The notes: generated by a model not told the origin, from the letters alone. Positions 1 through 64,000 are shown, counted from the first letter of the stretch. The stretch: DNA of 64,000 nt from Candidatus Treponema caballi (GCA_018066285.1 JAGHRS010000019.1:62001-126000); one strand, 5' to 3'. Numbers and translations are program-made.

Positions 1-763
1 TGCGTATTGCGCTGTACAGGTCTTTTGTATCAATGACGGCTGTTTCTTTTCCATCAGCAGGCGCTTCATCCTTCAGAGAGCAGAACCACTCAAGCGGAAT
101 GAAGTTTTTGTCAAAATAATCTGCGGCACGAAGCTGGGAATCGTCCTGCGGAAACGCGGTCCTTCCGCAGATGTAACGGTATGCATAACAGGCAAGTGTG
201 AAGCGCCAGGCGTCAATGCCCTGAAGACCGGTGTTTTTCCAGCAGCCTGCAAAGCGCGAGGCGTCTCTGTCAGAACGGGACTCGAGCGCGCGGATGAAGA
301 CGTTTTCTGGAAGCAGCAGAATGTTGCCGTCATCTGCAACAAGCGTACCGAGCGGGCCGTTGTTTACCAGAGTAATGCCTTTTTCAGCAGCATCTTCTGC
401 GACAAATGAAAGCGTGTTTATCGCGCGTCTGAGTTTTTCCCGAACGGCTCTGGATGCGGCGGAGTCTGACTCATCAGAAACTGTATCCGCTTCATCCATG
501 AGTGTGAGCAACGGCTTACCGTCAAAAGGTTCACCATCAACGTAGACAGAATAATTCTTCCGTCCCGGTGCAATGTCTTCGTGAGAACCAGTCCAGTGCC
601 AGGAACTGTAATTAATTGTTCCGTCTGCTGAAACGCTGATTATGACACCGCTTTCAGTCTGATGCTGGGACAGTTTTGCTGTTCCGGCCTCACGTGCTGA
701 AAGACCTGTATCAATGGTAATTCCTTCTGGTGTAACTGTAAGTAAGCCGTCGCCGTATGTCAT
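1..763 (-). CDS. Unidentified protein, N-terminal part (cut by window edge)
   Basis: An open frame starts at the ATG whose last base is 763 and runs off the left edge (about 254 codons visible). Its ATG shares one base with the hflC stop codon (TAATG), so it is probably the third gene of the hflK-hflC operon and translationally coupled. There is no signal peptide or membrane segment. The first 60 residues look like a beta-rich segment with SWHWTGSHEDI. Further on, GTLVADDGNILLLPENVF is followed by a helical stretch with WRFTLACYAYRYICG, a pattern seen in degenerate kinase-like proteins. That resemblance is weak and I assign no function. The reading frame and start are well supported; the identity is not. 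Confidence 0.75.
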   Translation of the reverse strand, partial: MTYGDGLLTVTPEGITIDTGLSAREAGTAKLSQHQTESGVIISVSADGTINYSSWHWTGSHEDIAPGRKNYSVYVDGEPFDGKPLLTLMDEADTVSDESDSAASRAVREKLRRAINTLSFVAEDAAEKGITLVNNGPLGTLVADDGNILLLPENVFIRALESRSDRDASRFAGCWKNTGLQGIDAWRFTLACYAYRYICGRTAFPQDDSQLRAADYFDKNFIPLEWFCSLKDEAPADGKETAVIDTKDLYSAIR

Positions 764-1746
764 TAACGTTTTCCTTCCGGTGAGTACAGATAATCGAAGT
801 AGTCCATATCAGTACTCAGTGTAGCATCAAAGTTTTTGAAAGTTTCCTTGTATGATTCAAGGCTCTTCCAGAATGTGTAGAATTCCGGATCTATGTCGTA
901 GGCTTCTGCGTAAATGCGGGTAGCCTCAGCATCAGCGTTACCCTTGATTTCCTCGGATTCGCGGTATGCTTCTGATTCAATGGTGAGCTTATCCTTTTCA
1001 AGCTTACCAAGATAATCAGCCTTGCGTCCTTCGCCGACAGAACGATAGGCCTGTGCGACCTGGTTACGTTCCTTGATCATGCGGCTGTAAACGCTGTCTG
1101 TCATTTCGTCAGAGTACTTAATCTGGCGTGGCAGGACATCAATGAGGTCAATACCGTATCCGGAGATTGTCTTGCGTGCTTCTGCAGCCATTTCAAGACT
1201 GAGCTGGCGGCGTCCCTTGATGACTGTTTCGCTTGTCGTCTTTGCGTTGACAAGTGAATCAATCTGGGCTGCTGTCTCATCCTCAAGGCCTTCTGTTGTT
1301 TCTGCAGTAGATTCCTCGTTGATGATGTTTGAGGTGCGGACAATTTCGCTCAGTCTGTTCTGAGTGACAATGGTGCGTGTTGCAGAATCGATGATGTCAC
1401 TGATTCTGGTGTATGCGTTATCCAGCGTCTTGAATGACTTGTAGAATTGAACAGGATCACTGATCTGCCAGCGGCTTGTCGTATCTACGATGATGAACTG
1501 GTTTTCCTTTGTCGGAATGCGCTGCGGATCACCGTCGAGTGACAGAATGAGCTTTGGATATGTGGTAACAGCGTCAATGAACGGTACCTTGAAGTAAAGG
1601 CCTGCTTCTGTATGTGAATTGACGATTTCACCGAAACGGGTAACGACGACCTGATAGCCTTCGTTAACAATGTAGAGAGGTCCCATCATGAAGAAGATGA
1701 TGAGAAGGACTGCGATAATGCCAAGTGTTGTCCAGAACTTTTTCAT
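763..1746 (-). CDS. hflC: HflC-like SPFH membrane protein
   Basis: This 327-residue protein has one N-terminal membrane segment (about residues 7-27), then an SPFH/band-7 domain with VVTRFGEIVNSHTEAGLYFK and a long helical region rich in E, K and A (EAYRESEEIKGNADAEATR). That is the layout of HflC, which in other bacteria pairs with HflK around the membrane protease FtsH. It follows hflK with a single base between them, the usual hflK-hflC order, so the two are co-transcribed. Residues 145-170 hold an acidic insert (NEESTAETTEGLEDETAAQ). Length and order fit HflC. No FtsH gene lies in the window. Confidence 0.92.
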   Translation of the reverse strand: MKKFWTTLGIIAVLLIIFFMMGPLYIVNEGYQVVVTRFGEIVNSHTEAGLYFKVPFIDAVTTYPKLILSLDGDPQRIPTKENQFIIVDTTSRWQISDPVQFYKSFKTLDNAYTRISDIIDSATRTIVTQNRLSEIVRTSNIINEESTAETTEGLEDETAAQIDSLVNAKTTSETVIKGRRQLSLEMAAEARKTISGYGIDLIDVLPRQIKYSDEMTDSVYSRMIKERNQVAQAYRSVGEGRKADYLGKLEKDKLTIESEAYRESEEIKGNADAEATRIYAEAYDIDPEFYTFWKSLESYKETFKNFDATLSTDMDYFDYLYSPEGKR

Positions 1747-1747
1747 G

Positions 1748-2737
1748 TCAGTTACCTCCGTTTCCTGTCAGAGTCTTAACAGGCAGGACGTTTTCAAGTT
1801 CACTGTCTATAAGAGTCTGGTTAGTCTTGCTCTTGAAGAGTTCTTCCATTGTTTCAAGATAGAGACGCTCGCGGGTAATAGCCGGCGCTTTTTTGTACTC
1901 TTCATAAACTGAAACGAAACGGGCGACGTCACCTTTTGCCTTGTTGACGCGTTCGACGGCATATCCTTCTGCAACCTTGATCTGCTGGTCAGCCTGACCC
2001 TGAGCAAGAGGAATTTCCCTGTTGTAGGCTTCCTTACCTTCGTTTATGTAGCGCTCCATATCCTGGCTCGCTTTGTTGACGTCTTCGAATGCATCCTGAA
2101 CGCCGGTCGGCGGCACGATGTTCTGAAGCTTTACGCTTTCAACCCTGATGCCGAGTCCCAGAGCGTCGAAATTCTGGTTCATGGTGACCAATGCCGCCTC
2201 TTCAATGTTTGTGCGTTCAGCACTCATGACGGCGAGAATTGCGCGGTCACCTACGAGAGTGTTGACAACTGACTGTGAGATGTCGCGGATGGTCTGGGTG
2301 CGTTCCTTTACATTGAACAGCCATGCTGCAGGATCAACAATGTAATACTGGATAATCCACTCAACGTCAACGATGTTAAGGTCGCCGGTGAGCATGGTTG
2401 ATTCGCTTGTGATACCGTTATTGTACTGATTCTGCGTTCCCGCCTTTACGGTTCTGAAACCGAACTGTTCAGTCTGAACCGCTTTCTGTCCTGGCACATT
2501 GTAGCTTTTATCAATGCCGAACGGCAGCTTGAAGTGAAGTCCGGCACCTACTGTTGAGTAGTATTTACCAAGACGCGTAATGACAGCCTGTTCTGTTTCA
2601 TCAACGACAAAGAAACTTGTACTGACGATGATTACGGCAAACACTGCAAGCAGAATGAGGATTGCAAATGCCGGCGTAAGACTGCGCTTCTTTTTTGGAC
2701 GGATGACGTTTTCATCCGTGTTTTCATTAGTGTCCAT
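1748..2737 (-). CDS. hflK: HflK-like SPFH membrane protein
   Basis: This 329-residue protein has a charged cytoplasmic start, one membrane segment (about 21-43) and an SPFH domain (FFVVDETEQAVITRLGKYY, then GLHFKLPFGIDK). Motifs typical of HflK follow: VNTLVGDRAILAVMSAERTN and VKLQNIVPPTGVQDAFEDVN. HflK and HflC form a large membrane assembly that modulates FtsH proteolysis. A strong ribosome-binding site (AGGAGGGAGC) lies before the ATG. The 83 bases between this start and the helicase stop are A/T rich and probably hold the promoter, but I could not fix one hexamer pair with confidence. Confidence 0.93.
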   Translation of the reverse strand: MDTNENTDENVIRPKKKRSLTPAFAILILLAVFAVIIVSTSFFVVDETEQAVITRLGKYYSTVGAGLHFKLPFGIDKSYNVPGQKAVQTEQFGFRTVKAGTQNQYNNGITSESTMLTGDLNIVDVEWIIQYYIVDPAAWLFNVKERTQTIRDISQSVVNTLVGDRAILAVMSAERTNIEEAALVTMNQNFDALGLGIRVESVKLQNIVPPTGVQDAFEDVNKASQDMERYINEGKEAYNREIPLAQGQADQQIKVAEGYAVERVNKAKGDVARFVSVYEEYKKAPAITRERLYLETMEELFKSKTNQTLIDSELENVLPVKTLTGNGGN

Positions 2738-2820
2738 AGAGCTCCCTCCTGGAGATTCTCAGGGATTTAAAAACCTATTTAAAGATACTGATTAAACACG
2801 CAAAAAACAAGAAAAAAAGA

Positions 2821-3969
2821 CTAAAAGTCCGAAACTTTTCCGTTGAAGAGCTGCTTTGGATAGACGGTGATGTGCAGCCTTTTTTCCATGCGGGCGAGCT
2901 GTCTCATTTCGTGTGCGTCACCAATCAGAATGTTGATGCCTGTTGCGCCTGCGCGTGCGGTGCGACCTGAGCGGTGGATGAAGAAATCGTCGTTTACCGG
3001 TACATCCATCTGGATGATGTGCGTTATGCCCGGAAAATCAAGGCCGCGGCTCGCCAGATCGCTCGTAATGAGAATAGTCGCCTTGCCCGAACGGAACCTG
3101 TCGATTGCCGCCTTTCTTTCCTGCTTGTCAGCGCGGGCGTGGAGCGCTTCACACGGGATGTTCTTGAACTGGAGCTTTGACGCTATGTTTTCAACCTGGT
3201 CAGGTCGTGATGTGAAAATGAGCGTTTTCGAAGGCTTTTCTGCAAAAAGCAGTTTACGTAAGAGATCAATCTTTTCGCGCTGTTCTGCAAAAAAAGCCCA
3301 GTGCGTAATCTTCCGCTGAAGAATGTCTTCTGGTGGCAGCAGGATGAGCTCAAGCGCGTGTGAGGAAGCCGGATCGCCATCTTTGAAACGCGCGTTCATG
3401 CTTTCCTGTATGATATCGGCAAGTTTCGGCTTTACAGTGGCTGAACATGCGGCAATCTGCGCTGACTGTGGCATGAGGCGCGTCAGTTCTGCACTTGCGT
3501 CCCTCAGTTCCGGCGCAAAAAGGCGGTCTGCTTCATCAAGGACGAAGGCCGCTGTTTTCTCGACTTTCAGTTTCTTTATGCGGATAAGTTCTATAAGGCG
3601 TGCCGGGCTTCCTATAATGATGAGCGGTTTCTCTTTTAAGAGCTCCTGCTGGCGTTTGAGCGGTGCGCCTCCAATAAGCAGCGCGGCCTTCATGTCAGTG
3701 AGGGACTGGACTTCTGCCTTTATCTGGCTTGCAAGCTCATGCGTCGGAACGGCTATGATAAGCTGAACATCCCGTATTTCAGGATTGATTTTCTCAAGAA
3801 AGGGGATGAGGAAAGCTATTGTTTTTCCTGTGCCGGTTTCTGACTGGAAAAGTACGTCCTTGCCATCCATAAGGACAGGAATGACCGCTTTCTGTACGGG
3901 AGTTGGGGTCGTAATGTTCTTTGCTTCGAGTCTTGGAAGCCAGGTGCTTGAAAAGGAATAGTCGCTCAT
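2821..3969 (-). CDS. DEAD-box ATP-dependent RNA helicase
   Basis: This superfamily 2 RNA helicase has about 382 residues. The order is a Q-motif region (ITTPTPVQKAVIPVL), Walker A SETGTGKT, the PTHELA motif, Walker B DEAD in VLDEADRL, SAT in ACSATVK, and the C-terminal motifs TSDLASRGLDFPG and HRSGRTARAG. It ends soon after motif VI, so it is a minimal core without a long RNA-binding tail. I start it at MSDYSF because family members begin there and an extended -10 (TGTGCTACACT) sits seven bases upstream; an in-frame ATG at 3993 would add eight residues. It diverges from the glycosyltransferase at 4019. Likely roles are rRNA processing or mRNA turnover. Confidence 0.93.
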   Translation of the reverse strand: MSDYSFSSTWLPRLEAKNITTPTPVQKAVIPVLMDGKDVLFQSETGTGKTIAFLIPFLEKINPEIRDVQLIIAVPTHELASQIKAEVQSLTDMKAALLIGGAPLKRQQELLKEKPLIIIGSPARLIELIRIKKLKVEKTAAFVLDEADRLFAPELRDASAELTRLMPQSAQIAACSATVKPKLADIIQESMNARFKDGDPASSHALELILLPPEDILQRKITHWAFFAEQREKIDLLRKLLFAEKPSKTLIFTSRPDQVENIASKLQFKNIPCEALHARADKQERKAAIDRFRSGKATILITSDLASRGLDFPGITHIIQMDVPVNDDFFIHRSGRTARAGATGINILIGDAHEMRQLARMEKRLHITVYPKQLFNGKVSDF

Positions 3970-3976
3970 TGCGGTG

Positions 3977-3982
3977 AGTGTA
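3977..3982 (-). promoter_or_regulatory. Extended -10 element before helicase gene
   Basis: On the minus strand, TGTGCTACACT (extended -10) ends seven bases before the ATG at 3969. No Shine-Dalgarno sequence is present, so the transcript would begin at or next to the start codon. No good -35 hexamer is seen. Confidence 0.4.
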
Positions 3983-4003
3983 GCACATTTCACTTCAATA
4001 TGC

Positions 4004-4009
4004 TAGAAT
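4004..4009 (+). promoter_or_regulatory. Extended -10 element before glycosyltransferase gene
   Basis: TGCTAGAAT forms an extended -10 (TGnTAGAAT) ending nine bases before the ATG at 4019. There is no purine-rich ribosome-binding site in between, again suggesting a leaderless transcript. Confidence 0.4.
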
Positions 4010-4018
4010 AAGTTAATT

Positions 4019-5134
4019 ATGAAAATAGGCATTGATACGTTCCTGTGCGGCCACGGACGCTCGGGAGCAGGTTCATATCTCCTCTCGCTCGTCAGAAACC
4101 TTCCTTCAATTGATGATGTTCAGTACGAGCTTTTTGGAAGCGAGATGGACCGTTTCACCTACATGGATGCAGGTGGCCCGATTTCCTATGCGGGTATAAA
4201 GATTCATGATTCAGAGCGTGCTGAAGTACGCTGGCACCTGCTTCATCTTTCAAAATTTGCACTCAAGCAGAAATATGATGTTGTACTTTTCCCATCTGCC
4301 GATCAGATTATTCCATTTACGTTCTTCATTCCAAGTGTAATCATCGTGCAGGATATCGTTTCTCAGGGATTGTCAGAAAACCACGCGTTCCGCCGCCGTC
4401 TCAAGAAATACACGCTCCGGCATGCAGATGCCCTTATTGCCTCAAGCAACCACATCAAGAAAGATCTTTGTTCACTCGGCGCCTCTGCGGAGAAGATTGA
4501 AGTCATTCATCCGGGCATTGACCACACGCTGTTTTATCCTCACACGGAATTTGAGGGCGACACCGTCATCATTCAGCCGTTCTCAATAAAGCGGCCGTTC
4601 ATCATCTATGCATCACGGCTTTCAAATGCAGAGAAACATCACGTTGAGCTTATAAAAGCTTTTTCGCTTTTCAAGAAGAAAACGGGCCTTCCGCATCGTC
4701 TCGTTCTTGCAGGACAGACAGGTGCGTACTCTGATGAAGTGCAGAAAGCTGCCCTCGCGTCAGACTGTGCCTCTGACATACTGATTACCGGCCATTTCCC
4801 GCATGAGCACCTGCCGGAGCTGTATTCGTGCGCAGATGCATGCATAGTTCCGTCAACGGCGGAAGGTGTAGGCCTGCCTGTCATTGAGGCTATGGCAACG
4901 GGCATTACGGTCGCGTGTGCAAAGGCCGGTGCGCTTCCTGAGTTTGCGGGTGACTGTGCGCTTTATTTTGACAGCGACAATATCGAAGAAATGGCATCTG
5001 TCATCGAGACTGCCGTAACTGATGAGAAAGTTCGTGAAAAACTTGAGAAAAGCGGGTTTGAGTGGACGAAACGGTTCTCCTGGGATAAAACCGCAGAGAA
5101 AACCGTTTCAGTTATGCAATCTGTGAATTGCTGA
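4019..5134 (+). CDS. Glycosyltransferase, GT4 (GT-B fold) type
   Basis: This 371-residue protein has the two Rossmann-like halves of a GT-B glycosyltransferase. The N-terminal half starts [20 protein letters not shown] with the glycine-rich acceptor-side loop. The C-terminal half has [17 protein letters not shown] and the EX7E motif EGVGLPVIE. Such enzymes move a sugar from a nucleotide donor to a glycan or lipid. It lacks a signal peptide and acts in the cytoplasm. It stands alone, with helicase genes on one side and clpX on the other, so the acceptor cannot be guessed. It overlaps the end of clpX by 23 bp in convergent orientation. Confidence 0.92.
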
Positions 5135-6359
5135 CAACCGTAACTTCAGCTTTCTGCTTCTGTTCAACCATTTCTTTGGTGACAACAAGCTTCTTCTGTC
5201 CTTCAATTGAAGGAACTTCAAACATAGTGTCCATCAAAAGGCGTTCTACGATTGCGCGGAGTCCGCGTGCGCCTGTCTTCTGCTTGATAGCTGTGTCTGC
5301 AATTGCATCAATGGCTTCGTCGCTGAATTCAAGCTCAACGTTATCCATGGCGAAAGAAGCCTTGAACTGCTTTACGATTGCGTTCTTCGGTTCAGTAAGG
5401 ATTCTTCTGAGGTCTTCACGCTGCAGTTCCCTGAGAGCAACAGAAATCGGCATACGACCGATAAGTTCAGGAATAAGGCCGAACTTTACAAGATCGTCCG
5501 GAATGACCTGAGAAAGCAGTTCCATGCGTTCGTCATCAGTCATGGTATGGACTGTTGCGCCGAATCCCATGGTGTTTTCGTGAATGCGTGACTCAATGAT
5601 CTTATCAAGGCCGACGAACGCGCCGCCGCAGATGAAAAGAATGTTTGTCGTGTCTATTTCGAGCATTTCCTGGTTAGGGTGCTTTCTTCCGCCCTGAGGA
5701 GGAACGGATGCATGCGTTCCTTCAATAATCTTGAGGAGCGCCTGCTGAACGCCTTCGCCTGAAACGTCGCGTGTAATTGATGTGTTTTCTGATTTGCGTG
5801 AAATCTTGTCGATTTCATCAATGAAGATGATTCCTCTCTGAGCTGCTTCAATGTTGCCGTCTGCAGCGTTGATCAGCTTTAAGAGAACGTTCTCGACGTC
5901 TTCACCAACATATCCTGCTTCTGTAAGTGTTGTCGCATCAGCAATGGCAAAAGGAACGTTGAGTTTCTTTGCAAGCGTCTTTGCGAGCAGTGTCTTTCCA
6001 GAGCCTGTCGGTCCTATAAGCAGAATGTTTGATTTTTCAATCTGGACATCATCATCTGCAAGGTGTGTCTTTGTCATCCGCTTGTAATGGTTGTACACAG
6101 CGACTGAAAGAACTTTCTTTGCGTAATCCTGACCGATGACATACTCATCAAGGAACTCTTTGAATTCCTTTGGAGTAGGGACGTCTTCCATGTTGATATC
6201 GGAAACGTCGCCTGCTTCTTCATCAAGAATACCCTGACAGACTGCTACGCACTGATTACAGATATAAATGTCATTTGGGCCTGCAACAATCGGACGGGTA
6301 GGGGAAGCAGGCTTTCCGCAGAATGAACATACCTGCGGATTATTTCTTAGCCTGGCCAT
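5112..6359 (-). CDS. clpX: ATP-dependent Clp protease ATP-binding subunit ClpX
   Basis: ClpX is the AAA+ unfoldase that feeds substrates to ClpP. This copy has 415 residues. It starts with the zinc-binding dimerisation domain (CSFCGKP and CNQC), then Walker A GPTGSGKT, Walker [11 protein letters not shown], the LIGRMPISV stretch and a C-terminal sensor-2 region ([12 protein letters not shown]). I chose the ATG at 6359 because GGAGGAAAG precedes it and the zinc domain starts there; the frame extends 30 codons further upstream but that part is unlike the family. The gene begins 20 bp inside the end of clpP, indicating coupled translation. Confidence 0.97.
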
Positions 6360-6957
6360 CTTTCCTCCGTGGCATGATGTGGTCGACGATGCCGTATTCA
6401 AGTGCTTCTTCTGCCGACATGTAGAAATCTCTTTCCATGTCTTTAGCAACTGTTTCTACCGGCTTTCCGGTATGCTCAGCAAAAGCGTCGATTGAAATCT
6501 TCTTCAGGCGCAGTATTTCCTTTGCCTGAATGGTGATGTCAGAGGCCTGACCCTGGGTTCCGCCCCAAGGCTGATGAATCATGACACGGGATGATGGCAG
6601 TGCATAGCGCTTGCCTTTTGTGCCGCCAGCGAGCAGGAATGCGCCCATGCTGGCAGCCTGACCCATGCAGATAGTCTGAATGTCGCACTTTACGTACTGC
6701 ATTGTATCGTAGATGGCGAGTCCTGCCGTTACAGCTCCACCAGGGCTGTTGATGTACATGCTGATGTCTTTGTCAGGATTCTGTGATTCAAGGAACAGAA
6801 TCTGTGCAACAACAAGGTCTGCTGTTGCGTCGGTGATTTCACCATCAACAAAGATAATCCTGTCTTTCAGCAGTCTGGAGAAAATGTCATAAGAGCGTTC
6901 GCCGTTTCCGGTCTGCTCAATAACGTACGGAACAAGACTGTTCATCTGTGCGTTCAT
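6340..6957 (-). CDS. clpP: ATP-dependent Clp protease proteolytic subunit ClpP
   Basis: This 205-residue ClpP is the serine protease that forms a double heptameric chamber. The catalytic serine is in [14 protein letters not shown], the histidine in MIHQPWGG, and the aspartate in the [18 protein letters not shown] segment. The substrate-chamber motif [19 protein letters not shown] is complete. It is the middle gene of tig-clpP-clpX, with 25 bases after tig and a 20 bp overlap with clpX. A GAGGTGACG ribosome-binding site precedes its ATG. Length and motifs are ordinary. Confidence 0.97.
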
Positions 6958-6982
6958 TCGTCACCTCTGGGTATCAAAAAAA

Positions 6983-8350
6983 TTATGCGTTGGCAAACAG
7001 ATCTTTAAGGGATTTCTTTTCGCCCTTTACAACCTTTACTTCAGCAAAAAGCTGATCGTACAGTTTCTGTTCCTTGGCATCATCTATAAGATACTCTTTT
7101 TGTCTTGGATCCGCATAGTATTTTTTTACTTCTTCTACAGAAACTCCTGCACCTTCAGCAAGTTTTGCATAGTGAGCCTCAATTTCTTCCGGAGTTACTG
7201 CAATGTCGCGTGCCTTGAGCAGGCTCTCAACAATGATGCGTCCCTTGAGCATCTCTTCTGTGTCGCCTGTCCACTGTGTGAGCATTGTTTCCTTTGTCTG
7301 ACCTGATGCTGTTACCATCTTCTCAAGCTGCTCCGGTGTTGTCTGGAACTGCTGAGCCATCATGCGCCAGCGTGAATCAAGTTCCATCTGGACCATTGAC
7401 TTTGGCAGTGCGAAAGGATATTTCTCGATGAGCTTCTTGATAAGGTCGTTTGTCTTGAGTTCCTTAACCTTGTTTGCTGCAGAAGCTTCCATGTTCTTCT
7501 TAATGTCAGCCTTCATGTCGTCGAGAGTCTTGTACTTCTCGTTGACATCCTGTGCAAGTTCATCATCCAGGTCAGGAAGGTTACGGATCTTTACAGCTGT
7601 TACAGAAACGCGGAGTTTCTTTGTTGTGCCAGCGAGATCCTTGTCTTCGAAGTCTTTCTTGTACTTCTTCTCAATGTCCTTTGTCTCGCCTTTCTTCATG
7701 CCGATGATGTCGTCATCGAACTTGTAGATGTTCTGGCCGCTTCCTGCTGTGAAGACGTAATCCTGTCTCTTTGAACCCTCGATTTCGTTTCCTGTATCGT
7801 CGAGTTCTGAGTAGTTGACGGTTACGATATCGTCCTTTGCAACCGGCTCGTCATCCTTCTTGTCGAGGACCATGGCATTGCGCTCGCGGATTGATTCAAG
7901 TTCTTCCTTGAGGTCAGCGTCTGAAACCTTAACCTGTGGCTCTGTTACTTCAATGCCTGAAAGGTCAGTTACTTCAACCTTTGGCCATACGTCGTATGTT
8001 ACAGAGAATGTAAGGTCCTTTGCTGTGTCGAGGACTGGGAGTTCTGAAAGCTCTGGCTGTGCATAAGGAAGCGGACGGTTCTCTGATTTTTCCTTGTCAA
8101 ACTCAGCGAAAACTGTCTCAAGAGCGTTCTCAATGATTTCTGATGCTGCATCCTGCTTGAGTGCGTCACCGTACTTTCTTTCAAGAACAGAAACAGGTAC
8201 CTTTCCCTTGCGGAAACCAGGCATCTGGATATTCTTTGCATACTTTGTGACAACATCGCTGTAGCCCTGTGCTACATCTTTCTTACCGATTGTGACTGTG
8301 AGCTTGATGCTTGAGTTTTCAAGCTGCTCGATTTTCTTTGTGACTTTCAC
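6983..8350 (-). CDS. tig: Trigger factor (ribosome-associated chaperone)
   Basis: Trigger factor binds nascent chains at the ribosome exit tunnel. This 455-residue protein has the N-terminal ribosome-binding domain with MPGFRKGKVPVSVLE (family signature GFRxGKxP), a central FKBP-like peptidyl-prolyl isomerase domain (about 155-245) and a helical C-terminal chaperone domain. I start it at the GTG at 8350: family members begin with KVT at this point and AAAGGAAACC lies just before it. A TTG at 8395 would add 15 atypical residues. The gene follows a tRNA terminator and leads the operon with clpP and clpX. Confidence 0.95.
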   Translation of the reverse strand: MKVTKKIEQLENSSIKLTVTIGKKDVAQGYSDVVTKYAKNIQMPGFRKGKVPVSVLERKYGDALKQDAASEIIENALETVFAEFDKEKSENRPLPYAQPELSELPVLDTAKDLTFSVTYDVWPKVEVTDLSGIEVTEPQVKVSDADLKEELESIRERNAMVLDKKDDEPVAKDDIVTVNYSELDDTGNEIEGSKRQDYVFTAGSGQNIYKFDDDIIGMKKGETKDIEKKYKKDFEDKDLAGTTKKLRVSVTAVKIRNLPDLDDELAQDVNEKYKTLDDMKADIKKNMEASAANKVKELKTNDLIKKLIEKYPFALPKSMVQMELDSRWRMMAQQFQTTPEQLEKMVTASGQTKETMLTQWTGDTEEMLKGRIIVESLLKARDIAVTPEEIEAHYAKLAEGAGVSVEEVKKYYADPRQKEYLIDDAKEQKLYDQLFAEVKVVKGEKKSLKDLFANA

Positions 8351-8405
8351 GGCAGGTTTCCTTTTGATGTCCTTCTGAAGTTTTGTGAAGGACAATAGTT
8401 GAAAT

Positions 8406-8444
8406 TAAAAAAAAAGCGATTCAGATTTCTCCGAATCGCTTTTC
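8406..8444 (-). terminator. Rho-independent terminator after tRNA-Gly
   Basis: GCGATTC (8416-8422) pairs with GAATCGC (8433-8439). On the minus strand the stem is followed by a run of T (the A run at 8406-8415). It ends the Lys-Leu-Gly tRNA cluster just ahead of tig. Confidence 0.8.
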
Positions 8445-8450
8445 GCTTAG

Positions 8451-8522
8451 AGCGGGAAACGGGAGTTGGACCCGCGACATCCACCTTGGCAAGGTGGCGC
8501 TCTACCACTGAGCTATTCCCGC
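8451..8522 (-). tRNA. tRNA-Gly (GCC)
   Basis: The minus strand folds into a full cloverleaf: acceptor GCGGGAA with TTCCCGC, D arm AGCTCAGTGGTAGAGC, anticodon stem CCACC/GGTGG with loop TTGCCAA (anticodon GCC), and T arm GCGGG-TCCAACT-CCCGT. CCA is not encoded. It is the last of the three tRNAs in this cluster. Confidence 0.96.
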
Positions 8523-8583
8523 AAGAACTGATACGGATTTAGATCCATATTCATTTTAAGCTTGCGCTTAGTTTTTTCTCTCA

Positions 8584-8664
8584 TGCGAGAGAAGGGATTT
8601 GAACCCTCACGCCTAGGGCACCAGATCCTAAGTCTGGCGTGTCTGCCAATTTCACCACTCTCGC
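8584..8664 (-). tRNA. tRNA-Leu (TAG)
   Basis: An 81-nt class II tRNA with a short variable arm (TGCCCTAGGCGTGA region). Acceptor is GCGAGAG with CTCTCGC; the anticodon loop CTTAGGA between CCAGA and TCTGG gives anticodon TAG; the T loop is TTCAAAT. CCA is not encoded. Confidence 0.96.
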
Positions 8665-8679
8665 CCTTAGACGTTTGTG

Positions 8680-8708
8680 ATAGTATCAGAAACACTCGAT
8701 TGTGTCAA
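8680..8708 (-). promoter_or_regulatory. Promoter of tRNA-Leu
   Basis: On the minus strand TTGACA (8703-8708), a 17-base spacer and TACTAT (8680-8685) lie in the gap between tRNA-Lys and tRNA-Leu, so tRNA-Leu has its own housekeeping-type promoter. Confidence 0.75.
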
Positions 8709-8724
8709 CCGTTACCGTCACTTT

Positions 8725-8797
8725 TGAGCGACCGGGGGATCGAACCCCGGACCCACAGATTAAGAGTCTGTTGCTCTACCAGCTGAGCTAGTCGCCC
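8725..8797 (-). tRNA. tRNA-Lys (CTT)
   Basis: The minus strand gives acceptor GGGCGAC with GTCGCTC (one G-T pair), D arm AGCTCAGCTGGTAGAGC, anticodon stem ACAGA/TCTGT with loop CTCTTAA (anticodon CTT), and T loop TTCGATC. CCA is not encoded. It is first in the Lys-Leu-Gly series. Confidence 0.96.
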
Positions 8798-8808
8798 GTG
8801 TGATGATG

Positions 8809-8837
8809 AATATATCAAAGATGTAATTTTTGTTCAA
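8809..8837 (-). promoter_or_regulatory. Promoter of tRNA-Lys
   Basis: On the minus strand TTGAAC (8832-8837), a 17-base spacer and TATATT (8809-8814) stand 11 bases before the tRNA-Lys 5' end. Confidence 0.7.
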
Positions 8838-8854
8838 GTAGTTTTGAGAAAAAA

Positions 8855-10453
8855 TTACGAAAATAATGAATCTTCTGAAAGTGTCATGAGGTCAGCTGCC
8901 TGTTGCCGGCCTTTTTCACTTATTGCAGTAATCTTTTCAAGTGCTTCAAGAACAGTGTTGTTCTGGGCTGTGACCGTGCTGCTTTCCCTGTTGAGTTCGG
9001 CGACTGCAGCCTTAAGGTTTTCCTGGTTTTCAATCAGACGTTTCTGGGAAGCTGTAATGCTGCTTTCTCCTTTCTTTATGGATGCGGAACAGTCATCAAG
9101 AAGCTTCATTGTGCCCAGAACCTGTTCGCTGCTTGAGGCAAGTACTTCGGTAGAATTAATGATCATATTGAAGGACTCAACTACATTATGGATGCCATTC
9201 TGTATTCCCTTGAATGAATCGTCCGTTTTTGAACCTTCCTGCGACACTGTCGTAATGCATTCAGTAATGCTTTGAAGCTGTTCAGTTATTTCCTTTGAGT
9301 TCTTGGCTGAGTTGTCGGCAAGCTTTCTGATTTCACTTGCGACAACGGCAAATCCCTTACCGGCAGTTCCGGCGTGGGCTGCTTCAATTGCGGCGTTCAT
9401 TGCGAGCAGGTTTGTCTGGACTGCAATGCTGTCAATGGCTTCGAGCTTTCCGTAGATTGCCTGAATGCTTTCTGAGGCAACCTTGATGTTTTCAAGAAGA
9501 GACCTGAGCTGTCTGCTTCCGTCTTCTGAGGTAATAGAGAGGGAATCGAGGATGCGGTGCTCTTCCTGTGCTGAATCTGCAACTTCGCGTATGGTGCTGA
9601 CCATGTTGCTGACAGATTTCTGCGTTTCAGCCTGGGATACCGTCATGTTGCTGATGCTTTCTGAAAGGGAAGTTATGTTGCTGCTGATGGATCTTGCATC
9701 TTCCAATGCAGAATCTGCTCCGGAATCAATGTTCCTGACTTTTGTGTCTATGTTTGCCATTGAGTTTACGGAAGCAGTAACAAGCTCCCTGATATCAGAG
9801 ACGCTATCTGTGAGATTGCTGATGGCTTGAAGATTTGCAGATGAACCTTTCACTATTCTGGAGACATGCTGCAGTTCTGCTTCAAGATCAGATTTCTGGT
9901 CAGAAACGGTTTTCATGAGCGAGTCTATGATGCGTGCGTATGCAAAGAAGAGCTGTGATATAAGGTTATACAGCACAGTGGACATTATGAACAGCGTGAT
10001 GACTTTTGACTGGGGTGAATAGCCGGTCGGAGCGAGCAGAAAGAAACAGAAGACAGTCTGTACTACATTCATGGAAAGCGAGAGCCTCTGAGTGAGTTTC
10101 TGGTTTTTTGAAAAAGTCAGTCCCATGGCGAGTGCAAGGAAAAAGTACGTGCAGTTTCTGTAGACGAGAATGGCTCCCTGTTCGTTGACAATGAGGGAGA
10201 GAATGGTCGCAAAGGCATATGTTGTGACGACAAGCAGTGTTGCCGCTGGCTTGAACTTTTTGTTGAGTGCCAGAACGATTCCTACAATGACTGGCAGTAT
10301 GAACGCTGCTTCCGCTATTCCGTTGACCATTTTTCCGGAATTGAATTCCATGGCTGAAAGAATGGGAAGTGCTATGGCGCAGACGAACAGAATGACGGTA
10401 AGTACTTTCTCTTTTGTAGTTGTTTTTGAGGTTTTAGATACTATTGTTTCCAT
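8855..10453 (-). CDS. Methyl-accepting chemotaxis protein with membrane-embedded sensor
   Basis: This 532-residue protein has about six closely spaced membrane helices in its first 190 residues and no large periplasmic loop. A coiled-coil signalling region follows, with the highly conserved receptor hairpin tip ([15 protein letters not shown], then [18 protein letters not shown]). It should signal to CheA/CheW, with the membrane part as sensor. I see no clear HAMP domain between the two. I start it at the ATG at 10453; the frame reads on upstream through the tRNA genes, which is meaningless. The -10 box lies seven bases before this ATG. No che genes are nearby. Confidence 0.92.
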
Positions 10454-10460
10454 ACATAGT

Positions 10461-10490
10461 ATTATATCTCCATGCAGTAAAAAAGTACAA
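10461..10490 (-). promoter_or_regulatory. Promoter of chemoreceptor gene, start at or near ATG
   Basis: On the minus strand TTGTAC (10485-10490), an 18-base spacer and a perfect TATAAT (10461-10466) are followed after seven bases by the ATG at 10453. The mRNA would have no leader. The GGAG inside the spacer would not be transcribed. Confidence 0.6.
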
Positions 10491-10556
10491 CAGAAAATAT
10501 AGTTATTGGAGATAATTTTGAGGGGTATGAGGAAAAAGAGAAGGGGAATAAAAAAA

Positions 10557-10630
10557 TGCGTCTGACACGATTCGAACGTGCGACCTGCGGATTCGAAGTC
10601 CGACGCTCTATCCAGCTGAGCTACAAACGC
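10557..10630 (-). tRNA. tRNA-Arg (TCG)
   Basis: The minus strand gives acceptor GCGTTTG with CAGACGC, discriminator A, D arm AGCTCAGCTGGATAGAGC, anticodon loop CTTCGAA (anticodon TCG) and T loop TTCGAAT. CCA is not encoded. It sits just after the terminator of tRNA-His, so it needs its own promoter or read-through. Confidence 0.95.
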
Positions 10631-10644
10631 ATATATACGAACAT

Positions 10645-10686
10645 ATATAAAAAAACAACCCGCTTTGAAGCCAAAACGGGTTGTTG
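10645..10686 (-). terminator. Rho-independent terminator after tRNA-His
   Basis: AACAACCCG (10654-10662) pairs with CGGGTTGTT (10677-10685); on the minus strand the stem leads into a T run. It lies two bases beyond the tRNA-His 3' end and 15 bases before tRNA-Arg. Confidence 0.8.
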
Positions 10687-10687
10687 G

Positions 10688-10760
10688 GGTGCCTGGTGGG
10701 GTTCGAACCCACGACAACCAGATCCACAATCTGGCGCTCTACCTCTGAACTACAGGCACC
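10688..10760 (-). tRNA. tRNA-His (GTG)
   Basis: The minus strand gives GTGCCTG with CAGGCAC plus the extra 5' G opposite C73 that marks tRNA-His, anticodon stem CCAGA/TCTGG with loop TTGTGGA (anticodon GTG), and T arm GTGGG-TTCGAAC-CCCAC. CCA is not encoded. Confidence 0.96.
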
Positions 10761-10778
10761 ATGATTACATCGCTTAGG

Positions 10779-10808
10779 ATACTAACAAAAAAGGTGCCTG
10801 TGTGTCAA
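10779..10808 (-). promoter_or_regulatory. Promoter of tRNA-His
   Basis: On the minus strand a perfect TTGACA (10803-10808), an 18-base spacer and TAGTAT (10779-10784) end 18 bases before the tRNA. Confidence 0.75.
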
Positions 10809-10841
10809 CTGTCAGTACTATACTATTAGAACGCCGGTTCT

Positions 10842-11570
10842 TTAATCGTCACTTACGATGCGGCGATCCATGTCAATTCCCGTTCCTGTCGGGAAAATGA
10901 ACAGATCCTGCAGGGTAAAAGCGTATGTTGAATTAGGAGCAAGACGTGCTGCTTCTTCGCTGACAACAGGAACGGTGAACGCATACTCGAGCTTGTCGTA
11001 ACCGGCACACTCAATTTCAAGAGTGAACTGGAACTGTTCCTGCTTTCCCGTGGCATCTGCTTTTTCCGGTGTTACCCAGAAAGAGAAGGCTCCCTTTGTC
11101 TTCTGGTTTGTCGTACATGGGTTCTGCCATGTGTAGTCTATCATTGAGCAGGGCTTGCCGTCTTTTTTCAGTGTAATTGTTGCGTCATTGAGCTGTATGA
11201 ACGAACTGCCGTCGTATACTGTGCCGATAAATGTCGGGAAGTTGAATACCGGTCCCTCTTTGATGTCCGGCTTTGGAATTGATTTATCATGATATGGACG
11301 GCGTGCGCTGCTTACCGCTCTGATTCCTTCCATAATCAGTGCATCAATGTCAGCTTTAAGCTGTGTGTCGTCTTCTACTACTGAATGGGTGATGCCGCGT
11401 CCTGAAACAATATACTTTGGCGGGATGCGGTTGAGTACGTAGCTTGCTGTATCGAGACGGCAATGATCGCAGGTGCATATACTCCACGATGTCTTTCCGT
11501 TGGCAATCTGATCATAGAGGTGGTCCACACGCTGAAATACCATTTCTTCCATTATGTTATGCACATTCAT
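10842..11570 (-). CDS. ComFB-family protein with C-terminal extension
   Basis: The first 90 residues of this 242-residue protein match the ComFB family: NIMEEMVFQRVDHLYDQI, the cysteine cluster CTCDHCRLDTASYVLNRIPP and KYIVSGRG. ComFB was named in a Bacillus competence operon; related proteins have been described as cyclic dinucleotide receptors. The remaining 150 residues look like a beta-rich domain (FIGTVYDGSSFIQLNDATIT, then a segment with EKADATGKQEQFQF) that I do not recognise. There is no signal peptide. A strong AGGAGG precedes the ATG. It diverges from the lipoprotein at 11708. A link to c-di-GMP is an inference from family. Confidence 0.8.
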   Translation of the reverse strand: MNVHNIMEEMVFQRVDHLYDQIANGKTSWSICTCDHCRLDTASYVLNRIPPKYIVSGRGITHSVVEDDTQLKADIDALIMEGIRAVSSARRPYHDKSIPKPDIKEGPVFNFPTFIGTVYDGSSFIQLNDATITLKKDGKPCSMIDYTWQNPCTTNQKTKGAFSFWVTPEKADATGKQEQFQFTLEIECAGYDKLEYAFTVPVVSEEAARLAPNSTYAFTLQDLFIFPTGTGIDMDRRIVSDD

Positions 11571-11609
11571 TACTTTCCTCCTGGTGACTGGAACACCTTT
11601 CCACTTGTA

Positions 11610-11638
11610 ATCTTACTCCATAACAGAATAATCATCAA
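11610..11638 (-). promoter_or_regulatory. Promoter of ComFB-like gene
   Basis: On the minus strand TTGATG (11633-11638), 17 bases and TAAGAT (11610-11615) precede the AGGAGG-led start at 11570. Confidence 0.6.
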
Positions 11639-11672
11639 ACTTTTTTTTAGAAGTGTGATTTTTCTGATTTTT

Positions 11673-11701
11673 TTGTAATTTTTTCTGTTATGTGGTACAG
11701 T
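11673..11701 (+). promoter_or_regulatory. Promoter of lipoprotein gene, start at or near ATG
   Basis: TTGTAA (11673-11678), 17 bases and TACAGT (11696-11701) are followed after six bases by the ATG at 11708. No ribosome-binding site is present, so a leaderless mRNA is likely. Confidence 0.5.
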
Positions 11702-11707
11702 GATGAT

Positions 11708-12337
11708 ATGAAACGCGTTGCCGTCTTATCTATTCTGACAGTCTTCTCTTTTTTTCTGTTGACTTCCTGTACGCATCAGAGCGAACAGGTTTCTGTCGTG
11801 GATGAGACTGTATCTATCAGGTATGCGGTAAAACAGGTAAAAAACGCTGTTTCATGGACAGCTCCTGTTGAACCAGATGCGCTTTCAGAAGATCCTGCAG
11901 GATTGGTAAACGATATCCGTTTTTATCCTGCTGCGGGTTTTGCAGTCATGACAGGACGGAATGCTGTTTATCCTGACCTGGAGGAATTCGGCAGTCTTGG
12001 TACTTCTGAAATGAGCAGGAAGATCCTTTCCGGTCTGAATGATTTCCTTGGCCAGCTTTCAAAAAAAACGCTTACGTTCAACTCCTCCTTCTTTGATAAG
12101 CCGTATGAGGGAGTTGTCATTCTGTATGACGCTTCTCTTCTGGATGAAATTACAGGCTGGAAGATAGGAAAGCCATTTATTTCGTCAGGAGAATCTGCGC
12201 TGTATGAAGTTCCTGTCCAGCTTACCATGGGGACACATAAAATAAATGCAAAAATATATCTTAATCCTGAGAAAACGAAACTGGATGAAGTAGTTGTCCA
12301 GCAGGTCATGTTTGGGGCGGTAAAAAGTGGCGAGTAA
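11708..12337 (+). CDS. Putative lipoprotein, function unknown
   Basis: A 209-residue protein starting MKRVAVLSILTVFSFFLLTS before the lipobox cysteine (LLTSC), so it should be exported and lipid-anchored. The mature part has NDIRFYPAAGFAVMTGRNAV and a region on opening of about 150 residues that suggests a small alpha/beta domain; I do not recognise a family. An in-frame ATG at 11690 would start before the signal peptide and overlap the -10 box, so I prefer 11708. The next gene starts 11 bp inside its end, so the two are co-translated. Confidence 0.8.
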   Translation: MKRVAVLSILTVFSFFLLTSCTHQSEQVSVVDETVSIRYAVKQVKNAVSWTAPVEPDALSEDPAGLVNDIRFYPAAGFAVMTGRNAVYPDLEEFGSLGTSEMSRKILSGLNDFLGQLSKKTLTFNSSFFDKPYEGVVILYDASLLDEITGWKIGKPFISSGESALYEVPVQLTMGTHKINAKIYLNPEKTKLDEVVVQQVMFGAVKSGE

Positions 12338-13466
12338 CGAAGAAGCCGGTACGGTAACCGGTGTCGAACGTGAAATTGTTCTTGAGGTATTAAAGTCTCA
12401 GTCAACAGTTGTCATTATCCAGGCTCCGGAACTGAGTTTTGTTGTTCAGCCCTCAGGATATACAGTTCCAGCGGAAGGCCTTCTGTTCTTTTCTGAGCGT
12501 ACGCTCCTTGCCATTCCAAGTGGTGGCGAATGTGCCGTCTGCTTTTTCTATCATGGCCGCGGCATGTTCTTTAAAAGCATAATGCGTCACACGAAGAACG
12601 GAACAGCATGCGTAATTCCCGCTGAATTGTACAAACAGCCTGATTCATCTCCTGAACGGGGCTCTCAGGTTATGATGCGCATGTATCTGACGGACCGCGG
12701 CCCGCAGAAATTCTATACAGACTGCTATCAGTCGCCGGATTTCCCGCTTTTCAAAAACAATCTGTGGACGTGCTTTTCCAAGGATGACGTTGCTGCAAGT
12801 GCCCCGTATCTTAAGAATCTGGCTGATCTTGTTCCGGCGAAACTCCCTGTTACAGTACATAAACTGGTGTCAAAAGAGCGTAAGATCCTGTACCTGCCCG
12901 ATGGTTCGCTGCCGACAAAGAATTATTTTCCGTACGATGCAACCATAACGGCAAATGATGCAGAGTTTTACCGCGACATTAATCCTTCTTCATTTGCTTC
13001 GCTTGAGGACTCTGTTTATATTCCGCTTTCAGATACGCTCGATGCAAGTGAGAAAGCTACTGCAATCATGGCTTTCAAGTCAGATGATGTTTCCGTATCT
13101 CCTCTTGATATTACAGAAGTGCTTGCCATGCTTCCGGTGTGCCGTTTTCTCGGAAAGGACAAAGTTGTTCCACAGGCAGTTCAGGGACGTGTCCAGCCGT
13201 TGACGCTTCTTTTCATAAATGACTATTACGTTGTGGTCGGCATGTCGGCGAAGAATCAGCCATTCAAGAAAGGTGAGGAATATAAAGCGGATATAGTTGT
13301 TTCACTTCCGGTTGGAAGCAGAATCATTACGGTAACACTTGCTCTTGCCAGAATATTCATGTCAGAGTCAGGCAATAACGCATGTGCACTCATGCGCTAT
13401 GTTGAGTTTGAGGAAGAAGACCGGCGTTTCATTTTTGAGAAATATTACGGTTCTCGTTATATTTAA
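12327..13466 (+). CDS. Possible PilZ/DUF1577-type protein
   Basis: This 379-residue cytoplasmic protein starts at a GTG inside the end of the lipoprotein gene, with GGGGCGG ahead as ribosome-binding site. The final 100 residues (VQGRVQPLTLLF, then CALMRYVEFEEEDRRFIFEK) resemble the end of PilZ and DUF1577 domains found in spirochaetes. The usual PilZ c-di-GMP motif (RxxxR and D/NxSxxG) is not clear in it, so binding of c-di-GMP cannot be claimed. A ComFB-like gene and a chemoreceptor lie close by, which makes a role in c-di-GMP-linked motility or surface control plausible but unproven. Confidence 0.75.
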   Translation: MASNEEAGTVTGVEREIVLEVLKSQSTVVIIQAPELSFVVQPSGYTVPAEGLLFFSERTLLAIPSGGECAVCFFYHGRGMFFKSIMRHTKNGTACVIPAELYKQPDSSPERGSQVMMRMYLTDRGPQKFYTDCYQSPDFPLFKNNLWTCFSKDDVAASAPYLKNLADLVPAKLPVTVHKLVSKERKILYLPDGSLPTKNYFPYDATITANDAEFYRDINPSSFASLEDSVYIPLSDTLDASEKATAIMAFKSDDVSVSPLDITEVLAMLPVCRFLGKDKVVPQAVQGRVQPLTLLFINDYYVVVGMSAKNQPFKKGEEYKADIVVSLPVGSRIITVTLALARIFMSESGNNACALMRYVEFEEEDRRFIFEKYYGSRYI

Positions 13467-13499
13467 TATGCGGACAATATACAAAAGGGAGAAGAAAGA

Positions 13500-13961
13500 A
13501 TGGGACCTGTAAACAACACGCAGAAAGAGTTTTTTGATGATTTTGAAAAACGGACGGGATTGCGTCCAGAAAGCCTTGAGCTTGCTTCTCTTGAAGCATC
13601 TCCATCGACACTTTCTCAGCTTGAACTGCAGTATCCCATAGGACAGACGCAGCTGTGGGGCCTGTTCGTGTTCTGTGAAAAGCATCTGTTCTTCTTTTCC
13701 CATGCTGCAGATTACACGATTTGCGGTTTCAAACCTTCCGACGGTTTTGAGTCTCAGAAAGAGCAGATGCTTGATTTTGCCCGTTTCAAAAACGTCCGTG
13801 CCCAGGTTCGTAGCGGGAAAAACTTTTTTACACGGCTTTTCGGCCCGGTGAACCAGCTTGACCTTGTACTGACTCTTGAGGACGGAAAACAGATTTCATG
13901 CCTTCTTAAGACGACAGGAAAAGCGGCATTAGTTGCAGAAAAGATTAATTCTTGTTTTTAG
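13500..13961 (+). CDS. Conserved-looking hypothetical protein
   Basis: A 153-residue soluble protein with a good ribosome-binding site (AAGGGAGAAG). It is rich in aromatic residues (LWGLFVFCEKHLFFFSHA) and ends with a KTTGKAALVAEKI helix, a pattern that could be a small PH-like beta barrel capped by a helix. I do not recognise it. It follows the possible PilZ-type gene by 33 bases and probably shares its transcript. Its end overlaps the convergent AI-2E-type exporter gene by 17 bp. Confidence 0.75.
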   Translation: MGPVNNTQKEFFDDFEKRTGLRPESLELASLEASPSTLSQLELQYPIGQTQLWGLFVFCEKHLFFFSHAADYTICGFKPSDGFESQKEQMLDFARFKNVRAQVRSGKNFFTRLFGPVNQLDLVLTLEDGKQISCLLKTTGKAALVAEKINSCF

Positions 13962-15054
13962 ATGCCGGTGGCCAGTCGCCAAGAATAGCCGCAACAGGTT
14001 TTAAAAGAGAGAAGTTCTCGCAGACAATCTTCATGATGACAGTCATTGGCACGCCGAGTACCAGGCCGGCAAAGCCCCAGAGCCAGCCCCACAGAGACAG
14101 GGAGGCGATGATGACGAACGGAGAGAGGCCCAGGTTCTTTCCCTGTATGCGCGGTTCTGCAACGTTGCCGATCAGGAAGTTTATGAGTGTCATGATTATT
14201 GCAGTAAGTATTACCTGAAGCGGATGCGGCCAGAACTGGACAAGTGCAAAAACTGAAGTTCCCAGAACAGACAGAATGGAACCGAAGTTCGGGATGAAGT
14301 TCAGGACAAAGGCAAGAAAAGCCCAGATAATTGCGAAATCAAGCTTGAGAATGAGCGCTGTAATGAAAACGAGCGAACCTGTCAGCAGTGATATGAAGAA
14401 CTTGACGGAGATATAGCTGGTGACCTGCTCAATGACATCCTTTATGATGGTGCTTATCCGCTGTTTTTTCTCGGACGGGCTTTTTACCGTGTCAGAATCT
14501 GCTGGTGTCAGACTTGCAGCATAGTCTATTTTCTGCCTGATATACTTCAACTCCAGCAGGAAAAAGAGTGCAAACAGGAAAATCATGACAAAGTCTTTTG
14601 TGTAGGTAATGAGTTTTCCTGAAAAGGACAATGCAAAATCCTGGATGAAATTACGTACACCAAGCTGGCCCCAGAGGTTTTCGAAAAGGGAAGTGTCTTC
14701 GTTGAATGGCAGCGAAAAAAGATGTGCTATTTTCTGGTACAGGATAAGGAACTTTGCCTCGTACTTCGGATAAACGGTCAGGATTGTCCTGCAGCTGGCT
14801 CCAATCAGAGAAACGACTGCAAAAAGTACGAAGAAAACGATGATGAAGACGACCGCAATGCCTGCTCCCCACGGGATATGCAGCTTGTTTTTGAGCTTGT
14901 ACAGAACAGGCTCAAAAACAAGTGAAACAAGCACTGCTATGGCGAGCGGAATCGTTACGGACGCGGTAAGTTTCAGTATTGCTGCAAGCAGCACGAATGC
15001 AAAAAAGAGCAGTATGATGAATATACCGTGAATGTAGCGTTTCTGTCCGTCCAT
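13945..15054 (-). CDS. AI-2E family transporter
   Basis: A 369-residue integral membrane protein with about eight hydrophobic helices. The pattern is that of the AI-2E transporter family (PF01594): VSLVFEPVLYKLKNK early, then a middle soluble stretch, then FIPNFGSILSVLGTSVFALV and a glycine-rich LGVPMTVIMKIV near the end. Members include TqsA, tied to autoinducer-2 export, and sodium/proton antiporters, so the substrate is open. It follows serS on the same strand after 20 bases. Confidence 0.9.
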   Translation of the reverse strand: MDGQKRYIHGIFIILLFFAFVLLAAILKLTASVTIPLAIAVLVSLVFEPVLYKLKNKLHIPWGAGIAVVFIIVFFVLFAVVSLIGASCRTILTVYPKYEAKFLILYQKIAHLFSLPFNEDTSLFENLWGQLGVRNFIQDFALSFSGKLITYTKDFVMIFLFALFFLLELKYIRQKIDYAASLTPADSDTVKSPSEKKQRISTIIKDVIEQVTSYISVKFFISLLTGSLVFITALILKLDFAIIWAFLAFVLNFIPNFGSILSVLGTSVFALVQFWPHPLQVILTAIIMTLINFLIGNVAEPRIQGKNLGLSPFVIIASLSLWGWLWGFAGLVLGVPMTVIMKIVCENFSLLKPVAAILGDWPPASKNKN

Positions 15055-15074
15055 GTGTCTCCTTAAAGATACGC

Positions 15075-16346
15075 TTAGCGCTTGATAACGTCAAATCCGC
15101 AGAACGGACGCAGAGCTTCAGGAACGGTGATTGAACCGTCAGCATTCTGGTAGTTCTCGATTACGGCGACCATAGCGCGTGAAACTGCAACGGCTGTACC
15201 GTTCAGCATGTGTACGTACTTGTTCTTTCCGTCATCATCCTTGTAGCGGACGTTCAGGCGGCGTGACTGGAAGTCTGTACAGTTTGAAGTACTGGTGACT
15301 TCGCCGTACTCACCACCATTGCGACCTGGCATCCAGGCTTCAAGGTCCCACTTTCTGTAAGCAGGAGCGCCAAGGTCACCAGTGCAGGTATCTACTACGC
15401 GGAACGGCAGACCGAGTCCGGTGAAGATTTCTTCCTCAATAAGGCGGAGCTGCTCGTGAAGGGCGTCTGACTCTTCAGGCAGACAGTAAACGAACATCTC
15501 GAGCTTTGTGAACTGATGGACACGGTACAGTCCCTTTGAGAACTGGCCTGCAGCACCAGCTTCGCGGCGGAAGCAGTGTGAGAGTCCGCAGTATTTGAGC
15601 GGCAGCTTTGACTTGTCGAGAATCTCGTTTGAGTGGTAGCCGCCGAGTGTGATTTCAGCTGTAGCAACAAGGCAGGAGCCTTCTTCTTCAATGCAGTAAA
15701 CGTTTGATTCGTTTCCGCGTGGATTGAATCCGATACCCTGCAGGATTTCAGCCTTTGCAACATCCGGTGTGATGAACGGTGTGAAGCCGTGCTTGCGGAG
15801 GATGTTCAGGGCGTACATGACCATAGCCTGCTCAAGGAAAACAGCCTCGTTCTTGAGGTAGTAGAACTTAGGTCCTGAAACTTTTGTAGCCTCATCAAAA
15901 TCAATGAGGTCAAGGTCCTGCATGAGCTGAACGTGGTCTTTTGGCTCAAAGTCAAACTTGCGTGGTGTTCCGACCTTCTTTACCTCGAGGTTTTCTGAAT
16001 CAACCTTTCCGACAGGTGCATCCGGGTGTGCCATGTTCGGAATCTTGCGTCCTGCTTCATCAAGGGCTGCTTCTGCATCTGCCAGGTCTTTTTCGCAGGC
16101 TGCAATCTGATCCTTGAGTGCCTTTCCTTCTTCAATGAGTTTCTGGCGTACATCAGGCTCAAGCTTGCCTTTCATGGATTTTGCATTTTCGTTGCGCTTT
16201 GTCTGAAGTTCCTGAAGCTTTGTAACCAGTTCTGTACGCTTGTCAAAAAGACGTACAACTTCATCTGCGTCTGCATCCATGTTGCGTGCAGCAATGTTTG
16301 CCTTTACGGCGTCAAGGTTTTCCTTGATAAAACGGTAATCTAACAT
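15075..16346 (-). CDS. serS: Serine--tRNA ligase
   Basis: SerS charges tRNA-Ser. This 423-residue class II synthetase has the N-terminal antiparallel coiled coil (about 30-100), then motif 2 (FRREAGAAGQFSKGLYRVHQ) and motif 3 (LNGTAVAVSRAMVAVIENYQ). I start it at MLDYRFIKEN, which matches family starts and has AAGGAAATA before it; the frame extends 29 codons further upstream. About 70 untranslated bases separate it from its promoter. I see no T-box in the leader. Confidence 0.97.
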   Translation of the reverse strand: MLDYRFIKENLDAVKANIAARNMDADADEVVRLFDKRTELVTKLQELQTKRNENAKSMKGKLEPDVRQKLIEEGKALKDQIAACEKDLADAEAALDEAGRKIPNMAHPDAPVGKVDSENLEVKKVGTPRKFDFEPKDHVQLMQDLDLIDFDEATKVSGPKFYYLKNEAVFLEQAMVMYALNILRKHGFTPFITPDVAKAEILQGIGFNPRGNESNVYCIEEEGSCLVATAEITLGGYHSNEILDKSKLPLKYCGLSHCFRREAGAAGQFSKGLYRVHQFTKLEMFVYCLPEESDALHEQLRLIEEEIFTGLGLPFRVVDTCTGDLGAPAYRKWDLEAWMPGRNGGEYGEVTSTSNCTDFQSRRLNVRYKDDDGKNKYVHMLNGTAVAVSRAMVAVIENYQNADGSITVPEALRPFCGFDVIKR

Positions 16347-16415
16347 AGTTATTTCCTTATGTGTTGAGGAAAGCACAAGCAGTACATTTTCCTCGTAATC
16401 TACGTATTGTCTTAT

Positions 16416-16444
16416 ATTGTAATGAGAGCGCACTTTTTAATCAA
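16416..16444 (-). promoter_or_regulatory. Promoter of serS
   Basis: On the minus strand TTGATT (16439-16444), 17 bases and TACAAT (16416-16421) precede serS. Confidence 0.6.
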
Positions 16445-16490
16445 CATCTTGTGAATCATTCACATGGTACTTCTGCATAAACCGCGCTGA

Positions 16491-16519
16491 TTGCCTTAAT
16501 CGCCAATTTCGGGTAAAAT
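16491..16519 (+). promoter_or_regulatory. Promoter of smc
   Basis: TTGCCT (16491-16496), 17 bases and TAAAAT (16514-16519). The 232-base gap between serS and smc holds these two divergent promoters and short leaders; I see nothing else in it. Confidence 0.6.
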
Positions 16520-16578
16520 TAATAGGATTATGCTTGGATTTCAGGTTTGTTTTTTCTGAGATCTGCTATGGGGTTTTT

Positions 16579-19500
16579 GTGTTCTTAAAAAGTCTTGATA
16601 TTTACGGATTTAAATCTTTCGCTGATCATACGCACGTAGAATTCTCTGACGGTATTACAGCTCTTCTCGGTCCTAACGGATGCGGTAAGAGTAATGTCGT
16701 TGATGCCGTAAAGTGGGTTCTCGGAGAGCAGAGTGCCAAGAACATGCGTGCGGATAAGATGGAAGACATCATCTTTAATGGAACTGAAACACGCAAGCCT
16801 CTTAACGTTGCAGAAGTCACGCTTACCATTTCCAACGAAGCAGGTCTTCTTCCTCTTGATATAAGTGAAATCACCATAAAGCGCCGTCTGTTCCGCTCCG
16901 GAGAAGGCGAGTACTGGATTAACGGAACGCTTGCAAAACTGAAGGATGTGCGCGAGCTGTTCTGGGATACGGGTGTCGGTAAGGCAGCCTATTCCGTCAT
17001 GGAACAGGGAAAGATTGACCAGATTCTTTCCAATAAACCTGAAGACCGCCGCTACATTTTTGAAGAGGCTGCCGGTATTACGCGTTTCAAGGCGCGCCGT
17101 GCAGAAGCTGAGCGTAAACTTGAGCGCACTGAAGAGAACATGAAGCAGGTCGACGGTATTCTCGGAGAAGTCAAGCACCGCTATGACTCTCTGAAAGTGC
17201 AGGCTGAAAAGACAACCGCCTACCGCGAACTCAAGGATAAGGTTTTTGAACTTGAGCGCGACATCCAGCTTCTGAAACTGAAAGGTTTTGTTCAGGATAA
17301 GTTCAACCGCGAGGATGACATAAAGAAAAACACGGAAATGCGTGATAAGCTCCGCGCTGAAATTGATACCATCCACGCAGAGCTTGACGAGCACATGGAT
17401 GAAGTCAACTCCATGGAAAGTGAGCTCGTCAGCCTGCAGCAGCAGATTTACAAGCTGGCTATCGACAAGCAGGCAAAGTCAAACGAGCTTGGTCAGCTGA
17501 ACGAGCGCCAGAACGAGGCAAAGCAGAAGATCAACCAGCTTGAAAGCCGCAAGGCAGGCCTTGAAGAGCAGATTGAGGATGTGCGCGAAGATGCTGATGA
17601 CCAGCAGGTGCAGGTGCATGACCTGACGAAGCGGCTCAGTGACATTACAAAGAACATTTCTTCTTTTGAAGACAACATAGAACTTGCGGGAAACCGCATT
17701 ACAGAAAATGACCGCCGCTCAGCAGAAGCAGAGCATGATATCCGGGAGCTTGAGGATGCACGTGCTGAAATGCAGGAACGCCTTGAAGCCATTACTGAGG
17801 ATATCGTTACTCAGCTTGACTCAAAGCTTCGTTCTGCAGGGTATTCAAGCCAGTCACGTCAAAAGGCGCAGGATGAGGTCAACACGTTGCTTTCCCAGCT
17901 CAAGATTCTTGCAGAAGGCAGACGGAGCATTTTCGAAGACTTCGCCAAGCTGAAAGGTCCTTCCGAAGCTGACGTCGCAAAATTCACGGCAAGCGCGGTT
18001 TCCTCATTCACCGAGCTTGAAACGCTTTCCGGCAAGCTCAGCGACGCCTTTGACGGCTTTGTTGAGACAACACCACAGTTCATAGACGAGTTCCTTTCAC
18101 CAGAAGGCATCATCACCAAAAAGCGTGGCATTGACGTTGAGATAGAGCAGAACCGCGCGCAGGTCGCTGAAAAGCGCGATGTCATCAGCTCTCTGAAAGC
18201 GGAGAACAGCGAGCTTGTCACCAAGATTGACGAATACAGAAAGACCCTTGAAGGCATGCGCATCAACAAGGCGCAGATGGAAGCTCAGATTACATCTGCA
18301 GAAGAGCAGTTGAAGCTGCTTAACCGCCAGATTGCAGCCCTTGAAGCGCAGTTCCGCGAGCTTGAGAACGAGCTTTTTGCTGAAAACAAGAAGTACGACG
18401 ACCTTGCAGACCAGATTCTTGAAATGGATGGCGAGATTCAGTCCATGGAAAGAAAGGGCATCAAGATGACTGAGGACCTGACTGACCTTGAGACAAACAT
18501 CGCCAGCCGCAACACTGATGTCGCCGGAAAGAAAAAGGACCTTGAAAAGAAAAACGCAGAGCGCGACAGGTATCAGGCGCTCATTGAAAAGGCAAACTTC
18601 TCAGCCGCGACGGTTGATATTGAAATACGTACATTGAAGGATAACTTCCGCGACACCCATTCCCGTGACCTTATGGAATTTGAGGAGCGGATGTACACGA
18701 TTGACAGGCAGCCGGCAGAAATGCGCGAGGAACTGTCGGATGTGCGCAACAAGCTCAAGAGCCTTGGAAGCGTCAACTTCATGGCTGTGGAAGAGTTCGC
18801 CGAAACAAAGGAACGCTACGAGTTCCTTTCCGCACAGATTGCCGACCTTCAGAAAGCGCGCGATGACCTTCGCCGTATTACTGAGGAAATCCGCGCTGAG
18901 TCCACGGAACAGTTCCTGGCAACCTACAACAAGATCAAGAAAAACTTCCACAATATGTTCCGCCGTCTTTTTGGCGGAGGTCGTGCAGAGCTCCGTCTCG
19001 TCGACCCGCAGAACGTTCTTGAGTCCGGTATCGATATTTTCGCGCAGCCGCCGGGAAAGAAACTTGAGAACATCGCACTGCTTTCAGGTGGTGAAAAGAC
19101 AATGACGGCAGTTTCTCTGCTGTTCGCTACATACATGGTCCGTCCGTCTCCGTTCTGTCTGCTTGACGAGATTGATGCTGCGCTCGACGAACAGAACGTC
19201 CTCCGCTTTGTCCAGACACTGCGCGAGTTCGGCAACATCAGCCAGTATATCGTCATCACACATAACAAGAAGACCGTAGCAGGTGCTGGAACAATGCTCG
19301 GCGTCACGATGGAAGAATCCGGCGTCAGTAAGGTCATCACCATCAAGCTTGAGGAGAACGGCCGCATTATCCTGCCGGATCCTGAACCGTTTGAGGAAGA
19401 GGATGTCGCGCCTGAGACAGATGTCGTCATTCCGCCGCATCCGCCTAAGCGCGTTCATGGAAACTCAATGCCGCAGGGGCTGATTGTAGAAAAGGCACAG

Positions 19501-19614
19501 AAAATTGAAAACGCAGCAGAAGAAGGAACTGTAGAAGCTCCGTCTTTTGAGGCATCAGAAAATACAGACAGTACACAGGGTGAGGGTACAACTGGAGATG
19601 AATCAGCTTCTTGA
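16579..19614 (+). CDS. smc: Chromosome segregation protein SMC, atypical hinge
   Basis: SMC is the ATPase core of bacterial condensin. The N-terminal head has LKSLDIYGFKSFADHTHVEF and Walker A GPNGCGKSN; the C-terminal head has the ABC signature LSGGEKTMTAVSLL (about residue 835) and Walker B LLDEIDAALDEQN (about 860). Long coiled coils lie between. At about 1011 residues it is shorter than the usual 1150-1200. The stretch at about 415-525 where the hinge should be lacks the glycine-rich hinge signature. An 85-residue acidic tail follows the head. I start it at the GTG at 16579 because homology begins with FLKSLDI; a TTG at 16534 would add 15 residues. Confidence 0.94.
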   Translation: MFLKSLDIYGFKSFADHTHVEFSDGITALLGPNGCGKSNVVDAVKWVLGEQSAKNMRADKMEDIIFNGTETRKPLNVAEVTLTISNEAGLLPLDISEITIKRRLFRSGEGEYWINGTLAKLKDVRELFWDTGVGKAAYSVMEQGKIDQILSNKPEDRRYIFEEAAGITRFKARRAEAERKLERTEENMKQVDGILGEVKHRYDSLKVQAEKTTAYRELKDKVFELERDIQLLKLKGFVQDKFNREDDIKKNTEMRDKLRAEIDTIHAELDEHMDEVNSMESELVSLQQQIYKLAIDKQAKSNELGQLNERQNEAKQKINQLESRKAGLEEQIEDVREDADDQQVQVHDLTKRLSDITKNISSFEDNIELAGNRITENDRRSAEAEHDIRELEDARAEMQERLEAITEDIVTQLDSKLRSAGYSSQSRQKAQDEVNTLLSQLKILAEGRRSIFEDFAKLKGPSEADVAKFTASAVSSFTELETLSGKLSDAFDGFVETTPQFIDEFLSPEGIITKKRGIDVEIEQNRAQVAEKRDVISSLKAENSELVTKIDEYRKTLEGMRINKAQMEAQITSAEEQLKLLNRQIAALEAQFRELENELFAENKKYDDLADQILEMDGEIQSMERKGIKMTEDLTDLETNIASRNTDVAGKKKDLEKKNAERDRYQALIEKANFSAATVDIEIRTLKDNFRDTHSRDLMEFEERMYTIDRQPAEMREELSDVRNKLKSLGSVNFMAVEEFAETKERYEFLSAQIADLQKARDDLRRITEEIRAESTEQFLATYNKIKKNFHNMFRRLFGGGRAELRLVDPQNVLESGIDIFAQPPGKKLENIALLSGGEKTMTAVSLLFATYMVRPSPFCLLDEIDAALDEQNVLRFVQTLREFGNISQYIVITHNKKTVAGAGTMLGVTMEESGVSKVITIKLEENGRIILPDPEPFEEEDVAPETDVVIPPHPPKRVHGNSMPQGLIVEKAQKIENAAEEGTVEAPSFEASENTDSTQGEGTTGDESAS

Positions 19615-20011
19615 GAAGATAAAACTCTGGATTCTCGGCGCTTATGATAAGACGGTGGATTTCTGCAGGGAAAAGTGGGAAGAACAGCGTCTTATCTGCA
19701 TAGCTGTCCTTGCTCTTGTTCTTCTGATTATTCTGCTGCTTATCCTGCTTCCATCATTAAGCGTCGAAAAGCCGGAAAAAGTAAAAGCTTCTCAAACTGA
19801 TTCTGTTGCTGAAATTGAGATGGAGCCTTTTCTTTCCATCCCTTCAGAACCATACATAGAAGATGATTACGTGTATACACGCGACAAAGTGACACGCTGG
19901 TCAGAGAGCGCCGTCAATGAATGGTTCAGTGAACCTGATGAAGAAATGCTTGATGAGCTTAAGAAAGCCAATGACAAACTCATTGATGATATGATGGAGG
20001 TAGTTCCATGA
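19598..20011 (+). CDS. Small single-pass membrane protein, unknown
   Basis: A 137-residue protein whose ATG lies 17 bp inside the end of smc. It has a short amphipathic cytoplasmic start (MNQLLEKIKLWILG), a strong membrane helix at about 33-55 (leucine/isoleucine run) and an acidic outer part with tyrosine and tryptophan (YIEDDYVYTRDKVTRW). No family is recognised. It overlaps the next gene by four bases (ATGA). Tight coupling with smc and the following lipoprotein suggests an envelope function co-regulated with chromosome segregation, which is inference. Confidence 0.75.
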   Translation: MNQLLEKIKLWILGAYDKTVDFCREKWEEQRLICIAVLALVLLIILLLILLPSLSVEKPEKVKASQTDSVAEIEMEPFLSIPSEPYIEDDYVYTRDKVTRWSESAVNEWFSEPDEEMLDELKKANDKLIDDMMEVVP

Positions 20012-21252
20012 TGAAAGAGTGCCTTCGTTTTGTGCTGCTTGTAATGCTGACTGCAGTTTTATTTTCCTCCTGTGCCTCTGATGATGCTGCTGAAAGCCAG
20101 ATGCCAGAAGAAACCGTTCCTGTTGTTGCTGTTGAAGTCAATGAAGAACCTCTTCCGGAAGTTCCGGATTCAGTGCTTTCGGAACCTGAGCTTCCTGCAG
20201 TTGAGGATATCCTGCCTGAAGCTGCAGAAACAGAGCCTGTTGTTCAAGAGGAAGCAGTTTTTGAAGAAATCGTGCTTTCTGAAGAGTACATAGAAAACGA
20301 GTTTATCCCGGTTGAAGAAGAACCTTTATACACCATTGACGTTGTTGCCTATTATGACGATTTCTCTGTGGCAGATAACGAATTCGTTGATGTGGAAATA
20401 CCGGTTTTCGAAGAAATTGAGCCTGTTATACCTGAACCTCCTGTTCTGCCTGTTAAAGAAGATGAAGTAAGAAAACCTGTTGTTGTCATAACTGAAGAAG
20501 AAGCTGTTGCTTCTTCGGAGCGTGAAAAAGAAATTGCGCTTTCTGAGCTTGAATCAATACTGGAAAAAGTTCCAGAGGAAGAAACGCCGCCATCTCCGGT
20601 TCCAAGCCGTTCCATCACAATACATAAAAATGACATTATTGATTGCCCGTATCAGGGAAACTGGTGGGTGTATCTTGGAGATATGAATGGCTCGAATTCG
20701 GTCGTCTTTATGGGACGCGATTATATCTCAAACAAAACCGTATTCACATTGCGGGCCTCAAAAGAGGGAACCGCGTTGCTCCACTTCTTCAAGCAGGACA
20801 TAATCGGCGGCGTCATGGTTGATGATTACCTGGAAGTTACTGTTGAAGAAAGTATAGCCGCTTCTGAAAAGATTACACTGGATGAGTTTATTATAAGTCA
20901 GATACAGGATGATGACACAGTAGCGGTGGATTATGTGCAATATCAGGAAAAAAGCGCTTCTGTTTCTGATGAGCCCGTGATGGAAACTGTTCCTGTTTCT
21001 TTACCTGAAGTTACTTTTGAAGCTGAATCAAGTATTGTGTCGGATGAAGAAGAAGTGACCAGTGTTGTTGAAGAAATCCTTAATCCTGATGAAGACTTGT
21101 TTATGCGGGCTCAGGAACTTGAGAAGACAGATATAGAAGGTGCGCTTATTCTATATACACAGCTTGTTTCTGCTTATCCTGCCAGTCCGTACTGGAACCA
21201 GGCAAGCAAACGAATCACCTACATTAACCGCTTCTACTTTTTCAAGCGCTAA
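20008..21252 (+). CDS. Very acidic lipoprotein with C-terminal TPR-like end
   Basis: This 414-residue protein begins with a lipoprotein signal (MMKECLRFVLLVMLTAVLF, lipobox FSSC). Residues 30-200 are dominated by E, V and P (many EEPLPEVPD-like steps) and look unstructured. A compact beta-rich domain follows at about 205-290 (IIDCPYQGNWWVYLGDMNG, VFMGRDYISNKTVFTL), then a second acidic stretch, then a short helical repeat (GALILYTQLVSAYPASPYW) resembling the last TPR of a YbgF/CpoB-type protein. Function is unknown; an envelope scaffold or spacer across the periplasm is possible. A bidirectional terminator follows. Confidence 0.8.
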   Translation: MMKECLRFVLLVMLTAVLFSSCASDDAAESQMPEETVPVVAVEVNEEPLPEVPDSVLSEPELPAVEDILPEAAETEPVVQEEAVFEEIVLSEEYIENEFIPVEEEPLYTIDVVAYYDDFSVADNEFVDVEIPVFEEIEPVIPEPPVLPVKEDEVRKPVVVITEEEAVASSEREKEIALSELESILEKVPEEETPPSPVPSRSITIHKNDIIDCPYQGNWWVYLGDMNGSNSVVFMGRDYISNKTVFTLRASKEGTALLHFFKQDIIGGVMVDDYLEVTVEESIAASEKITLDEFIISQIQDDDTVAVDYVQYQEKSASVSDEPVMETVPVSLPEVTFEAESSIVSDEEEVTSVVEEILNPDEDLFMRAQELEKTDIEGALILYTQLVSAYPASPYWNQASKRITYINRFYFFKR

Positions 21253-21272
21253 ACACAGATTCTGCGAGAAAT

Positions 21273-21307
21273 AAAAAAAAAGCACGCATTTTGCGTGCTT
21301 TTTTTTC
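21273..21307. terminator. Bidirectional Rho-independent terminator
   Basis: AGCACGCA (21281-21288) pairs with TGCGTGCT (21292-21299), flanked by an A run and a T run, so it works in both directions between the convergent lipoprotein and RsbW-like genes. Confidence 0.9.
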
Positions 21308-21333
21308 GTTGGCGAATAATTCCGCCAGCAATA

Positions 21334-21885
21334 TTATTCGCCGTCGATCTGAATGCCGTGGCGTTTCTGCTGGAAGCGCTTGAGCATTGCTACTCCGTTG
21401 CGCTTGTCATTGTAAATGAAACCGCCGTTCCAGTATTCAAGAGCGGCGAACAGTGCGTTACCACCGTCCTGATCATCACTTTTCTTTGTGCGGAAAGAAA
21501 CGAAATCTGCAAGTTCCTCAAAGTTCTGCGTGTGCAGGCACTCAAGACGCTTTTTATTGAATTCGTTCCATTTTTCGAGATCCTTGAAACCTTCACCTTC
21601 ATCTTCAACGATGATGTGTGCATGTGACGGGCTGAAAGAATACCATACACGGACTTTCTTGTTTGTATCACAGTCGTTTCCGTGCTTTACAGCATTCTTG
21701 ATGACCTCACTGATCTGCTGTTCAAGAAGGTTGATCTCCTTAATCTCGAGAGGAGCAGGCTGAACAATCATCAGGGTAAAATACCTGATTCTGCGGAAAT
21801 CTGATGGGAATTCCTTGTACAGCATGTTTGTCTTGTCAAATAATGGATCGCTTCCATCTGAGCGTAACTCTTTAATCTGGTCCAT
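21334..21885 (-). CDS. RsbW-like anti-sigma/serine kinase ATPase
   Basis: A 183-residue GHKL-fold ATP-binding protein. The N box is EQQISEVIKNAVKHGN, the G1 box DEGEGF, and a late GGNALFAALEYWNGG forms the lid. These are features of RsbW/SpoIIAB kinases, which bind a partner and phosphorylate the STAS antagonist. It lies after a STAS gene and an RsbU-type phosphatase on the same strand, a full partner-switching set. No sigma factor gene is in the window, so the target is unknown. Confidence 0.88.
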   Translation of the reverse strand: MDQIKELRSDGSDPLFDKTNMLYKEFPSDFRRIRYFTLMIVQPAPLEIKEINLLEQQISEVIKNAVKHGNDCDTNKKVRVWYSFSPSHAHIIVEDEGEGFKDLEKWNEFNKKRLECLHTQNFEELADFVSFRTKKSDDQDGGNALFAALEYWNGGFIYNDKRNGVAMLKRFQQKRHGIQIDGE

Positions 21886-21943
21886 ATATTAAATCCTTAT
21901 AATTACATCGAAAGCTTGTGATTCTCTCTCCGCGTCAGAATCA

Positions 21944-22282
21944 TCAGCCCTGAATCTTCATGAGAGCTTCTTCAACACTGTTGGCAATCGGGAAATAGCC
22001 CATCAGTTTTGTCAGCTCAATAACCTTCTTTACAGAACCATGAACATTTGCAATAGAAAGACGAAGACTCATCTTCTTGATTGTTGAGCAGATGTAAATC
22101 AGCGCACCAATTCCGGAAGAGTCGATATAGTCTACCTTTTCAAGATTGATGATGAAACTGCGAACATTTTTTTCGAGCATTTTCATTACGAGCTCTTTGA
22201 GCTTGTATGAATTGTACAAATCCATTTCGCCATCTACATCAATGATGTATGTCTCTCCGTTTTTGCGGATTTTAAGTTCCAT
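21944..22282 (-). CDS. STAS-domain anti-sigma antagonist (RsbV/SpoIIAA-like)
   Basis: A 112-residue single STAS domain with the phosphorylation motif in VDYIDSSGIGALIYI; one of the two serines after aspartate is the usual phosphate acceptor. It would bind the RsbW-like protein at 21334 when unphosphorylated and be reset by the phosphatase at 22294. It starts 11 bases after that phosphatase gene, with AAGGAGTG as ribosome-binding site. Motif and length are standard. Confidence 0.92.
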   Translation of the reverse strand: MELKIRKNGETYIIDVDGEMDLYNSYKLKELVMKMLEKNVRSFIINLEKVDYIDSSGIGALIYICSTIKKMSLRLSIANVHGSVKKVIELTKLMGYFPIANSVEEALMKIQG

Positions 22283-22293
22283 GTGTACACTCC

Positions 22294-23949
22294 TTATTGT
22301 ATTTTTATTACAAGCAATGTCTGATCATCATGCTGACGAGCAGACCCTGTGAAATTCTTTATATCAGCCTTGACAAGGCTTGCGATTTCCTTACTTCCTG
22401 CGTCCTTATTATCGGTGATGGATTTGATAAGTCTGTCGATTGAATACTGTGCACCTGATTTGTTTACAGCCTCTGCAACTCCGTCTGAGTAAAGAACGAT
22501 GATATCACCTGACTGGACGTCGATTGTATTGTCGGCATAAGTTGACTGTTTTTCAATACCGATAGGTTCTGATGAAGTGTAAAGCTGTTCGACTTTTCCT
22601 TCTGCAGCTGAGTAGTAGAGAATAGGAGAACTTCCTGCCGTTGCATATTCAACTTTGTGGTTTATGCCGTCATAGTTGAGCAGTGAAAGAGACGCGAAGT
22701 GGTCAATGTTATCTTCAACGGCAATACCTCTGTTTGCCCACTGAATGATTGTTGCGGCTGTCTGCTTTGTGTTTGTGATCAGCCTCATGATTGCACGGAG
22801 CATAATCATAATGACGACTGAGTTCATTCCCTTTCCGGCAACATCTGCCATTATGAATGAAATGCGGTCCTGGCGTGATGGCAGAACGTCGTAATAGTCA
22901 GCGCAGACGCCTTCAGCCTTGTCCTGGAATGAACCAAGCTGAATGCCGGGGATGACAGGAAGAACTTTAGGGTTCATTGTTTCCTGAAGCTTTGTAGCAA
23001 TTTCAGATTCACGTACAAGCTCTGTATGGTCGCGGAATTCCTGGAATGAATACACATTCTTAACAGAAGCGCAGGCAAAGTCACAGAGAACCTGAGCCTT
23101 TTCAAAGTCGAGTTCAGAGAAAGGCTCTTTATTTGCCGTACGTGCAAGGGCAATGATACCGATAGCCTTATCGTTTACGACCATAGGGAGGAAGATGTAG
23201 CTTCCGCACTTGAGGAACTCTTCATCCTCGTTCTGGAAGATTCTTTCATCTGAAAGAGGATCTGTTATGAGTTCGGCTTTACCGGCGCGTGCAACCTTTC
23301 CGAAAATGTTTTCATCAAGACCGAACTGTGCGAAACGGAAGTGTGTATCAACGCGGACAACCTTATGCGGAACATCATCAGGAAGCTTGAACGGCGGCGG
23401 GAACTCGCCAGCAAAAGACTTGACGGCAATAACGTCATCAAAGTCATCGATGATGAGGATGACACCGCCGGTTGCTCCTGTCTCATTCATCATTGAGTAG
23501 GTGAATGATTCAAGCATGCGGTTATAGCTTGCTTCATCGACGAATGCGTCTGAAGCCTGCATGACGAACTGTTTGTTTGCTTCAAAGAACTTGATCTGCT
23601 CTTCTGAAAGCTCCAGTTTTTTCTCTTCTGGAACCTCGATTTCAGGGGTTTCGGCTGGAGCTTCCTGTTCTGCCGGTGTTTCTGCGGCAGAAGATGCGTT
23701 TTTCAGGCTTATCCAGAACGGTACCATAAGCAGATTCTGAATGAGGATGGCTGAAAGAAGTATTACTATGCTGTTGAGCGCGATGGCTCCTAAAATACCG
23801 GCAAGCAGAACAAGAAGGGCAATATACACCGTCAGCGATGCAACTGCGCGGTTTTTCCGGCGTGCAAGGACGAGTGTTATGAAAGAAAATATGGTAATGA
23901 CAAAAACCGCAATAATTGCGATCAGTGCCATGCTGTTATCAAGAAGCAA
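22294..23949 (-). CDS. RsbU-like PP2C serine phosphatase with GAF domain
   Basis: A 551-residue protein with two N-terminal membrane helices (about 8-85), an E/P-rich linker, a GAF-like domain (about 130-310) and a C-terminal SpoIIE/PP2C phosphatase (GVCADYYDVLP, DVAGKGMNS, SDGVAEAV, DDQTLLVIK). The usual GGD of this family reads CAD here, but the metal-binding aspartates are present. It should remove phosphate from the adjacent STAS protein in response to a GAF or membrane signal. I use the TTG at 23949 because AAGGGG lies before it; the next ATG, six codons later, has no ribosome-binding site. Confidence 0.9.
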   Translation of the reverse strand: MLLDNSMALIAIIAVFVITIFSFITLVLARRKNRAVASLTVYIALLVLLAGILGAIALNSIVILLSAILIQNLLMVPFWISLKNASSAAETPAEQEAPAETPEIEVPEEKKLELSEEQIKFFEANKQFVMQASDAFVDEASYNRMLESFTYSMMNETGATGGVILIIDDFDDVIAVKSFAGEFPPPFKLPDDVPHKVVRVDTHFRFAQFGLDENIFGKVARAGKAELITDPLSDERIFQNEDEEFLKCGSYIFLPMVVNDKAIGIIALARTANKEPFSELDFEKAQVLCDFACASVKNVYSFQEFRDHTELVRESEIATKLQETMNPKVLPVIPGIQLGSFQDKAEGVCADYYDVLPSRQDRISFIMADVAGKGMNSVVIMIMLRAIMRLITNTKQTAATIIQWANRGIAVEDNIDHFASLSLLNYDGINHKVEYATAGSSPILYYSAAEGKVEQLYTSSEPIGIEKQSTYADNTIDVQSGDIIVLYSDGVAEAVNKSGAQYSIDRLIKSITDNKDAGSKEIASLVKADIKNFTGSARQHDDQTLLVIKIQ

Positions 23950-24018
23950 AATGGGTACCCCTTATTCTTAACGGATATAGTTTTAGTTAAATAATTCTAA
24001 CATCCTATATTTCTACCG

Positions 24019-24948
24019 TCAAGTTTTTTTGCCTTTCAGGTTCTTGTGAAACAGCCCTTTTATACGGTTTATAAAGCGTTTTGCAGTTCCTTCGCCGTAT
24101 TTTTCGGTGAACTCTTCTGCGGCTTCTGCAATTGAGACATCATCCCCGAATTTGTGCTTGAGGTCATCCCAGTATCTGATGATCCAGACATACAGGTCAG
24201 ACGGTGTCCGTTGCTTGAACTTACGCAGAATATGCTGCTTCTGGATGACCGTGACAATCGGCAGGTAGAGGTTGTTGAACCAGGAGAGGATTGCTTCCTC
24301 CATGCTGATTTCATCAGTCTTGTCCTGATTGATGTAATATTTATGGATGAGGATGTGCTGGTAAATCTCGTCGTACTGACCGGTTGAAGAAAAGTCGATG
24401 TCCCAGTAGTCGGTAATGTCGCCGAAGCCAGTTTCACTGTAGAAAACACGCTTCTCATACTTGATGACCTGCCGCTTTATGCGTGACTGGGACATGCCCG
24501 GCTTGAGCTTTATCTCGCTTTGAAGACTGATAACCTCTGCATCGATATTTTCCACGCCCTGTGCACGTGCGACGGAAACGCGGTGGTTTCCATCCCTGAC
24601 GAAATAGAGTCCGCCAATTTCATACAGCACAATCGGGGGAAGGATGACATCGCTCAGGTGCGCGCGGTCAATGCTTTCCCATCTGTTCTTAAGGTGAAGG
24701 CTCTTTGGAAAGAAGTGATTGTCGAAGTCCCGGTAACGGCCTTCGCTTCCTGCTATCAGTGAAATGGGAACAACCTGCATTCCCATGTAGATTTCATTTT
24801 TCGGCTTTAAAAGCTGTTTGACTTCGGAAAAAGAAAGCAGCTTTGACTCTTCCGGATTGAGAAAGTGCTGCAGGTCATTAAAGAGGGCTTTGTTGCGCGC
24901 TTTGAAGAAGTCATCCTCGCTTTGCTGCCTGTATATTGAATCATTCAT
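24019..24948 (-). CDS. ParB/sulfiredoxin-fold domain protein
   Basis: This 309-residue cytoplasmic protein has a ParB-like nuclease-fold core at about 60-145: MQVVPISLIAGSEGRYRDFD, a DVILPPIVLYEI strand and FVRDGNHRVSVARAQG, which corresponds to the ParB box region. No DNA-binding helix-turn-helix of chromosomal ParB is evident; instead the C-terminal half is helical and aromatic (KYYINQDK, WFNNLYLPIVTVIQ) and ends with a basic tail. It may be a DUF4032-type protein. It overlaps the metallophosphoesterase gene by four bases, so the two are likely functional partners. Confidence 0.8.
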   Translation of the reverse strand: MNDSIYRQQSEDDFFKARNKALFNDLQHFLNPEESKLLSFSEVKQLLKPKNEIYMGMQVVPISLIAGSEGRYRDFDNHFFPKSLHLKNRWESIDRAHLSDVILPPIVLYEIGGLYFVRDGNHRVSVARAQGVENIDAEVISLQSEIKLKPGMSQSRIKRQVIKYEKRVFYSETGFGDITDYWDIDFSSTGQYDEIYQHILIHKYYINQDKTDEISMEEAILSWFNNLYLPIVTVIQKQHILRKFKQRTPSDLYVWIIRYWDDLKHKFGDDVSIAEAAEEFTEKYGEGTAKRFINRIKGLFHKNLKGKKT

Positions 24949-25631
24949 TTTGTGCGTTTTTCCTTTTTGGGTGGATCGGGCATTTCAATCACATAGTGAC
25001 TGAATGCGTTGATTACTGTCGTATCCTTGTATTGTGTGACCCTGGGTTCGGAAATGTCATACAGGTGAATGTGTCCGTGAACAAGGAACTTTGGCTTGTA
25101 TGTATCCATGAACGAAAGGTAACATTTGAATCCTCTGTGACAGGGATCGTTTTTGTCGTGAATGCCTTCTGGCGGTGCATGTGTCAGGAAAATATCCGTG
25201 GCCCGGCCGTATAAAAGCTTGTTGAGCAGGAGCCGGAATGAAAGACGGAACATGCGGAACGCCATCTGTCTGTTTGTGTATTGACTGAGACCTTTGTTAT
25301 AGCGCATGGAGCCGGATGCACCCGTGATGATAAGGTTTCCTATGCGGAATGATTTGAAACCTGCATACAGTGCACCGTGGCAGTGGTTGAGTTCAACATC
25401 GGGAATGTAACCGTTGTTGTCTGGTGTGGCGTGATAATACCGGTAATCATCAAGATTGTGGTTGCCAAAAACGAAGACCGTCGGTTTGTTCAGTGTAGTG
25501 ACGATAAAGTCTATGTACTCCATGGGAAGATCGCCTGCGCATAAGACAGCATCAACATCACCATAGCGTTCCTTGACGCCGGCACTGTAAACGAGCGGAT
25601 CAATCTGGTCTGAGATGCACAGGAGTTTCAT
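24945..25631 (-). CDS. Metallophosphoesterase
   Basis: A 228-residue calcineurin-like phosphoesterase: SDQID at the start (in place of DxH), CAGDLP, FGNHN, THAPPEG and HGHIH. The first metal motif lacks its usual histidine, so metal binding at one site may be altered. Substrates in the family range from cyclic nucleotides to phosphoproteins and cannot be named from sequence. It begins three bases after the TPR/Mrr-like gene and ends overlapping the ParB-like gene, forming a tight three-gene unit. Confidence 0.88.
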   Translation of the reverse strand: MKLLCISDQIDPLVYSAGVKERYGDVDAVLCAGDLPMEYIDFIVTTLNKPTVFVFGNHNLDDYRYYHATPDNNGYIPDVELNHCHGALYAGFKSFRIGNLIITGASGSMRYNKGLSQYTNRQMAFRMFRLSFRLLLNKLLYGRATDIFLTHAPPEGIHDKNDPCHRGFKCYLSFMDTYKPKFLVHGHIHLYDISEPRVTQYKDTTVINAFSHYVIEMPDPPKKEKRTK

Positions 25632-25634
25632 GAA

Positions 25635-27002
25635 TTACAAATCTACTTTCAGGAGCATGGTTTCAAGCTTTTCCTTTTCAACCAGCTCAATAGGCCTGTT
25701 TTCTGCGAAATCAAGAGCCTGTCCTGAGAACTTTGAGCTTGTCAGGATGACCAGCTTTGTGTAGGCTTTCGATTTCATTTCATCAAACGCTTTTCGGACG
25801 AGTACTTCCTGAATGGCGGATGTATCGCGGTAATATATGAACAGAACATTCTGAGCCCGCTGATTGCGCCAGTTGTCTGATTCCGGCTCAGATGCAACAA
25901 GAATGCATCCGTATTTTTTAGTCTGTGTGCTCTTTGTTTCAAGTCCGTAACAGATGGTGGTAAGTTTCTTTGCGATTTCGACAAATCCTTCTGAATTGCT
26001 TGTCAGGTATTCCTTCATGCTGTCATTGGTGACGACATCGCTGTATTGGGCGATTTTAGCAGGAACATCCCTGAAGTTCTGCTGAACAGCCTGAATTGCA
26101 TGCCACTCCTTGAGTGCTGCATCTATGTCACGCATTTTTTCCTTGCAGTCAGCAAAAAAATAGCGGGCATACAGAGTTTCTTTCTTTTCATTCTGAGGAT
26201 CAAGCTTGATTGCGCGTTCAAATTCAAGACATGCTTTATCAAGTGATTTTCCTGCCGCGTAGCAGGTGCCGCGCTCAATCAGTGATTTCTGCTTGAATTC
26301 AGGGTCTCTGAGTGCTTTCTCAAAGGCTTCGACGGCTCCTGGATAATCATGGCTTTCCTTAAGGATTTTTCCCAGATAGTAATAGGAAGACCATGTTTCA
26401 GGGCTCAGCTGGATGGCATGGTCAATGGCTTTCTTTGCTTCTGAGAACTGCTGTGCATGAAAGAGCAGAAGTCCTGAGGCTGCATACGCCTGAACATTGC
26501 GGCGGTCAAGCGAGATTGTCTTCTGGTAGAAAAGCAGTGCCTGATCAGGCTTTCCGCGTGCTTCAAAAATCTTTGCAGCGCCGAAGTACCATTCTGGATT
26601 TTTTGCATCGATTTTAGTGAGAAGCAGGAACTGTTTCAGTGCTTCTTCAGGCTGATGGAACTTTGTGTAAAGTGCACTGAACTCTTTTCTGAATTCTTTT
26701 TCTGATATGCCTTCTTCAAAAATGGCGTTCTGATCTACATATTTGAATTCGGTAAGTGCCAGTTCGCTTTTACCATCAGCAATATAGGCCTTTCCCAGTG
26801 CATAGTGAATTGATGCATCCCGCGGATTTTTCTGGAGAATGTTTTTTGCAGTTTTGATGGCTGCGCTGTTTTTTCCCTGCTTGATGAGTTTCAGGATAGT
26901 GTCAGCGCGCTTTGGAGAGGTTATGGATCTGATAAGGAAAAAAGCAAGAAAACAAATGCCCGTACCTAAGACGGCGATGATAATTATTGTAATGGGATCC
27001 AT
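25635..27002 (-). CDS. TPR protein with degenerate Mrr-like nuclease domain
   Basis: A 455-residue protein with an N-terminal membrane helix (about 5-25), then about eight TPR motifs (for example DASIHYALGKAYIADGK and WSSYYYLGKILKES) up to about 310. The last 120 residues follow the restriction-endonuclease-like Mrr pattern: FVEIAKKL helix, a YGCILVASE strand, NVLFIYYRD strand, and LVILTSSKFSGQALDFA then PIELVEKEKLETML. The catalytic D and QxK residues of Mrr are missing, so it is probably a binding domain, not a nuclease. GGAG stands before the ATG. It heads the operon with the phosphoesterase and ParB-like genes. Confidence 0.88.
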   Translation of the reverse strand: MDPITIIIIAVLGTGICFLAFFLIRSITSPKRADTILKLIKQGKNSAAIKTAKNILQKNPRDASIHYALGKAYIADGKSELALTEFKYVDQNAIFEEGISEKEFRKEFSALYTKFHQPEEALKQFLLLTKIDAKNPEWYFGAAKIFEARGKPDQALLFYQKTISLDRRNVQAYAASGLLLFHAQQFSEAKKAIDHAIQLSPETWSSYYYLGKILKESHDYPGAVEAFEKALRDPEFKQKSLIERGTCYAAGKSLDKACLEFERAIKLDPQNEKKETLYARYFFADCKEKMRDIDAALKEWHAIQAVQQNFRDVPAKIAQYSDVVTNDSMKEYLTSNSEGFVEIAKKLTTICYGLETKSTQTKKYGCILVASEPESDNWRNQRAQNVLFIYYRDTSAIQEVLVRKAFDEMKSKAYTKLVILTSSKFSGQALDFAENRPIELVEKEKLETMLLKVDL

Positions 27003-27107
27003 GTGTTCTCCGATAATTTAAGAAAATGCGGATATCATCACTTAGGATAATCTGCTATATAGAATGGTAACTTTTTTATGCAAATCTGTCAAATATTGGA
27101 GAGGTAT

Positions 27108-27977
27108 ATGAAGAAAAAGGACTGTTTTCGTAAAGTATTGCTGTGTGCCGTCTGTGTGCTGGCAATAAGTGCTGTCCATGCGGATTCGTATGCCGATGCA
27201 GTGGAATTATTCCGTACCAACAAGCCTCAGGAAGCTATCCCTCTTTTTCAGGATGCTCTTTCAAAGGGAACTGCTTCTCCTGACATCTATAATTATCTTG
27301 GCCTTGCCTATTATCAGACAGGCCAGATGCAGAAATCTTTTGAAACGTATCAGATTGGGCTGCTCATGCCTGACACGGATAAAAGAACGCTCTATTATAA
27401 TGCTGGTAACGTTGCGTTTGCGCTTGGTTATTATGACCGCGCAGATGAGCTGTATACATACGCACTTACAAAGGATTCGCATTTTGCAGCCGCAACGCTC
27501 AACAGGGCAAATGCACGCATGAAAAGTCTGCAGTATGAGTGGGCTGTCGATGACTACAAGACGTATCTTGAGCTTGCTCCAGAAACGGAACAGCGCGGAA
27601 ACATAGAAAAACTGATTGCATTGCTTACCCAGCAGATGGAAGATGGAACGCTTTCCAATCAGAATGTAACTCAGAGACAGATGGGCGCTATTGTCCAGCA
27701 GCAGATTGAAGAATCTCTTGCCCAACAGCAGGCGGAACAGGCTGCCGTACAGGCCGCCCAGCAGGCTGCCTGGGAACAGCAGCGGGCAGAGGAAGAGGCT
27801 CAGCGTGTTGCAGCTGAAGCTCAGGCTGCAGAGCAGAAGAAGCAGGAAGAGGCTGCCCGCCGTCAGAGACTGCTTCAGGCAGCGGCTGCGGCATTGCAGA
27901 ACAGTGCCGCCCAGACAAACAGTTCAGCGGGAGCTGAAGAGGTAAAGGATTATGTCCATGATGAAGAACTCGATTAA
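27108..27977 (+). CDS. Exported TPR protein with Gln/Ala-rich coiled coil
   Basis: A 289-residue protein. The start at 27108 has GGAGAGG ahead and gives a signal peptide (MKKKDCFRKVLLCAVCVLA, cleavage likely after VHA). Residues 25-165 hold about four TPRs (YADAVELFRTNKPQEAIPLF, DIYNYLGLAYYQTGQM, TLYYNAGNVAFALGYYDRA). Residues 190-280 are a Q/A/E-rich coiled coil with runs of QQ and AQQAAWEQQ. It should act in the periplasm as an adaptor. It overlaps the next TPR gene by about 20 bp, and the two are probably made together. Confidence 0.85.
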   Translation: MKKKDCFRKVLLCAVCVLAISAVHADSYADAVELFRTNKPQEAIPLFQDALSKGTASPDIYNYLGLAYYQTGQMQKSFETYQIGLLMPDTDKRTLYYNAGNVAFALGYYDRADELYTYALTKDSHFAAATLNRANARMKSLQYEWAVDDYKTYLELAPETEQRGNIEKLIALLTQQMEDGTLSNQNVTQRQMGAIVQQQIEESLAQQQAEQAAVQAAQQAAWEQQRAEEEAQRVAAEAQAAEQKKQEEAARRQRLLQAAAAALQNSAAQTNSSAGAEEVKDYVHDEELD

Positions 27978-30576
27978 CGGAACGGATGGAGCGGATAACG
28001 CTCAGAAGAATAAAAAAAACAGGATGGTGATCATCATCCTCATAGCGTCACTGCTGCTTGCCGGTATTGGAGTCGGAAGCGGCGTCGTCATTAACAGCCG
28101 TCTTAAGGCAGCTGCCGCAGAAAGGGCTGTCGCAGAGCGGAATGCAGAACTTGCCGCTTCCGCAGAACGTGAAAATCTTCTTAAACTTGTTCAGTCGTAC
28201 ATTGAGCGTGAAGAGTATGAACACGCCATGACCATGCTTGATGACTACATCATCAAGCATGGTACGGATGAGGAACTTGAAGCGCTTTTTGACAGCATCA
28301 TTGCCCTGAAAAAGCTGATGGATACATCCTATGAACAGGCGCTTCTTGATGCTGCCGATGCTGCTACAAAAGTGGCTTTGCTTGAAGCGAAAGCTGCTGA
28401 GCAGGCTGCCATTGAAAAGGCTGTGCGTGAAGCTCTGGCCCGCGCTCAGGCTCAGACAGCAGAAGCAGAAAAGGCTGCAGCCACGGCACAGGCAGCTCTT
28501 GAAGAAGTGCAGAAACGCGCAGAATCTCAGAAAAAGGCTGGTTCTGGCAGTGAAGAGAAGACAGCGCGTGCAGAAGCGGCAGCTTCCGTTGCCTCATCTG
28601 CTTCAAAAGCGAATGCTGCAGAAAAGGGTACTTTCGCGCGCGAAGGAGCTCCTCTTGCAGGCAGTGGAAAGACTGATGCAGCCGGTAACTTTTATGATAC
28701 AGACGGAACTGTGTACAGTGCAGACGGTACTGTACTTGGAAAATATGATGCCGACGGAACTTTCACGGCTGCGGACGGAACGCGCGTAACAGCTGACGGC
28801 AGCGTATATGATGCAGACGGTTCTGCCATAAACATGTCCGTTCTTGATGAAAGCGGATATGACAAGAAAGCACATGCTGGTTCTGGCAGTCCTGAAGAAA
28901 CGGCTTCGAAAGCAGGTGATGCTCTGAACGCTGATAAGAAAGCCTTAGATAAGGCTTCTCAGGAAGCAGAGAAGACGGCAAAAGCAGCTCAGACTGGCGA
29001 GAAAAAAGAGATGGAAGGCGCTGACAGCGAGGATAAGCTTGCTGAAGAGAAGGCTCGCCAGGAAAAAGCAGCGGAAGATGCCGCAAAGCAGAAGGCTGCA
29101 GAAGAGGAACTTGCCCGTCAGAATGCTGAACTCAAGGCGCTTATTGATGAGATTAACGGCCTGATTGAAGAAGGCCGTATTGCACTTGAAGAAGGCCGTA
29201 TAGATGACGCCCTTGGTTCTTTTGAACAGGCGAGAGATCTGCTTCCTGAAGATCAGGAAGCTTTTGCAAGTCAGAAACTGTCGCAGATGGCTGTCATGAT
29301 GTACGATGCGGCAGAATCTTTGGGAGACCAGCTTTCACCTGAGGACCGTGCGCGCCTTCTTGATGAAATTGACGACTTTACGGATGAAGCAATCGCTATG
29401 GATGGAGATTCTGCTGATTCCCACTATATAAAGGGCCTGCTTGCGGAAGAGTATGGAAACCTTGATGAAGCTGCTGCTGAGCTTGAGAAAGCGCTTGAAG
29501 AAAATCCGGGAGATTATCTGTATTGGTATGAACTGGGCAAAGTCCGCTACATCCAGAAGAAATATACGGCTGCACGCGATGCGTTCAAAAAATCAACGGA
29601 AATAAACAGCAGATTTGAGATTTCCTTCTACGATCTGGGCCTTTCTTACGAGCGGCTTTCAAGTCCTGATTCTGCAATTGCTGCTTATAACAGCGCACTT
29701 GATATCCGTGCATCATATACAAAGGCAAATCTGCAGATTGGACGCATTGAGAAAAACAGGAACCGCCTCAAGCAGTCAATTTCAGCGTATCAGGCAGCGC
29801 TCAGTTCTGCTCCGAACAACGTTGTCGTGCTCAGGGAAACTGGTGCCGCATACTATGCATCAGGTGATTCTGTGACAGCTGAGTCATATTTCAAGAAAGC
29901 GCTTGCCATTTCGCCAAATGATGACGTAACCAACTATAATCTTGCGATAATTCTGTATAACAGCGGAAAATATAAGGATGCGCTCACGTATGCGTCAAAA
30001 GCTTCATCCGCAGTAAACAATGCAAGCTATCACTATACCTGCGGCCTTATATACGAAGCGATGGATGATTTTGACAACGCGCTTACCTGGTATGTGAAGG
30101 CGATTACGACAAATCCGAAAATGACCGGTGCGTACATCAATCTGGGACGTCTTTATATAGAAAATGATGACGCCTACGATGCAATCAAGCTGCTGAATAC
30201 AGCAGTCCAGCAGAACCCCGAAAGCGTTGATGCATGGAACAATCTGGCGAACGCGTATGTGCTCGACGAACAGTATGAGAATGCCATAAGGACGTATCAG
30301 ACGGTGCTCAAACTTGCTCCGGACAACATGACGTTCACGAAGAATCTTGCAAATGCGTATGCCGCGAACGGACAGTATCAGAATGCTATAGACATCTATA
30401 TGAACATTCTGCGTGAAAACCCGTCAGATTACGATGCTTACATAGAACTTGCCTATGTGTATATTTACGCGGGCGATTTTGACTCAGCCACAGGTTATCT
30501 GCTGCTCATGCAGGATGCAGCTCCGGACTATCGTGCTGACGAAGTGAATGTACTTCTTGATAATCTGATGTACTAA
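27958..30576 (+). CDS. Large membrane-anchored TPR protein with DGT repeats
   Basis: This 872-residue protein has one membrane helix (about 20-45), a long A/E/K/Q-rich coiled coil (about 50-240), a run of short repeats containing ADGT (about 242-293), a second charged coiled coil (300-410) and about ten TPRs to the end (for example ADSHYIKGLLAEEYGNLDEA and AYINLGRLYIENDDAYDA). The helix without cleavage site places most of the protein outside the cytoplasm. I start it at the ATG at 27958, where AAAGGA has proper spacing; an in-frame ATG six bases earlier is too close. It may build a periplasmic scaffold with the preceding TPR protein. Confidence 0.88.
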   Translation: MMKNSINGTDGADNAQKNKKNRMVIIILIASLLLAGIGVGSGVVINSRLKAAAAERAVAERNAELAASAERENLLKLVQSYIEREEYEHAMTMLDDYIIKHGTDEELEALFDSIIALKKLMDTSYEQALLDAADAATKVALLEAKAAEQAAIEKAVREALARAQAQTAEAEKAAATAQAALEEVQKRAESQKKAGSGSEEKTARAEAAASVASSASKANAAEKGTFAREGAPLAGSGKTDAAGNFYDTDGTVYSADGTVLGKYDADGTFTAADGTRVTADGSVYDADGSAINMSVLDESGYDKKAHAGSGSPEETASKAGDALNADKKALDKASQEAEKTAKAAQTGEKKEMEGADSEDKLAEEKARQEKAAEDAAKQKAAEEELARQNAELKALIDEINGLIEEGRIALEEGRIDDALGSFEQARDLLPEDQEAFASQKLSQMAVMMYDAAESLGDQLSPEDRARLLDEIDDFTDEAIAMDGDSADSHYIKGLLAEEYGNLDEAAAELEKALEENPGDYLYWYELGKVRYIQKKYTAARDAFKKSTEINSRFEISFYDLGLSYERLSSPDSAIAAYNSALDIRASYTKANLQIGRIEKNRNRLKQSISAYQAALSSAPNNVVVLRETGAAYYASGDSVTAESYFKKALAISPNDDVTNYNLAIILYNSGKYKDALTYASKASSAVNNASYHYTCGLIYEAMDDFDNALTWYVKAITTNPKMTGAYINLGRLYIENDDAYDAIKLLNTAVQQNPESVDAWNNLANAYVLDEQYENAIRTYQTVLKLAPDNMTFTKNLANAYAANGQYQNAIDIYMNILRENPSDYDAYIELAYVYIYAGDFDSATGYLLLMQDAAPDYRADEVNVLLDNLMY

Positions 30577-30614
30577 TTCAGATAATGTGCTAAAATGAGA
30601 TAATAGAGTTTTAC

Positions 30615-32117
30615 ATGAGTTTACTATCATCTGTATACCTTATTATCTCAATTGGCTCATTGATGTGTCTGTGGTTTGTCGTAAATCAGACAAAAGACAG
30701 AGGTAATGCCTATTACGTCCTTTCTTTCGCATGTGCCTTTGTCGGCTCAATCGGCTATTTCTTTGCAACGGTCTATACAACAGCAGAAGGATTGCTGCTT
30801 GCGACAAAACTGACGTATCTTGACGGAATATTCCTTCCTACGTTTCTTTTTATGTGCATGCTTCAGATATGCAATATAAAGATTAAACGCAGATATATAC
30901 TATGCCTTCTTCTTATCGATGTAGAAATTCTTTTTTCTGTGTTTTTATCTGAGTTTTCAAACTGGCATTATATATCTGTTGAGGTTATCCAGAAAAACGG
31001 CATGTATTTCCTTGAGAAAGAATATGGACCGCACCATGCCTTTTATGTCGGATACCTCATCGTGCAGTCGCTCCTTCCGTTTGCCGTCATCTTCTGGGCG
31101 TTCACCAACAAGAAGAAAATATCGTGGATTTATACCATTGAGTTGGGACTTCTTGAGTTTGTCACAATATTTGTATATGTGTTCGAACTTATCGTCGATC
31201 TTGATGCTGAACTGCTGCCGTTTGCCATTCTTTTTGATGAAATCTGCATCCTGCTTATCCTGCGCCGCATGAACTATTTCGATGTGACAATGGCGAACGT
31301 GACTCTTTCTCAGATAAAAGTTGACGGTTACGCTGTGCTCAATACGCGGCTGCATCTGGTAAGTTGCGATGATAACGCCAGAAAGTATTTTCCTGAACTT
31401 GCTGATGTTGACATAGATTCAAGTGTGACACAACCCTTCCTGCGTAAAGAGTTCGAGAAATGGATCCTTCAGTCAAAATCAGAACCTGTCATGCCGAAGG
31501 TGTTCAACAGAAACGGAACAGATATTCGTGTTATGGTCCATCCGTTTTACAATGACAGAAAGACAAAGCATAAGGGCTATGTTCTTGAGGTAACCGATGA
31601 TACCGTGAATCAGGAGCATATCCGCCATCTGAATGAAATCCTGAATACTGACGCTCTTACCTGCATAGAAAACAGGTATGCCTTTGAGAACAGATGGAAT
31701 GAACTTGTCGAAAGCCCTCTCAGTGATGATTTTGTCATTGTCGCCGCTGATTTGAACGGGTTAAAGACAATAAATGACAATAAAGGCCATGTAGCCGGAG
31801 ATATCCTGATCAAGGGTGCGGCTGAAATCATGAAAAAGACGTTCGGACCATATGGCCGTGTGTACAGAACTGGCGGAGACGAGTTTGCCGCCCTTATTGA
31901 AACAGATGATCTTCCTTCTCTTGCAGCGTCTTTTGCTGAGAATATGAATGCCTGGAATCATCCTGATATAGGAAAGATATTCATTTCAGCGGGATATGCG
32001 GGAAAGCGTGAATTCCCGGATTACTCGCCGGATGCACTCCAGAAACTTGCTGATAAGCGGATGTACGCCAGCAAGCAGGAATATTACCGCAAGAATCACA
32101 TAGACAGACGAAGATAA
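30615..32117 (+). CDS. Membrane diguanylate cyclase (7TM sensor, GGDEF)
   Basis: A 500-residue protein whose first 225 residues form about seven membrane helices of the kind called the N-terminal 7TM region of histidine kinases. A PAS-like linker follows (ARKYFPELADVDIDSSVT). The C-terminal GGDEF domain has NTDALTCIENRYAFENRW and the active-site motif RTGGDEFAAL near residue 418. It should make c-di-GMP. The allosteric RxxD inhibitory site upstream of GGDEF is absent (GPYG there). No strong ribosome-binding site is visible; an extended -10 (TGCTAAAAT) lies 21 bases before the ATG. Confidence 0.93.
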   Translation: MSLLSSVYLIISIGSLMCLWFVVNQTKDRGNAYYVLSFACAFVGSIGYFFATVYTTAEGLLLATKLTYLDGIFLPTFLFMCMLQICNIKIKRRYILCLLLIDVEILFSVFLSEFSNWHYISVEVIQKNGMYFLEKEYGPHHAFYVGYLIVQSLLPFAVIFWAFTNKKKISWIYTIELGLLEFVTIFVYVFELIVDLDAELLPFAILFDEICILLILRRMNYFDVTMANVTLSQIKVDGYAVLNTRLHLVSCDDNARKYFPELADVDIDSSVTQPFLRKEFEKWILQSKSEPVMPKVFNRNGTDIRVMVHPFYNDRKTKHKGYVLEVTDDTVNQEHIRHLNEILNTDALTCIENRYAFENRWNELVESPLSDDFVIVAADLNGLKTINDNKGHVAGDILIKGAAEIMKKTFGPYGRVYRTGGDEFAALIETDDLPSLAASFAENMNAWNHPDIGKIFISAGYAGKREFPDYSPDALQKLADKRMYASKQEYYRKNHIDRRR

Positions 32118-32160
32118 ACTTGAAATAAGTAATTGTTTTTCAGGGAGGTCATGACAATCC

Positions 32161-33801
32161 ATGATGGAGTTTACATGCAAGGCTGATTACAAGGCTGAAA
32201 AAAATACCGTTCTTGGTACATTTGATGTTGCGTCATTTACGGGTGATAAGAACCTGACCGTAAAAAAAGCCTGGATAAGCACCGGCGGCTGGCAGTCCTG
32301 GAGTTCCGCGCTTGAAGTTGAGCCTGGAAAGAGACAGCCGTATCTGCATGTTGCCTTCATCACAAAATGGATCCGCTTCCTCCTGTTTCCGGAAAGCAGT
32401 TTCAAGGTTTCACGTAATCAGGTGCTCGCACAGTTCATTACGTACCTGCGCTGGAACGACACGTATCTCTTTTTCGTGTCCTGTGGCAACATCCACGATG
32501 AGTGTCCGCCCGTGCAGTTTGTCTTTGACCGCAGAAAAAACACGGTGACCTTTGAAATCTGCGATATCGGTAAGGAATGGAAGAAAGGCGGCCTTCAGGC
32601 AAAGATTGAAGTGTTTACCGCGCAGTCCTATTTTGAGGCTAAGGATAAGCTTTCCGAGCTTTTCGGACACGACCATTTCAAACAGATTGATTTCCTCGGA
32701 AAAAATCCGGGTGGCTGGGAAAGCTGGTACAATCACTACACGGATATAAACGAGCGCCTTATCCTGGATGACCTTGTGTCGCTTTCAAAGACAGACAACA
32801 TCATTTCAAGCGGCAATTACAGCTCTGTCGTCTTCCAGATAGATGACGGCTGGGAACAGGCAATCGGCGACTGGGAGCCTCTTTCTGACCGCTTCCCGAA
32901 CGGACTTGCGCCGCTTGCTGCTTCAATTGAGAAAAAAGGCTATATTCCCGGCTTGTGGATAGCGCCGTTCCTGTGCTCTGTGAAAAGCGAGACGGCCAAG
33001 GCGCATCCTGACTGGCTCCTCCGCGACAAACGCGGAAAGCTGGTGATTGCAGGATTCAATCCGTCCTGGGATGGCCTTTTCTACTGCCTCGATTTAAGCA
33101 TTCCCGAAGTTCTTGAGCACCTTGATGCACTTATGGAACGCGCGGTAAATGAGTGGGGCTTCCGTTACCTGAAACTCGACTTTCTGTACGCGGGCATGTA
33201 CTGGGGCGCTCACAAAAACGCCGGCGCTCAGTACGAGCTCTACAACCGTGCAGTCAAAATGCTTACGTCGCGCACAAAGAATAAGGAAGGCCGCGATGTC
33301 TGTTATCTTGGCTGCGGATTGCCGTTCGAGCAGTCATTCCGCTGTTTCCCGCTATCCCGTATCGGAGCTGATACGCGCGAGCACTGGGAAAATGGCCTTT
33401 ATAAGTTCATCCACTGGAATGGCCGTAACGCCGCGTTCACCAATCTGCAGGATTCGCTTGGCCACGCCATGTGGGATAAGGTTGTGTTCGCAAACGATCC
33501 GGATGTGCTGTTCGTGCGTAACGAAAACTGCTCGCTCACCCGCGATGAAAAGCTTCTGATAGCAACGGTCGATGCGCTTTTCGGAAGCCAGATCATGTAT
33601 TCGGATGATCCTGCGCACTCAGACTCACCTGAAGAGAAAGCGCTTACACATGAGATATTAGAGATAATAGAGAAAAACCGCGATAAAGAGTTCAGCGTCA
33701 AACCGCTTGGAAAAGAGTATTATGTCATCTCTTCTCGTGATGGAAGCGCACATGGCGTAATCCTTTTTGGAAGACAGCATCGTGTTGTGTGGGAGAAATG
33801 A
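32161..33801 (+). CDS. Alpha-galactosidase-like GH36 glycoside hydrolase
   Basis: A 546-residue enzyme of glycoside hydrolase family 36 type. The TIM barrel shows QIDDGWEQAIGDWEP, then GLWIAPFLCSVKSE, the likely nucleophile aspartate at D340 in LKLDF and the likely acid/base aspartate at D404 in RIGADT. An N-terminal beta domain (1-190) precedes the barrel. There is no signal peptide, so it works in the cytoplasm on imported alpha-galactosides. GGGAGG lies 12 bases before the ATG. It is not next to sugar transporters, so its substrate source is open. Assignment to GH36 rests on motifs; GH31-like activity is less likely. Confidence 0.9.
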   Translation: MMEFTCKADYKAEKNTVLGTFDVASFTGDKNLTVKKAWISTGGWQSWSSALEVEPGKRQPYLHVAFITKWIRFLLFPESSFKVSRNQVLAQFITYLRWNDTYLFFVSCGNIHDECPPVQFVFDRRKNTVTFEICDIGKEWKKGGLQAKIEVFTAQSYFEAKDKLSELFGHDHFKQIDFLGKNPGGWESWYNHYTDINERLILDDLVSLSKTDNIISSGNYSSVVFQIDDGWEQAIGDWEPLSDRFPNGLAPLAASIEKKGYIPGLWIAPFLCSVKSETAKAHPDWLLRDKRGKLVIAGFNPSWDGLFYCLDLSIPEVLEHLDALMERAVNEWGFRYLKLDFLYAGMYWGAHKNAGAQYELYNRAVKMLTSRTKNKEGRDVCYLGCGLPFEQSFRCFPLSRIGADTREHWENGLYKFIHWNGRNAAFTNLQDSLGHAMWDKVVFANDPDVLFVRNENCSLTRDEKLLIATVDALFGSQIMYSDDPAHSDSPEEKALTHEILEIIEKNRDKEFSVKPLGKEYYVISSRDGSAHGVILFGRQHRVVWEK

Positions 33802-33906
33802 TGAACATTCAGTGAGTGGTCTGGCGTAACGCTTACAGAGAAGGCAGAGGCTGAGATTATTCAGGAGAAAGCATCGGAACTCCGTATTTCAGATGCTGAC
33901 AGCGAC

Positions 33907-34377
33907 GTGCTTTTTGATACGGAACGTGAACCGCTGACACTTGAAGAGTATCAGGAACTGAAAGCGCTGGCGTTAAAATCCGCAGAAGATTTTTTTGCTT
34001 TATATCAATCATTTCCGGATAAGCATGTTTCTTCGCTTCCAGAACGGAAGACGTTTTACGGCCAGGTTCCTCGGACAGCAGAAGAGATGTATCAGCACAC
34101 AAAAAGTGTGAATGTGTATTATTTTGGAGAAATTGGTATAAATGCAGATAATGAAGGTTCGATTCTGGAATGCAGGCAGAAAGGCTTTGCAGCTTTGGAA
34201 GAGAAACCCGATTTCCTTTCATCCGCTGTCATTGATGGCAGCTACGGAGAACTGTGGTCAGTACGGAAAGTCCTCCGCCGCTTTATCTGGCACGACCGGA
34301 TTCACGCAAAAGCCATGTACCGGATGGGTGTGAAGACATTTGGCGAAGGAGTGGTTGTAAATCCGTTCGGGGTTTAA
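33907..34377 (+). CDS. DinB-like protein, probably frameshifted at the start
   Basis: This 156-residue frame from a GTG carries a DinB-like end (RRFIWHDRIHAKAMYRM, then VNPFG). The frame stays open upstream without a start codon as far as the stop codons at 33799-33804 (the GH36 stop and a following TGA) and encodes a plausible N terminus (SGVTLTEKAEAEI, ELRISDADSDVLFDTE). A strong GGGAG and ATG at 33801 begin translation in another frame (MNIQ then stop). Removing one base near 33810 would join MNI to SEWSGVTLTEK. So the full gene was probably 33801-34377 and is either broken, frameshifted in this assembly, or truncated to the GTG start. DinB-family proteins are metal-dependent and often act in thiol or small-molecule transfer; the exact role is unknown. 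Confidence 0.7.
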   Translation: MLFDTEREPLTLEEYQELKALALKSAEDFFALYQSFPDKHVSSLPERKTFYGQVPRTAEEMYQHTKSVNVYYFGEIGINADNEGSILECRQKGFAALEEKPDFLSSAVIDGSYGELWSVRKVLRRFIWHDRIHAKAMYRMGVKTFGEGVVVNPFGV

Positions 34378-34386
34378 TTGCTGTGA

Positions 34387-36423
34387 TTACGTCCGCTTTA
34401 TCAGTGCGTAGAGCCCGTCCTGTGTGAGCGCAATCCAGAGCGGGCGGCCGTGCGGGCAGTGCGGATCAGGCAGTGCGAGAATCTGTGAAGCCAGCATGCG
34501 GCCGGTTCCCTCATCGAGATAGTGGCCTTCCTTTACGGCGCTGCGGCAGGCGGTATACGCTGCGAGCGTCCTTTGAAGCTCGGCCGGCTCAATCCGCTTT
34601 TCTATAAGCGCAGTGTACAGGTCGCCGGCTTTTCCCTGCCAGGTCGCTGGAACGGCCGTTACTTCCCAGATACCGGCTTCAACCTGCTTTAACGAGAATC
34701 CTGCTTCATCAAGGGCTGGCAGAAGCGAGTTCAGGTACGCATCGTCTGTATCAGACTCTGTCTCAAACGATTCGGCTATCAGAAGCGGCTGTTTCCTGCC
34801 GCATCCTTTCATGAACTTATCGTACAGAATGCGCTCGTGTCCTGCGTGCTGGTCAATCAGAAGCAGCGTGCCATCCTTTTCGACAGCGAGGAACACCTGC
34901 ATTATCTGGCCGATGTACTTAAACGAATCAAGCGGCACGTGCGGCGTCTCGTCAGGCGCGCCAAAAGCGGATGAAGCTGGAGTTGAAGATGCGGCGCCCG
35001 TAAAAGCGCAACCAGCTGTAGTTGAAGAATCGTTCGTGCTAAAAGCAGACTCAGTTCCTGTCGGACGACCGGCGGTATAAGCGTACTCAGTTTCAGTTGA
35101 AGAGGCGCCGCTTACGTAAGCGCCCGCGGCTCCTGTCGGACGACTGCCGCTGAAAGCACTTGCAGTTCCTGTTGGACGGCCGCTCGTGTAAGCGTACTCA
35201 TTTCCAGCGTTCAGCGCTGCCTCTGCAAGCGAGCGTGCAGCTGAGCGAGGTTCGCTTTCGGGGCGGGAAGCGCCGTACGCGGCATCATCTGCGACGCTGG
35301 TGCTGCCGTCAAATCCCATGTCCGTCTGCTGCCAGCTGCTTTCCATGACGGCATCGCGCTTTTCCTCAGACTGGCGTACATAAAAGCTCCGTACGGCGGT
35401 GCTGACTGCGTGATGTACGGCGGAAATATCCTTGAAGCGCACCTCTTTCTTTGCAGGGTGAATGTTGAAGTCGACGAGAGCCGGGTTAATCTCTAAGAAA
35501 AGGACGGCTGCCGGGTGCGTTCCATTCGGGAAGAAACCCGTCGCGCCGTACTCGATTGCCTGTAAGAGCGAATACTCCTGAACGCGGCGTCCGTTTACGT
35601 AAATCAAAAGGTGGCGTTTATCCGCGCGGGAAACTGCGGGATCGCCAAGAAGCAGAGTAATGCGCCAATCTCCAAAATCGTCTGACAGTGTCTTGTCCTG
35701 TACGGTAATCTCTGAAAAGAGGTCGGGGCTTTCGTTCATCTCGAAGGCTTCGACAAAGCGTTCTGCGAGCGATTCGCCTGCAGGCAGATCAAGCCGTGTC
35801 TTGCCGTCTGCAATAAGGCGGAATGATATATCGGTGAAGGGAAGTGCTTTTTCAATGAAAATCTGCCTGCACTGAGCGGTCTCAGTTGCGGGGCGTTTCA
35901 AAAAGAGGCGGCGGGCGGGGATGTCTTCAAAAAGCGCCTGGCTCTTTACGGTTGTGCCTTCTGTGCGTGTTGCAGGGGTGATGTTGTTCCCGCCTGACCC
36001 TGCGAGCGGAGCGGCGAGTTTCCAGGCTACGTCTTCGCCCCGCCTTCTGGAGACAATCTCAAGGCGGCTCACTGCTGCAATGGAAGCGAGCGCCTCGCCG
36101 CGGAAACCGAGCGTTGAAAGGGCCTTAAGGTCATCTTCACTGGTGATTTTGCTTGTACTGTGCGGATGTGCCGCAGCGGCGAGGTCTTCTTTCGTCATGC
36201 CGATGCCGTTGTCGGTAACGGTTACGCTGTCTATGCCGCCGCCTGAAATGTCGGCTGTTATGGCATCAGCACCAGAGTCGACCGCGTTATCAAGCATCTC
36301 GCGCAGAATGGAAGCAGGCCTGTCTATGACTTCACCTGCTGCAATCTTTCGCGCAACTTCAGTTGGAAGCGGCTTTACGGGGCGGGTACTTACTGTACGG
36401 TACTGATGCTGATTCTGCGCCAT
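34387..36423 (-). CDS. mutL: DNA mismatch repair protein MutL
   Basis: MutL couples mismatch recognition by MutS to strand incision. This copy has 678 residues. The GHKL ATPase domain shows EVARKIAAGEVIDRPASI and DNGIGM; STLGFRGEALASI follows. The C-terminal domain has LIDQHAGHERILYD, close to the endonuclease motif DQHAx2Ex4E but with D as the last residue, then ACRSAV and CPHGRP, so it probably nicks DNA, as expected without MutH. The linker at about 408-485 is a degenerate 12-13-residue repeat. I start it at the ATG at 36423; a TTG at 36456 lies inside xseB and adds atypical residues. Confidence 0.95.
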   Translation of the reverse strand: MAQNQHQYRTVSTRPVKPLPTEVARKIAAGEVIDRPASILREMLDNAVDSGADAITADISGGGIDSVTVTDNGIGMTKEDLAAAAHPHSTSKITSEDDLKALSTLGFRGEALASIAAVSRLEIVSRRRGEDVAWKLAAPLAGSGGNNITPATRTEGTTVKSQALFEDIPARRLFLKRPATETAQCRQIFIEKALPFTDISFRLIADGKTRLDLPAGESLAERFVEAFEMNESPDLFSEITVQDKTLSDDFGDWRITLLLGDPAVSRADKRHLLIYVNGRRVQEYSLLQAIEYGATGFFPNGTHPAAVLFLEINPALVDFNIHPAKKEVRFKDISAVHHAVSTAVRSFYVRQSEEKRDAVMESSWQQTDMGFDGSTSVADDAAYGASRPESEPRSAARSLAEAALNAGNEYAYTSGRPTGTASAFSGSRPTGAAGAYVSGASSTETEYAYTAGRPTGTESAFSTNDSSTTAGCAFTGAASSTPASSAFGAPDETPHVPLDSFKYIGQIMQVFLAVEKDGTLLLIDQHAGHERILYDKFMKGCGRKQPLLIAESFETESDTDDAYLNSLLPALDEAGFSLKQVEAGIWEVTAVPATWQGKAGDLYTALIEKRIEPAELQRTLAAYTACRSAVKEGHYLDEGTGRMLASQILALPDPHCPHGRPLWIALTQDGLYALIKRT
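34968..35200 (-). repeat. Degenerate 36/39-base tandem repeat in mutL linker
   Basis: About seven in-frame units of 36 or 39 bases encode variants of AYTSGRPTGTAS and AFSGSRPTGAAG. Units alternate between GRPTG and a SSTET/SSTTA core. They sit in the disordered linker between ATPase and endonuclease domains. Confidence 0.75.
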
Positions 36424-36433
36424 CTTGTTTCTC

Positions 36434-36679
36434 TTAAGCCTTCTGGGCGTCGTCAAGGCCTGAGAACAGGTCGAGTTCGGGTGATTCTTCAGGCTGGACA
36501 GGCTGATTCATCAGAATCTGGATTTTGCCTTCAATCTTGTCGATATCCTTTTCCATGCCGCGGGCGAGCGTAATGCCTTCTTCAAAGCAGGCAAGCGCAT
36601 CCTCAAGGCTGAGCTCAGGATTCTTGATCTTGTCTGAAAGTTCTTCAAGCCGTGCAAGTTTGTCTTCGAATTTCTTCAT
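36434..36679 (-). CDS. xseB: Exodeoxyribonuclease VII small subunit
   Basis: An 81-residue protein with the short helical XseB pattern (FEDKLARLEELSDKIKNPEL, then SLEDALACFEEGITLARG). Several copies bind each XseA chain to form the single-strand exonuclease VII. It follows xseA by 18 bases and precedes mutL by ten, with AGGAGAACG as ribosome-binding site. The tail (PEESPELDLFSGLD) is acidic as in relatives. Confidence 0.93.
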   Translation of the reverse strand: MKKFEDKLARLEELSDKIKNPELSLEDALACFEEGITLARGMEKDIDKIEGKIQILMNQPVQPEESPELDLFSGLDDAQKA

Positions 36680-36697
36680 ATCGTTCTCCTCCGCCGT

Positions 36698-37921
36698 TTA
36701 CCGTTCACATCCGGTTACGGCTGCGGTAATCTTTCCTTCTTTAGGGATAATCTCAAGAAGCTGTCCGTTGGTTAATCCTTCCGGGCTTCTGATGATTTTT
36801 CCCGTCTCTTTATCGCGCACCATCGCAAATCCCCTGTTCAGGATTGACTTCGGATCTGCTGCCTCAAGCTGGATGATGGCTTTCTCAACGCGCTGTCTTG
36901 TTTCATCGCAGCGTACCTTCATGTTCTCAAGAAGCGCTTCCTTTGCATCGCTGAACGCTGAAAGCACCGGCTGTTCAATCTGACGGAAACGCAGCTCCAG
37001 ATTTTCACCGCTGAATGAGCGGACAAGGTTACGCGCGTTGTCTATCTTTACATCCATGAAGCGGATGAGCTCGTCCTTGCTTCTTGAAAGCGTCGTCAGT
37101 ATGTCAGTGAGAAGCGGCGTACACAGTTCTGCGGCAGCGGACGGCGTCGGCGCGCGCATATCGGCTGCAAAGTCGCTTATCGCCCAGTCAATTTCGTGAC
37201 CGACTGCAGAAACGACAGGAATCTTTGATGCAGCAACGGCGCGCACGACTTCTTCCTCGCTGAAGGGCAGCAGGTCTTCAATGGAGCCGCCGCCACGACC
37301 TACGATAAGCACATCCGCCATGTCGTAGCGGTTCGCTGTCTGGATCTGGCGGACAATGGTAGCTGCCGCCTCTGCGCCCTGTACAATGGCTGGAAGGATG
37401 ACGATGCTCACGCACGGGTTACGGCGGCGCACAATCTGGCAGATATCGCGCAGTCCTGCTCCTGTAGGTGTTGTTACGACGCCGATTCTGCGCGGAAAGA
37501 ACGGCAGTGGCTTTTTGTTTTCGCTGTCAAAAAGGCCTTCCATGGCAAGGCGTCTCTTGCGCTCTTCAAGCATGGCCAGAATATCACCGGCGCCCGCCTG
37601 TTCCATTGAATCGACCTGTATCTGGTAATTGCCGCGCGCAGGGTACACTGTCATGCGGCCTTTAACGCGCACCTGCATGCCGTCCCGCGGCTGGAAATTC
37701 AGGTACATGGCTCTTCCGCGCCACATGACTGCAGAAAGGGTTGCTGTCTTATCCTTGAGGGTGAAATAGACGTGACCTGCGCTCGATGGCTTCCAGTTGG
37801 AAATCTCGCCTTCAACGGTGACGGCGGGAAGGGTGCCTTCAATGAGCTCCTTCATGATATCCGTCAGTTGAGAGACGGTGAGCGTCTGGTTCTGTAATGT
37901 GCTGAATTGTGACAGTTCCAT
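36698..37921 (-). CDS. xseA: Exodeoxyribonuclease VII large subunit
   Basis: A 407-residue XseA. The N-terminal OB-fold has VEGEISNWKPSSAGHVYFTL and GRMTVYPARGNYQI. The catalytic core has RRIGVVTTPTGAGLRDICQ and the diagnostic LIVGRGGGSIEDLLPFSEE, followed by VGHEIDWAISDFAAD. With XseB it degrades single-stranded DNA from both ends. At 407 residues it is a little shorter than E. coli XseA because the coiled coil is shorter. AGGGG precedes its ATG. Confidence 0.95.
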   Translation of the reverse strand: MELSQFSTLQNQTLTVSQLTDIMKELIEGTLPAVTVEGEISNWKPSSAGHVYFTLKDKTATLSAVMWRGRAMYLNFQPRDGMQVRVKGRMTVYPARGNYQIQVDSMEQAGAGDILAMLEERKRRLAMEGLFDSENKKPLPFFPRRIGVVTTPTGAGLRDICQIVRRRNPCVSIVILPAIVQGAEAAATIVRQIQTANRYDMADVLIVGRGGGSIEDLLPFSEEEVVRAVAASKIPVVSAVGHEIDWAISDFAADMRAPTPSAAAELCTPLLTDILTTLSRSKDELIRFMDVKIDNARNLVRSFSGENLELRFRQIEQPVLSAFSDAKEALLENMKVRCDETRQRVEKAIIQLEAADPKSILNRGFAMVRDKETGKIIRSPEGLTNGQLLEIIPKEGKITAAVTGCER

Positions 37922-37972
37922 CTAATCCCCTCTGTTGTGCGCAAATTATATCACACTTTTATTTTAAAATCC

Positions 37973-37978
37973 GATAAT
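37973..37978 (+). promoter_or_regulatory. -10 element before spiro-SPASM gene
   Basis: GATAAT ends eight bases before the ATG at 37987. No ribosome-binding site follows and no convincing -35 is seen, so this is another leaderless candidate. Confidence 0.35.
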
Positions 37979-37986
37979 TAACACGT

Positions 37987-39552
37987 ATGAAAACCCTTAT
38001 TACGCTTTTTGCAGAAAAAATAGAAAAAGAATTCCTTCCTGAAGTCATTTCCTGGGCATGTTCTGTTCCGGATGCATCGAAAATCCTTATCTGCGGCGGC
38101 AATGCGGATGTGCTTGCAGCTGCAGAAAAAGACATTCCTGAATTTGAGCAGTCCTTACCTGTAATATATGCAGAAACGCCGCTTCTGGCTGATGTTTTAA
38201 AAGCTGTTCTTGATACTGCGGATGATGCTGAGACAGTTCTTTTCGGGCGTCTCGAGTGTCCGTTCTATGATGCAAGACTCACCGCGGAAACGTATAAGCT
38301 TCATACAGATTACGCTGCTGAATACTCGTTTGCTGACGGCTATCCGTTTGGCGTTGTTCCGGAATTTGTGGCAACCGGTACTGTCCGTACGCTTCAGGCG
38401 CTTTGTGGCATGAAAGACGGATTTGCTGAAAAGCCGTTCGATAACGAGGCGCTTTTCTCACTGATTAAGACTGACATCAACTCTTTCGACATAGAAACGC
38501 TTATTTCTCCTGTTGATTACAGGATGCTCCGCCTTGACTTCTCGTACAGCACAAAGCGCGGTCTCGTTCTGTGCCGCCGCCTCGCTGCCCTTAAGTCAGA
38601 TCTGACAGCAAAACTGGGCCATGCTCCATCTGCTGTTGAGCTGTGCGATGAGGCTTCCGTAAATGAAGGAATACTTCACACGCTGCCAGGTTTCTACGCG
38701 GTGCAGGTTTCAGCGGCTTGTGCGGGAACCTGTAATTACTGCCCGTACCCCGAAGCCTGCAAGAAAAAGTATGGTACGGCGCCATCAGCATGCAAGACAT
38801 TCATGAAGAAAGAAGATTTCGCGCGCCTTGTCGATAAAATCGCTGCATTCTCAGATGACGCCGTCGTCTCTCTTTCACTCTGGGGCGAGAGCCTGCTTCA
38901 TCCTGAGATTGTTGAGCTCATAAAAACTGTGCTTTCAAAGCCATCTCTTTCTATATTGATAGAGACAGACTGCGAGAATCTGACGCAGCCGCTCATTGAT
39001 GAAATTGCCGCAGCCATAAAAGCCGCTTCTCCGCGGACTAACGGCAAGAGCGCCGTCATGTGGATTTGCGGTGTTGACGCTGTCTCTGAGGCAACGTACC
39101 GTGCCCTTCACGGAGAAAACGGGCTGACGCTTGCTGCCGTAACCGAAAAGGTTCATGCACTTGAAGCTGCGTTCCCTGGTGATGTGTACGCCCAGATGGT
39201 CCGCGTCAACGAAAACGAGGATGAGCTTGAGACGTTCTTCCGCGGCTGGAACAACCGCATCATCCAGAAGTACGACTATGTGTCAGGCCAGTTGCCCGAC
39301 AGAAAGCCTGCTGACTTAAGCCCGGTAAAGCGTAACTGCTGCTGGCACCTGCGCCGCGACATGAGCATCCTCGTGGATGGAAGTGTCCCGCTCTGCCGCC
39401 AGTTCATGTTCTGCTCTGTAGTTGGAAATGCGCTTACCGATGACCTTGAAACAATCTGGAAGGCTTCAGAAGAAAGCCTTGCACTTCATATAGAAGAAAA
39501 ATACGAAGGATTATGCCGGAACTGCGATGAGTTCTATACCTGCAACTTTTAA
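37987..39552 (+). CDS. Spiro-SPASM radical SAM protein
   Basis: A 521-residue protein with three parts. Residues 1-230 are an unfamiliar N-terminal alpha/beta domain. A radical SAM domain follows with the 4Fe-4S motif CAGTCNYC (C245, C249, C252) and SLSLWGESLLHPEI. A SPASM-like end has CCWHLRRDMSILVDGSVPLC and a CRNCDEFYTC cluster that would bind a second iron-sulfur centre. It fits the TIGRFAM family named spiro-SPASM, which is restricted to spirochaetes and has no known reaction. It heads a four-gene unit with glycan-type enzymes, and the next gene starts 26 bp inside its end. Confidence 0.9.
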   Translation: MKTLITLFAEKIEKEFLPEVISWACSVPDASKILICGGNADVLAAAEKDIPEFEQSLPVIYAETPLLADVLKAVLDTADDAETVLFGRLECPFYDARLTAETYKLHTDYAAEYSFADGYPFGVVPEFVATGTVRTLQALCGMKDGFAEKPFDNEALFSLIKTDINSFDIETLISPVDYRMLRLDFSYSTKRGLVLCRRLAALKSDLTAKLGHAPSAVELCDEASVNEGILHTLPGFYAVQVSAACAGTCNYCPYPEACKKKYGTAPSACKTFMKKEDFARLVDKIAAFSDDAVVSLSLWGESLLHPEIVELIKTVLSKPSLSILIETDCENLTQPLIDEIAAAIKAASPRTNGKSAVMWICGVDAVSEATYRALHGENGLTLAAVTEKVHALEAAFPGDVYAQMVRVNENEDELETFFRGWNNRIIQKYDYVSGQLPDRKPADLSPVKRNCCWHLRRDMSILVDGSVPLCRQFMFCSVVGNALTDDLETIWKASEESLALHIEEKYEGLCRNCDEFYTCNF

Positions 39553-40489
39553 TGAGCGCCAGATAAAGCGCGTCATTCTGGGCGGTGAAAAACCCAGGAC
39601 AAATGCAAAGATTTCTCTTTCAGTCATCCTCCTGAGCAGGAGTGGTACGCCGTTCCGTGCAGGAAACCTTGACCAGCTGCTTTCCATCGGCTTTTCGGAC
39701 ATCATTTCCGTTGAGATGTCTGCTGAAAATTACAACCTGGAAGACATTTCACGACGGTATCCGTCTGTGAAGTTCATCGCACCTGAAGAAAAATGCACGC
39801 TCGGGGATATGATCAACATCGGCATGTCAGAAGCCCGCGAGAATTACGTGCTTGTTGTGTGGGATACGCTTCACATTCCGCCGCGTTCAATCAATTCGTA
39901 CGTGTTGAAACGCCTTGAGGATGAGAATATCCTCTGCTACGTTCCTATGCTTTCAAATGCCCTCATGCAGTCTCTTCCTGTCAGGATGATGCCATCCGTT
40001 GAGAACAAGGCGCTTTCCGTAACTGGCGAGCTTGTCGTTCAGGATAAGGCCCCGACGCTCTATCCGGTTGATTATGTCGGTCTCTACAACAAAAGGAAGT
40101 TTAAGGAACTTGGCGGATATGATTATTCCATAAAGTCACCATACTGGCAGAATCTTGATTTTTCTATGCGCGCATGGCTCTGGGGGGAACAGATCCGCAT
40201 GATGCCGCAGCTCCGCTTCAAGTACGAAACTGAGTTCCAGTCAGAAGATACAACGCCAGATTATTCCCAGCTCAAGTTTTTCCTTAAGAATATTGCCCCG
40301 CGTTTCAGCGAGGATCATGCATATATCCCGAAATCGCTGTTCCTGTCGTATTACAGAAACTCTGGCTGCGGTATTACCGAAGCTTTTGAGGATTTCAGGA
40401 AAGCCCGCATCTGGGTGGAAAAGAATAAATACCGTTTCAAGACAGATGCATCTCATCTTGTAACATCATGGGAGAGTCTTCCTTTATGA
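39527..40489 (+). CDS. Glycosyltransferase family 2-like protein
   Basis: A 320-residue soluble protein with a GT-A-like layout: SVILLSRSGTPFRAGNLDQL as the first strand and turn, LGDMINIGMSEARENYVLVV leading to a possible metal motif (WDTLHI, in place of DxD), and YPVDYVGLYNKRKFKELGGY later, the acceptor-side signature of many GT2 enzymes. The metal motif is not canonical, so activity is uncertain. It overlaps both neighbours (26 bp upstream, ATGA downstream), which indicates tight coupling within the spiro-SPASM cluster. Confidence 0.8.
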   Translation: MSSIPATFNERQIKRVILGGEKPRTNAKISLSVILLSRSGTPFRAGNLDQLLSIGFSDIISVEMSAENYNLEDISRRYPSVKFIAPEEKCTLGDMINIGMSEARENYVLVVWDTLHIPPRSINSYVLKRLEDENILCYVPMLSNALMQSLPVRMMPSVENKALSVTGELVVQDKAPTLYPVDYVGLYNKRKFKELGGYDYSIKSPYWQNLDFSMRAWLWGEQIRMMPQLRFKYETEFQSEDTTPDYSQLKFFLKNIAPRFSEDHAYIPKSLFLSYYRNSGCGITEAFEDFRKARIWVEKNKYRFKTDASHLVTSWESLPL

Positions 40490-42918
40490 CAATAGTTATC
40501 GTTCAAAGCCGTCTCGGCTCAACACGCCTTCCGGAAAAGGGGTTGCTCCCCGTCGGCGGAAAGCCTGCCATCGCTCATGTGCTTGATACCATGCGTCATG
40601 TTCCTGCAGATGCGTATTACCTTGCTACTGATGAGGCATCATACGAAAGGCTCGCTCCTGTTGCGGCAGACTGCGGCTGGGAATGCTTCGCCGGTCCTGC
40701 TGAAGATGTGCTTGAACGCTTCTGCCTGCTCATTGAAAAAACACATGCAGACGTTGTTGTCCGGGCAACCGGCGATAATCCCTTCCTTTTTGCTGATGCC
40801 GCTTCGGCTTCCCTTGAAGAATTTCTGTCAAGAATAGAAAAGGGAAATCCGTGTGACTACTTCACCTATACAGGCCTTCCACACGGAAGCGGCATAGAGG
40901 TTATGAATGCCGCCTCGCTTCTTGATACAAGAAGGCTTACAAAAAGCCCTTATGACCATGAACATGTAGGGCCTGCACTCTATAACCACGACGATTATTG
41001 GAAATGCGTTTTCGAACCGGCTCCTGAAAAGTGGAATCATCCAGAACTCAGGACGACGATTGACACGTTCGGAGATTACCGTCGCGCATTACGGATGTTC
41101 GAAGCCATGAAGGAAAACGGCCCAGCCTGCGGTTGCGACCCGGCTGCACGGACAGCTGCCATCATTGAAGCAGCGAACCTTCCGTACATAAAGAATCCGG
41201 TACTTTTCGTGCCTTCAACTGAAGCCGGACACGGAACGGGCCATCTCCGCCGCTGTCTTTCTCTTGCAAAAGAACTGAACGCTGACATATACATCCCTGA
41301 AGACGCAACGCTTGCAGAAGCAGAACCGCTGCTTGCCGAAACAGGTCTTGATTCCCTTCAGGTAATCAGAACGCTGCCGGTTCCGTCCGAAGCAGAACCG
41401 CGGTCCATGTATTCGCTTGTTGTTGCAGACATGTTCTCTCTTAAGGATACGTTTGCAAAGAAACTGCGTGCGCTCGGACCGCTTGCCGCCATTGATGAAG
41501 GCTCATCGTTCACAGACTGCTGCGATTACCTGCTCGACATCATTCCGGCTGTGCAGTACACACGGCGTCCCAATTTCCAGAATGCACAGTTCATTCCGCT
41601 TCCGGAGCACAGAAAAACGGCGCCTGTCACTGAATGTAAGACGGCGCTTGTTTCCATCGGCGGTGAAGACCCTAAGGGCTTTACCGCTGTTGCAAAAGCT
41701 GCGTGTGAAGCTCTCGGCCTTGCCGTTACGGCGGTTACCGCGGAGGCTCCCGTTCAGAACCTGAAGGAAAAGCTCGCTGACTATGACCTTGTTGTCACGC
41801 ATTACGGCTTTACCGCTTTTGAGGCGCGCGCCGCAGGGTGCCGTGTGCTTACGCTTGCAACCACGCCGCTTCATCAGAAACTGTCTGAAGCTCAGGGATT
41901 CGCCTGCATTCCGGCAAAGGAACTTTCTTCTGCTAAACGTGCTTCGTCAGCTTTCAGCCGTGCCCTTGTAGAATGCGGAGGTAACGAAGGCTTCCGGCAG
42001 ACAGAAAGCGGAAGTCACGAAAACGCGGACCTTGCTTCTTACCTCAGGGATCTCGCATCAGGTCACAGAAACTTCTGTCCTGTGTGCCGTGAAAATGCAG
42101 CTGATCCTGTCGTTGCACGCACACAGTACAAAACGTACAGAAAGTGCCCTGTGTGCGGCATGACCTATCTTTCATGGAGCAGAAAACCTGTATCGGATTA
42201 CAGCAAGGCTTATTTCTTTGAAGAATATAAAAATCAGTACGGAAAAACGTATCTTGAAGATTTTGATTTAATAAAAAAGCAGGGCGAACGCCGCATGGCA
42301 GAAATCTGCGCTCTGTATGACGATAAGAAAAAACTGCCGAAAAAGGTACTCGACATAGGATGTGCGTACGGCCCGTTCCTTGCAGCTGCAGCTCAGTCAG
42401 GCTGGCGCTGTTACGGAACAGACATATCAGAAGATGCCGTTACATATGTCCGCGACAATCTCGGTTTTCATGCAGTGACTGCAGCATATCCGGCTCTCGA
42501 TGCGGATGAGCTTGATTCGCATGCATTCGGAGCCGTGACCATGTGGTATGTCATTGAGCATTTTGAAGACCTTGACGCCGTTCTGGCAAAGACAGCAGAA
42601 CTGATTCCTGAAGGCGGCGTTTTCGCGTTCGGTACACCGGCAGGCCACGGCGTCTCATCCACATACTGCCCGGATAAGTTTTTTGAGCAGAGTCCGTCTG
42701 ATCATTACAGCATCTGGGATGAAAAGACCTGCGGAAAAATCCTTGCAAAATATGGTTTCAGAGTAGTGAAGACAGTCTCAACCGGACATCACGCGGAACG
42801 TTTCCCGCTTAAAAAGCAGGCAGCCGCCGGTAGTTTCAGATACAGACTGCTCACTGTATTCAGCCGGATGCGTCATCTCGGTGACACGTTCGAAGTGTAT
42901 TGCGTAAAGACAAGGTAA
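40486..42918 (+). CDS. Cytidylyltransferase/PseG-like/methyltransferase fusion
   Basis: An 810-residue three-part enzyme. Residues 1-235 match SpsF/NeuA-type cytidylyltransferases (VQSRLGSTRLPEKGLLPVGG, RATGDNP), which activate acidic sugars with CMP. Residues 240-520 resemble PseG sugar-nucleotide hydrolases (EAGHGTGHLRRCLSLAKEL, VSIGGEDPKGF, VVTHYGFTAFEARAAGC). Residues 530-810 have a zinc ribbon with two CxxC pairs (CPVC, CPVC), then a class I SAM methyltransferase (VLDIGCAYGPFLAAA, GTDIS). I start at the ATG at 40486, which forms ATGA with the previous stop and has GGGAG ahead. The fusion suggests successive steps on one nucleotide sugar. Confidence 0.9.
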   Translation: MTIVIVQSRLGSTRLPEKGLLPVGGKPAIAHVLDTMRHVPADAYYLATDEASYERLAPVAADCGWECFAGPAEDVLERFCLLIEKTHADVVVRATGDNPFLFADAASASLEEFLSRIEKGNPCDYFTYTGLPHGSGIEVMNAASLLDTRRLTKSPYDHEHVGPALYNHDDYWKCVFEPAPEKWNHPELRTTIDTFGDYRRALRMFEAMKENGPACGCDPAARTAAIIEAANLPYIKNPVLFVPSTEAGHGTGHLRRCLSLAKELNADIYIPEDATLAEAEPLLAETGLDSLQVIRTLPVPSEAEPRSMYSLVVADMFSLKDTFAKKLRALGPLAAIDEGSSFTDCCDYLLDIIPAVQYTRRPNFQNAQFIPLPEHRKTAPVTECKTALVSIGGEDPKGFTAVAKAACEALGLAVTAVTAEAPVQNLKEKLADYDLVVTHYGFTAFEARAAGCRVLTLATTPLHQKLSEAQGFACIPAKELSSAKRASSAFSRALVECGGNEGFRQTESGSHENADLASYLRDLASGHRNFCPVCRENAADPVVARTQYKTYRKCPVCGMTYLSWSRKPVSDYSKAYFFEEYKNQYGKTYLEDFDLIKKQGERRMAEICALYDDKKKLPKKVLDIGCAYGPFLAAAAQSGWRCYGTDISEDAVTYVRDNLGFHAVTAAYPALDADELDSHAFGAVTMWYVIEHFEDLDAVLAKTAELIPEGGVFAFGTPAGHGVSSTYCPDKFFEQSPSDHYSIWDEKTCGKILAKYGFRVVKTVSTGHHAERFPLKKQAAAGSFRYRLLTVFSRMRHLGDTFEVYCVKTR

Positions 42919-42931
42919 GGGGAGGAATATC

Positions 42932-44533
42932 ATGTCATCAGTTTTCATTTTAGGTGCGGGACTCATGCAGCGTCCTGCAATTGAGGCGGCTCACCGTCTC
43001 GGATACAAGGCGGTTGTCGCTGACGGAAGCCCGAAAGCCCCCTGTGCTGTCCTCGCTGATACGTTTGTCCATATTGATCTGAAGGACCGTGACGCGCTGT
43101 ATGCATATGCGCTTTCCATTAAGGATGAGCTTGAAGCTGTTTTCACAGCCGGAACTGACTTTTCCGCGTCTGTTTCATATGTTGCAGAAAGACTTGGGCT
43201 TAAGAGCCATCCGTTTGAGGCTGCACTTAACGCCAGTGACAAGATCAGGATGCGTCGCGCTTTTGCTGAACATGGTGTTCCGTCTCCTGTATTCTGTGAA
43301 ATCACTTCTGATGAGTGGAATGTCTGTGTTGCTGAAACTGGTGCGGGGCATCATGCTGCTCAGAAACTGCTTGAAAATGCAGGATTTGCAGATTTTCCGC
43401 TTGTCATAAAGCCAGTAGACAATATGGGTGGCCGCGGCTGCCGCATGATCAACGATGCTGCTGAACTTTCAGATGCTGTTTCTGAAGCTTTGAAATATTC
43501 CCGCTCAGACCGCGCTGTCCTTGAAGACTACATGAACGGGCCTGAGTTTTCCATTGATGCGCTTGTCTTTAACGGAGAAGTGACCATTACGGGCTTTGCG
43601 GACCGCCATATATACTTCCCGCCGTATTTCATCGAAATGGGACACACCATGAGCACTGACATAGGTCATGATGACTGGAATGCGCTTGTCTCGTGCTTTG
43701 CATCCGGAATAAAGGCGCTGGGGCTTACGCATGGTGTTGCAAAAGCTGACATAAAGCTTACTCCCCGCGGTCCTATGATTGGAGAAATTGCCGCCCGGCT
43801 TTCAGGCGGCTACATGTCCGGCTGGACATATCCGTATGCGTCTGACTTTTTCCTGACCGAGCAGGCATTACTGCTTGCTCTTGGAAAGGAACCCCGTGAA
43901 ATCATGCAGAAACGCGTACCGACAGATATTCCCGGCATTTATGACGTGCCTTGTGTGCGTACAAGCGCAGAACGCGCGTGGCTTTCCATTCCTGGAAGAA
44001 TAAAGGATGTGCTTGGCCTTGAAGACGCCGCACAGAGCGCTTCCATCCGCGATGTCCTGCCACGCGTTTCAGCCGGTGACACCATCACGTTCCCGGTAAA
44101 CAATGTCGGAAAATGCGGCAACGTCATTTCTGTGGCGGATACGCGCGAGGCTGCTGTTGCTGCAGCTGAAAAAGCAATTTCTTCAATAATTGTGCGGCTT
44201 GAGAAAGACAATGCTGAAACAGACGCCTTCCTCTCATCTCCGCTTTCCACTGCATATCCGCCGTCAGCGTACCAGCTTGGTACAGATGTGTATGCGGAAA
44301 TAGATGCAATTGCCTCCGACGCGCGCTTAACGCTTTCAGCAGACTCTGTCCCCGCACTCCTCAAAGGTTTTGAAGACTGTGCCGACTGGAACAAACGGAC
44401 TGTAAAGCAGGCTCTTTCTGCAATTCATGCAGTATGTGGGGACTGCTCCGTACCGGAAAAGAAGTTTGTATGTGCACTTGTACGCGGGGGCATTCAGGGC
44501 GCGCTTTATGTCATTGATACGGAGGTCAGGTAA
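42932..44533 (+). CDS. ATP-grasp ligase-like protein
   Basis: A 533-residue protein. The N-terminal pre-ATP-grasp domain (MSSVFILGAGLMQRPAIEAA) and ATP-grasp core (FPLVIKPVDNMGGRGCRMI, EDYMNGPEFSIDALVF, KADIKLTPRGPMIGEIAARL) resemble carbamoyl-phosphate synthase and PurK/biotin-carboxylase relatives. Such enzymes join a carboxylate to an amine or thiol through an acyl-phosphate. The substrate is unknown; attachment of an amino acid to a sugar acid would fit the cluster. The last 130 residues form a helical tail of unknown role. GGGGAGG precedes the ATG. It is the fourth gene of the unit. Confidence 0.88.
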   Translation: MSSVFILGAGLMQRPAIEAAHRLGYKAVVADGSPKAPCAVLADTFVHIDLKDRDALYAYALSIKDELEAVFTAGTDFSASVSYVAERLGLKSHPFEAALNASDKIRMRRAFAEHGVPSPVFCEITSDEWNVCVAETGAGHHAAQKLLENAGFADFPLVIKPVDNMGGRGCRMINDAAELSDAVSEALKYSRSDRAVLEDYMNGPEFSIDALVFNGEVTITGFADRHIYFPPYFIEMGHTMSTDIGHDDWNALVSCFASGIKALGLTHGVAKADIKLTPRGPMIGEIAARLSGGYMSGWTYPYASDFFLTEQALLLALGKEPREIMQKRVPTDIPGIYDVPCVRTSAERAWLSIPGRIKDVLGLEDAAQSASIRDVLPRVSAGDTITFPVNNVGKCGNVISVADTREAAVAAAEKAISSIIVRLEKDNAETDAFLSSPLSTAYPPSAYQLGTDVYAEIDAIASDARLTLSADSVPALLKGFEDCADWNKRTVKQALSAIHAVCGDCSVPEKKFVCALVRGGIQGALYVIDTEVR

Positions 44534-44538
44534 CGAAA

Positions 44539-45576
44539 GTGTTTAGGAAAGCGCTGCTTATACTTACAGTTTTTTTCCTCGCCATAAGTGTGCTGCCGGC
44601 TGAAAATACCGTAAATGTCACTGCGTTTGCTGATGAACTTGATGTCCAGCTGTACTGGGATCCGCTTACAGGAAGCTGTATGTTTGAGAAGAACGGTCAT
44701 TCTGTTTCATTCCGTACCGGTGAAGAAATTGCGCTCTTTGATTATGCAACGTTTGCAATGATTGAAGCGCCGACAGTGAAAAAGGGCAGCCTGTTCATAT
44801 CCTCTGATTTTGCTGATAAGATTCAGGGTCTTTTTGACGCTCAGTCAAATGAAAGCCTTTTCAAAGTCGGTGCAATCCTGATAGATCCTGGTCATGGCGG
44901 AAAAGACCCGGGGGCAGTGGCGGAGCATACCATAAATGGGAAAAAAGTTACTGTCTGTGAAAAGGATATTACGCTTGCAGCCTCTAAAAAGCTGTACTCA
45001 CAGCTCCAGAAGGAGTATCCGGACAAGAAGATAGTCCTGACCCGCTCTGATGACCGCTATCTGTCGCTTGAGGAACGCGTTTCTATTGCCAATTCACTTT
45101 CCCTTGCTCCTGACGAAGCAGTTCTGTATCTGTCCATTCATGTGAACAGCGCGTTTGACAAGAAAGCTGCCGGTTTTGAAGTCTGGTATCTGAGTCCGGG
45201 GTACCGCAGAACGGTCATCAGCGAAGATGAAGTCGATGATGCATCCCTGCGCAATATCCTCAATTCCATGATGGAAGAGGAATACACGACAGAAAGCATT
45301 CTTATTGCAAAATACATACAGGATGGCCTTAATCTTGAAATCGGCGACAAAGTCCCCAACCGTGGCATCAAGCAGGAAGAATGGTTCGTAGTCCGCAATG
45401 CAAACATGCCGAGTGTACTTGTTGAGCTTGGATTTGTCTCAAATCCCGCGGAAGCAGCCCTGATGGTTGATGACGCTTACTTGAACAAGATGGTATCGGG
45501 CATATATAATGGCCTCGTTGCGTTTGTGACGCATTTTGAACAGTCCCGGGGATTTACGGGACTCCAGGAAAGGTAA
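44539..45576 (+). CDS. N-acetylmuramoyl-L-alanine amidase
   Basis: A 345-residue exported amidase_3 enzyme. It has a signal peptide (MFRKALLILTVFFLAISVLP, cleavage near PAE), a 70-residue AMIN-like start, then the zinc amidase domain with ILIDPGHGGKDPGAV, LYLSIHVNSAF and the glutamate in VLVELGFVSNPAEA. It should cut the bond between N-acetylmuramate and L-alanine in peptidoglycan. The start is GTG, six bases after the ATP-grasp gene, so it likely shares the transcript. It precedes the GerMN and flaA genes, the same order I recall from Treponema pallidum. Confidence 0.92.
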   Translation: MFRKALLILTVFFLAISVLPAENTVNVTAFADELDVQLYWDPLTGSCMFEKNGHSVSFRTGEEIALFDYATFAMIEAPTVKKGSLFISSDFADKIQGLFDAQSNESLFKVGAILIDPGHGGKDPGAVAEHTINGKKVTVCEKDITLAASKKLYSQLQKEYPDKKIVLTRSDDRYLSLEERVSIANSLSLAPDEAVLYLSIHVNSAFDKKAAGFEVWYLSPGYRRTVISEDEVDDASLRNILNSMMEEEYTTESILIAKYIQDGLNLEIGDKVPNRGIKQEEWFVVRNANMPSVLVELGFVSNPAEAALMVDDAYLNKMVSGIYNGLVAFVTHFEQSRGFTGLQER

Positions 45577-45580
45577 AACC

Positions 45581-46069
45581 GTGGATAAGAAGACCTCATT
45601 AATCACAAAAATCATCGTATTTTCATCGATTTTCGTCGTGACCTTTACCATTTCTCTTGTGTATATTCTGGTCCAGAAAACGGATGAAAGATTCGTCTGT
45701 CTTTTTGAATCGCTTGATGATGCAGAAATCCATGTCGAGACAAGATATGTTAACAGAATACCTGAAGAGGATGAAATCAAATGCTTCTTAAAGGAGCTTC
45801 TTCTCGGCCCCATGACAAACCGCTACAGACCGCTGTTTGCTAAAGGCACTACGCTTGAATCCTGCTTTATCCGCGATGGTGTTCTTTTCATTGATTTGTC
45901 TGAAAATGCACTTCTGAAATCCGGTTCATCATCTGAAACGGAACGTGCATGTGAACTGCTGAAAGAAAACATTATGAAGAATTTCAGTACGGTTACTGAC
46001 ATAAAGATTTTCATTTCCGGTACGGAAGCATATAGAAGAGATAACGTGTTAATCGTAGACGGAGACTGA
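45581..46069 (+). CDS. GerMN-domain membrane protein
   Basis: A 162-residue protein with one N-terminal membrane helix (about 10-32) and a single GerMN domain: VETRYVNRIPEEDEIKCFL, LLLGPMTNRYRPLFAKGT and VLFIDLSENALLKS. GerMN domains occur in envelope lipoproteins linked to peptidoglycan. Here there is no lipobox, so it is held by an uncleaved helix. I start it at the GTG at 45581, five bases after the amidase stop, with AGGAAAGG ahead. It is probably a partner of the amidase. Confidence 0.85.
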   Translation: MDKKTSLITKIIVFSSIFVVTFTISLVYILVQKTDERFVCLFESLDDAEIHVETRYVNRIPEEDEIKCFLKELLLGPMTNRYRPLFAKGTTLESCFIRDGVLFIDLSENALLKSGSSSETERACELLKENIMKNFSTVTDIKIFISGTEAYRRDNVLIVDGD

Positions 46070-46086
46070 TTTTCGTAGAAATTTCG

Positions 46087-46116
46087 TTGACAAAAGCAAT
46101 TGTCCTTTCGTATAAT
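46087..46116 (+). promoter_or_regulatory. Strong promoter of flaA
   Basis: TTGACA (46087-46092), 18 bases and TATAAT (46111-46116): both hexamers match the housekeeping consensus exactly. The start site should lie near 46123, leaving a leader of about 36 bases with AAGGAG before flaA. Confidence 0.85.
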
Positions 46117-46158
46117 CGAAAGTACAAGGCTACATCAATTTCTCATAAGGAGCTTTTA

Positions 46159-47262
46159 ATGAGGAAGAGTTTTATTGTTATTGCAATTGCACTCCTGCTT
46201 GTAGGATCATTTGCAATTTGTGAAGAAGGTGTTCTTATCGATTTTACAAAGTTGAGCGCAGATATTACGGTCAACAAAGCGAACGCCAAGACAGATGCTG
46301 ACGGTAACATCCTTGCTGATGAAAACCGCCACACAGTAATTGATTATGGTGCAACTGCAGGTGCAACATTCACAGAAGACCAGAAGTCACTGATGAAGAC
46401 ATCTCTCTATCTGGGTAACTGGGAAGTTGAGCTTAACTCTTCTGCAAGAAACGCTGTAAGTCTTTCCAACTCAGTTGTAAAGGCTGCTCCTGTTCGCACA
46501 GAGAAAGCAGGTCAGAATGAAGATGAGACTGTTGCAGTAACAGTTCCATTCGCAGGTCAGGAAGTCATGGGTGTACGCATTGTATTCCCTGAGACAAACG
46601 TAAACTCAAATGCAAAGGTTGTACCTCCATTTGAAATTCCTGCTTTCGATGCAATGGTTGACATTGATGATGATGGAAACTCAACAGGAAAGAATACTTC
46701 CGGTTCAACAAAGACCCGTTTCGAGGATGGCTATGGTGTTCTGAAGAATGTAGGAACAATCAAGTCAATCTCAGTAACAACAATGGGTATGAACTTCCCG
46801 CACGGACTGTATGTAATCCTTAAGGATACAGATGGTGTAACACGCCGCTACTTCATGGGTTACCTCGAGTTCGACGGATGGAAGGAACTGGTTTGGAACA
46901 ACCCGACATACATTACAGATATCCGTGCACGTGAAATCAGAGTATTCCCGATTTATCCACGCGGAACACCATATGTAAAGTTTGTTGGTTTCCAGATTAC
47001 ACGTGATGCAGCTGATGTTGGCGGAAACTTCGTCGGATACTTCAAGGACGTAAAGATCATCTACGATAAGGCACTCCTTACAACAGAGCGTGATATCGCT
47101 GATGAAGACCTGTGGGGTATTGTAACAGACCGTGAGTCTGCAAAGCAGGATTACGAGATGACAAGATTCGGTAACAAAGAAGTTGACCGCTATCTTGAAA
47201 AGGCAAAGTCAGCAACAGAAACAGGATTTACTTCAAGCATCCTTGCTGAAGTTGTTGACTAA
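46159..47262 (+). CDS. flaA: Flagellar filament outer layer protein FlaA
   Basis: FlaA forms the outer sheath of the periplasmic flagellar filament of spirochaetes. This 367-residue protein has a signal peptide (MRKSFIVIAIALLLVGSFA) and the FlaA domain with NWEVELNSSARNAVSLSNS, VRIVFPETNVNSNA and DGWKELVWNNPTYI. The codon choice is more uniform than in neighbours (many AAC, GAA and ACA), which fits high expression, as do the perfect promoter and AAGGAGC ribosome-binding site. A terminator follows at once, so it is a single-gene transcript plus read-through from the amidase side. Confidence 0.95.
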   Translation: MRKSFIVIAIALLLVGSFAICEEGVLIDFTKLSADITVNKANAKTDADGNILADENRHTVIDYGATAGATFTEDQKSLMKTSLYLGNWEVELNSSARNAVSLSNSVVKAAPVRTEKAGQNEDETVAVTVPFAGQEVMGVRIVFPETNVNSNAKVVPPFEIPAFDAMVDIDDDGNSTGKNTSGSTKTRFEDGYGVLKNVGTIKSISVTTMGMNFPHGLYVILKDTDGVTRRYFMGYLEFDGWKELVWNNPTYITDIRAREIRVFPIYPRGTPYVKFVGFQITRDAADVGGNFVGYFKDVKIIYDKALLTTERDIADEDLWGIVTDRESAKQDYEMTRFGNKEVDRYLEKAKSATETGFTSSILAEVVD

Positions 47263-47283
47263 CCAGAACTCCGACTGATATGA

Positions 47284-47317
47284 AAAAGACCGTCTTTTAT
47301 GGCGGTCTTTTTTTATT
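47284..47317 (+). terminator. Rho-independent terminator after flaA
   Basis: AAAAGACCG (47284-47292) pairs with CGGTCTTTT (47303-47311), followed by further T. Confidence 0.88.
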
Positions 47318-47371
47318 TTAAATCTGTTTGATGTTGTTTGTGATTTTCCATTTCATATAATAAAAGATGAA

Positions 47372-48064
47372 TCAGCGTGTTTTTCTGTAGTAATTGCAGC
47401 GTCCTCTTTTTTCTTCAAGCGTAACAAGGTTCATCTTTCGAAAGACCCACAGCATGATACGTGCTTTTTTGCCAACTTCGGTTTCTATAAGATCGTTGGC
47501 GCAGAAGCTTTCTGGAAGCGATGCGGGTAATAACGCAAGATAGTCCTCTTTTCCTGTGAACGTGCGGCGGCCTTTTATCTCACCTAATGATTTACCCGTT
47601 TTAATCCAGTTCTTCCTGAAGCGCCTGCTTTTGTTGACGAGCTGTACTGGTTCCGCTGTCCGCATGCGGTGTTCCACAACAGAAACGGAAAGAACTTCAA
47701 GTGTAAATCCTGGATGCAGCAGAATGGGGTAGAGACCGGTAAGTTCATCGAACATGCTGTATATATTCGGGCGCTTCGGACTTTTCCGTCTTGAAATACG
47801 GCCGCCGCCCTCATCTGTAAGCTCAATTGTCTTTTCTACCACAAGCGGATACACAAGTGTCACTTTGTGGGATTCAAGCAGGTCCCTGATTTTGGGATAC
47901 AGTTTTCCTAAGTTTGCTGTCTGTATCTCAATCACATCGCCGGTATCAGTTACAACATCACAAACGTACTTACCTGTGCTGACTTCGGTATGACCACCGT
48001 AAGTCATTGTATACATGTGTTTTAGCGTGTTGTGAAGGTCAGATTCGTTGTAGGTATTTATCAT
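47372..48064 (-). CDS. Hypothetical protein, possible nuclease-like fold
   Basis: A 230-residue soluble protein. Early sequence (YVCDVVTDTGDVIEIQTANL, then GKLYPKIRDLLESH and VTLVYPLVVEKTIEL) has the look of a restriction-endonuclease-like core with D and ExQ spaced as in PD-(D/E)xK folds. A basic RRKSPKRPN stretch and a C-terminal winged-helix-like region (ARIMLWVFRKMNLVTLEEK) follow. Function is unknown. I use the ATG at 48064, where a TATAGT -10 box sits seven bases upstream; a GTG at 48073 would begin inside that box. Confidence 0.78.
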   Translation of the reverse strand: MINTYNESDLHNTLKHMYTMTYGGHTEVSTGKYVCDVVTDTGDVIEIQTANLGKLYPKIRDLLESHKVTLVYPLVVEKTIELTDEGGGRISRRKSPKRPNIYSMFDELTGLYPILLHPGFTLEVLSVSVVEHRMRTAEPVQLVNKSRRFRKNWIKTGKSLGEIKGRRTFTGKEDYLALLPASLPESFCANDLIETEVGKKARIMLWVFRKMNLVTLEEKRGRCNYYRKTR

Positions 48065-48071
48065 AAAATTC

Positions 48072-48077
48072 ACTATA
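48072..48077 (-). promoter_or_regulatory. -10 element before 47.4 kb gene
   Basis: On the minus strand TATAGT ends seven bases before the ATG at 48064; no ribosome-binding site and no clear -35 are present. Confidence 0.35.
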
Positions 48078-48152
48078 CAAGGTTACTATACAGACGTATT
48101 GTCTCAAATTCTCCAATATCACCTTTTCCTTATATTATCTGCTTAAATTGTG

Positions 48153-48180
48153 TTGACTTTAGAATTTTTGGGGTTAAAAT
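48153..48180 (+). promoter_or_regulatory. Promoter of mraZ and the division cluster
   Basis: TTGACT (48153-48158), 16 bases and TAAAAT (48175-48180), directly followed by the three MraZ-type boxes. Confidence 0.65.
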
Positions 48181-48189
48181 AGTAAGTAA

Positions 48190-48216
48190 GTGGGAATTAG
48201 TGGAGAATAGTGGGTA
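48190..48216 (+). promoter_or_regulatory. MraZ operator: three GTGGG-type boxes at 10-base spacing
   Basis: TGGGA (48191), TGGAG (48201) and TGGGT (48211), each preceded by AG or GT, repeat with exactly ten-base period between the promoter and the mraZ ATG. MraZ proteins are known to bind such direct repeats upstream of their own gene, so the cluster is probably autoregulated. Confidence 0.7.
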
Positions 48217-48223
48217 AAAGTAG

Positions 48224-48667
48224 ATGGAATTACTTACTGGCGAGTACCGGAACACATTGGATGAAAAAGGACGTATTCTTTTTCCTTCACGCCTCCGGAC
48301 AGAAATTACAGGAAATGTACTCATCGTCACCAAGTCAATTGACAGCTGCTTGTGGCTCTATACTCCCGAAGAATGGAAAAGTCTTTCTGAGAAAATCATG
48401 GGGTCTGCATCCCCGTTTGATCAGAAGGCGCGCCTGGTTATCCGCCATTTGATTGCGCCTGCTCAGGAAGTTGAGTTCGATAAAGCCGGAAGGCTTTCAA
48501 TTCCCCAGAGTTTACGCGAGTATGCCGGTCTGTCTAAGGACTGCGTCGTTCTCGGTGTCAATCGCTTCATTGAACTTTGGGATGCAGCGAAATACCGTGA
48601 GTACAACGAGCAGAATGAATCTGCTCTTATTGACGCAACATCTTCACTGACTGACATCTGCTTCTGA
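48224..48667 (+). CDS. mraZ: Transcriptional regulator MraZ
   Basis: A 147-residue MraZ with two SpoVT/AbrB-like repeats: LTGEYRNTLDEKGRILFPSR near the start and QEVEFDKAGRLSIPQSLREY in the second half, each ending in a DKxGR-type turn. MraZ forms a ring that binds repeats before the division cluster. Three such repeats stand just upstream. It is the first gene of the cluster as usual. The 159 bases before it hold its promoter, the operator and the opposing promoter of the 47.4 kb gene. Confidence 0.96.
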   Translation: MELLTGEYRNTLDEKGRILFPSRLRTEITGNVLIVTKSIDSCLWLYTPEEWKSLSEKIMGSASPFDQKARLVIRHLIAPAQEVEFDKAGRLSIPQSLREYAGLSKDCVVLGVNRFIELWDAAKYREYNEQNESALIDATSSLTDICF

Positions 48668-48680
48668 GAGGCTTTTGGAT

Positions 48681-49658
48681 ATGGAGATTATCCACACACC
48701 TGTGTTGTTGCAGGAAACGCTGCGTTATCTGTCCCCTGTTGGAGAACCGTTTGAAAACTCCGCAGTGATGATTGATTCAACGCTGGGCGAAGGTGGTCAT
48801 TCTGAAGCTTTTTTAACTAAGTTTAATAATTTGCGCATAATCGGTTTGGACGCAGACAGTAAAATTCAGGCTCGGGCTAAGGAGCGTCTTGCATGCTTTG
48901 GTGGCCGGATGACTTTTCGCAATGTCTGGTTCAACGATTTTTACGCAGATTATCCTGAGGAACTGCCTCATCCGGATGTAATCCTGTTCGATCTTGGAAT
49001 TTCCGTGTTCCATTACGAGCGTTCCGGACGTGGTTTTTCTTTCAGATATGATGAACCTCTTGATATGCGGCTTGATCCAAGTGCAGGAGATTCTGTTGAA
49101 GTGCTGGTAAATACCATGCGTGAGGGAGAGCTTGCGGATGTGATTTTCCAGTACGGTGAAGAGCGTTATTCGCGCCGTATTGCCAAGGCTATAGTTCAGG
49201 CCCGTCAGCTGTCGCGGATTACTTCTTCAAAAGTGCTTGCTGATATCATCTATTCGGCAGTACCGGCTCAGTACCGTCACGGCAATATACATCCAGCCAC
49301 AAAGACTTTTCAGGCTTTGCGGATTGCCGTAAACGGGGAACTTGACCGTCTGCCGCGGGCACTTAATTCTGCTTTTGACTGTCTGAATGTCGGCGGAAAG
49401 ATGGGCGTCATTACGTTCCATTCTCTTGAAGACAGGATAGTTAAGAATACATTCAGGGATTGGGGTAAACAGTGTACCTGCCCGCCTGAACAGCCGATAT
49501 GTACGTGTGGTGGAAAGCCGCGTGCTGAATTGCTGACCCATAAGCCGGTTGCGCCGACTGATGAAGAGGTTTCTGAAAACTCTCCGTCGCGAAGTGCAAA
49601 GCTCAGGGTAATAAGGAAACTGAGGGAAAGGGAGGTTGTCCGGAATGAAGAAAAATAA
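48681..49658 (+). CDS. rsmH: 16S rRNA (cytosine-N4)-methyltransferase RsmH
   Basis: RsmH methylates N4 of C1402 in 16S rRNA. This 325-residue copy has HTPVLLQETLRYL, the SAM motif IDSTLGEGGHSEAFL, LFDLGISVFHYERSGRGFSF, FRYDEPLDMRL and TFHSLEDRIVKNTF, plus a CTCPPEQPICTC cluster. I start it at the ATG at 48681, nine bases after GAGAGG; a TTG two codons earlier is too close. It overlaps ftsL by 14 bp. Also called mraW. Confidence 0.96.
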   Translation: MEIIHTPVLLQETLRYLSPVGEPFENSAVMIDSTLGEGGHSEAFLTKFNNLRIIGLDADSKIQARAKERLACFGGRMTFRNVWFNDFYADYPEELPHPDVILFDLGISVFHYERSGRGFSFRYDEPLDMRLDPSAGDSVEVLVNTMREGELADVIFQYGEERYSRRIAKAIVQARQLSRITSSKVLADIIYSAVPAQYRHGNIHPATKTFQALRIAVNGELDRLPRALNSAFDCLNVGGKMGVITFHSLEDRIVKNTFRDWGKQCTCPPEQPICTCGGKPRAELLTHKPVAPTDEEVSENSPSRSAKLRVIRKLREREVVRNEEK

Positions 49659-49935
49659 AATGCTGTCTGATATCGGTGTTATATTGCTTGCTCTGTGCAT
49701 ACCGGCCCTTATGATTCTGGCTGGTGTTCAGACGCACCGCTATTCAGTCCTTGAAAAGCGGGTTGAGCAGCTTAATGAATCTCAGTATGAGATTATTGAG
49801 GAAAGCAACCGTCTGATTAGTGACATCAGTGTTTTGACGAATTCTGACCGCATTGAGAAGATTGCGACGGAAGAACTTGGAATGAGAAAAGCGGAAAGTG
49901 AAGAAATAATCCGCGTTGATATAAAGGGTAATTAA
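49645..49935 (+). CDS. ftsL: FtsL/DivIC-like septum protein
   Basis: A 96-residue protein with a short cytoplasmic start, one membrane helix (about 8-30) and a coiled coil (LEKRVEQLNESQYEIIEESN), ending with a conserved-looking RIEKIATEELGM. This is the shape of FtsL, which links FtsQ and the septal synthase. Identity rests on shape and on position between rsmH and murF, since sequence conservation in the family is low. GGGAGG stands ahead of the ATG. Confidence 0.85.
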   Translation: MKKNKMLSDIGVILLALCIPALMILAGVQTHRYSVLEKRVEQLNESQYEIIEESNRLISDISVLTNSDRIEKIATEELGMRKAESEEIIRVDIKGN

Positions 49936-49937
49936 GC

Positions 49938-51377
49938 ATGAGTTTGGTGGGAGCAGATTCATTGCTTTCACTGCAGGAAACACTTTCTGCAGTGAAAGCA
50001 AAAGTCTGTATTGGGAAAAACAGCTCAGAAACATTCTCTTTCACATCTGTTACGACAGACAGCCGTTCAGTAAAAGAAGGAAGTCTTTTTGTGCCTCTGA
50101 TTGGAGAAAATCAGGATGGACACAAATACGTTCTTCAGGCTGCTGAAAAAGGCGCTTCTGTCATATTTGCCGTTGAGCCTTCATGGAATGCTCTTCCGGC
50201 AGCAGACAAAAATGCTGTTGAAGAGAAGTGTGCCGTTATTTTTGTAGAAAATACCATGTATGCCCTTCAGGCTGCCGCTGCTGCGTATGTCCGTAAGTTT
50301 CCGGATCTTATCCGTGTGGGCATTACCGGCTCAAATGGAAAGACAACAACAAAAGAAATTGCCGTTTCTGTACTTTCAAAGCATTTCAATGTTATTGCCA
50401 CGCAGGGAAACTTCAATTCTGAGACTGGTCTGCCGCTTTCAGTGTTTAATATAAGGAAAGAACATCAGATTGGTGTGTTTGAAATGGGCATGAACCGTCG
50501 GGGTGAAATTACAGAACTGGCAAATGTTCTTTTTCCTGAGTTTGCAATCATTACAAACATTGGAACTGCCCATATCGGTATTCTCGGCTCAAAACATGCC
50601 ATAGCTGAAGAGAAAAAACAGATTTTTTCAAATTTTTCTTCAAAGAGCGTCGGATTTGTTCCTGAAAAAGATGAGTTTGCTTCATTCCTTCAGGATGTGA
50701 AAGCAGGTTCTGTAAAACTGTTCGGCCGTGTAAGCCAGGCAGCATCGGTAACTGATGTTGAATCTGCCGGTCTTGATGGAACGTCATTCCGCTATTACGG
50801 CAGACAGGTTACATTCCCGCTTCCTGGTACATACAATTTCAACAATATGCTCGCTGTCGTTTCTCTTGCGGAAACGCTCGGGCTTTCAAAAGACGAAATC
50901 ATTGCTGGTATTGAGTCTGTAAAGCCTCTGTTCGGTCGCAGCAACATCAGCCGCGGAACGTTTACTGTCGTAGAAGACTGTTACAATGCGAATGCCGAGT
51001 CAATGATGGAAGCTGTCAGCTTTTATGGTTCTGTCAGCGTGAAAGGAAAGAAAGTCTTTGTTCTTGCGGATATGCTTGAGCTTGGCGATGAGTCAGAGCA
51101 CATTCATGCGGAAACAGGCGCAAGAGCTGCCAGATCCGGTGCTGACAAACTGGTGTTTGTCGGCCCACAGATGCAGGCCGGCGCTGTTGCTGCTGAAAAA
51201 GCGGGAACCGGCGTTTCTGTTGTTTCCGAGAAAGATGTTTCTGATGCTGCAATCGCTACATTAGCTGAAAAAATTGCTTCCGAAGCCGCTGCCGGTGATC
51301 TTTACCTTGTGAAGGGTTCACGAGGAATGCGTCTTGAGCGCATAACGGAAGTGCTGAATAAGGCGGCTTCAAGATGA
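49938..51377 (+). CDS. murF: UDP-N-acetylmuramoyl-tripeptide--D-alanyl-D-alanine ligase
   Basis: MurF adds D-Ala-D-Ala to the peptidoglycan precursor. This 479-residue protein has the three Mur ligase domains: an N-terminal UDP-binding part (TTDSRSVKEGSLFVPLIG), the central ATPase with ITGSNGKTTTKE and VFEMGMNRRGEI, and a C-terminal domain (SRGTFTVVEDCYNANAESM). The DCYNAN motif separates MurF from MurE and MurD. It starts two bases after ftsL and overlaps ftsW by four. murE, murD, mraY and murG are missing from this cluster. Confidence 0.96.
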   Translation: MSLVGADSLLSLQETLSAVKAKVCIGKNSSETFSFTSVTTDSRSVKEGSLFVPLIGENQDGHKYVLQAAEKGASVIFAVEPSWNALPAADKNAVEEKCAVIFVENTMYALQAAAAAYVRKFPDLIRVGITGSNGKTTTKEIAVSVLSKHFNVIATQGNFNSETGLPLSVFNIRKEHQIGVFEMGMNRRGEITELANVLFPEFAIITNIGTAHIGILGSKHAIAEEKKQIFSNFSSKSVGFVPEKDEFASFLQDVKAGSVKLFGRVSQAASVTDVESAGLDGTSFRYYGRQVTFPLPGTYNFNNMLAVVSLAETLGLSKDEIIAGIESVKPLFGRSNISRGTFTVVEDCYNANAESMMEAVSFYGSVSVKGKKVFVLADMLELGDESEHIHAETGARAARSGADKLVFVGPQMQAGAVAAEKAGTGVSVVSEKDVSDAAIATLAEKIASEAAAGDLYLVKGSRGMRLERITEVLNKAASR

Positions 51378-52522
51378 AATCATTTGACATGTTTGTTGAA
51401 CGGCCAATGTTTACAAAAAAAGCAGATCCGGGACTCATCGTATCAATAATCCTGTTTCTTGGACTCGGTTATGTAACATTGTTTGTCAGCTCGCAGCGTG
51501 TCGGTCTTAATCTTCGCGGCGATGAAATGTATTTTATAAGACGTCAGATTCTTTTTGGCTGCGCTGGTCTTGTCTTCCTGCTTGCTTGTGCCTGTATAGA
51601 CATAAAGATCATCCGTACATTTACAGCTCCTGTATTCTTTGCCTGTCTCGGTGTGTGTGCACTTACGCTTATTCCTGGTATTGGAACGGATGTGAATGGT
51701 GCCCGCCGCTGGATAAATATTCCTCACGTCGGTACTTTTCAGCCTTCTGAGTTTGCAAAACTTGCCGTAATAGTGTTCCTTGCAAACCTGTTTGATAAAA
51801 AGGCTGACAGACTTGATGATCCAATGGTTTCCACATATCCGGCAATTGTTGGTCTTGGTGTTTTTGTTTTCGTGGTTATCCTTCAGAAAGACTTTACTAC
51901 GGCTCTGACAATCCTTCTGCTCGGACTGGCACTGTTCTTTATTGCCGGTGTGTATCTCCGCTGGTTTGCACTGCTTATTGTTCTTGGAATTCCGATTCTG
52001 TTCCTGTTTATCTTTACCGAAGAGTATCGTGTAGAGCGTGTGCTCGCATGGCTTCTTCCAAATTACGACATGGAAGGAATGAGCTATCAGGCTACTGCGG
52101 CCAGCAGGGCAATACGCAGCGGCGGTATATGGGGAAACGGAATGGGAACAGGCCTTCAGTATACAAAATATGTCCCGGAAGTTCAGTCTGATTATATTTT
52201 TGCCGGCTGGACTGAAGCTATGGGATTTGTCGGAGTTCTTATCTACTTCCTGCTGCTCGGTTATTTCTGCTGGCGCTGTTTTGCAGCCGCCCTGCATAAC
52301 GAAGACAGATTCCGGGCCCTTATTGCTTTTGGCTGCTGTTTCCTTATTGTGGGACAGTCAGTCATGAATTGCGGAGTTGTTTGCGGAGCTTTCCCTTCAA
52401 CTGGTATTCCGCTGCCTTTTTTCTCCTCAGGTGGTTCATCACTTATTGTGACGATGGGTGCCTGCGGATTATTGATAAACGTATCACGCTATGAGAATGT
52501 ATTGGAGTTAGAAGATGAGTGA
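51374..52522 (+). CDS. ftsW: SEDS-family peptidoglycan polymerase FtsW
   Basis: A 382-residue membrane protein with about ten helices and SEDS motifs: GIGTDVNGARRWINI, FQPSEFAKLAVIVFLA, LQKDFTTALTILLLGLALFF and the end motif FPSTGIPLPFFSSGGSSLIV. FtsW polymerises glycan strands at the septum with a class B PBP. FtsW and RodA are hard to tell apart; its place between murF and ftsQ favours FtsW. The partner PBP (ftsI) is not present in the cluster. Confidence 0.93.
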   Translation: MKSFDMFVERPMFTKKADPGLIVSIILFLGLGYVTLFVSSQRVGLNLRGDEMYFIRRQILFGCAGLVFLLACACIDIKIIRTFTAPVFFACLGVCALTLIPGIGTDVNGARRWINIPHVGTFQPSEFAKLAVIVFLANLFDKKADRLDDPMVSTYPAIVGLGVFVFVVILQKDFTTALTILLLGLALFFIAGVYLRWFALLIVLGIPILFLFIFTEEYRVERVLAWLLPNYDMEGMSYQATAASRAIRSGGIWGNGMGTGLQYTKYVPEVQSDYIFAGWTEAMGFVGVLIYFLLLGYFCWRCFAAALHNEDRFRALIAFGCCFLIVGQSVMNCGVVCGAFPSTGIPLPFFSSGGSSLIVTMGACGLLINVSRYENVLELEDE

Positions 52523-53321
52523 CGGTTACGCTTTCACAAATTTCAGTTCGTACTACGCTGAAGAGACTAAAAACACTGATAGAAAGACAAAACTGCTTAA
52601 GATTCTTGTTGTTGTGCTGACTGTTGTACTTGCAACAGAAGCCTTGCTTTATGCAGTGATTTTTCCCTGTCTTTCTCCTGTGCAGGTAACTGTTTACGGA
52701 CTTGAAAACATGACTCCGGAAGCTGTGCTTGAAGAGAGCGGTATGAATCTTTCTGAAGGCTTCCTCCATTTTGATGCTGCTGAATTCAAGTCAAGACTCG
52801 AATCTGTTTCAGCAATAGAAAATGTAACTGTACAGAAGAAATTTCCGGATCAGATCATCGTAGAAGCCAAAGAGCGTGTACCTGTAGCGTTTTCACTGGT
52901 CAGCCGTGGTGGAAAGACAGTATCTGTTCAAATTGATAAAAATGGTGTAGTATTTACATCAGCGGCGAAGTCTGCAGCAGATTCAGTGCCGCTTCTTTCA
53001 GGAATTGATCTTGATGCAACTTCTGAAGGACTTGGCATTCCGGCAATGTATCGTCCGCTCCTTGTGGAGATTTCTGAGATTGCAGAAAAGAAATCGCCAT
53101 ATTTTTCTGCCCTGTCTGAAATTCATGTCCAGCCGACAGTTTCAGGCAGTTATGAACTTGTTCTGTATCCTATTCATTCACACGTCCGTGTTCTTACAGA
53201 CAGGTCTTTTAATGAGCAGAAGCTGCAGTATATGATGGTTGTCCTTGATGTGCTTGATTCTATGGACGCCGGTGTAAATGAAGTTGATATGCGGTACGGA
53301 ACGGTGTCGTATACGAAATAG
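52515..53321 (+). CDS. ftsQ: Cell division protein FtsQ/DivIB
   Basis: A 268-residue single-pass membrane protein: 35 cytoplasmic residues, a membrane helix (about 35-57), a POTRA domain (LSPVQVTVYGLENMTPEAVL, then FPDQIIVEAKERVPVAF) and the FtsQ beta domain ending VDMRYGTVSYTK. It bridges FtsL and FtsW at the septum. It starts eight bases inside ftsW with GGAG ahead. It is typical in length and order. Confidence 0.92.
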   Translation: MSDGYAFTNFSSYYAEETKNTDRKTKLLKILVVVLTVVLATEALLYAVIFPCLSPVQVTVYGLENMTPEAVLEESGMNLSEGFLHFDAAEFKSRLESVSAIENVTVQKKFPDQIIVEAKERVPVAFSLVSRGGKTVSVQIDKNGVVFTSAAKSAADSVPLLSGIDLDATSEGLGIPAMYRPLLVEISEIAEKKSPYFSALSEIHVQPTVSGSYELVLYPIHSHVRVLTDRSFNEQKLQYMMVVLDVLDSMDAGVNEVDMRYGTVSYTK

Positions 53322-53358
53322 ATACTGAAAAGCTTACGGTAACTGTGGGAGGGAACTC

Positions 53359-54597
53359 GTGAGTGATGCAATCGTTGGCCTTGATATAGGTACATCCTTT
53401 GTCAGGGCTGTTCTTGGTGAATTTACCGAAGAGAATAAACTCGAAATAACAGGCGTCGGAAAGATTCCGTCAAAAGGAATCAGGAACGGCGTCATTGTAA
53501 ATTTAGAGGCTACTCAGCAGGCTGTCACCGAGGCTGTTCAGGCTGCTGAAATGATGAGCGGCCATGAAATCAACTCAGTAGTAACCGGTATTGGCGGCGC
53601 ACAGATAGAAAGCCAGAACTCCCGTGGCATTGTTGCTGTCGCTGATCATGGAAAAGGCACCCGTGAAATAACGGCCGATGATGTTTCCCGTGTCATGGAA
53701 GCTGCCCGTGCTGTTCCCGTTCCTCCCGACAGACAGGTGCTTCATGTTGTTCCCCAGACATATACCATTGACGGCCAGCCGGGCATTAAAGACCCGATAA
53801 ACGAGATAGGCGTACGTCTTGAAGCTGACGTGCATATTGTAACTGCTGCCGTAACGACAATGCAGAACATGATCCGCTGCATAGGACGTGCCGGATTCGG
53901 CGTTGACGGTGTCATGCTCAAGACCCTGGCTTCTGCAATTGCTGTAACAACAGAAGAAGAACGCGAGCTTGGTTCCATCCTTATTGATATGGGTGGCGGC
54001 GCAACTGATGCGCTCGTTATGATTGATGGAGCTCCTATCTGTACAGAAAGTATTCCGATTGGCGGTAATCTGGTTACCAACGATATTTCCATCATAAAAA
54101 GCGTTTCCTTTGAGATTGCGGAAAAGGTCAAGCTTAACTCAGGCTGCTGCAGCCCGGAACTGATAGATCCCAATGAAAGCGAAGTAATCATTCCCGGTAT
54201 TGGAGGAAGGGCTCCTTCTACAATGCCGCGACAGGAATTGTGCGACATTATAAGACCGCGTATTGTCGAGACTTTTGTAACGCTTCGTGACAAACTTGCT
54301 GTAAGCGTACAGGGCAGACAGTTAATGGGAAACGTCATACTTATTGGCGGTGGTTCTCTGTTGCCCGGCGTTGTGGACGTTGCGTCTGAAGTGTTTGGAA
54401 CGCGTGCGGTCCGTCTTGGTATGCCTGGGAACTTCGGCGGTCTTCAGGATGAATACAGAAATCCTGAGTTCGCAACGGCTGTCGGTCTTGTTGTAAGCAA
54501 TCAGGATAAACGTCGTTCTGAAGTGTTGAAAAACGAAACAAGTAAGAAAAAACACAGCTTTTCAAAACTGAAAGGCTTTTTCAAGGAATTCTTTTAA
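53359..54597 (+). CDS. ftsA: Cell division protein FtsA
   Basis: FtsA is the actin-like protein that ties FtsZ to the membrane. This 412-residue copy has [16 protein letters not shown] (phosphate 1), the 1C domain, [20 protein letters not shown] (phosphate 2), [17 protein letters not shown] and a C-terminal amphipathic helix ([12 protein letters not shown]) that binds the membrane. It begins with GTG after GGAGGG. Length is standard. Confidence 0.95.
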
Positions 54598-54614
54598 GGG
54601 CGAGGAGCACAAAT

Positions 54615-55826
54615 ATGGAATTTTCATTAGTAAACGAAGTAGCCTGTCCTACAGTTATCAAGGTCATTGGAGCTGGTGGTTGTGGCGGAAACGCAGTTAA
54701 CCGCATGATTCAGGCCGGCATTAAGAACGTCGATTTCATTGCCGTAAATACAGACCTTCAGGCATTGGGCAGATCAATGGCTCCTCAGAAACTGGGAATC
54801 GGTTCAAAAGTAACCGGCGGTCTTGGTGCAGGTGGAAAGCCTGAAGTCGGCCAGATGGCAGCTGAAGAAAGTAAGGAGCAGCTGACCGAACTCCTGAAAG
54901 GTTCCAATATGGTCTTTATTACAGCTGGAATGGGTGGTGGTACTGGAACAGGTGCTGCTCCGGTTATTGCCGGCATTGCAAAAGAACTTGGCGCTTTGAC
55001 TGTTGCTGTCGTAACAAAGCCCTTTGACTGGGAAGGAAACGTGAAGATTGCCTACGCTGAAGATGGCATTAAGAAACTTCGTGAAAACGTAGATGCCCTT
55101 ATTGTTGTTCCGAGCCAGAACCTTCTCAAGATTGTCGACAAGCGTACTCCTATAAAAGAAGCATTCCGCATTGCTGATGATGTACTTCGGCAGGGTGTTC
55201 AGGGTATATCCGACGTCATCACTCAGTCCGGTGGTATCAATTGCGACTTCGCTGATATCCGCACTATCATGCAGGATAAGGGAGATGCCATCCTCGGTAT
55301 TGGAACAGGCTCTGGTGATAACCGCGCAATTGATGCAGCTACAGCCGCAATCAATAATCCTCTTCTTGAAGATATGCACATTGAAGGCGCAAGAAACATC
55401 CTCATCAATATTACTGCCGGTGATGACCTTTCTCTCGTTGAGACTACTGAAATTGCAAATATGATAAAGTCTACTGCAGATCCTAACGTATTCTTCAAAT
55501 ATGGCGTTGTCATGGATCCGGAGATGCATGATTCCATTTCTGTTACTGTCATTGCAACAGGTTTCCCTGAAGAAAATGAAGAAGAAGATCATTTTTATGA
55601 TGATATGAATGAGCAGCCTTCTGCACCTCAGCCACAGCCAGGAGTTGATGTCTCTGATGATGCGTCAGATTCAAAGTACATTTCTCTTGATCAGTGGAAG
55701 AAAATGGGACAGAAAGCTGCAGGTACAAAACTTTTCGGTTCAACAGAAGTAAACTCTGATCTTGAGGTGCCTGCAGCCCTGCGTAATTACGGAATAAATC
55801 TGGGAAACAACACAAAGGGCAAATGA
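54615..55826 (+). CDS. ftsZ: Cell division protein FtsZ
   Basis: FtsZ is the tubulin-like GTPase that forms the division ring. This 403-residue copy has [16 protein letters not shown], the tubulin signature [16 protein letters not shown], and [20 protein letters not shown]. An acidic linker (about 320-355) leads to a C-terminal stretch with [10 protein letters not shown], which looks like the conserved peptide that binds FtsA, then a 12-residue tail. GCGAGGAG stands ahead of the ATG. It overlaps the next gene by four bases. Confidence 0.97.
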
Positions 55827-56746
55827 CAGCTGTAGAACTGGAAGATCCTCTGCTTTCAGGTTATCGAAACGATCTGCTCATGGCTGACAGTAAGGCTTCT
55901 CTTACTGCCGAGACATATCTCATTTCTGCAACGCAGTTTGTATCTTGGTGTGATGATAAGAAACTGTGTCTTCAGGAACTTACTGTTCAACAGTTGATGC
56001 TCTATTTTGTAGACAGGCATACAAACGCTGATGAGCTGACTGTTGCAAAGGATATTTCTGCGCTGCGCTCTTTCGGTGCGTTCCTGGTAAGAAAAGGTGT
56101 GTGGAAGGAGAACTTCGCCCTGCTTCTTGAGCGGCCGAAGATTCACCGCGCTCTTCCAAGGGTTCTTTCTGTAGAACAGGTTGAGAAACTTCTTTCAGTA
56201 ATTGATGTGTCAACGCCACTCGGGGTTCGTGACAGAGCGCTTTTCGAGCTCATTTATTCATCAGGCCTGCGTATCAGTGAAGCGTCAAACCTTTTGTTGC
56301 AGAACGTTCACATGGATGAGCGCATTCTCTGGGTCACCGGAAAAGGCGACAAGGAGCGGCTCGTTCCGTTCGGTGATGAAGCGTTCAGATGGCTTTCATC
56401 ATGGATAAACGATGCCCGGCCCGTTCTTGTGAAAAACAGGGCAGTTCCCTGGCTTTTCGTGAATTATCAGGGAAAGCAGCTTTCGCGAAAAGGAATCTGG
56501 AAGAAGTTCCAGGAGCTGGAAGCGCTTTCAGGAGTGAGCGCGAAAGTGCATACTCTGAGGCATTCGTTTGCAACACATCTCCTTGCCGGTGGTGCTGACT
56601 TGAGGTCTGTGCAGGAACTTTTAGGTCATTCTGACCTTGCCACTACGCAGATTTATACCCATATTACTAATGATGAGCTTCAGATGTATCATGATGAATA
56701 TTTCCCAGAACGGGAAAAAAAAGAAAACGGGGAGTTGAAAAAATGA
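55823..56746 (+). CDS. Tyrosine recombinase (XerC/XerD type), first copy
   Basis: A 307-residue tyrosine recombinase. The N-terminal SAM-like domain ([20 protein letters not shown]) binds DNA. The catalytic part has [12 protein letters not shown] (first Arg), [23 protein letters not shown] (HxxR) and [15 protein letters not shown] (nucleophile Tyr). Xer enzymes resolve chromosome dimers at dif. A second copy lies at 60614. Placement after ftsZ with ATGA overlap suggests division-linked expression. Whether this one is XerC or XerD cannot be told by eye. Confidence 0.92.
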
Positions 56747-57477
56747 TGAGAAAAAGAATACGGATTGTATTTGTCCTGCTGGCAGTGTGTGTTTGCTTTT
56801 CCTTTACCGGCTGCAATAACAGTTCCAAACAGATAAAGCGCATGCAGCAGGTTGAAGAAGGCGTATCTGAACCGACTACTGTTGAAGAAATCCGTGAGGC
56901 AATTGAGAAATACGATGCCCGTATTGAAGATATAGTGCTTGCTACCCAGCAGACTGGTGTCTGGTGGAAACTCCTTGGTACCCGTTATCTTGACAGTCAG
57001 ATGTACGGTCAGGCACTCGATGCTTTTCAGAAGGCTGTTACTTTCTATCCTGCAAATCAGAATCTGTACTATTACATTGGCGTCTGTGCCGGATATCTTG
57101 CAGAATCTGCTCTTGATTACGAAGCAACCGGTGACGTGAGTGAACATGACCGGTATCTGAATCTTGCTGAATCAGCGTATCTTCGCGCCCTTGAGATTGA
57201 GCCACGGTATGTAAGGGCTTTGTATGGTCTTTCTGTGATATATGTTTTTGAAATGAACCGGTCAAAAGATGCAATTCCGTATCTTAAGTCTCTGCTTACT
57301 ATCGAAAAAAAGCATGTTGAGGCTATGTTTGTGCTGGCGCGCGCTTATTACAGTACTGCACAGTATCAGAAAGCTTCTGACCTGTATGATCAGATCCTTG
57401 AAACGACAACAGATAAGACGCTGAAAGAAGATGCAGAAAGAAATAAGAAGGTAGTTCTTGATGCCCTCTATAACTGA
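56743..57477 (+). CDS. TPR lipoprotein
   Basis: A 244-residue lipoprotein ([19 protein letters not shown] then FSFTGC lipobox). The mature part has about four TPR-like units: TRYLDSQMYGQALDAFQKA, NLYYYIGVCAGYLAESALDY, AYLRALEIEPRYVRALYGL and VEAMFVLARAYYSTAQYQKA. It should sit in the periplasm and bring proteins together. It overlaps the xer gene by four bases and dprA by 17. No specific partner is known. Confidence 0.87.
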   Translation: MMRKRIRIVFVLLAVCVCFSFTGCNNSSKQIKRMQQVEEGVSEPTTVEEIREAIEKYDARIEDIVLATQQTGVWWKLLGTRYLDSQMYGQALDAFQKAVTFYPANQNLYYYIGVCAGYLAESALDYEATGDVSEHDRYLNLAESAYLRALEIEPRYVRALYGLSVIYVFEMNRSKDAIPYLKSLLTIEKKHVEAMFVLARAYYSTAQYQKASDLYDQILETTTDKTLKEDAERNKKVVLDALYN

Positions 57478-58435
57478 TGAAAGTCTTCTCTTAAAGACGG
57501 CATTAACCAGAATCCGCTTTCTGTCATGCGGAGAAAAGCTTCAGTTACTGAAAAAACTTGACAATGTAACGGCTCTCGCATTACTTTCTAAAAAGGACCT
57601 TGAAATGATGTTTTCCCGTCCCATCCGTGCGGTGTGGAAAACTGACATGATCAGGGAACGAGCTGTTCGGGATGTCCAGCTTATGGAACAGTATGGTATA
57701 ACACTCACCATATATGGTGATGAAGAGTATCCTGCTTTCCTGAAGGAGATTCCGCAGCCGCCGTTCGCATTGTATTGCCGCGGCGATATTTCATGCCTTG
57801 CTTCTCCCTGTCTTGGTATAGTGGGAACCCGGCATGCAACAGCAACAGGCATTAAAGCTGCAATTGCTTCTGCAAAAACCTGTGCTGAAAAGAAAATCAC
57901 CATAGTGTCAGGCCTTGCAGCCGGCATTGACGGAGCTGCCCATAAGGGAGCCCTTGATGCTGTGCTGGAAGATGGTGCTACGGGAAAAACGGCGGCTGTT
58001 CTTGGCTGCGGTGTTGATATCATTTATCCGTCTGCGCACAAGAAACTTGCTTCTGCCATCCTCAGAAACGGAGGATGCATTGTAAGTGAGTATCCGCTTG
58101 AAGAAAAGCCGCGCCCGTACTATTTTCCTGAACGTGACAGACTTATTTCAGGTTTGTCCGGCGGTGTGCTCTGTATTGAAGCTCCCCAGAAATCGGGCGC
58201 TCTCATTACAGTTGATTTTGCGCTTGAGCAGAATCGCGACGTCTGGTTTCATCCGGTTTCAGTATCGTATGCTGAACAGGATATGCGGGATCGTCATAAC
58301 GAAAATAAGGATGTGTTCATGCTTCCGGCAGGTGTACTGAAGTATATTCAGGAAGGAGCTCCAGTAGCTGATGACATGCAGATTGTCATCGATTCAATTC
58401 TGGCTTCAAAACCTGCTGAAAATACACTGTTTTAA
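57461..58435 (+). CDS. dprA: DNA processing protein DprA/Smf
   Basis: DprA protects incoming single-stranded DNA and loads RecA in natural transformation; it also occurs in species without known competence. This 324-residue copy has a SAM-like start, ITLTIYGDEEYPAFLKEI, the Rossmann core with IVGTRHATATGIKAA, VSGLAAGIDGAAHKGAL and GCGVDIIYPSAHKKL, then RLISGLSGGVLCIEAPQKSG. It lacks an obvious C-terminal winged helix. I use the ATG at 57461 with AAGG ahead. Confidence 0.94.
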   Translation: MPSITDESLLLKTALTRIRFLSCGEKLQLLKKLDNVTALALLSKKDLEMMFSRPIRAVWKTDMIRERAVRDVQLMEQYGITLTIYGDEEYPAFLKEIPQPPFALYCRGDISCLASPCLGIVGTRHATATGIKAAIASAKTCAEKKITIVSGLAAGIDGAAHKGALDAVLEDGATGKTAAVLGCGVDIIYPSAHKKLASAILRNGGCIVSEYPLEEKPRPYYFPERDRLISGLSGGVLCIEAPQKSGALITVDFALEQNRDVWFHPVSVSYAEQDMRDRHNENKDVFMLPAGVLKYIQEGAPVADDMQIVIDSILASKPAENTLF

Positions 58436-58463
58436 GCATGGCACTCAAAGGATTGGTTGCGTA

Positions 58464-60611
58464 ATGGCAAAAACTACTAAAAGCTCTAAAACATCAAAAA
58501 CGGCTAAAAAAGGAAAAAGGACTACTCTCGTAGTAGTAGAGTCTCCTGCAAAAGCTAAGACCATAGAGAAGTACCTTGGTTCAGGATATATCGTACGTGC
58601 TTCAATGGGACATCTGATAGATCTTCCGAAGTCACGTCTTGCAATTGATGTGGATAATGATTTCCAGCCAGAGTACATCACTGTACGGGGTCGTGCTGCT
58701 ATTCTTAAGGATTTGCAGAAAGAAGCGAAGAAAGCAGATGTTGTCCTGCTCGCAAGTGATAATGACCGGGAAGGAGAAGCAATCGCATGGCATCTGCGCA
58801 ATGCTTTTACCGGTAAGACTGATGCCCCTGTAAGCAGAATTGTATTCAATGAAATTACTCCTGTTGCCATAAAGGAAGCGGTAAAGCATCCGCAGGACAT
58901 TGTTGAAGACCGCGTTGATGCACAGAAGGCCCGCCGTGTCCTTGACCGTCTTGTAGGCTACAATCTTTCACCACTTCTCTGGAAGAAAGTAAAGAACGGC
59001 CTTTCAGCGGGCCGTGTTCAGTCTGTTGCACTTCGCCTTATCTGCGAACGCGAGAAGGAAGTGGAGGATTTCATTCCTGAAGAATACTGGACGCTTGAGG
59101 CTGAGTTCCTTAAGGGAAAGACAAAGATTGCAGCCCAACTTTTCCAGTATAAGGGAAAGAAACCTGAGCTCAAGTGTGACGCTGATGTCCGTAAAATAAT
59201 AGAAGAAATCAAATCTTCTGATCCTGTCGTTACTGACATTAAGACTCAGGAGCGCACTCTTAAGCCTAAAGCTCCGTTTACGACAAGTAAGCTGCAGCAG
59301 GCTGCCGCTAACAGACTTGGATTTACGTCAAAGAAGACAATGCAGCTCGCACAGCAGCTGTATGAGGGCGTGAACATCGGATCAAGCCGCGTCGGTCTCA
59401 TCACCTACATGCGTACAGACTCCGTCCGCATTTCACAGACGGCACTTGCCGACGTCCGCGAGTGGATTGGAAAAGAGTTCCCTGACCAGCTTCCGGAAGC
59501 CGCCGTAGAGTACGCTGTCGGAGCAAAGGCGCAGGATGCTCATGAAGCAATCCGTCCGACATATACGAAATACACACCTGATTACGTGAAAAATTACCTT
59601 ACGAGAGACCAGCTGCGCCTGTACACCATCATCTGGGAAGCGTTCGTTTCCAGCCAGATGAAGGCGGCAAAGTCCAGTACAACAAGCTTTGACATTACTG
59701 CCGGCGATGCACTGTTCCGCGTAACTGCAAGCAAACTTACTGAAAAGGGCTTTTACAGTGTCATCAAGCTGCTTTCTTCAAAGGAAGAGATTTCAGGTAC
59801 CGTTCCTTCCCTCAAGATGGGCGAGAAACTGGCTGCTTCATCATTTACACCTGAACAGCACTTTACGCAGGGACCAGCCCGCTATACGGACGCAACTATC
59901 GTAAAGATGCTTGAAGAAAAGGGCATTGGCCGCCCATCCACATACGCGCCTATCATATCAGTCCTGCTGGAGCGTTATTACGTCAACAGAAGCAACAAAC
60001 AGCTTGTGCCGACACCGCTTGGCCGCATGATAAACGAGATTCTTGTTGAAAGCTTCCCTGAAGTCATCAACGAAAACTTTACTGCGCAGGTTGAAAATCA
60101 GCTTGATGCGGTTGAAGAAGGTAAGTTCCGCTGGCCTGACATGATGAAGGGCTTCTATGATCCGTTCAAGAACCGCGTGGATGAGCTTATGGGCTCTCTT
60201 GAAAGCGTGAAGGGCACCATGGATGAAGTTTCAGACAAGACCTGTGAACTGTGCGGAAAGCCGATGCTCAAGAAACTGGGACGCTTCGGTTACTTCCTTG
60301 CATGTTCAGGATTCCCTGCATGTCATAATACGCGTTCCATTCCGCTTGCAAAATGTCCGCGTCCGGGCTGTGACGGCGAAATTGTCGCCCGAAAGACAAA
60401 GGGAAAGGGTAAAGAGTTCTTCGGATGTACAAACTATCCGAAATGTGATTTCATCACCCACTTTAAGCCGCTTGCAGCAGTCTGTCCTAAATGCGGTCAG
60501 TTCATGGTCGAGAAGTTTGATAAAAAGCATGGTTCGTTTAAGTCATGCATCAATCCGGATTGTAACTACCTGCACACTGCAGATGAAGAAACAGAAGAGG
60601 ACGCTGAGTAA
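58464..60611 (+). CDS. topA: DNA topoisomerase I
   Basis: TopA relaxes negative supercoils. This 715-residue enzyme has a short basic start, the TOPRIM domain (LVVVESPAKAKTIEKYLG, SDNDREGEAIAWHL), the catalytic tyrosine in SSRVGLITYMRTDSVRIS and the conserved KGIGRPSTYAPIISVL. Three C-terminal zinc-finger units follow: CELCGKPMLKKLG, CPRPGCDGEI with CTNYPKC, and CPKCGQF with CINPDC. The ATG at 58464 is preceded by AAGGA; the frame extends 31 codons upstream into dprA. Two bases separate it from the next gene. Confidence 0.97.
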   Translation: MAKTTKSSKTSKTAKKGKRTTLVVVESPAKAKTIEKYLGSGYIVRASMGHLIDLPKSRLAIDVDNDFQPEYITVRGRAAILKDLQKEAKKADVVLLASDNDREGEAIAWHLRNAFTGKTDAPVSRIVFNEITPVAIKEAVKHPQDIVEDRVDAQKARRVLDRLVGYNLSPLLWKKVKNGLSAGRVQSVALRLICEREKEVEDFIPEEYWTLEAEFLKGKTKIAAQLFQYKGKKPELKCDADVRKIIEEIKSSDPVVTDIKTQERTLKPKAPFTTSKLQQAAANRLGFTSKKTMQLAQQLYEGVNIGSSRVGLITYMRTDSVRISQTALADVREWIGKEFPDQLPEAAVEYAVGAKAQDAHEAIRPTYTKYTPDYVKNYLTRDQLRLYTIIWEAFVSSQMKAAKSSTTSFDITAGDALFRVTASKLTEKGFYSVIKLLSSKEEISGTVPSLKMGEKLAASSFTPEQHFTQGPARYTDATIVKMLEEKGIGRPSTYAPIISVLLERYYVNRSNKQLVPTPLGRMINEILVESFPEVINENFTAQVENQLDAVEEGKFRWPDMMKGFYDPFKNRVDELMGSLESVKGTMDEVSDKTCELCGKPMLKKLGRFGYFLACSGFPACHNTRSIPLAKCPRPGCDGEIVARKTKGKGKEFFGCTNYPKCDFITHFKPLAAVCPKCGQFMVEKFDKKHGSFKSCINPDCNYLHTADEETEEDAE

Positions 60612-60613
60612 GC

Positions 60614-61534
60614 ATGACGGAGCGGACGGTCAGCGACACAGCGGAAGAGTTCCTCGTATATCAGGAAAACGTCCGCATAGTCTCGCCGAATACCGTTTCG
60701 GGCTACCGGCTTGACCTTGAGAAACTGCAGCGCCTTCTTGCAGCCCAGCGGCTCACCGGGCCCGTCCTGCTTTCAGATGTAACGCCTGAACACCTGAGAA
60801 CGTGTGTCGCGCTGCTGGTCAGGGAGAAACGTGCTCCGGCGAGCATCAACAGATTTGTCGCCGCTGTGCGTTCTTTGTTTGCCTATTGTCACAGACTTCA
60901 GTATATTGAGAGTAATCCGGCGCTTGAACTTAAAACGGTGAAAAATCCTGTCCGGGTTCCGCGTTTCATGACAGAAAATGAGGTGAATGCGCTCATAGAA
61001 GCACCGGAACAGAAAGAGCTTTTATGGGCTGCACGTGATTACTGCATTTTTGAAGTGCTGTATTCAACGGGCTGCCGTGTTTCAGAGCTTGCAGGCCTTA
61101 AGCTGAAAGATTTTTCACCTGACATGACCTGGGCGATCGTCCATGGAAAGGGCAACAAGGACAGACGCGTCTTCCTTACGCCAGAAGCGGTGAAGGCGCT
61201 TACCATGTATCTGCCTGAACGGAAGATGAAAATCCCTGCAGAGAAGCATGTGCCCGAGGTGTTCATCAACCAGCGGGGAACAGGGCTTTCTGCACGCAGC
61301 ATCAGGACGATTGTGGCCCGGTATTCAGGTGTGGAAGGAACAAATAAGCCGGTTTCGCCGCATTCGTTCCGCCATACGTTTGCTACCGTTCTGCTCAATA
61401 ACGGTGCTGATATCCGCGTCGTTCAGGAACTGCTCGGACATTCGAGCATATCGACGACGCAGCGTTATACGCATATTACAGCCTCCAGGCTGATTGAAAC
61501 ATACAACCGTGCTCATCCGCATGGAAAAGAATGA
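60614..61534 (+). CDS. Tyrosine recombinase (XerC/XerD type), second copy
   Basis: A 306-residue tyrosine recombinase with the N-terminal core-binding domain ([20 protein letters not shown]) and catalytic residues in [43 protein letters not shown] (HxxR) and [15 protein letters not shown]. It is a distinct paralogue of the copy at 55823, sharing only motif-level identity. The order xer-hslV-hslU is the same as codV-codW-codX of Bacillus. The pair may form the XerC/XerD heterotetramer. Confidence 0.92.
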
Positions 61535-61544
61535 GGAAACAGAT

Positions 61545-62084
61545 ATGAGTCTGCCAAAAGTGAGAAGTACAACAGTTATCGCAGTAAAAAGAAATGGCCA
61601 CGTTGCCATGGCTGGTGACGGTCAGGTCACCATGGGCGAAACCGTGATGAAAGGAAACGCGCGCAAAGTTCGCCGCATATATAACGGAAAGGTTCTTACC
61701 GGATTTGCAGGTGCAACAGCCGATGCATTCAACCTTTTTGATAAGTTTGAGGCAAAGCTCGGTGAGTATAATGGCGACATTACGCGCGCTGCAGTTGAAC
61801 TTGCGAAAATGTGGCGTACGGATAAGGCTCTTCGTAACCTTGAAGCGCTGCTGCTTGTCGCCAACCAGGAGAAGATCCTGCTTATCTCGGGAAACGGCGA
61901 TGTCATTGAACCTGAAAACGACATCCTCGCCATCGGTTCTGGCGGCAACTACGCGTACGCTGCGGCGCTTGCCTACACAGAGGCTACAGACCTTTCAGCA
62001 CGTGAAATCGCCGAAAAGAGCCTGAAGATCGCCGGCAATATCTGCATTTATACAAACGGCCACATCACCGTGGAGGAACTGTAA
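61545..62084 (+). CDS. hslV: ATP-dependent protease subunit HslV
   Basis: HslV (ClpQ) is the threonine-type peptidase of the HslUV complex. This 179-residue copy has [20 protein letters not shown] and [20 protein letters not shown], then [14 protein letters not shown]. The catalytic threonine follows about eight residues (MSLPKVRS) that must be removed, so a short propeptide is predicted. AGGAAACA stands before the ATG at 61545. The stop shares a base with the hslU ATG. Confidence 0.96.
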
Positions 62085-63679
62085 TGGAAACTAAACCAGC
62101 TCTTGAAGAGCTTACCCCAAAAGAAATAGTAAAACAGCTCGACAACTACATTGTCGGCCAGCATAAGGCAAAGAAGTCTGTGGCAATCGCGCTCAGAAAC
62201 AGAACGCGCCGCCTCAAGCTTCCCGAAGACATCCGTGACGAAATTGCACCAAAGAACATCCTGATGATTGGACCGACTGGTGTCGGAAAAACTGAAATTG
62301 CCCGCCGTCTTGCAAAGCTGGTTGGTGCTCCGTTCATTAAGGTTGAGGCTACAAAATACACAGAAGTAGGCTATGTAGGACGCGATGTTGAAAGTATGGT
62401 CCGTGACCTCATGTCAGTCGGTATCAACCTGGTGAAGGCTGAGATGCAGGAAACACTCAAGACAAAAGCTGAAGAAGCTGTAGAAGAAAGCCTGCTTGAC
62501 CTTCTGCTTCCCGGAAGCCGTCCGGAGGCAGTTAAAAAAGCGGAAACAAAATCAGCTTCAGCTGCACCAAAAGGATTTGCCATCGGCAACATCTTCGGGA
62601 ACGTTGCAAGCTTTGGTACCGTTACGGTAAAGCCAGTTGAAAAAAGCGGGAACGCCGCTGATGAAAGCGGAAAGACAGCCGCCGGCTCTGCTGACGGAAG
62701 CGTTATTGCTCTGGGAGACAGTTCATCAGCTTACAGCGCGGCTGAAAGTGCATCATCCGGTTCTTCTGCAGACAGCAGTGCAACAGGAGGTCAGCAGTCA
62801 ACGCGCGAAAAGTTCCGCCAGATGCTCCGTGAAGGCAAGCTTGAGGAACGGACTGTAGAAATTACAGTAAGCCGCCGCGCTCCAATGCCAAATATGGAAA
62901 TCCTTGCCGGCGGCAACATGGATGACATTGAAGAGACTATGCAGAATATCACTTCAATGCTTTCTGGCGGCAACCAGAAGAAAAAGAGCGTTACCATTGC
63001 AGAAGCACGCCGTATCCTTACAGAACAGCAGCTTGAACGCATGACGGATCCTGATAAAGTTACTGAAGAAGCCAAGCGCCGCGTTGAACAGATGGGTATC
63101 ATCTTCATTGATGAAATAGACAAGATTGCAACAGGCGGTTCAGACAGCCGTGGTCAGGATGTTTCCCGTGAAGGCGTTCAGCGCGATATCCTTCCTATTG
63201 TTGAAGGTTCAAACGTCAATACAAAGTGGGGCGTTGTTGATACGACTCATATCCTCTTTATTGCAGCCGGTGCGTTCAACGTTTCTAAGCCGAGTGACCT
63301 CATCCCCGAGCTGCAGGGTCGTTTCCCGCTTCGTGTAGAGCTTGATTCTCTGAATGCTGAAGATTTCAAGAAGATTCTTACAGAGCCGAAAAACTCCCTG
63401 ACGCGTCAGTATGAAAGCCTGCTTGCTACTGAAAACGTAAAGATTACGTTTGCTGAAGAAGCAATTGAACGCATGAGCAGCCTTGCAGCTGACGTCAACC
63501 AGCGTGTTGAGAATATCGGCGCGCGTCGTCTGCATACCATCATGGAGACCCTGCTTGAAGACCTGTCATTCGAAGCTGATGAGCATGCCGGTGAAACAAT
63601 TGAAATCACTGCTGCTTATGTTGATGATAAGCTGAAGGATGTGGTTCAGAATCAGGACCTTTCAAAGTATATTCTGTAA
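62084..63679 (+). CDS. hslU: ATP-dependent protease ATPase HslU, with long insertion
   Basis: HslU (ClpY) is the AAA+ unfoldase partner of HslV. It has ELTPKEIVKQLDNYIVGQHK, Walker A GPTGVGKTE, EVGYVGRDVESMVRDL, Walker [13 protein letters not shown], and a C-terminal sensor-2 region ending QDLSKYIL, the tail that docks on HslV. At 531 residues it is about 90 longer than E. coli HslU (443). The surplus is a Ser/Ala/Gly-rich stretch at about 148-236 in the I domain, rich in SS and AES. A terminator follows, ending the series that began at mraZ. Confidence 0.95.
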   Translation: METKPALEELTPKEIVKQLDNYIVGQHKAKKSVAIALRNRTRRLKLPEDIRDEIAPKNILMIGPTGVGKTEIARRLAKLVGAPFIKVEATKYTEVGYVGRDVESMVRDLMSVGINLVKAEMQETLKTKAEEAVEESLLDLLLPGSRPEAVKKAETKSASAAPKGFAIGNIFGNVASFGTVTVKPVEKSGNAADESGKTAAGSADGSVIALGDSSSAYSAAESASSGSSADSSATGGQQSTREKFRQMLREGKLEERTVEITVSRRAPMPNMEILAGGNMDDIEETMQNITSMLSGGNQKKKSVTIAEARRILTEQQLERMTDPDKVTEEAKRRVEQMGIIFIDEIDKIATGGSDSRGQDVSREGVQRDILPIVEGSNVNTKWGVVDTTHILFIAAGAFNVSKPSDLIPELQGRFPLRVELDSLNAEDFKKILTEPKNSLTRQYESLLATENVKITFAEEAIERMSSLAADVNQRVENIGARRLHTIMETLLEDLSFEADEHAGETIEITAAYVDDKLKDVVQNQDLSKYIL

Positions 63680-63709
63680 AAAAAGCTGCCATCTGGCAGC
63701 TTTTTTTTA
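63677..63709. terminator. Bidirectional Rho-independent terminator
   Basis: AGCTGCC (63684-63690) pairs with GGCAGCT (63695-63701), with A run before and T run after. It serves hslU and, on the minus strand, the regulator that ends at 63707. Confidence 0.88.
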
Positions 63710-64000
63710 TATGAAGTATTCCGGATACTGTTCCTTGATGGCGTTTTTATCGACTTCAAGGCGGGAAAGATGTTTCTGGAGAAGGCGGAGTGCTTCATCC
63801 TTGTTGTGATTCTTTATAGCCTCAAGAATAGCCTTATGATCGTCTACAATCTTGATTTCCTTGACAGAGTGAAGACTCATGGCACGCAGGCGGTCAAAGT
63901 GAACGTTCATAAGCTGGACCATGTAATAGCACTGCATTTTATTGCAGAGTTTGTACAGATAACTGTGGAAGGCATCATCCAGTTCCATGATTTTATCCAT
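63707..64000 (-). CDS. FCD-domain (GntR family) regulator, C-terminal end
   Basis: The last 97 codons visible of a minus-strand gene that continues past the window; its beginning is not seen. The fragment shows the helical FCD ligand domain: ELDDAFHSYLYKL early and DDHKAILEAIKNHNKDEALR with a following QKHL, where the D, H and H bind a metal in relatives. FCD regulators carry an N-terminal GntR winged helix, which would lie off the edge. Their ligands are often sugar acids or organic acids. Its stop codon lies within the terminator stem region's T run. Confidence 0.82.
   Translation of the reverse strand: MDKIMELDDAFHSYLYKLCNKMQCYYMVQLMNVHFDRLRAMSLHSVKEIKIVDDHKAILEAIKNHNKDEALRLLQKHLSRLEVDKNAIKEQYPEYFI

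Follow-up and report, generated by a model that had tools for sequence, protein, structure and literature searches.

A conserved spirochaete gene cluster upstream of flaA that probably makes and activates a nonulosonic acid for flagellin

The window, a stretch of 64,000 nucleotides of the Candidatus Treponema caballi genome, carries a contiguous series of genes that begins with a spiro-SPASM protein and leads to flaA, which encodes the endoflagellar sheath protein. The genes and features, counted from the first letter of the window, are as follows:

37987..39552, + strand, spiro-SPASM protein gene, 521 aa (TIGR04321 profile match)
38719..38742, + strand, CX3CX2C radical SAM motif (CAGTCNYC, residues 245-252), lost in 73/131 homologues
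39340..39525, + strand, C452, C470, C510 and C513, putative twitch-type auxiliary Fe-S site (homologue columns)
39527..40489, + strand, GT-A-fold protein gene, 320 aa (predicted fold, Foldseek)
40486..42918, + strand, fusion enzyme gene (longest ORF from 40468; internal ATG at 40486)
40492..41109, + strand, cytidylyltransferase domain CTP_transf_3 (PF02348, 7.4e-30)
41212..42012, + strand, PseG-like domain (TIGR03590, 1.3e-6, below the PseG cut-off)
42076..42771, + strand, zinc ribbon (CPVC..CPVC, by sequence) and Methyltransf_23 domain (PF13489, 5.6e-22)
42932..44533, + strand, ATP-grasp amide ligase gene with LAL_C2 domain (PF13535, 7.5e-16; PF18603, 2e-16)
44539..45576, + strand, N-acetylmuramoyl-L-alanine amidase gene, a conserved neighbour (PF01520, 8e-49)
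45536..46069, + strand, GerMN-domain protein gene, a conserved neighbour (PF10646, 3e-9)
46087..46116, + strand, sigma-70-like promoter of flaA, TTGACA-18-TATAAT (12/12 match)
46159..47262, + strand, flaA (PF04620, 6e-74; likely start MRKSF; longest ORF from 46087)
47282..47313, + strand, intrinsic terminator after flaA (13-bp stem with T tail)

The first four genes overlap or nearly touch, as an earlier sequence-only reading of this DNA had described: the ORF coordinates give a 26-bp overlap between the spiro-SPASM and GT-like genes, an ATGA overlap between the GT stop and the internal ATG of the fusion gene at 40486, and a gap of 13 bases between the fusion and ATP-grasp genes. The same reading had closed the unit at 44533, a boundary that we extend, given that the amidase gene starts 5 bp past the end of the ligase gene and is followed in conserved order by the GerMN and flaA genes. 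SPASM, GT, SpsF, PseG-methyltransferase, ATP-grasp, amidase, GerMN and FlaA are contiguous in the majority of Spirochaetia neighbourhoods sampled, and 60 of 80 further named loci hold SPASM, GT, fusion, ATP-grasp, amidase, GerMN and FlaA all together, many of the loci with an incomplete seven-marker set lying on short contigs. Neighbourhood comparison, the check that had been proposed, thus found the four parts recurring across spirochaetes and not unlinked everywhere outside this genome; the ligase gene lies apart from the other three in genomes of the size of T. denticola and T. pallidum. The gene set is real, contiguous and conserved, and not a product of chance. Nearly all flagellated spirochaetes have kept the four genes, apparently including T. 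pallidum with its tiny genome. Note that flaA has its own promoter and terminator, so that a transcript shared with the cluster is not implied.

The spiro-SPASM protein of the window scores 483.8 bits against TIGR04321 (cut-off 250), a cut-off exceeded in 227 of 296 spirochaete genomes, and none of 14 control genomes gave a match at E 1e-20; a literature search for the protein by name found no paper. Its AF2 model (pLDDT 92, pTM 0.90) joins an N-terminal cytidylyltransferase-like domain, a BtrN-like radical SAM barrel and a C-terminal twitch/SPASM cluster, and Foldseek matched it to BtrN (4m7t, 1.4e-10) and to a cytidylyltransferase (6oew, 1.6e-7). Profile alignment of the N-terminus with the SpsF domain (hhalign, P 93.6, E 2e-7) begins past the CTP loop, and the domain is a cytidylyltransferase relative that lacks this loop. 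The radical SAM motif reported earlier is indeed present, accompanied by GE and a complete twitch fold nearest to that of BtrN, which is a radical SAM dehydrogenase acting on an aminocyclitol. The predicted fold of the C-terminal half is that of the BtrN and MoaA twitch-domain enzymes, from which the protein differs by its additional N-terminal domain and by the repeated loss of its SAM-cluster cysteines. The CX3CX2C motif, present in the window protein, is retained in 57 of 131 homologues and is missing from 73, which include those of T. denticola- and T. pallidum-sized genomes; its state changes at least 10 times on the tree. Residues C452, C510 and C513 occur in all 130 classified homologues and C470 in 129, and key N-terminal residues are also retained where the motif has gone. 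These four conserved cysteines amount to a twitch-like count, short of the roughly seven with which a full SPASM domain binds two auxiliary clusters. Since the SAM-cluster cysteines have disappeared repeatedly while the C-terminal cysteines are essentially invariant, the label 'radical SAM' is misleading, and the protein looks like a double pseudoenzyme. The earlier placing of a radical SAM reaction in the core chemistry finds no support, given that most homologues sampled lack these cysteines; radical chemistry would be possible only in lineages that retain CX3CX2C, the window genome included. A radical SAM deoxygenation as the origin of a 3-deoxy acyl chain is out for T. denticola, whose homologue is without the motif.

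The fusion enzyme is predicted to comprise, in this order, an SpsF-type CMP-nonulosonic acid (NulO) cytidylyltransferase, a PseG-like UDP-sugar hydrolase and a zinc-ribbon SAM methyltransferase; the domains were those anticipated, the PseG part falling below its cut-off. The closest solved structure of the first domain is the Leptospira cytidylyltransferase 6oew (1.9e-17), and its CTP-loop residues R15, S18, R20 and K24 are invariant, features by which the CTP_transf_3 domain qualifies as a predicted CMP-NulO synthetase. The PseG-like domain contains GHGTGHLRRC, in which His259 (GxGH), invariant in our alignment (A2), is presumably the position of the PseG catalytic histidine.

The GT-like protein matches no family over cut-off (best PF10111, 0.031, in the profile search). 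Its AF2 model (pLDDT 91) has a GT-A fold, nearest to polypeptide GalNAc-transferases of family GT27 (Foldseek, 2ffu/4d0t, 9e-13). D113 is found in 27 of 35 sequences and the second acidic or His residue is not conserved (column counts), so that the modelled protein is best described as GT27-like in fold with an unconserved DxH/DxD metal motif. Of the GT2-like fold proposed earlier, the GT-A part stands and the assignment to GT2 does not, the protein having neither a GT2 profile match over cut-off nor a conserved DxD. The protein was considered as the flagellin transferase and set aside; its metal motif is unconserved, and the role is unneeded with 3-4 Maf proteins per genome.

The fourth gene encodes an ATP-grasp enzyme, as had been recognized, with the ATP-grasp_4 (PF13535) and LAL_C2 (PF18603) domains of L-amino acid ligases; its best solved relative is the L-amino acid ligase 3vot (3e-39). 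It shares the ATP-grasp fold and LAL_C2 with BL00235 and BacD and differs from them in that its relatives outside Spirochaetia carry a fused FMN alpha-hydroxyacid dehydrogenase (PF01070, matches to 5.5e-69), a fusion which points to an alpha-hydroxy acid as the substrate. N-acylation of the NulO precursor is normally carried out by PseH. No PseH was found over cut-off in any of the 12 genomes searched, with no match whatever in the T. pallidum-sized genome G056 or in G194 and G006; several genomes gave weak GNAT matches, and no hexapeptide acyltransferase matched in G056 or in the T. denticola-sized genome G165. With PseH not found over cut-off, the ATP-grasp amide ligase suggests itself as the N-acylase in its place, though this step could also fall to an acetyltransferase from a different family. 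The sequence-only reading had offered, as one option, that an amino acid is linked to the sugar; N-acylation of the precursor is a better reading of the ligase than such a linkage to the completed sugar, although its substrate may yet be an amino acid.

The taxonomic distribution of the genes revealed that SPASM is present in 240, the ATP-grasp ligase in 239 and NeuB in 235 of the 296 spirochaete genomes, all three in 217 and none in 44, each pair being associated at a Fisher p of about 1e-30 or lower, without correction for phylogeny. The 44 genomes are Borrelia-like and Sphaerochaeta-like families, which lack the pathway as a block. Maf was found in 251 of the 296 genomes, including every genome with SPASM, and in none of the 44. 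G056 (1,139,633 bp) encodes SPASM-GT-fusion, ATP-grasp, NeuB, PseC-like, an SYK-type PseB-like protein and 4 Maf proteins; the SYK-type (inverting) PseB-like protein plus a PseC-like protein also occur in G006 and G194. The window organism itself has 4 copies of Maf (PF01973) and a NeuB/PseI-type synthase (PF03102, 7e-56, with SAF domain) that does not reach the NeuB and PseI equivalog cut-offs; indeed all PseG, NeuB and PseC matches fall below their equivalog cut-offs. Its sole good PseB-like match is SMK-type (retaining, PglF/WbpM-like), near PseC-like and PglC-like genes. The candidacy of this locus (C16) as a clean PseB/PseC pair is weakened by the type of the dehydratase and the adjoining PglC-like gene. 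Because only an SMK-type dehydratase was found in this genome, its sugar may have a configuration other than pseudaminic, or a gap may conceal a gene.

We consider it likely that the cluster makes and activates a nonulosonic acid that is attached to spirochaete flagellins, a spirochaete version of Maf-dependent NulO glycosylation. PseB/PseC-type enzymes encoded elsewhere would form a UDP-4-amino-4,6-dideoxy-HexNAc, which the ATP-grasp ligase would N-acylate, using an alpha-oxygenated carboxylic acid. Release of the sugar from UDP would then fall to the PseG-like domain, and its condensation with PEP to NeuB/PseI, which is encoded elsewhere; the cytidylyltransferase domain would yield the CMP sugar. 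The fused methyltransferase may O-methylate the acyl group, and Maf proteins would move the product onto Ser/Thr of FlaB. The modified acidic sugar pathway tied to flagella that had been proposed is supported across spirochaetes, its parts recurring together with NeuB and Maf and its linkage to flaA being conserved. Of the proposal that the cluster both makes and attaches the sugar, the making is supported, attachment being most likely the work of Maf proteins encoded elsewhere. What the GT-like protein and spiro-SPASM do is not accounted for by this pathway. On this reading the latter is a conserved accessory protein and no required radical SAM enzyme, and probably serves the sugar-activating enzymes as a scaffold or as an Fe-S-dependent partner. 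The fuller proposal, that the ligase N-acylates a nucleotide sugar without CoA and so takes the place of PseH, and that the double pseudoenzyme persists because of its auxiliary Fe-S site, serving the complex as a scaffold or sensor, is one we advance tentatively, with somewhat more doubt than belief.

FlaB of T. denticola bears a 450.2-Da glycan essential for filament assembly and motility (PMC9481697), a glycan for which Kurniyati et al. 2017 (PMID 27696564) is cited. Ligase acylation followed by methylation fits this mass, and the T. denticola-sized genome has all the parts. The glycan is reportedly a NulO with a 2-methoxy-trihydroxyhexanoyl amide, carrying one acetyl and one unusual acyl group; the mass computed from this formula is 450.185 Da, and such a structure would, if right, require just a ligase plus a methyltransferase. 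We came upon no report of the acyl-chain genes in the literature searchable here. In Campylobacter, Helicobacter and Aeromonas, glycosylation of flagellin with Pse/Leg sugars relies on parts of the kinds found or predicted here, a dehydratase and an aminotransferase, a PseG-like hydrolase, NeuB/PseI, a CMP-NulO synthase and Maf, and the O-glycan is likewise needed for filament assembly. The spirochaetes differ in having an ATP-grasp ligase and no PseH over cut-off, in the fusion of PseF, PseG and methyltransferase, in the added spiro-SPASM and GT27-like proteins, and in genes that are scattered, with one block tied to flaA. The nearest chemical parallel is the Cj1295-dependent 2,3-di-O-methylglyceroyl pseudaminic acid of C. 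jejuni NCTC 11168, in which an O-methylated alpha-hydroxy acid, as proposed here, is amide-linked to a pseudaminic acid on flagellin (PMC3068675). There the acyl group is on N5, and Cj1295 is proposed to cleave the acetamido group, permitting substitution; an ATP-grasp enzyme goes unmentioned in that paper.

The ligase might instead modify the finished NulO or glycoprotein, for example by adding an amino acid, a non-PseH acetyltransferase making the di-N-acetyl sugar of an ordinary Pse/Leg pathway that is then decorated. LAL_C2, the kinship with L-amino acid ligases, the weak GNAT matches and the N-acetylglutamine among the side-chain decorations of C. jejuni Pse (PMC3068675) speak for such decoration, which we nevertheless think unlikely in view of the PseH searches, of a dehydrogenase fusion that makes a hydroxy or keto acid a likelier substrate than an amino acid, and of a T. 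denticola structure whose whole mass, if it is correct, is explained by a single acetyl and a single unusual acyl group. That spiro-SPASM is a true radical SAM enzyme, modifying the sugar or acyl chain while motif-less lineages make a simpler glycan, would be compatible with the favoured pathway and agrees with the intact motif, GE and twitch fold of the window protein and with the motif in the 57 homologues. It seems somewhat unlikely: the motif has been lost over and over while the other conserved residues stayed, and an enzyme whose product can be dispensed with would usually disappear entirely, but even a T. pallidum-sized genome retains this gene.

A service to a surface or periplasmic polysaccharide or to a lipoprotein, the linkage to flaA being incidental, would suit the promoter of flaA and a GT-like protein, an amidase and GerMN proteins that are not flagellin-specific. 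We regard it as very unlikely, because Maf, the family of flagellin NulO transferases, is present in every genome with SPASM, because the Borrelia-like and Sphaerochaeta-like families lack the entire pathway, and because the flagellins of T. denticola and Leptospira are glycosylated, the glycans of Leptospira FlaB1 lying at the core-sheath interface, where they appear to hold sheath to core (PMC13144727).

We found no biosynthetic gene set for the spirochaete flagellin sugar in the literature searchable here. The cluster and its partners supply a concrete gene list for this sugar, present even in a T. pallidum-sized genome of 1.1 Mb, and the list yields mass-spectrometry predictions gene by gene. 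In spiro-SPASM, nature provides a clear example of a radical SAM protein that selection has retained although its SAM cluster was lost repeatedly, and the ligase would add an acylation step to the known nonulosonic acid pathways.

All four open reading frames that the sequence-only reading had placed in this part of the window were recovered where it put them, with the following extents and family matches.

37987-39552: spiro-SPASM gene (TIGR04321, 483.8 bits)
39527-40489: GT-like gene, overlapping the spiro-SPASM gene by 26 bp (no family match)
40468-42918, likely start at the ATGA at 40486: fusion gene (PF02348, 7e-30; PF13489, 6e-22)
42932-44533: ATP-grasp gene, 13 bases behind the fusion gene (ATP-grasp/LAL_C2)

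Matches were strong for the SPASM, cytidylyltransferase (PF02348), methyltransferase (PF13489) and ATP-grasp/LAL_C2 families, while the PseG part of the fusion matched weakly (1.3e-6, under the cut-off). The GT-like protein, which matched no family in the profile search, has a confidently predicted GT-A fold (pLDDT 91) nearest to the polypeptide GalNAc-transferases (9e-13), but lacks conservation of the metal-binding DxH/DxD. The unit runs past the ATP-grasp gene into an amidase gene (after 5 bp), a gene for a GerMN protein and then flaA. A perfect 12/12 sigma-70-like promoter (TTGACA-18-TATAAT, window 46087-46116) lies within the longest called flaA reading frame, the true start of which is probably 46159, and a strong terminator follows the gene (window 47282-47313). 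Consequently, flaA can be transcribed apart from the glycan genes.

In 40 sampled spirochaete neighbourhoods from many families, the order SPASM-GT-SpsF-PseG/methyltransferase-ligase-amidase-GerMN-FlaA was unbroken in most of those belonging to the class Spirochaetia. Families other than that of the window organism encode SpsF and PseG-methyltransferase as two separate genes. Of 80 named genome_contigs loci, 60 had the full set of seven markers, SPASM through FlaA, and many of the remaining loci are on short contigs. The genomes of 2,843,201 bp and 1,139,633 bp, which by length and pattern are putatively T. denticola ATCC 35405 and T. pallidum Nichols, respectively, keep SPASM, GT and fusion together and carry the ligase elsewhere. 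Adjacency is limited to SPASM-SpsF-PseG, without the methyltransferase, in several more distant families, and in a Brachyspira-like family SPASM is isolated from the other genes.

The spiro-SPASM protein of the window was modeled with confidence (pLDDT 92, pTM 0.90). Its predicted C-terminal half resembles BtrN and MoaA and its N-terminal half resembles cytidylyltransferases, the best match being a Leptospira enzyme (6oew). Profile comparison relates this N-terminal domain to the SpsF domain of the neighboring gene (P 93.6, E 2e-7), in an alignment that starts only past the CTP-binding loop. A radical SAM reaction as part of the core chemistry was not supported: among 131 distinct homologues the CX3CX2C motif was kept in 57, had altered spacing in one and was nowhere in the protein in 73. 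These 73 nevertheless retain the C-terminal cysteines C452, C510 and C513 in every case and C470 in all but one. The motif state changed 15 times on a quick tree, unrooted for direction of change and with some long branches, at least 10 of the changes being forced by well-supported branches. Repeated absence of the motif with retention of the C-terminal cysteines indicates that the radical SAM reaction is not the conserved function, and we infer a role as a partner protein, either structural or dependent on Fe-S. That NCBI calls the family 'spiro-SPASM' and not 'radical SAM' could indicate that its curators had noticed the absence.

Pseudaminic acid is made by PseB, PseC, PseH, PseG, PseI and PseF, in that order. 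PseC-like and PseB-like genes, a PseG-like domain, NeuB and a cytidylyltransferase were found here. PseH was over the cut-off in none of 12 genomes, with zero matches of any score in the T. pallidum-sized genome and two others (G194 and G006), and hexapeptide acyltransferases were not detected with a short profile in the T. pallidum- and T. denticola-sized genomes. The candidate that suggests itself for N-acylation is the ATP-grasp amide ligase, which is conserved and co-occurring. In families outside Spirochaetia the ligase forms a fusion with an FMN alpha-hydroxyacid dehydrogenase (PF01070, to 5.5e-69), pointing to an alpha-hydroxy acid as its probable substrate; in Spirochaetia it is instead the methyltransferase that is fused, to PseG. 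The active-site NHGGR of the dehydrogenase is intact in three of six fusions examined (L190, L191 and L196 versus L189, L192 and L193), and this domain appears to be a second decaying part of the pathway. The NeuB/PseI gene (L034, 13453-14568) is unlinked to the glycan cluster; it lies beside a YebC/RuvC region and adjoins genes for a 2024-aa alpha-2-macroglobulin-like lipoprotein and a PBP1C-like protein.

The T. denticola glycan described by Kurniyati et al. in 2017 is reportedly a pseudaminic-configured nonulosonic acid (NulO) with N5-acetyl and N7 2-methoxy-4,5,6-trihydroxyhexanoyl groups, a structure whose formula computes to 450.185 Da. Since N7 comes from the 4-amine normally acetylated by PseH, this structure needs an amide ligase and an O-methyltransferase, both of which the cluster offers. 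The FlaB glycan of T. denticola has a mass of 450.2 Da and is required both for motility and for assembly of the filament (PMC9481697), and C. jejuni provides a precedent in a pseudaminic acid that likewise carries an O-methylated alpha-hydroxy-acyl amide (PMC3068675). Taken jointly, the ligase and methyltransferase assignments are somewhat favored.

FlaA1/PseB and WbpM/PglF dehydratases are distinguished as SYK and SMK types. The sole good PseB-like match in the window organism's genome is of SMK type, close to PseC-like and PglC-like genes, so its NulO may differ in configuration, or the missing gene may fall within a gap. One contig of this genome (C16; L082, 1-7680) encodes a PglF/WbpM-like dehydratase, a PseC/PglE-like aminotransferase, a PglC-like initial glycosyl transferase and a GT. 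This series is broken up by an ATPase/DUF pair and by two further uncharacterized genes of inserted- or defence-like appearance; it is possibly a separate bacillosamine-type glycan locus.

Across 296 genomes of the phylum, SPASM occurred in 240, the ligase in 239 and a NeuB-type synthase in 235, according to presence lists copied out by hand; 217 genomes had all three and 44 had none of them (pairwise Fisher p ~1e-30 or below, ignoring shared ancestry). Listed members of the 44 fall in three families, one Borrelia-like (1-1.8 Mb), one Sphaerochaeta-like and one small, the first two being putative labels for likeness in size and absence pattern. The Sphaerochaeta group is non-flagellated. Maf (PF01973), the flagellin NulO transferase family, was present in 251 of the 296, including every SPASM genome and none of the 44; when 12 genomes were inspected singly, all 10 with the cluster had three to four copies and the two without it had none. 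This co-occurrence is a stronger link between the cluster and flagellin glycosylation than the flaA neighborhood is. A tandem Maf pair has similar surroundings in the window organism's, T. pallidum-sized and T. denticola-sized genomes (L211, L213, L217), and another Maf lies behind signal peptidase and PBP-like genes (L210, L216).

Linkage of the cluster to the sheath gene flaA is itself sensible, given that the FlaB1 glycans of Leptospira are situated at the core-sheath interface (PMC13144727). Overall, the cluster very probably belongs to flagellin NulO synthesis, and the best explanation of the whole, which we consider likely, is that it makes and activates the flagellin NulO.
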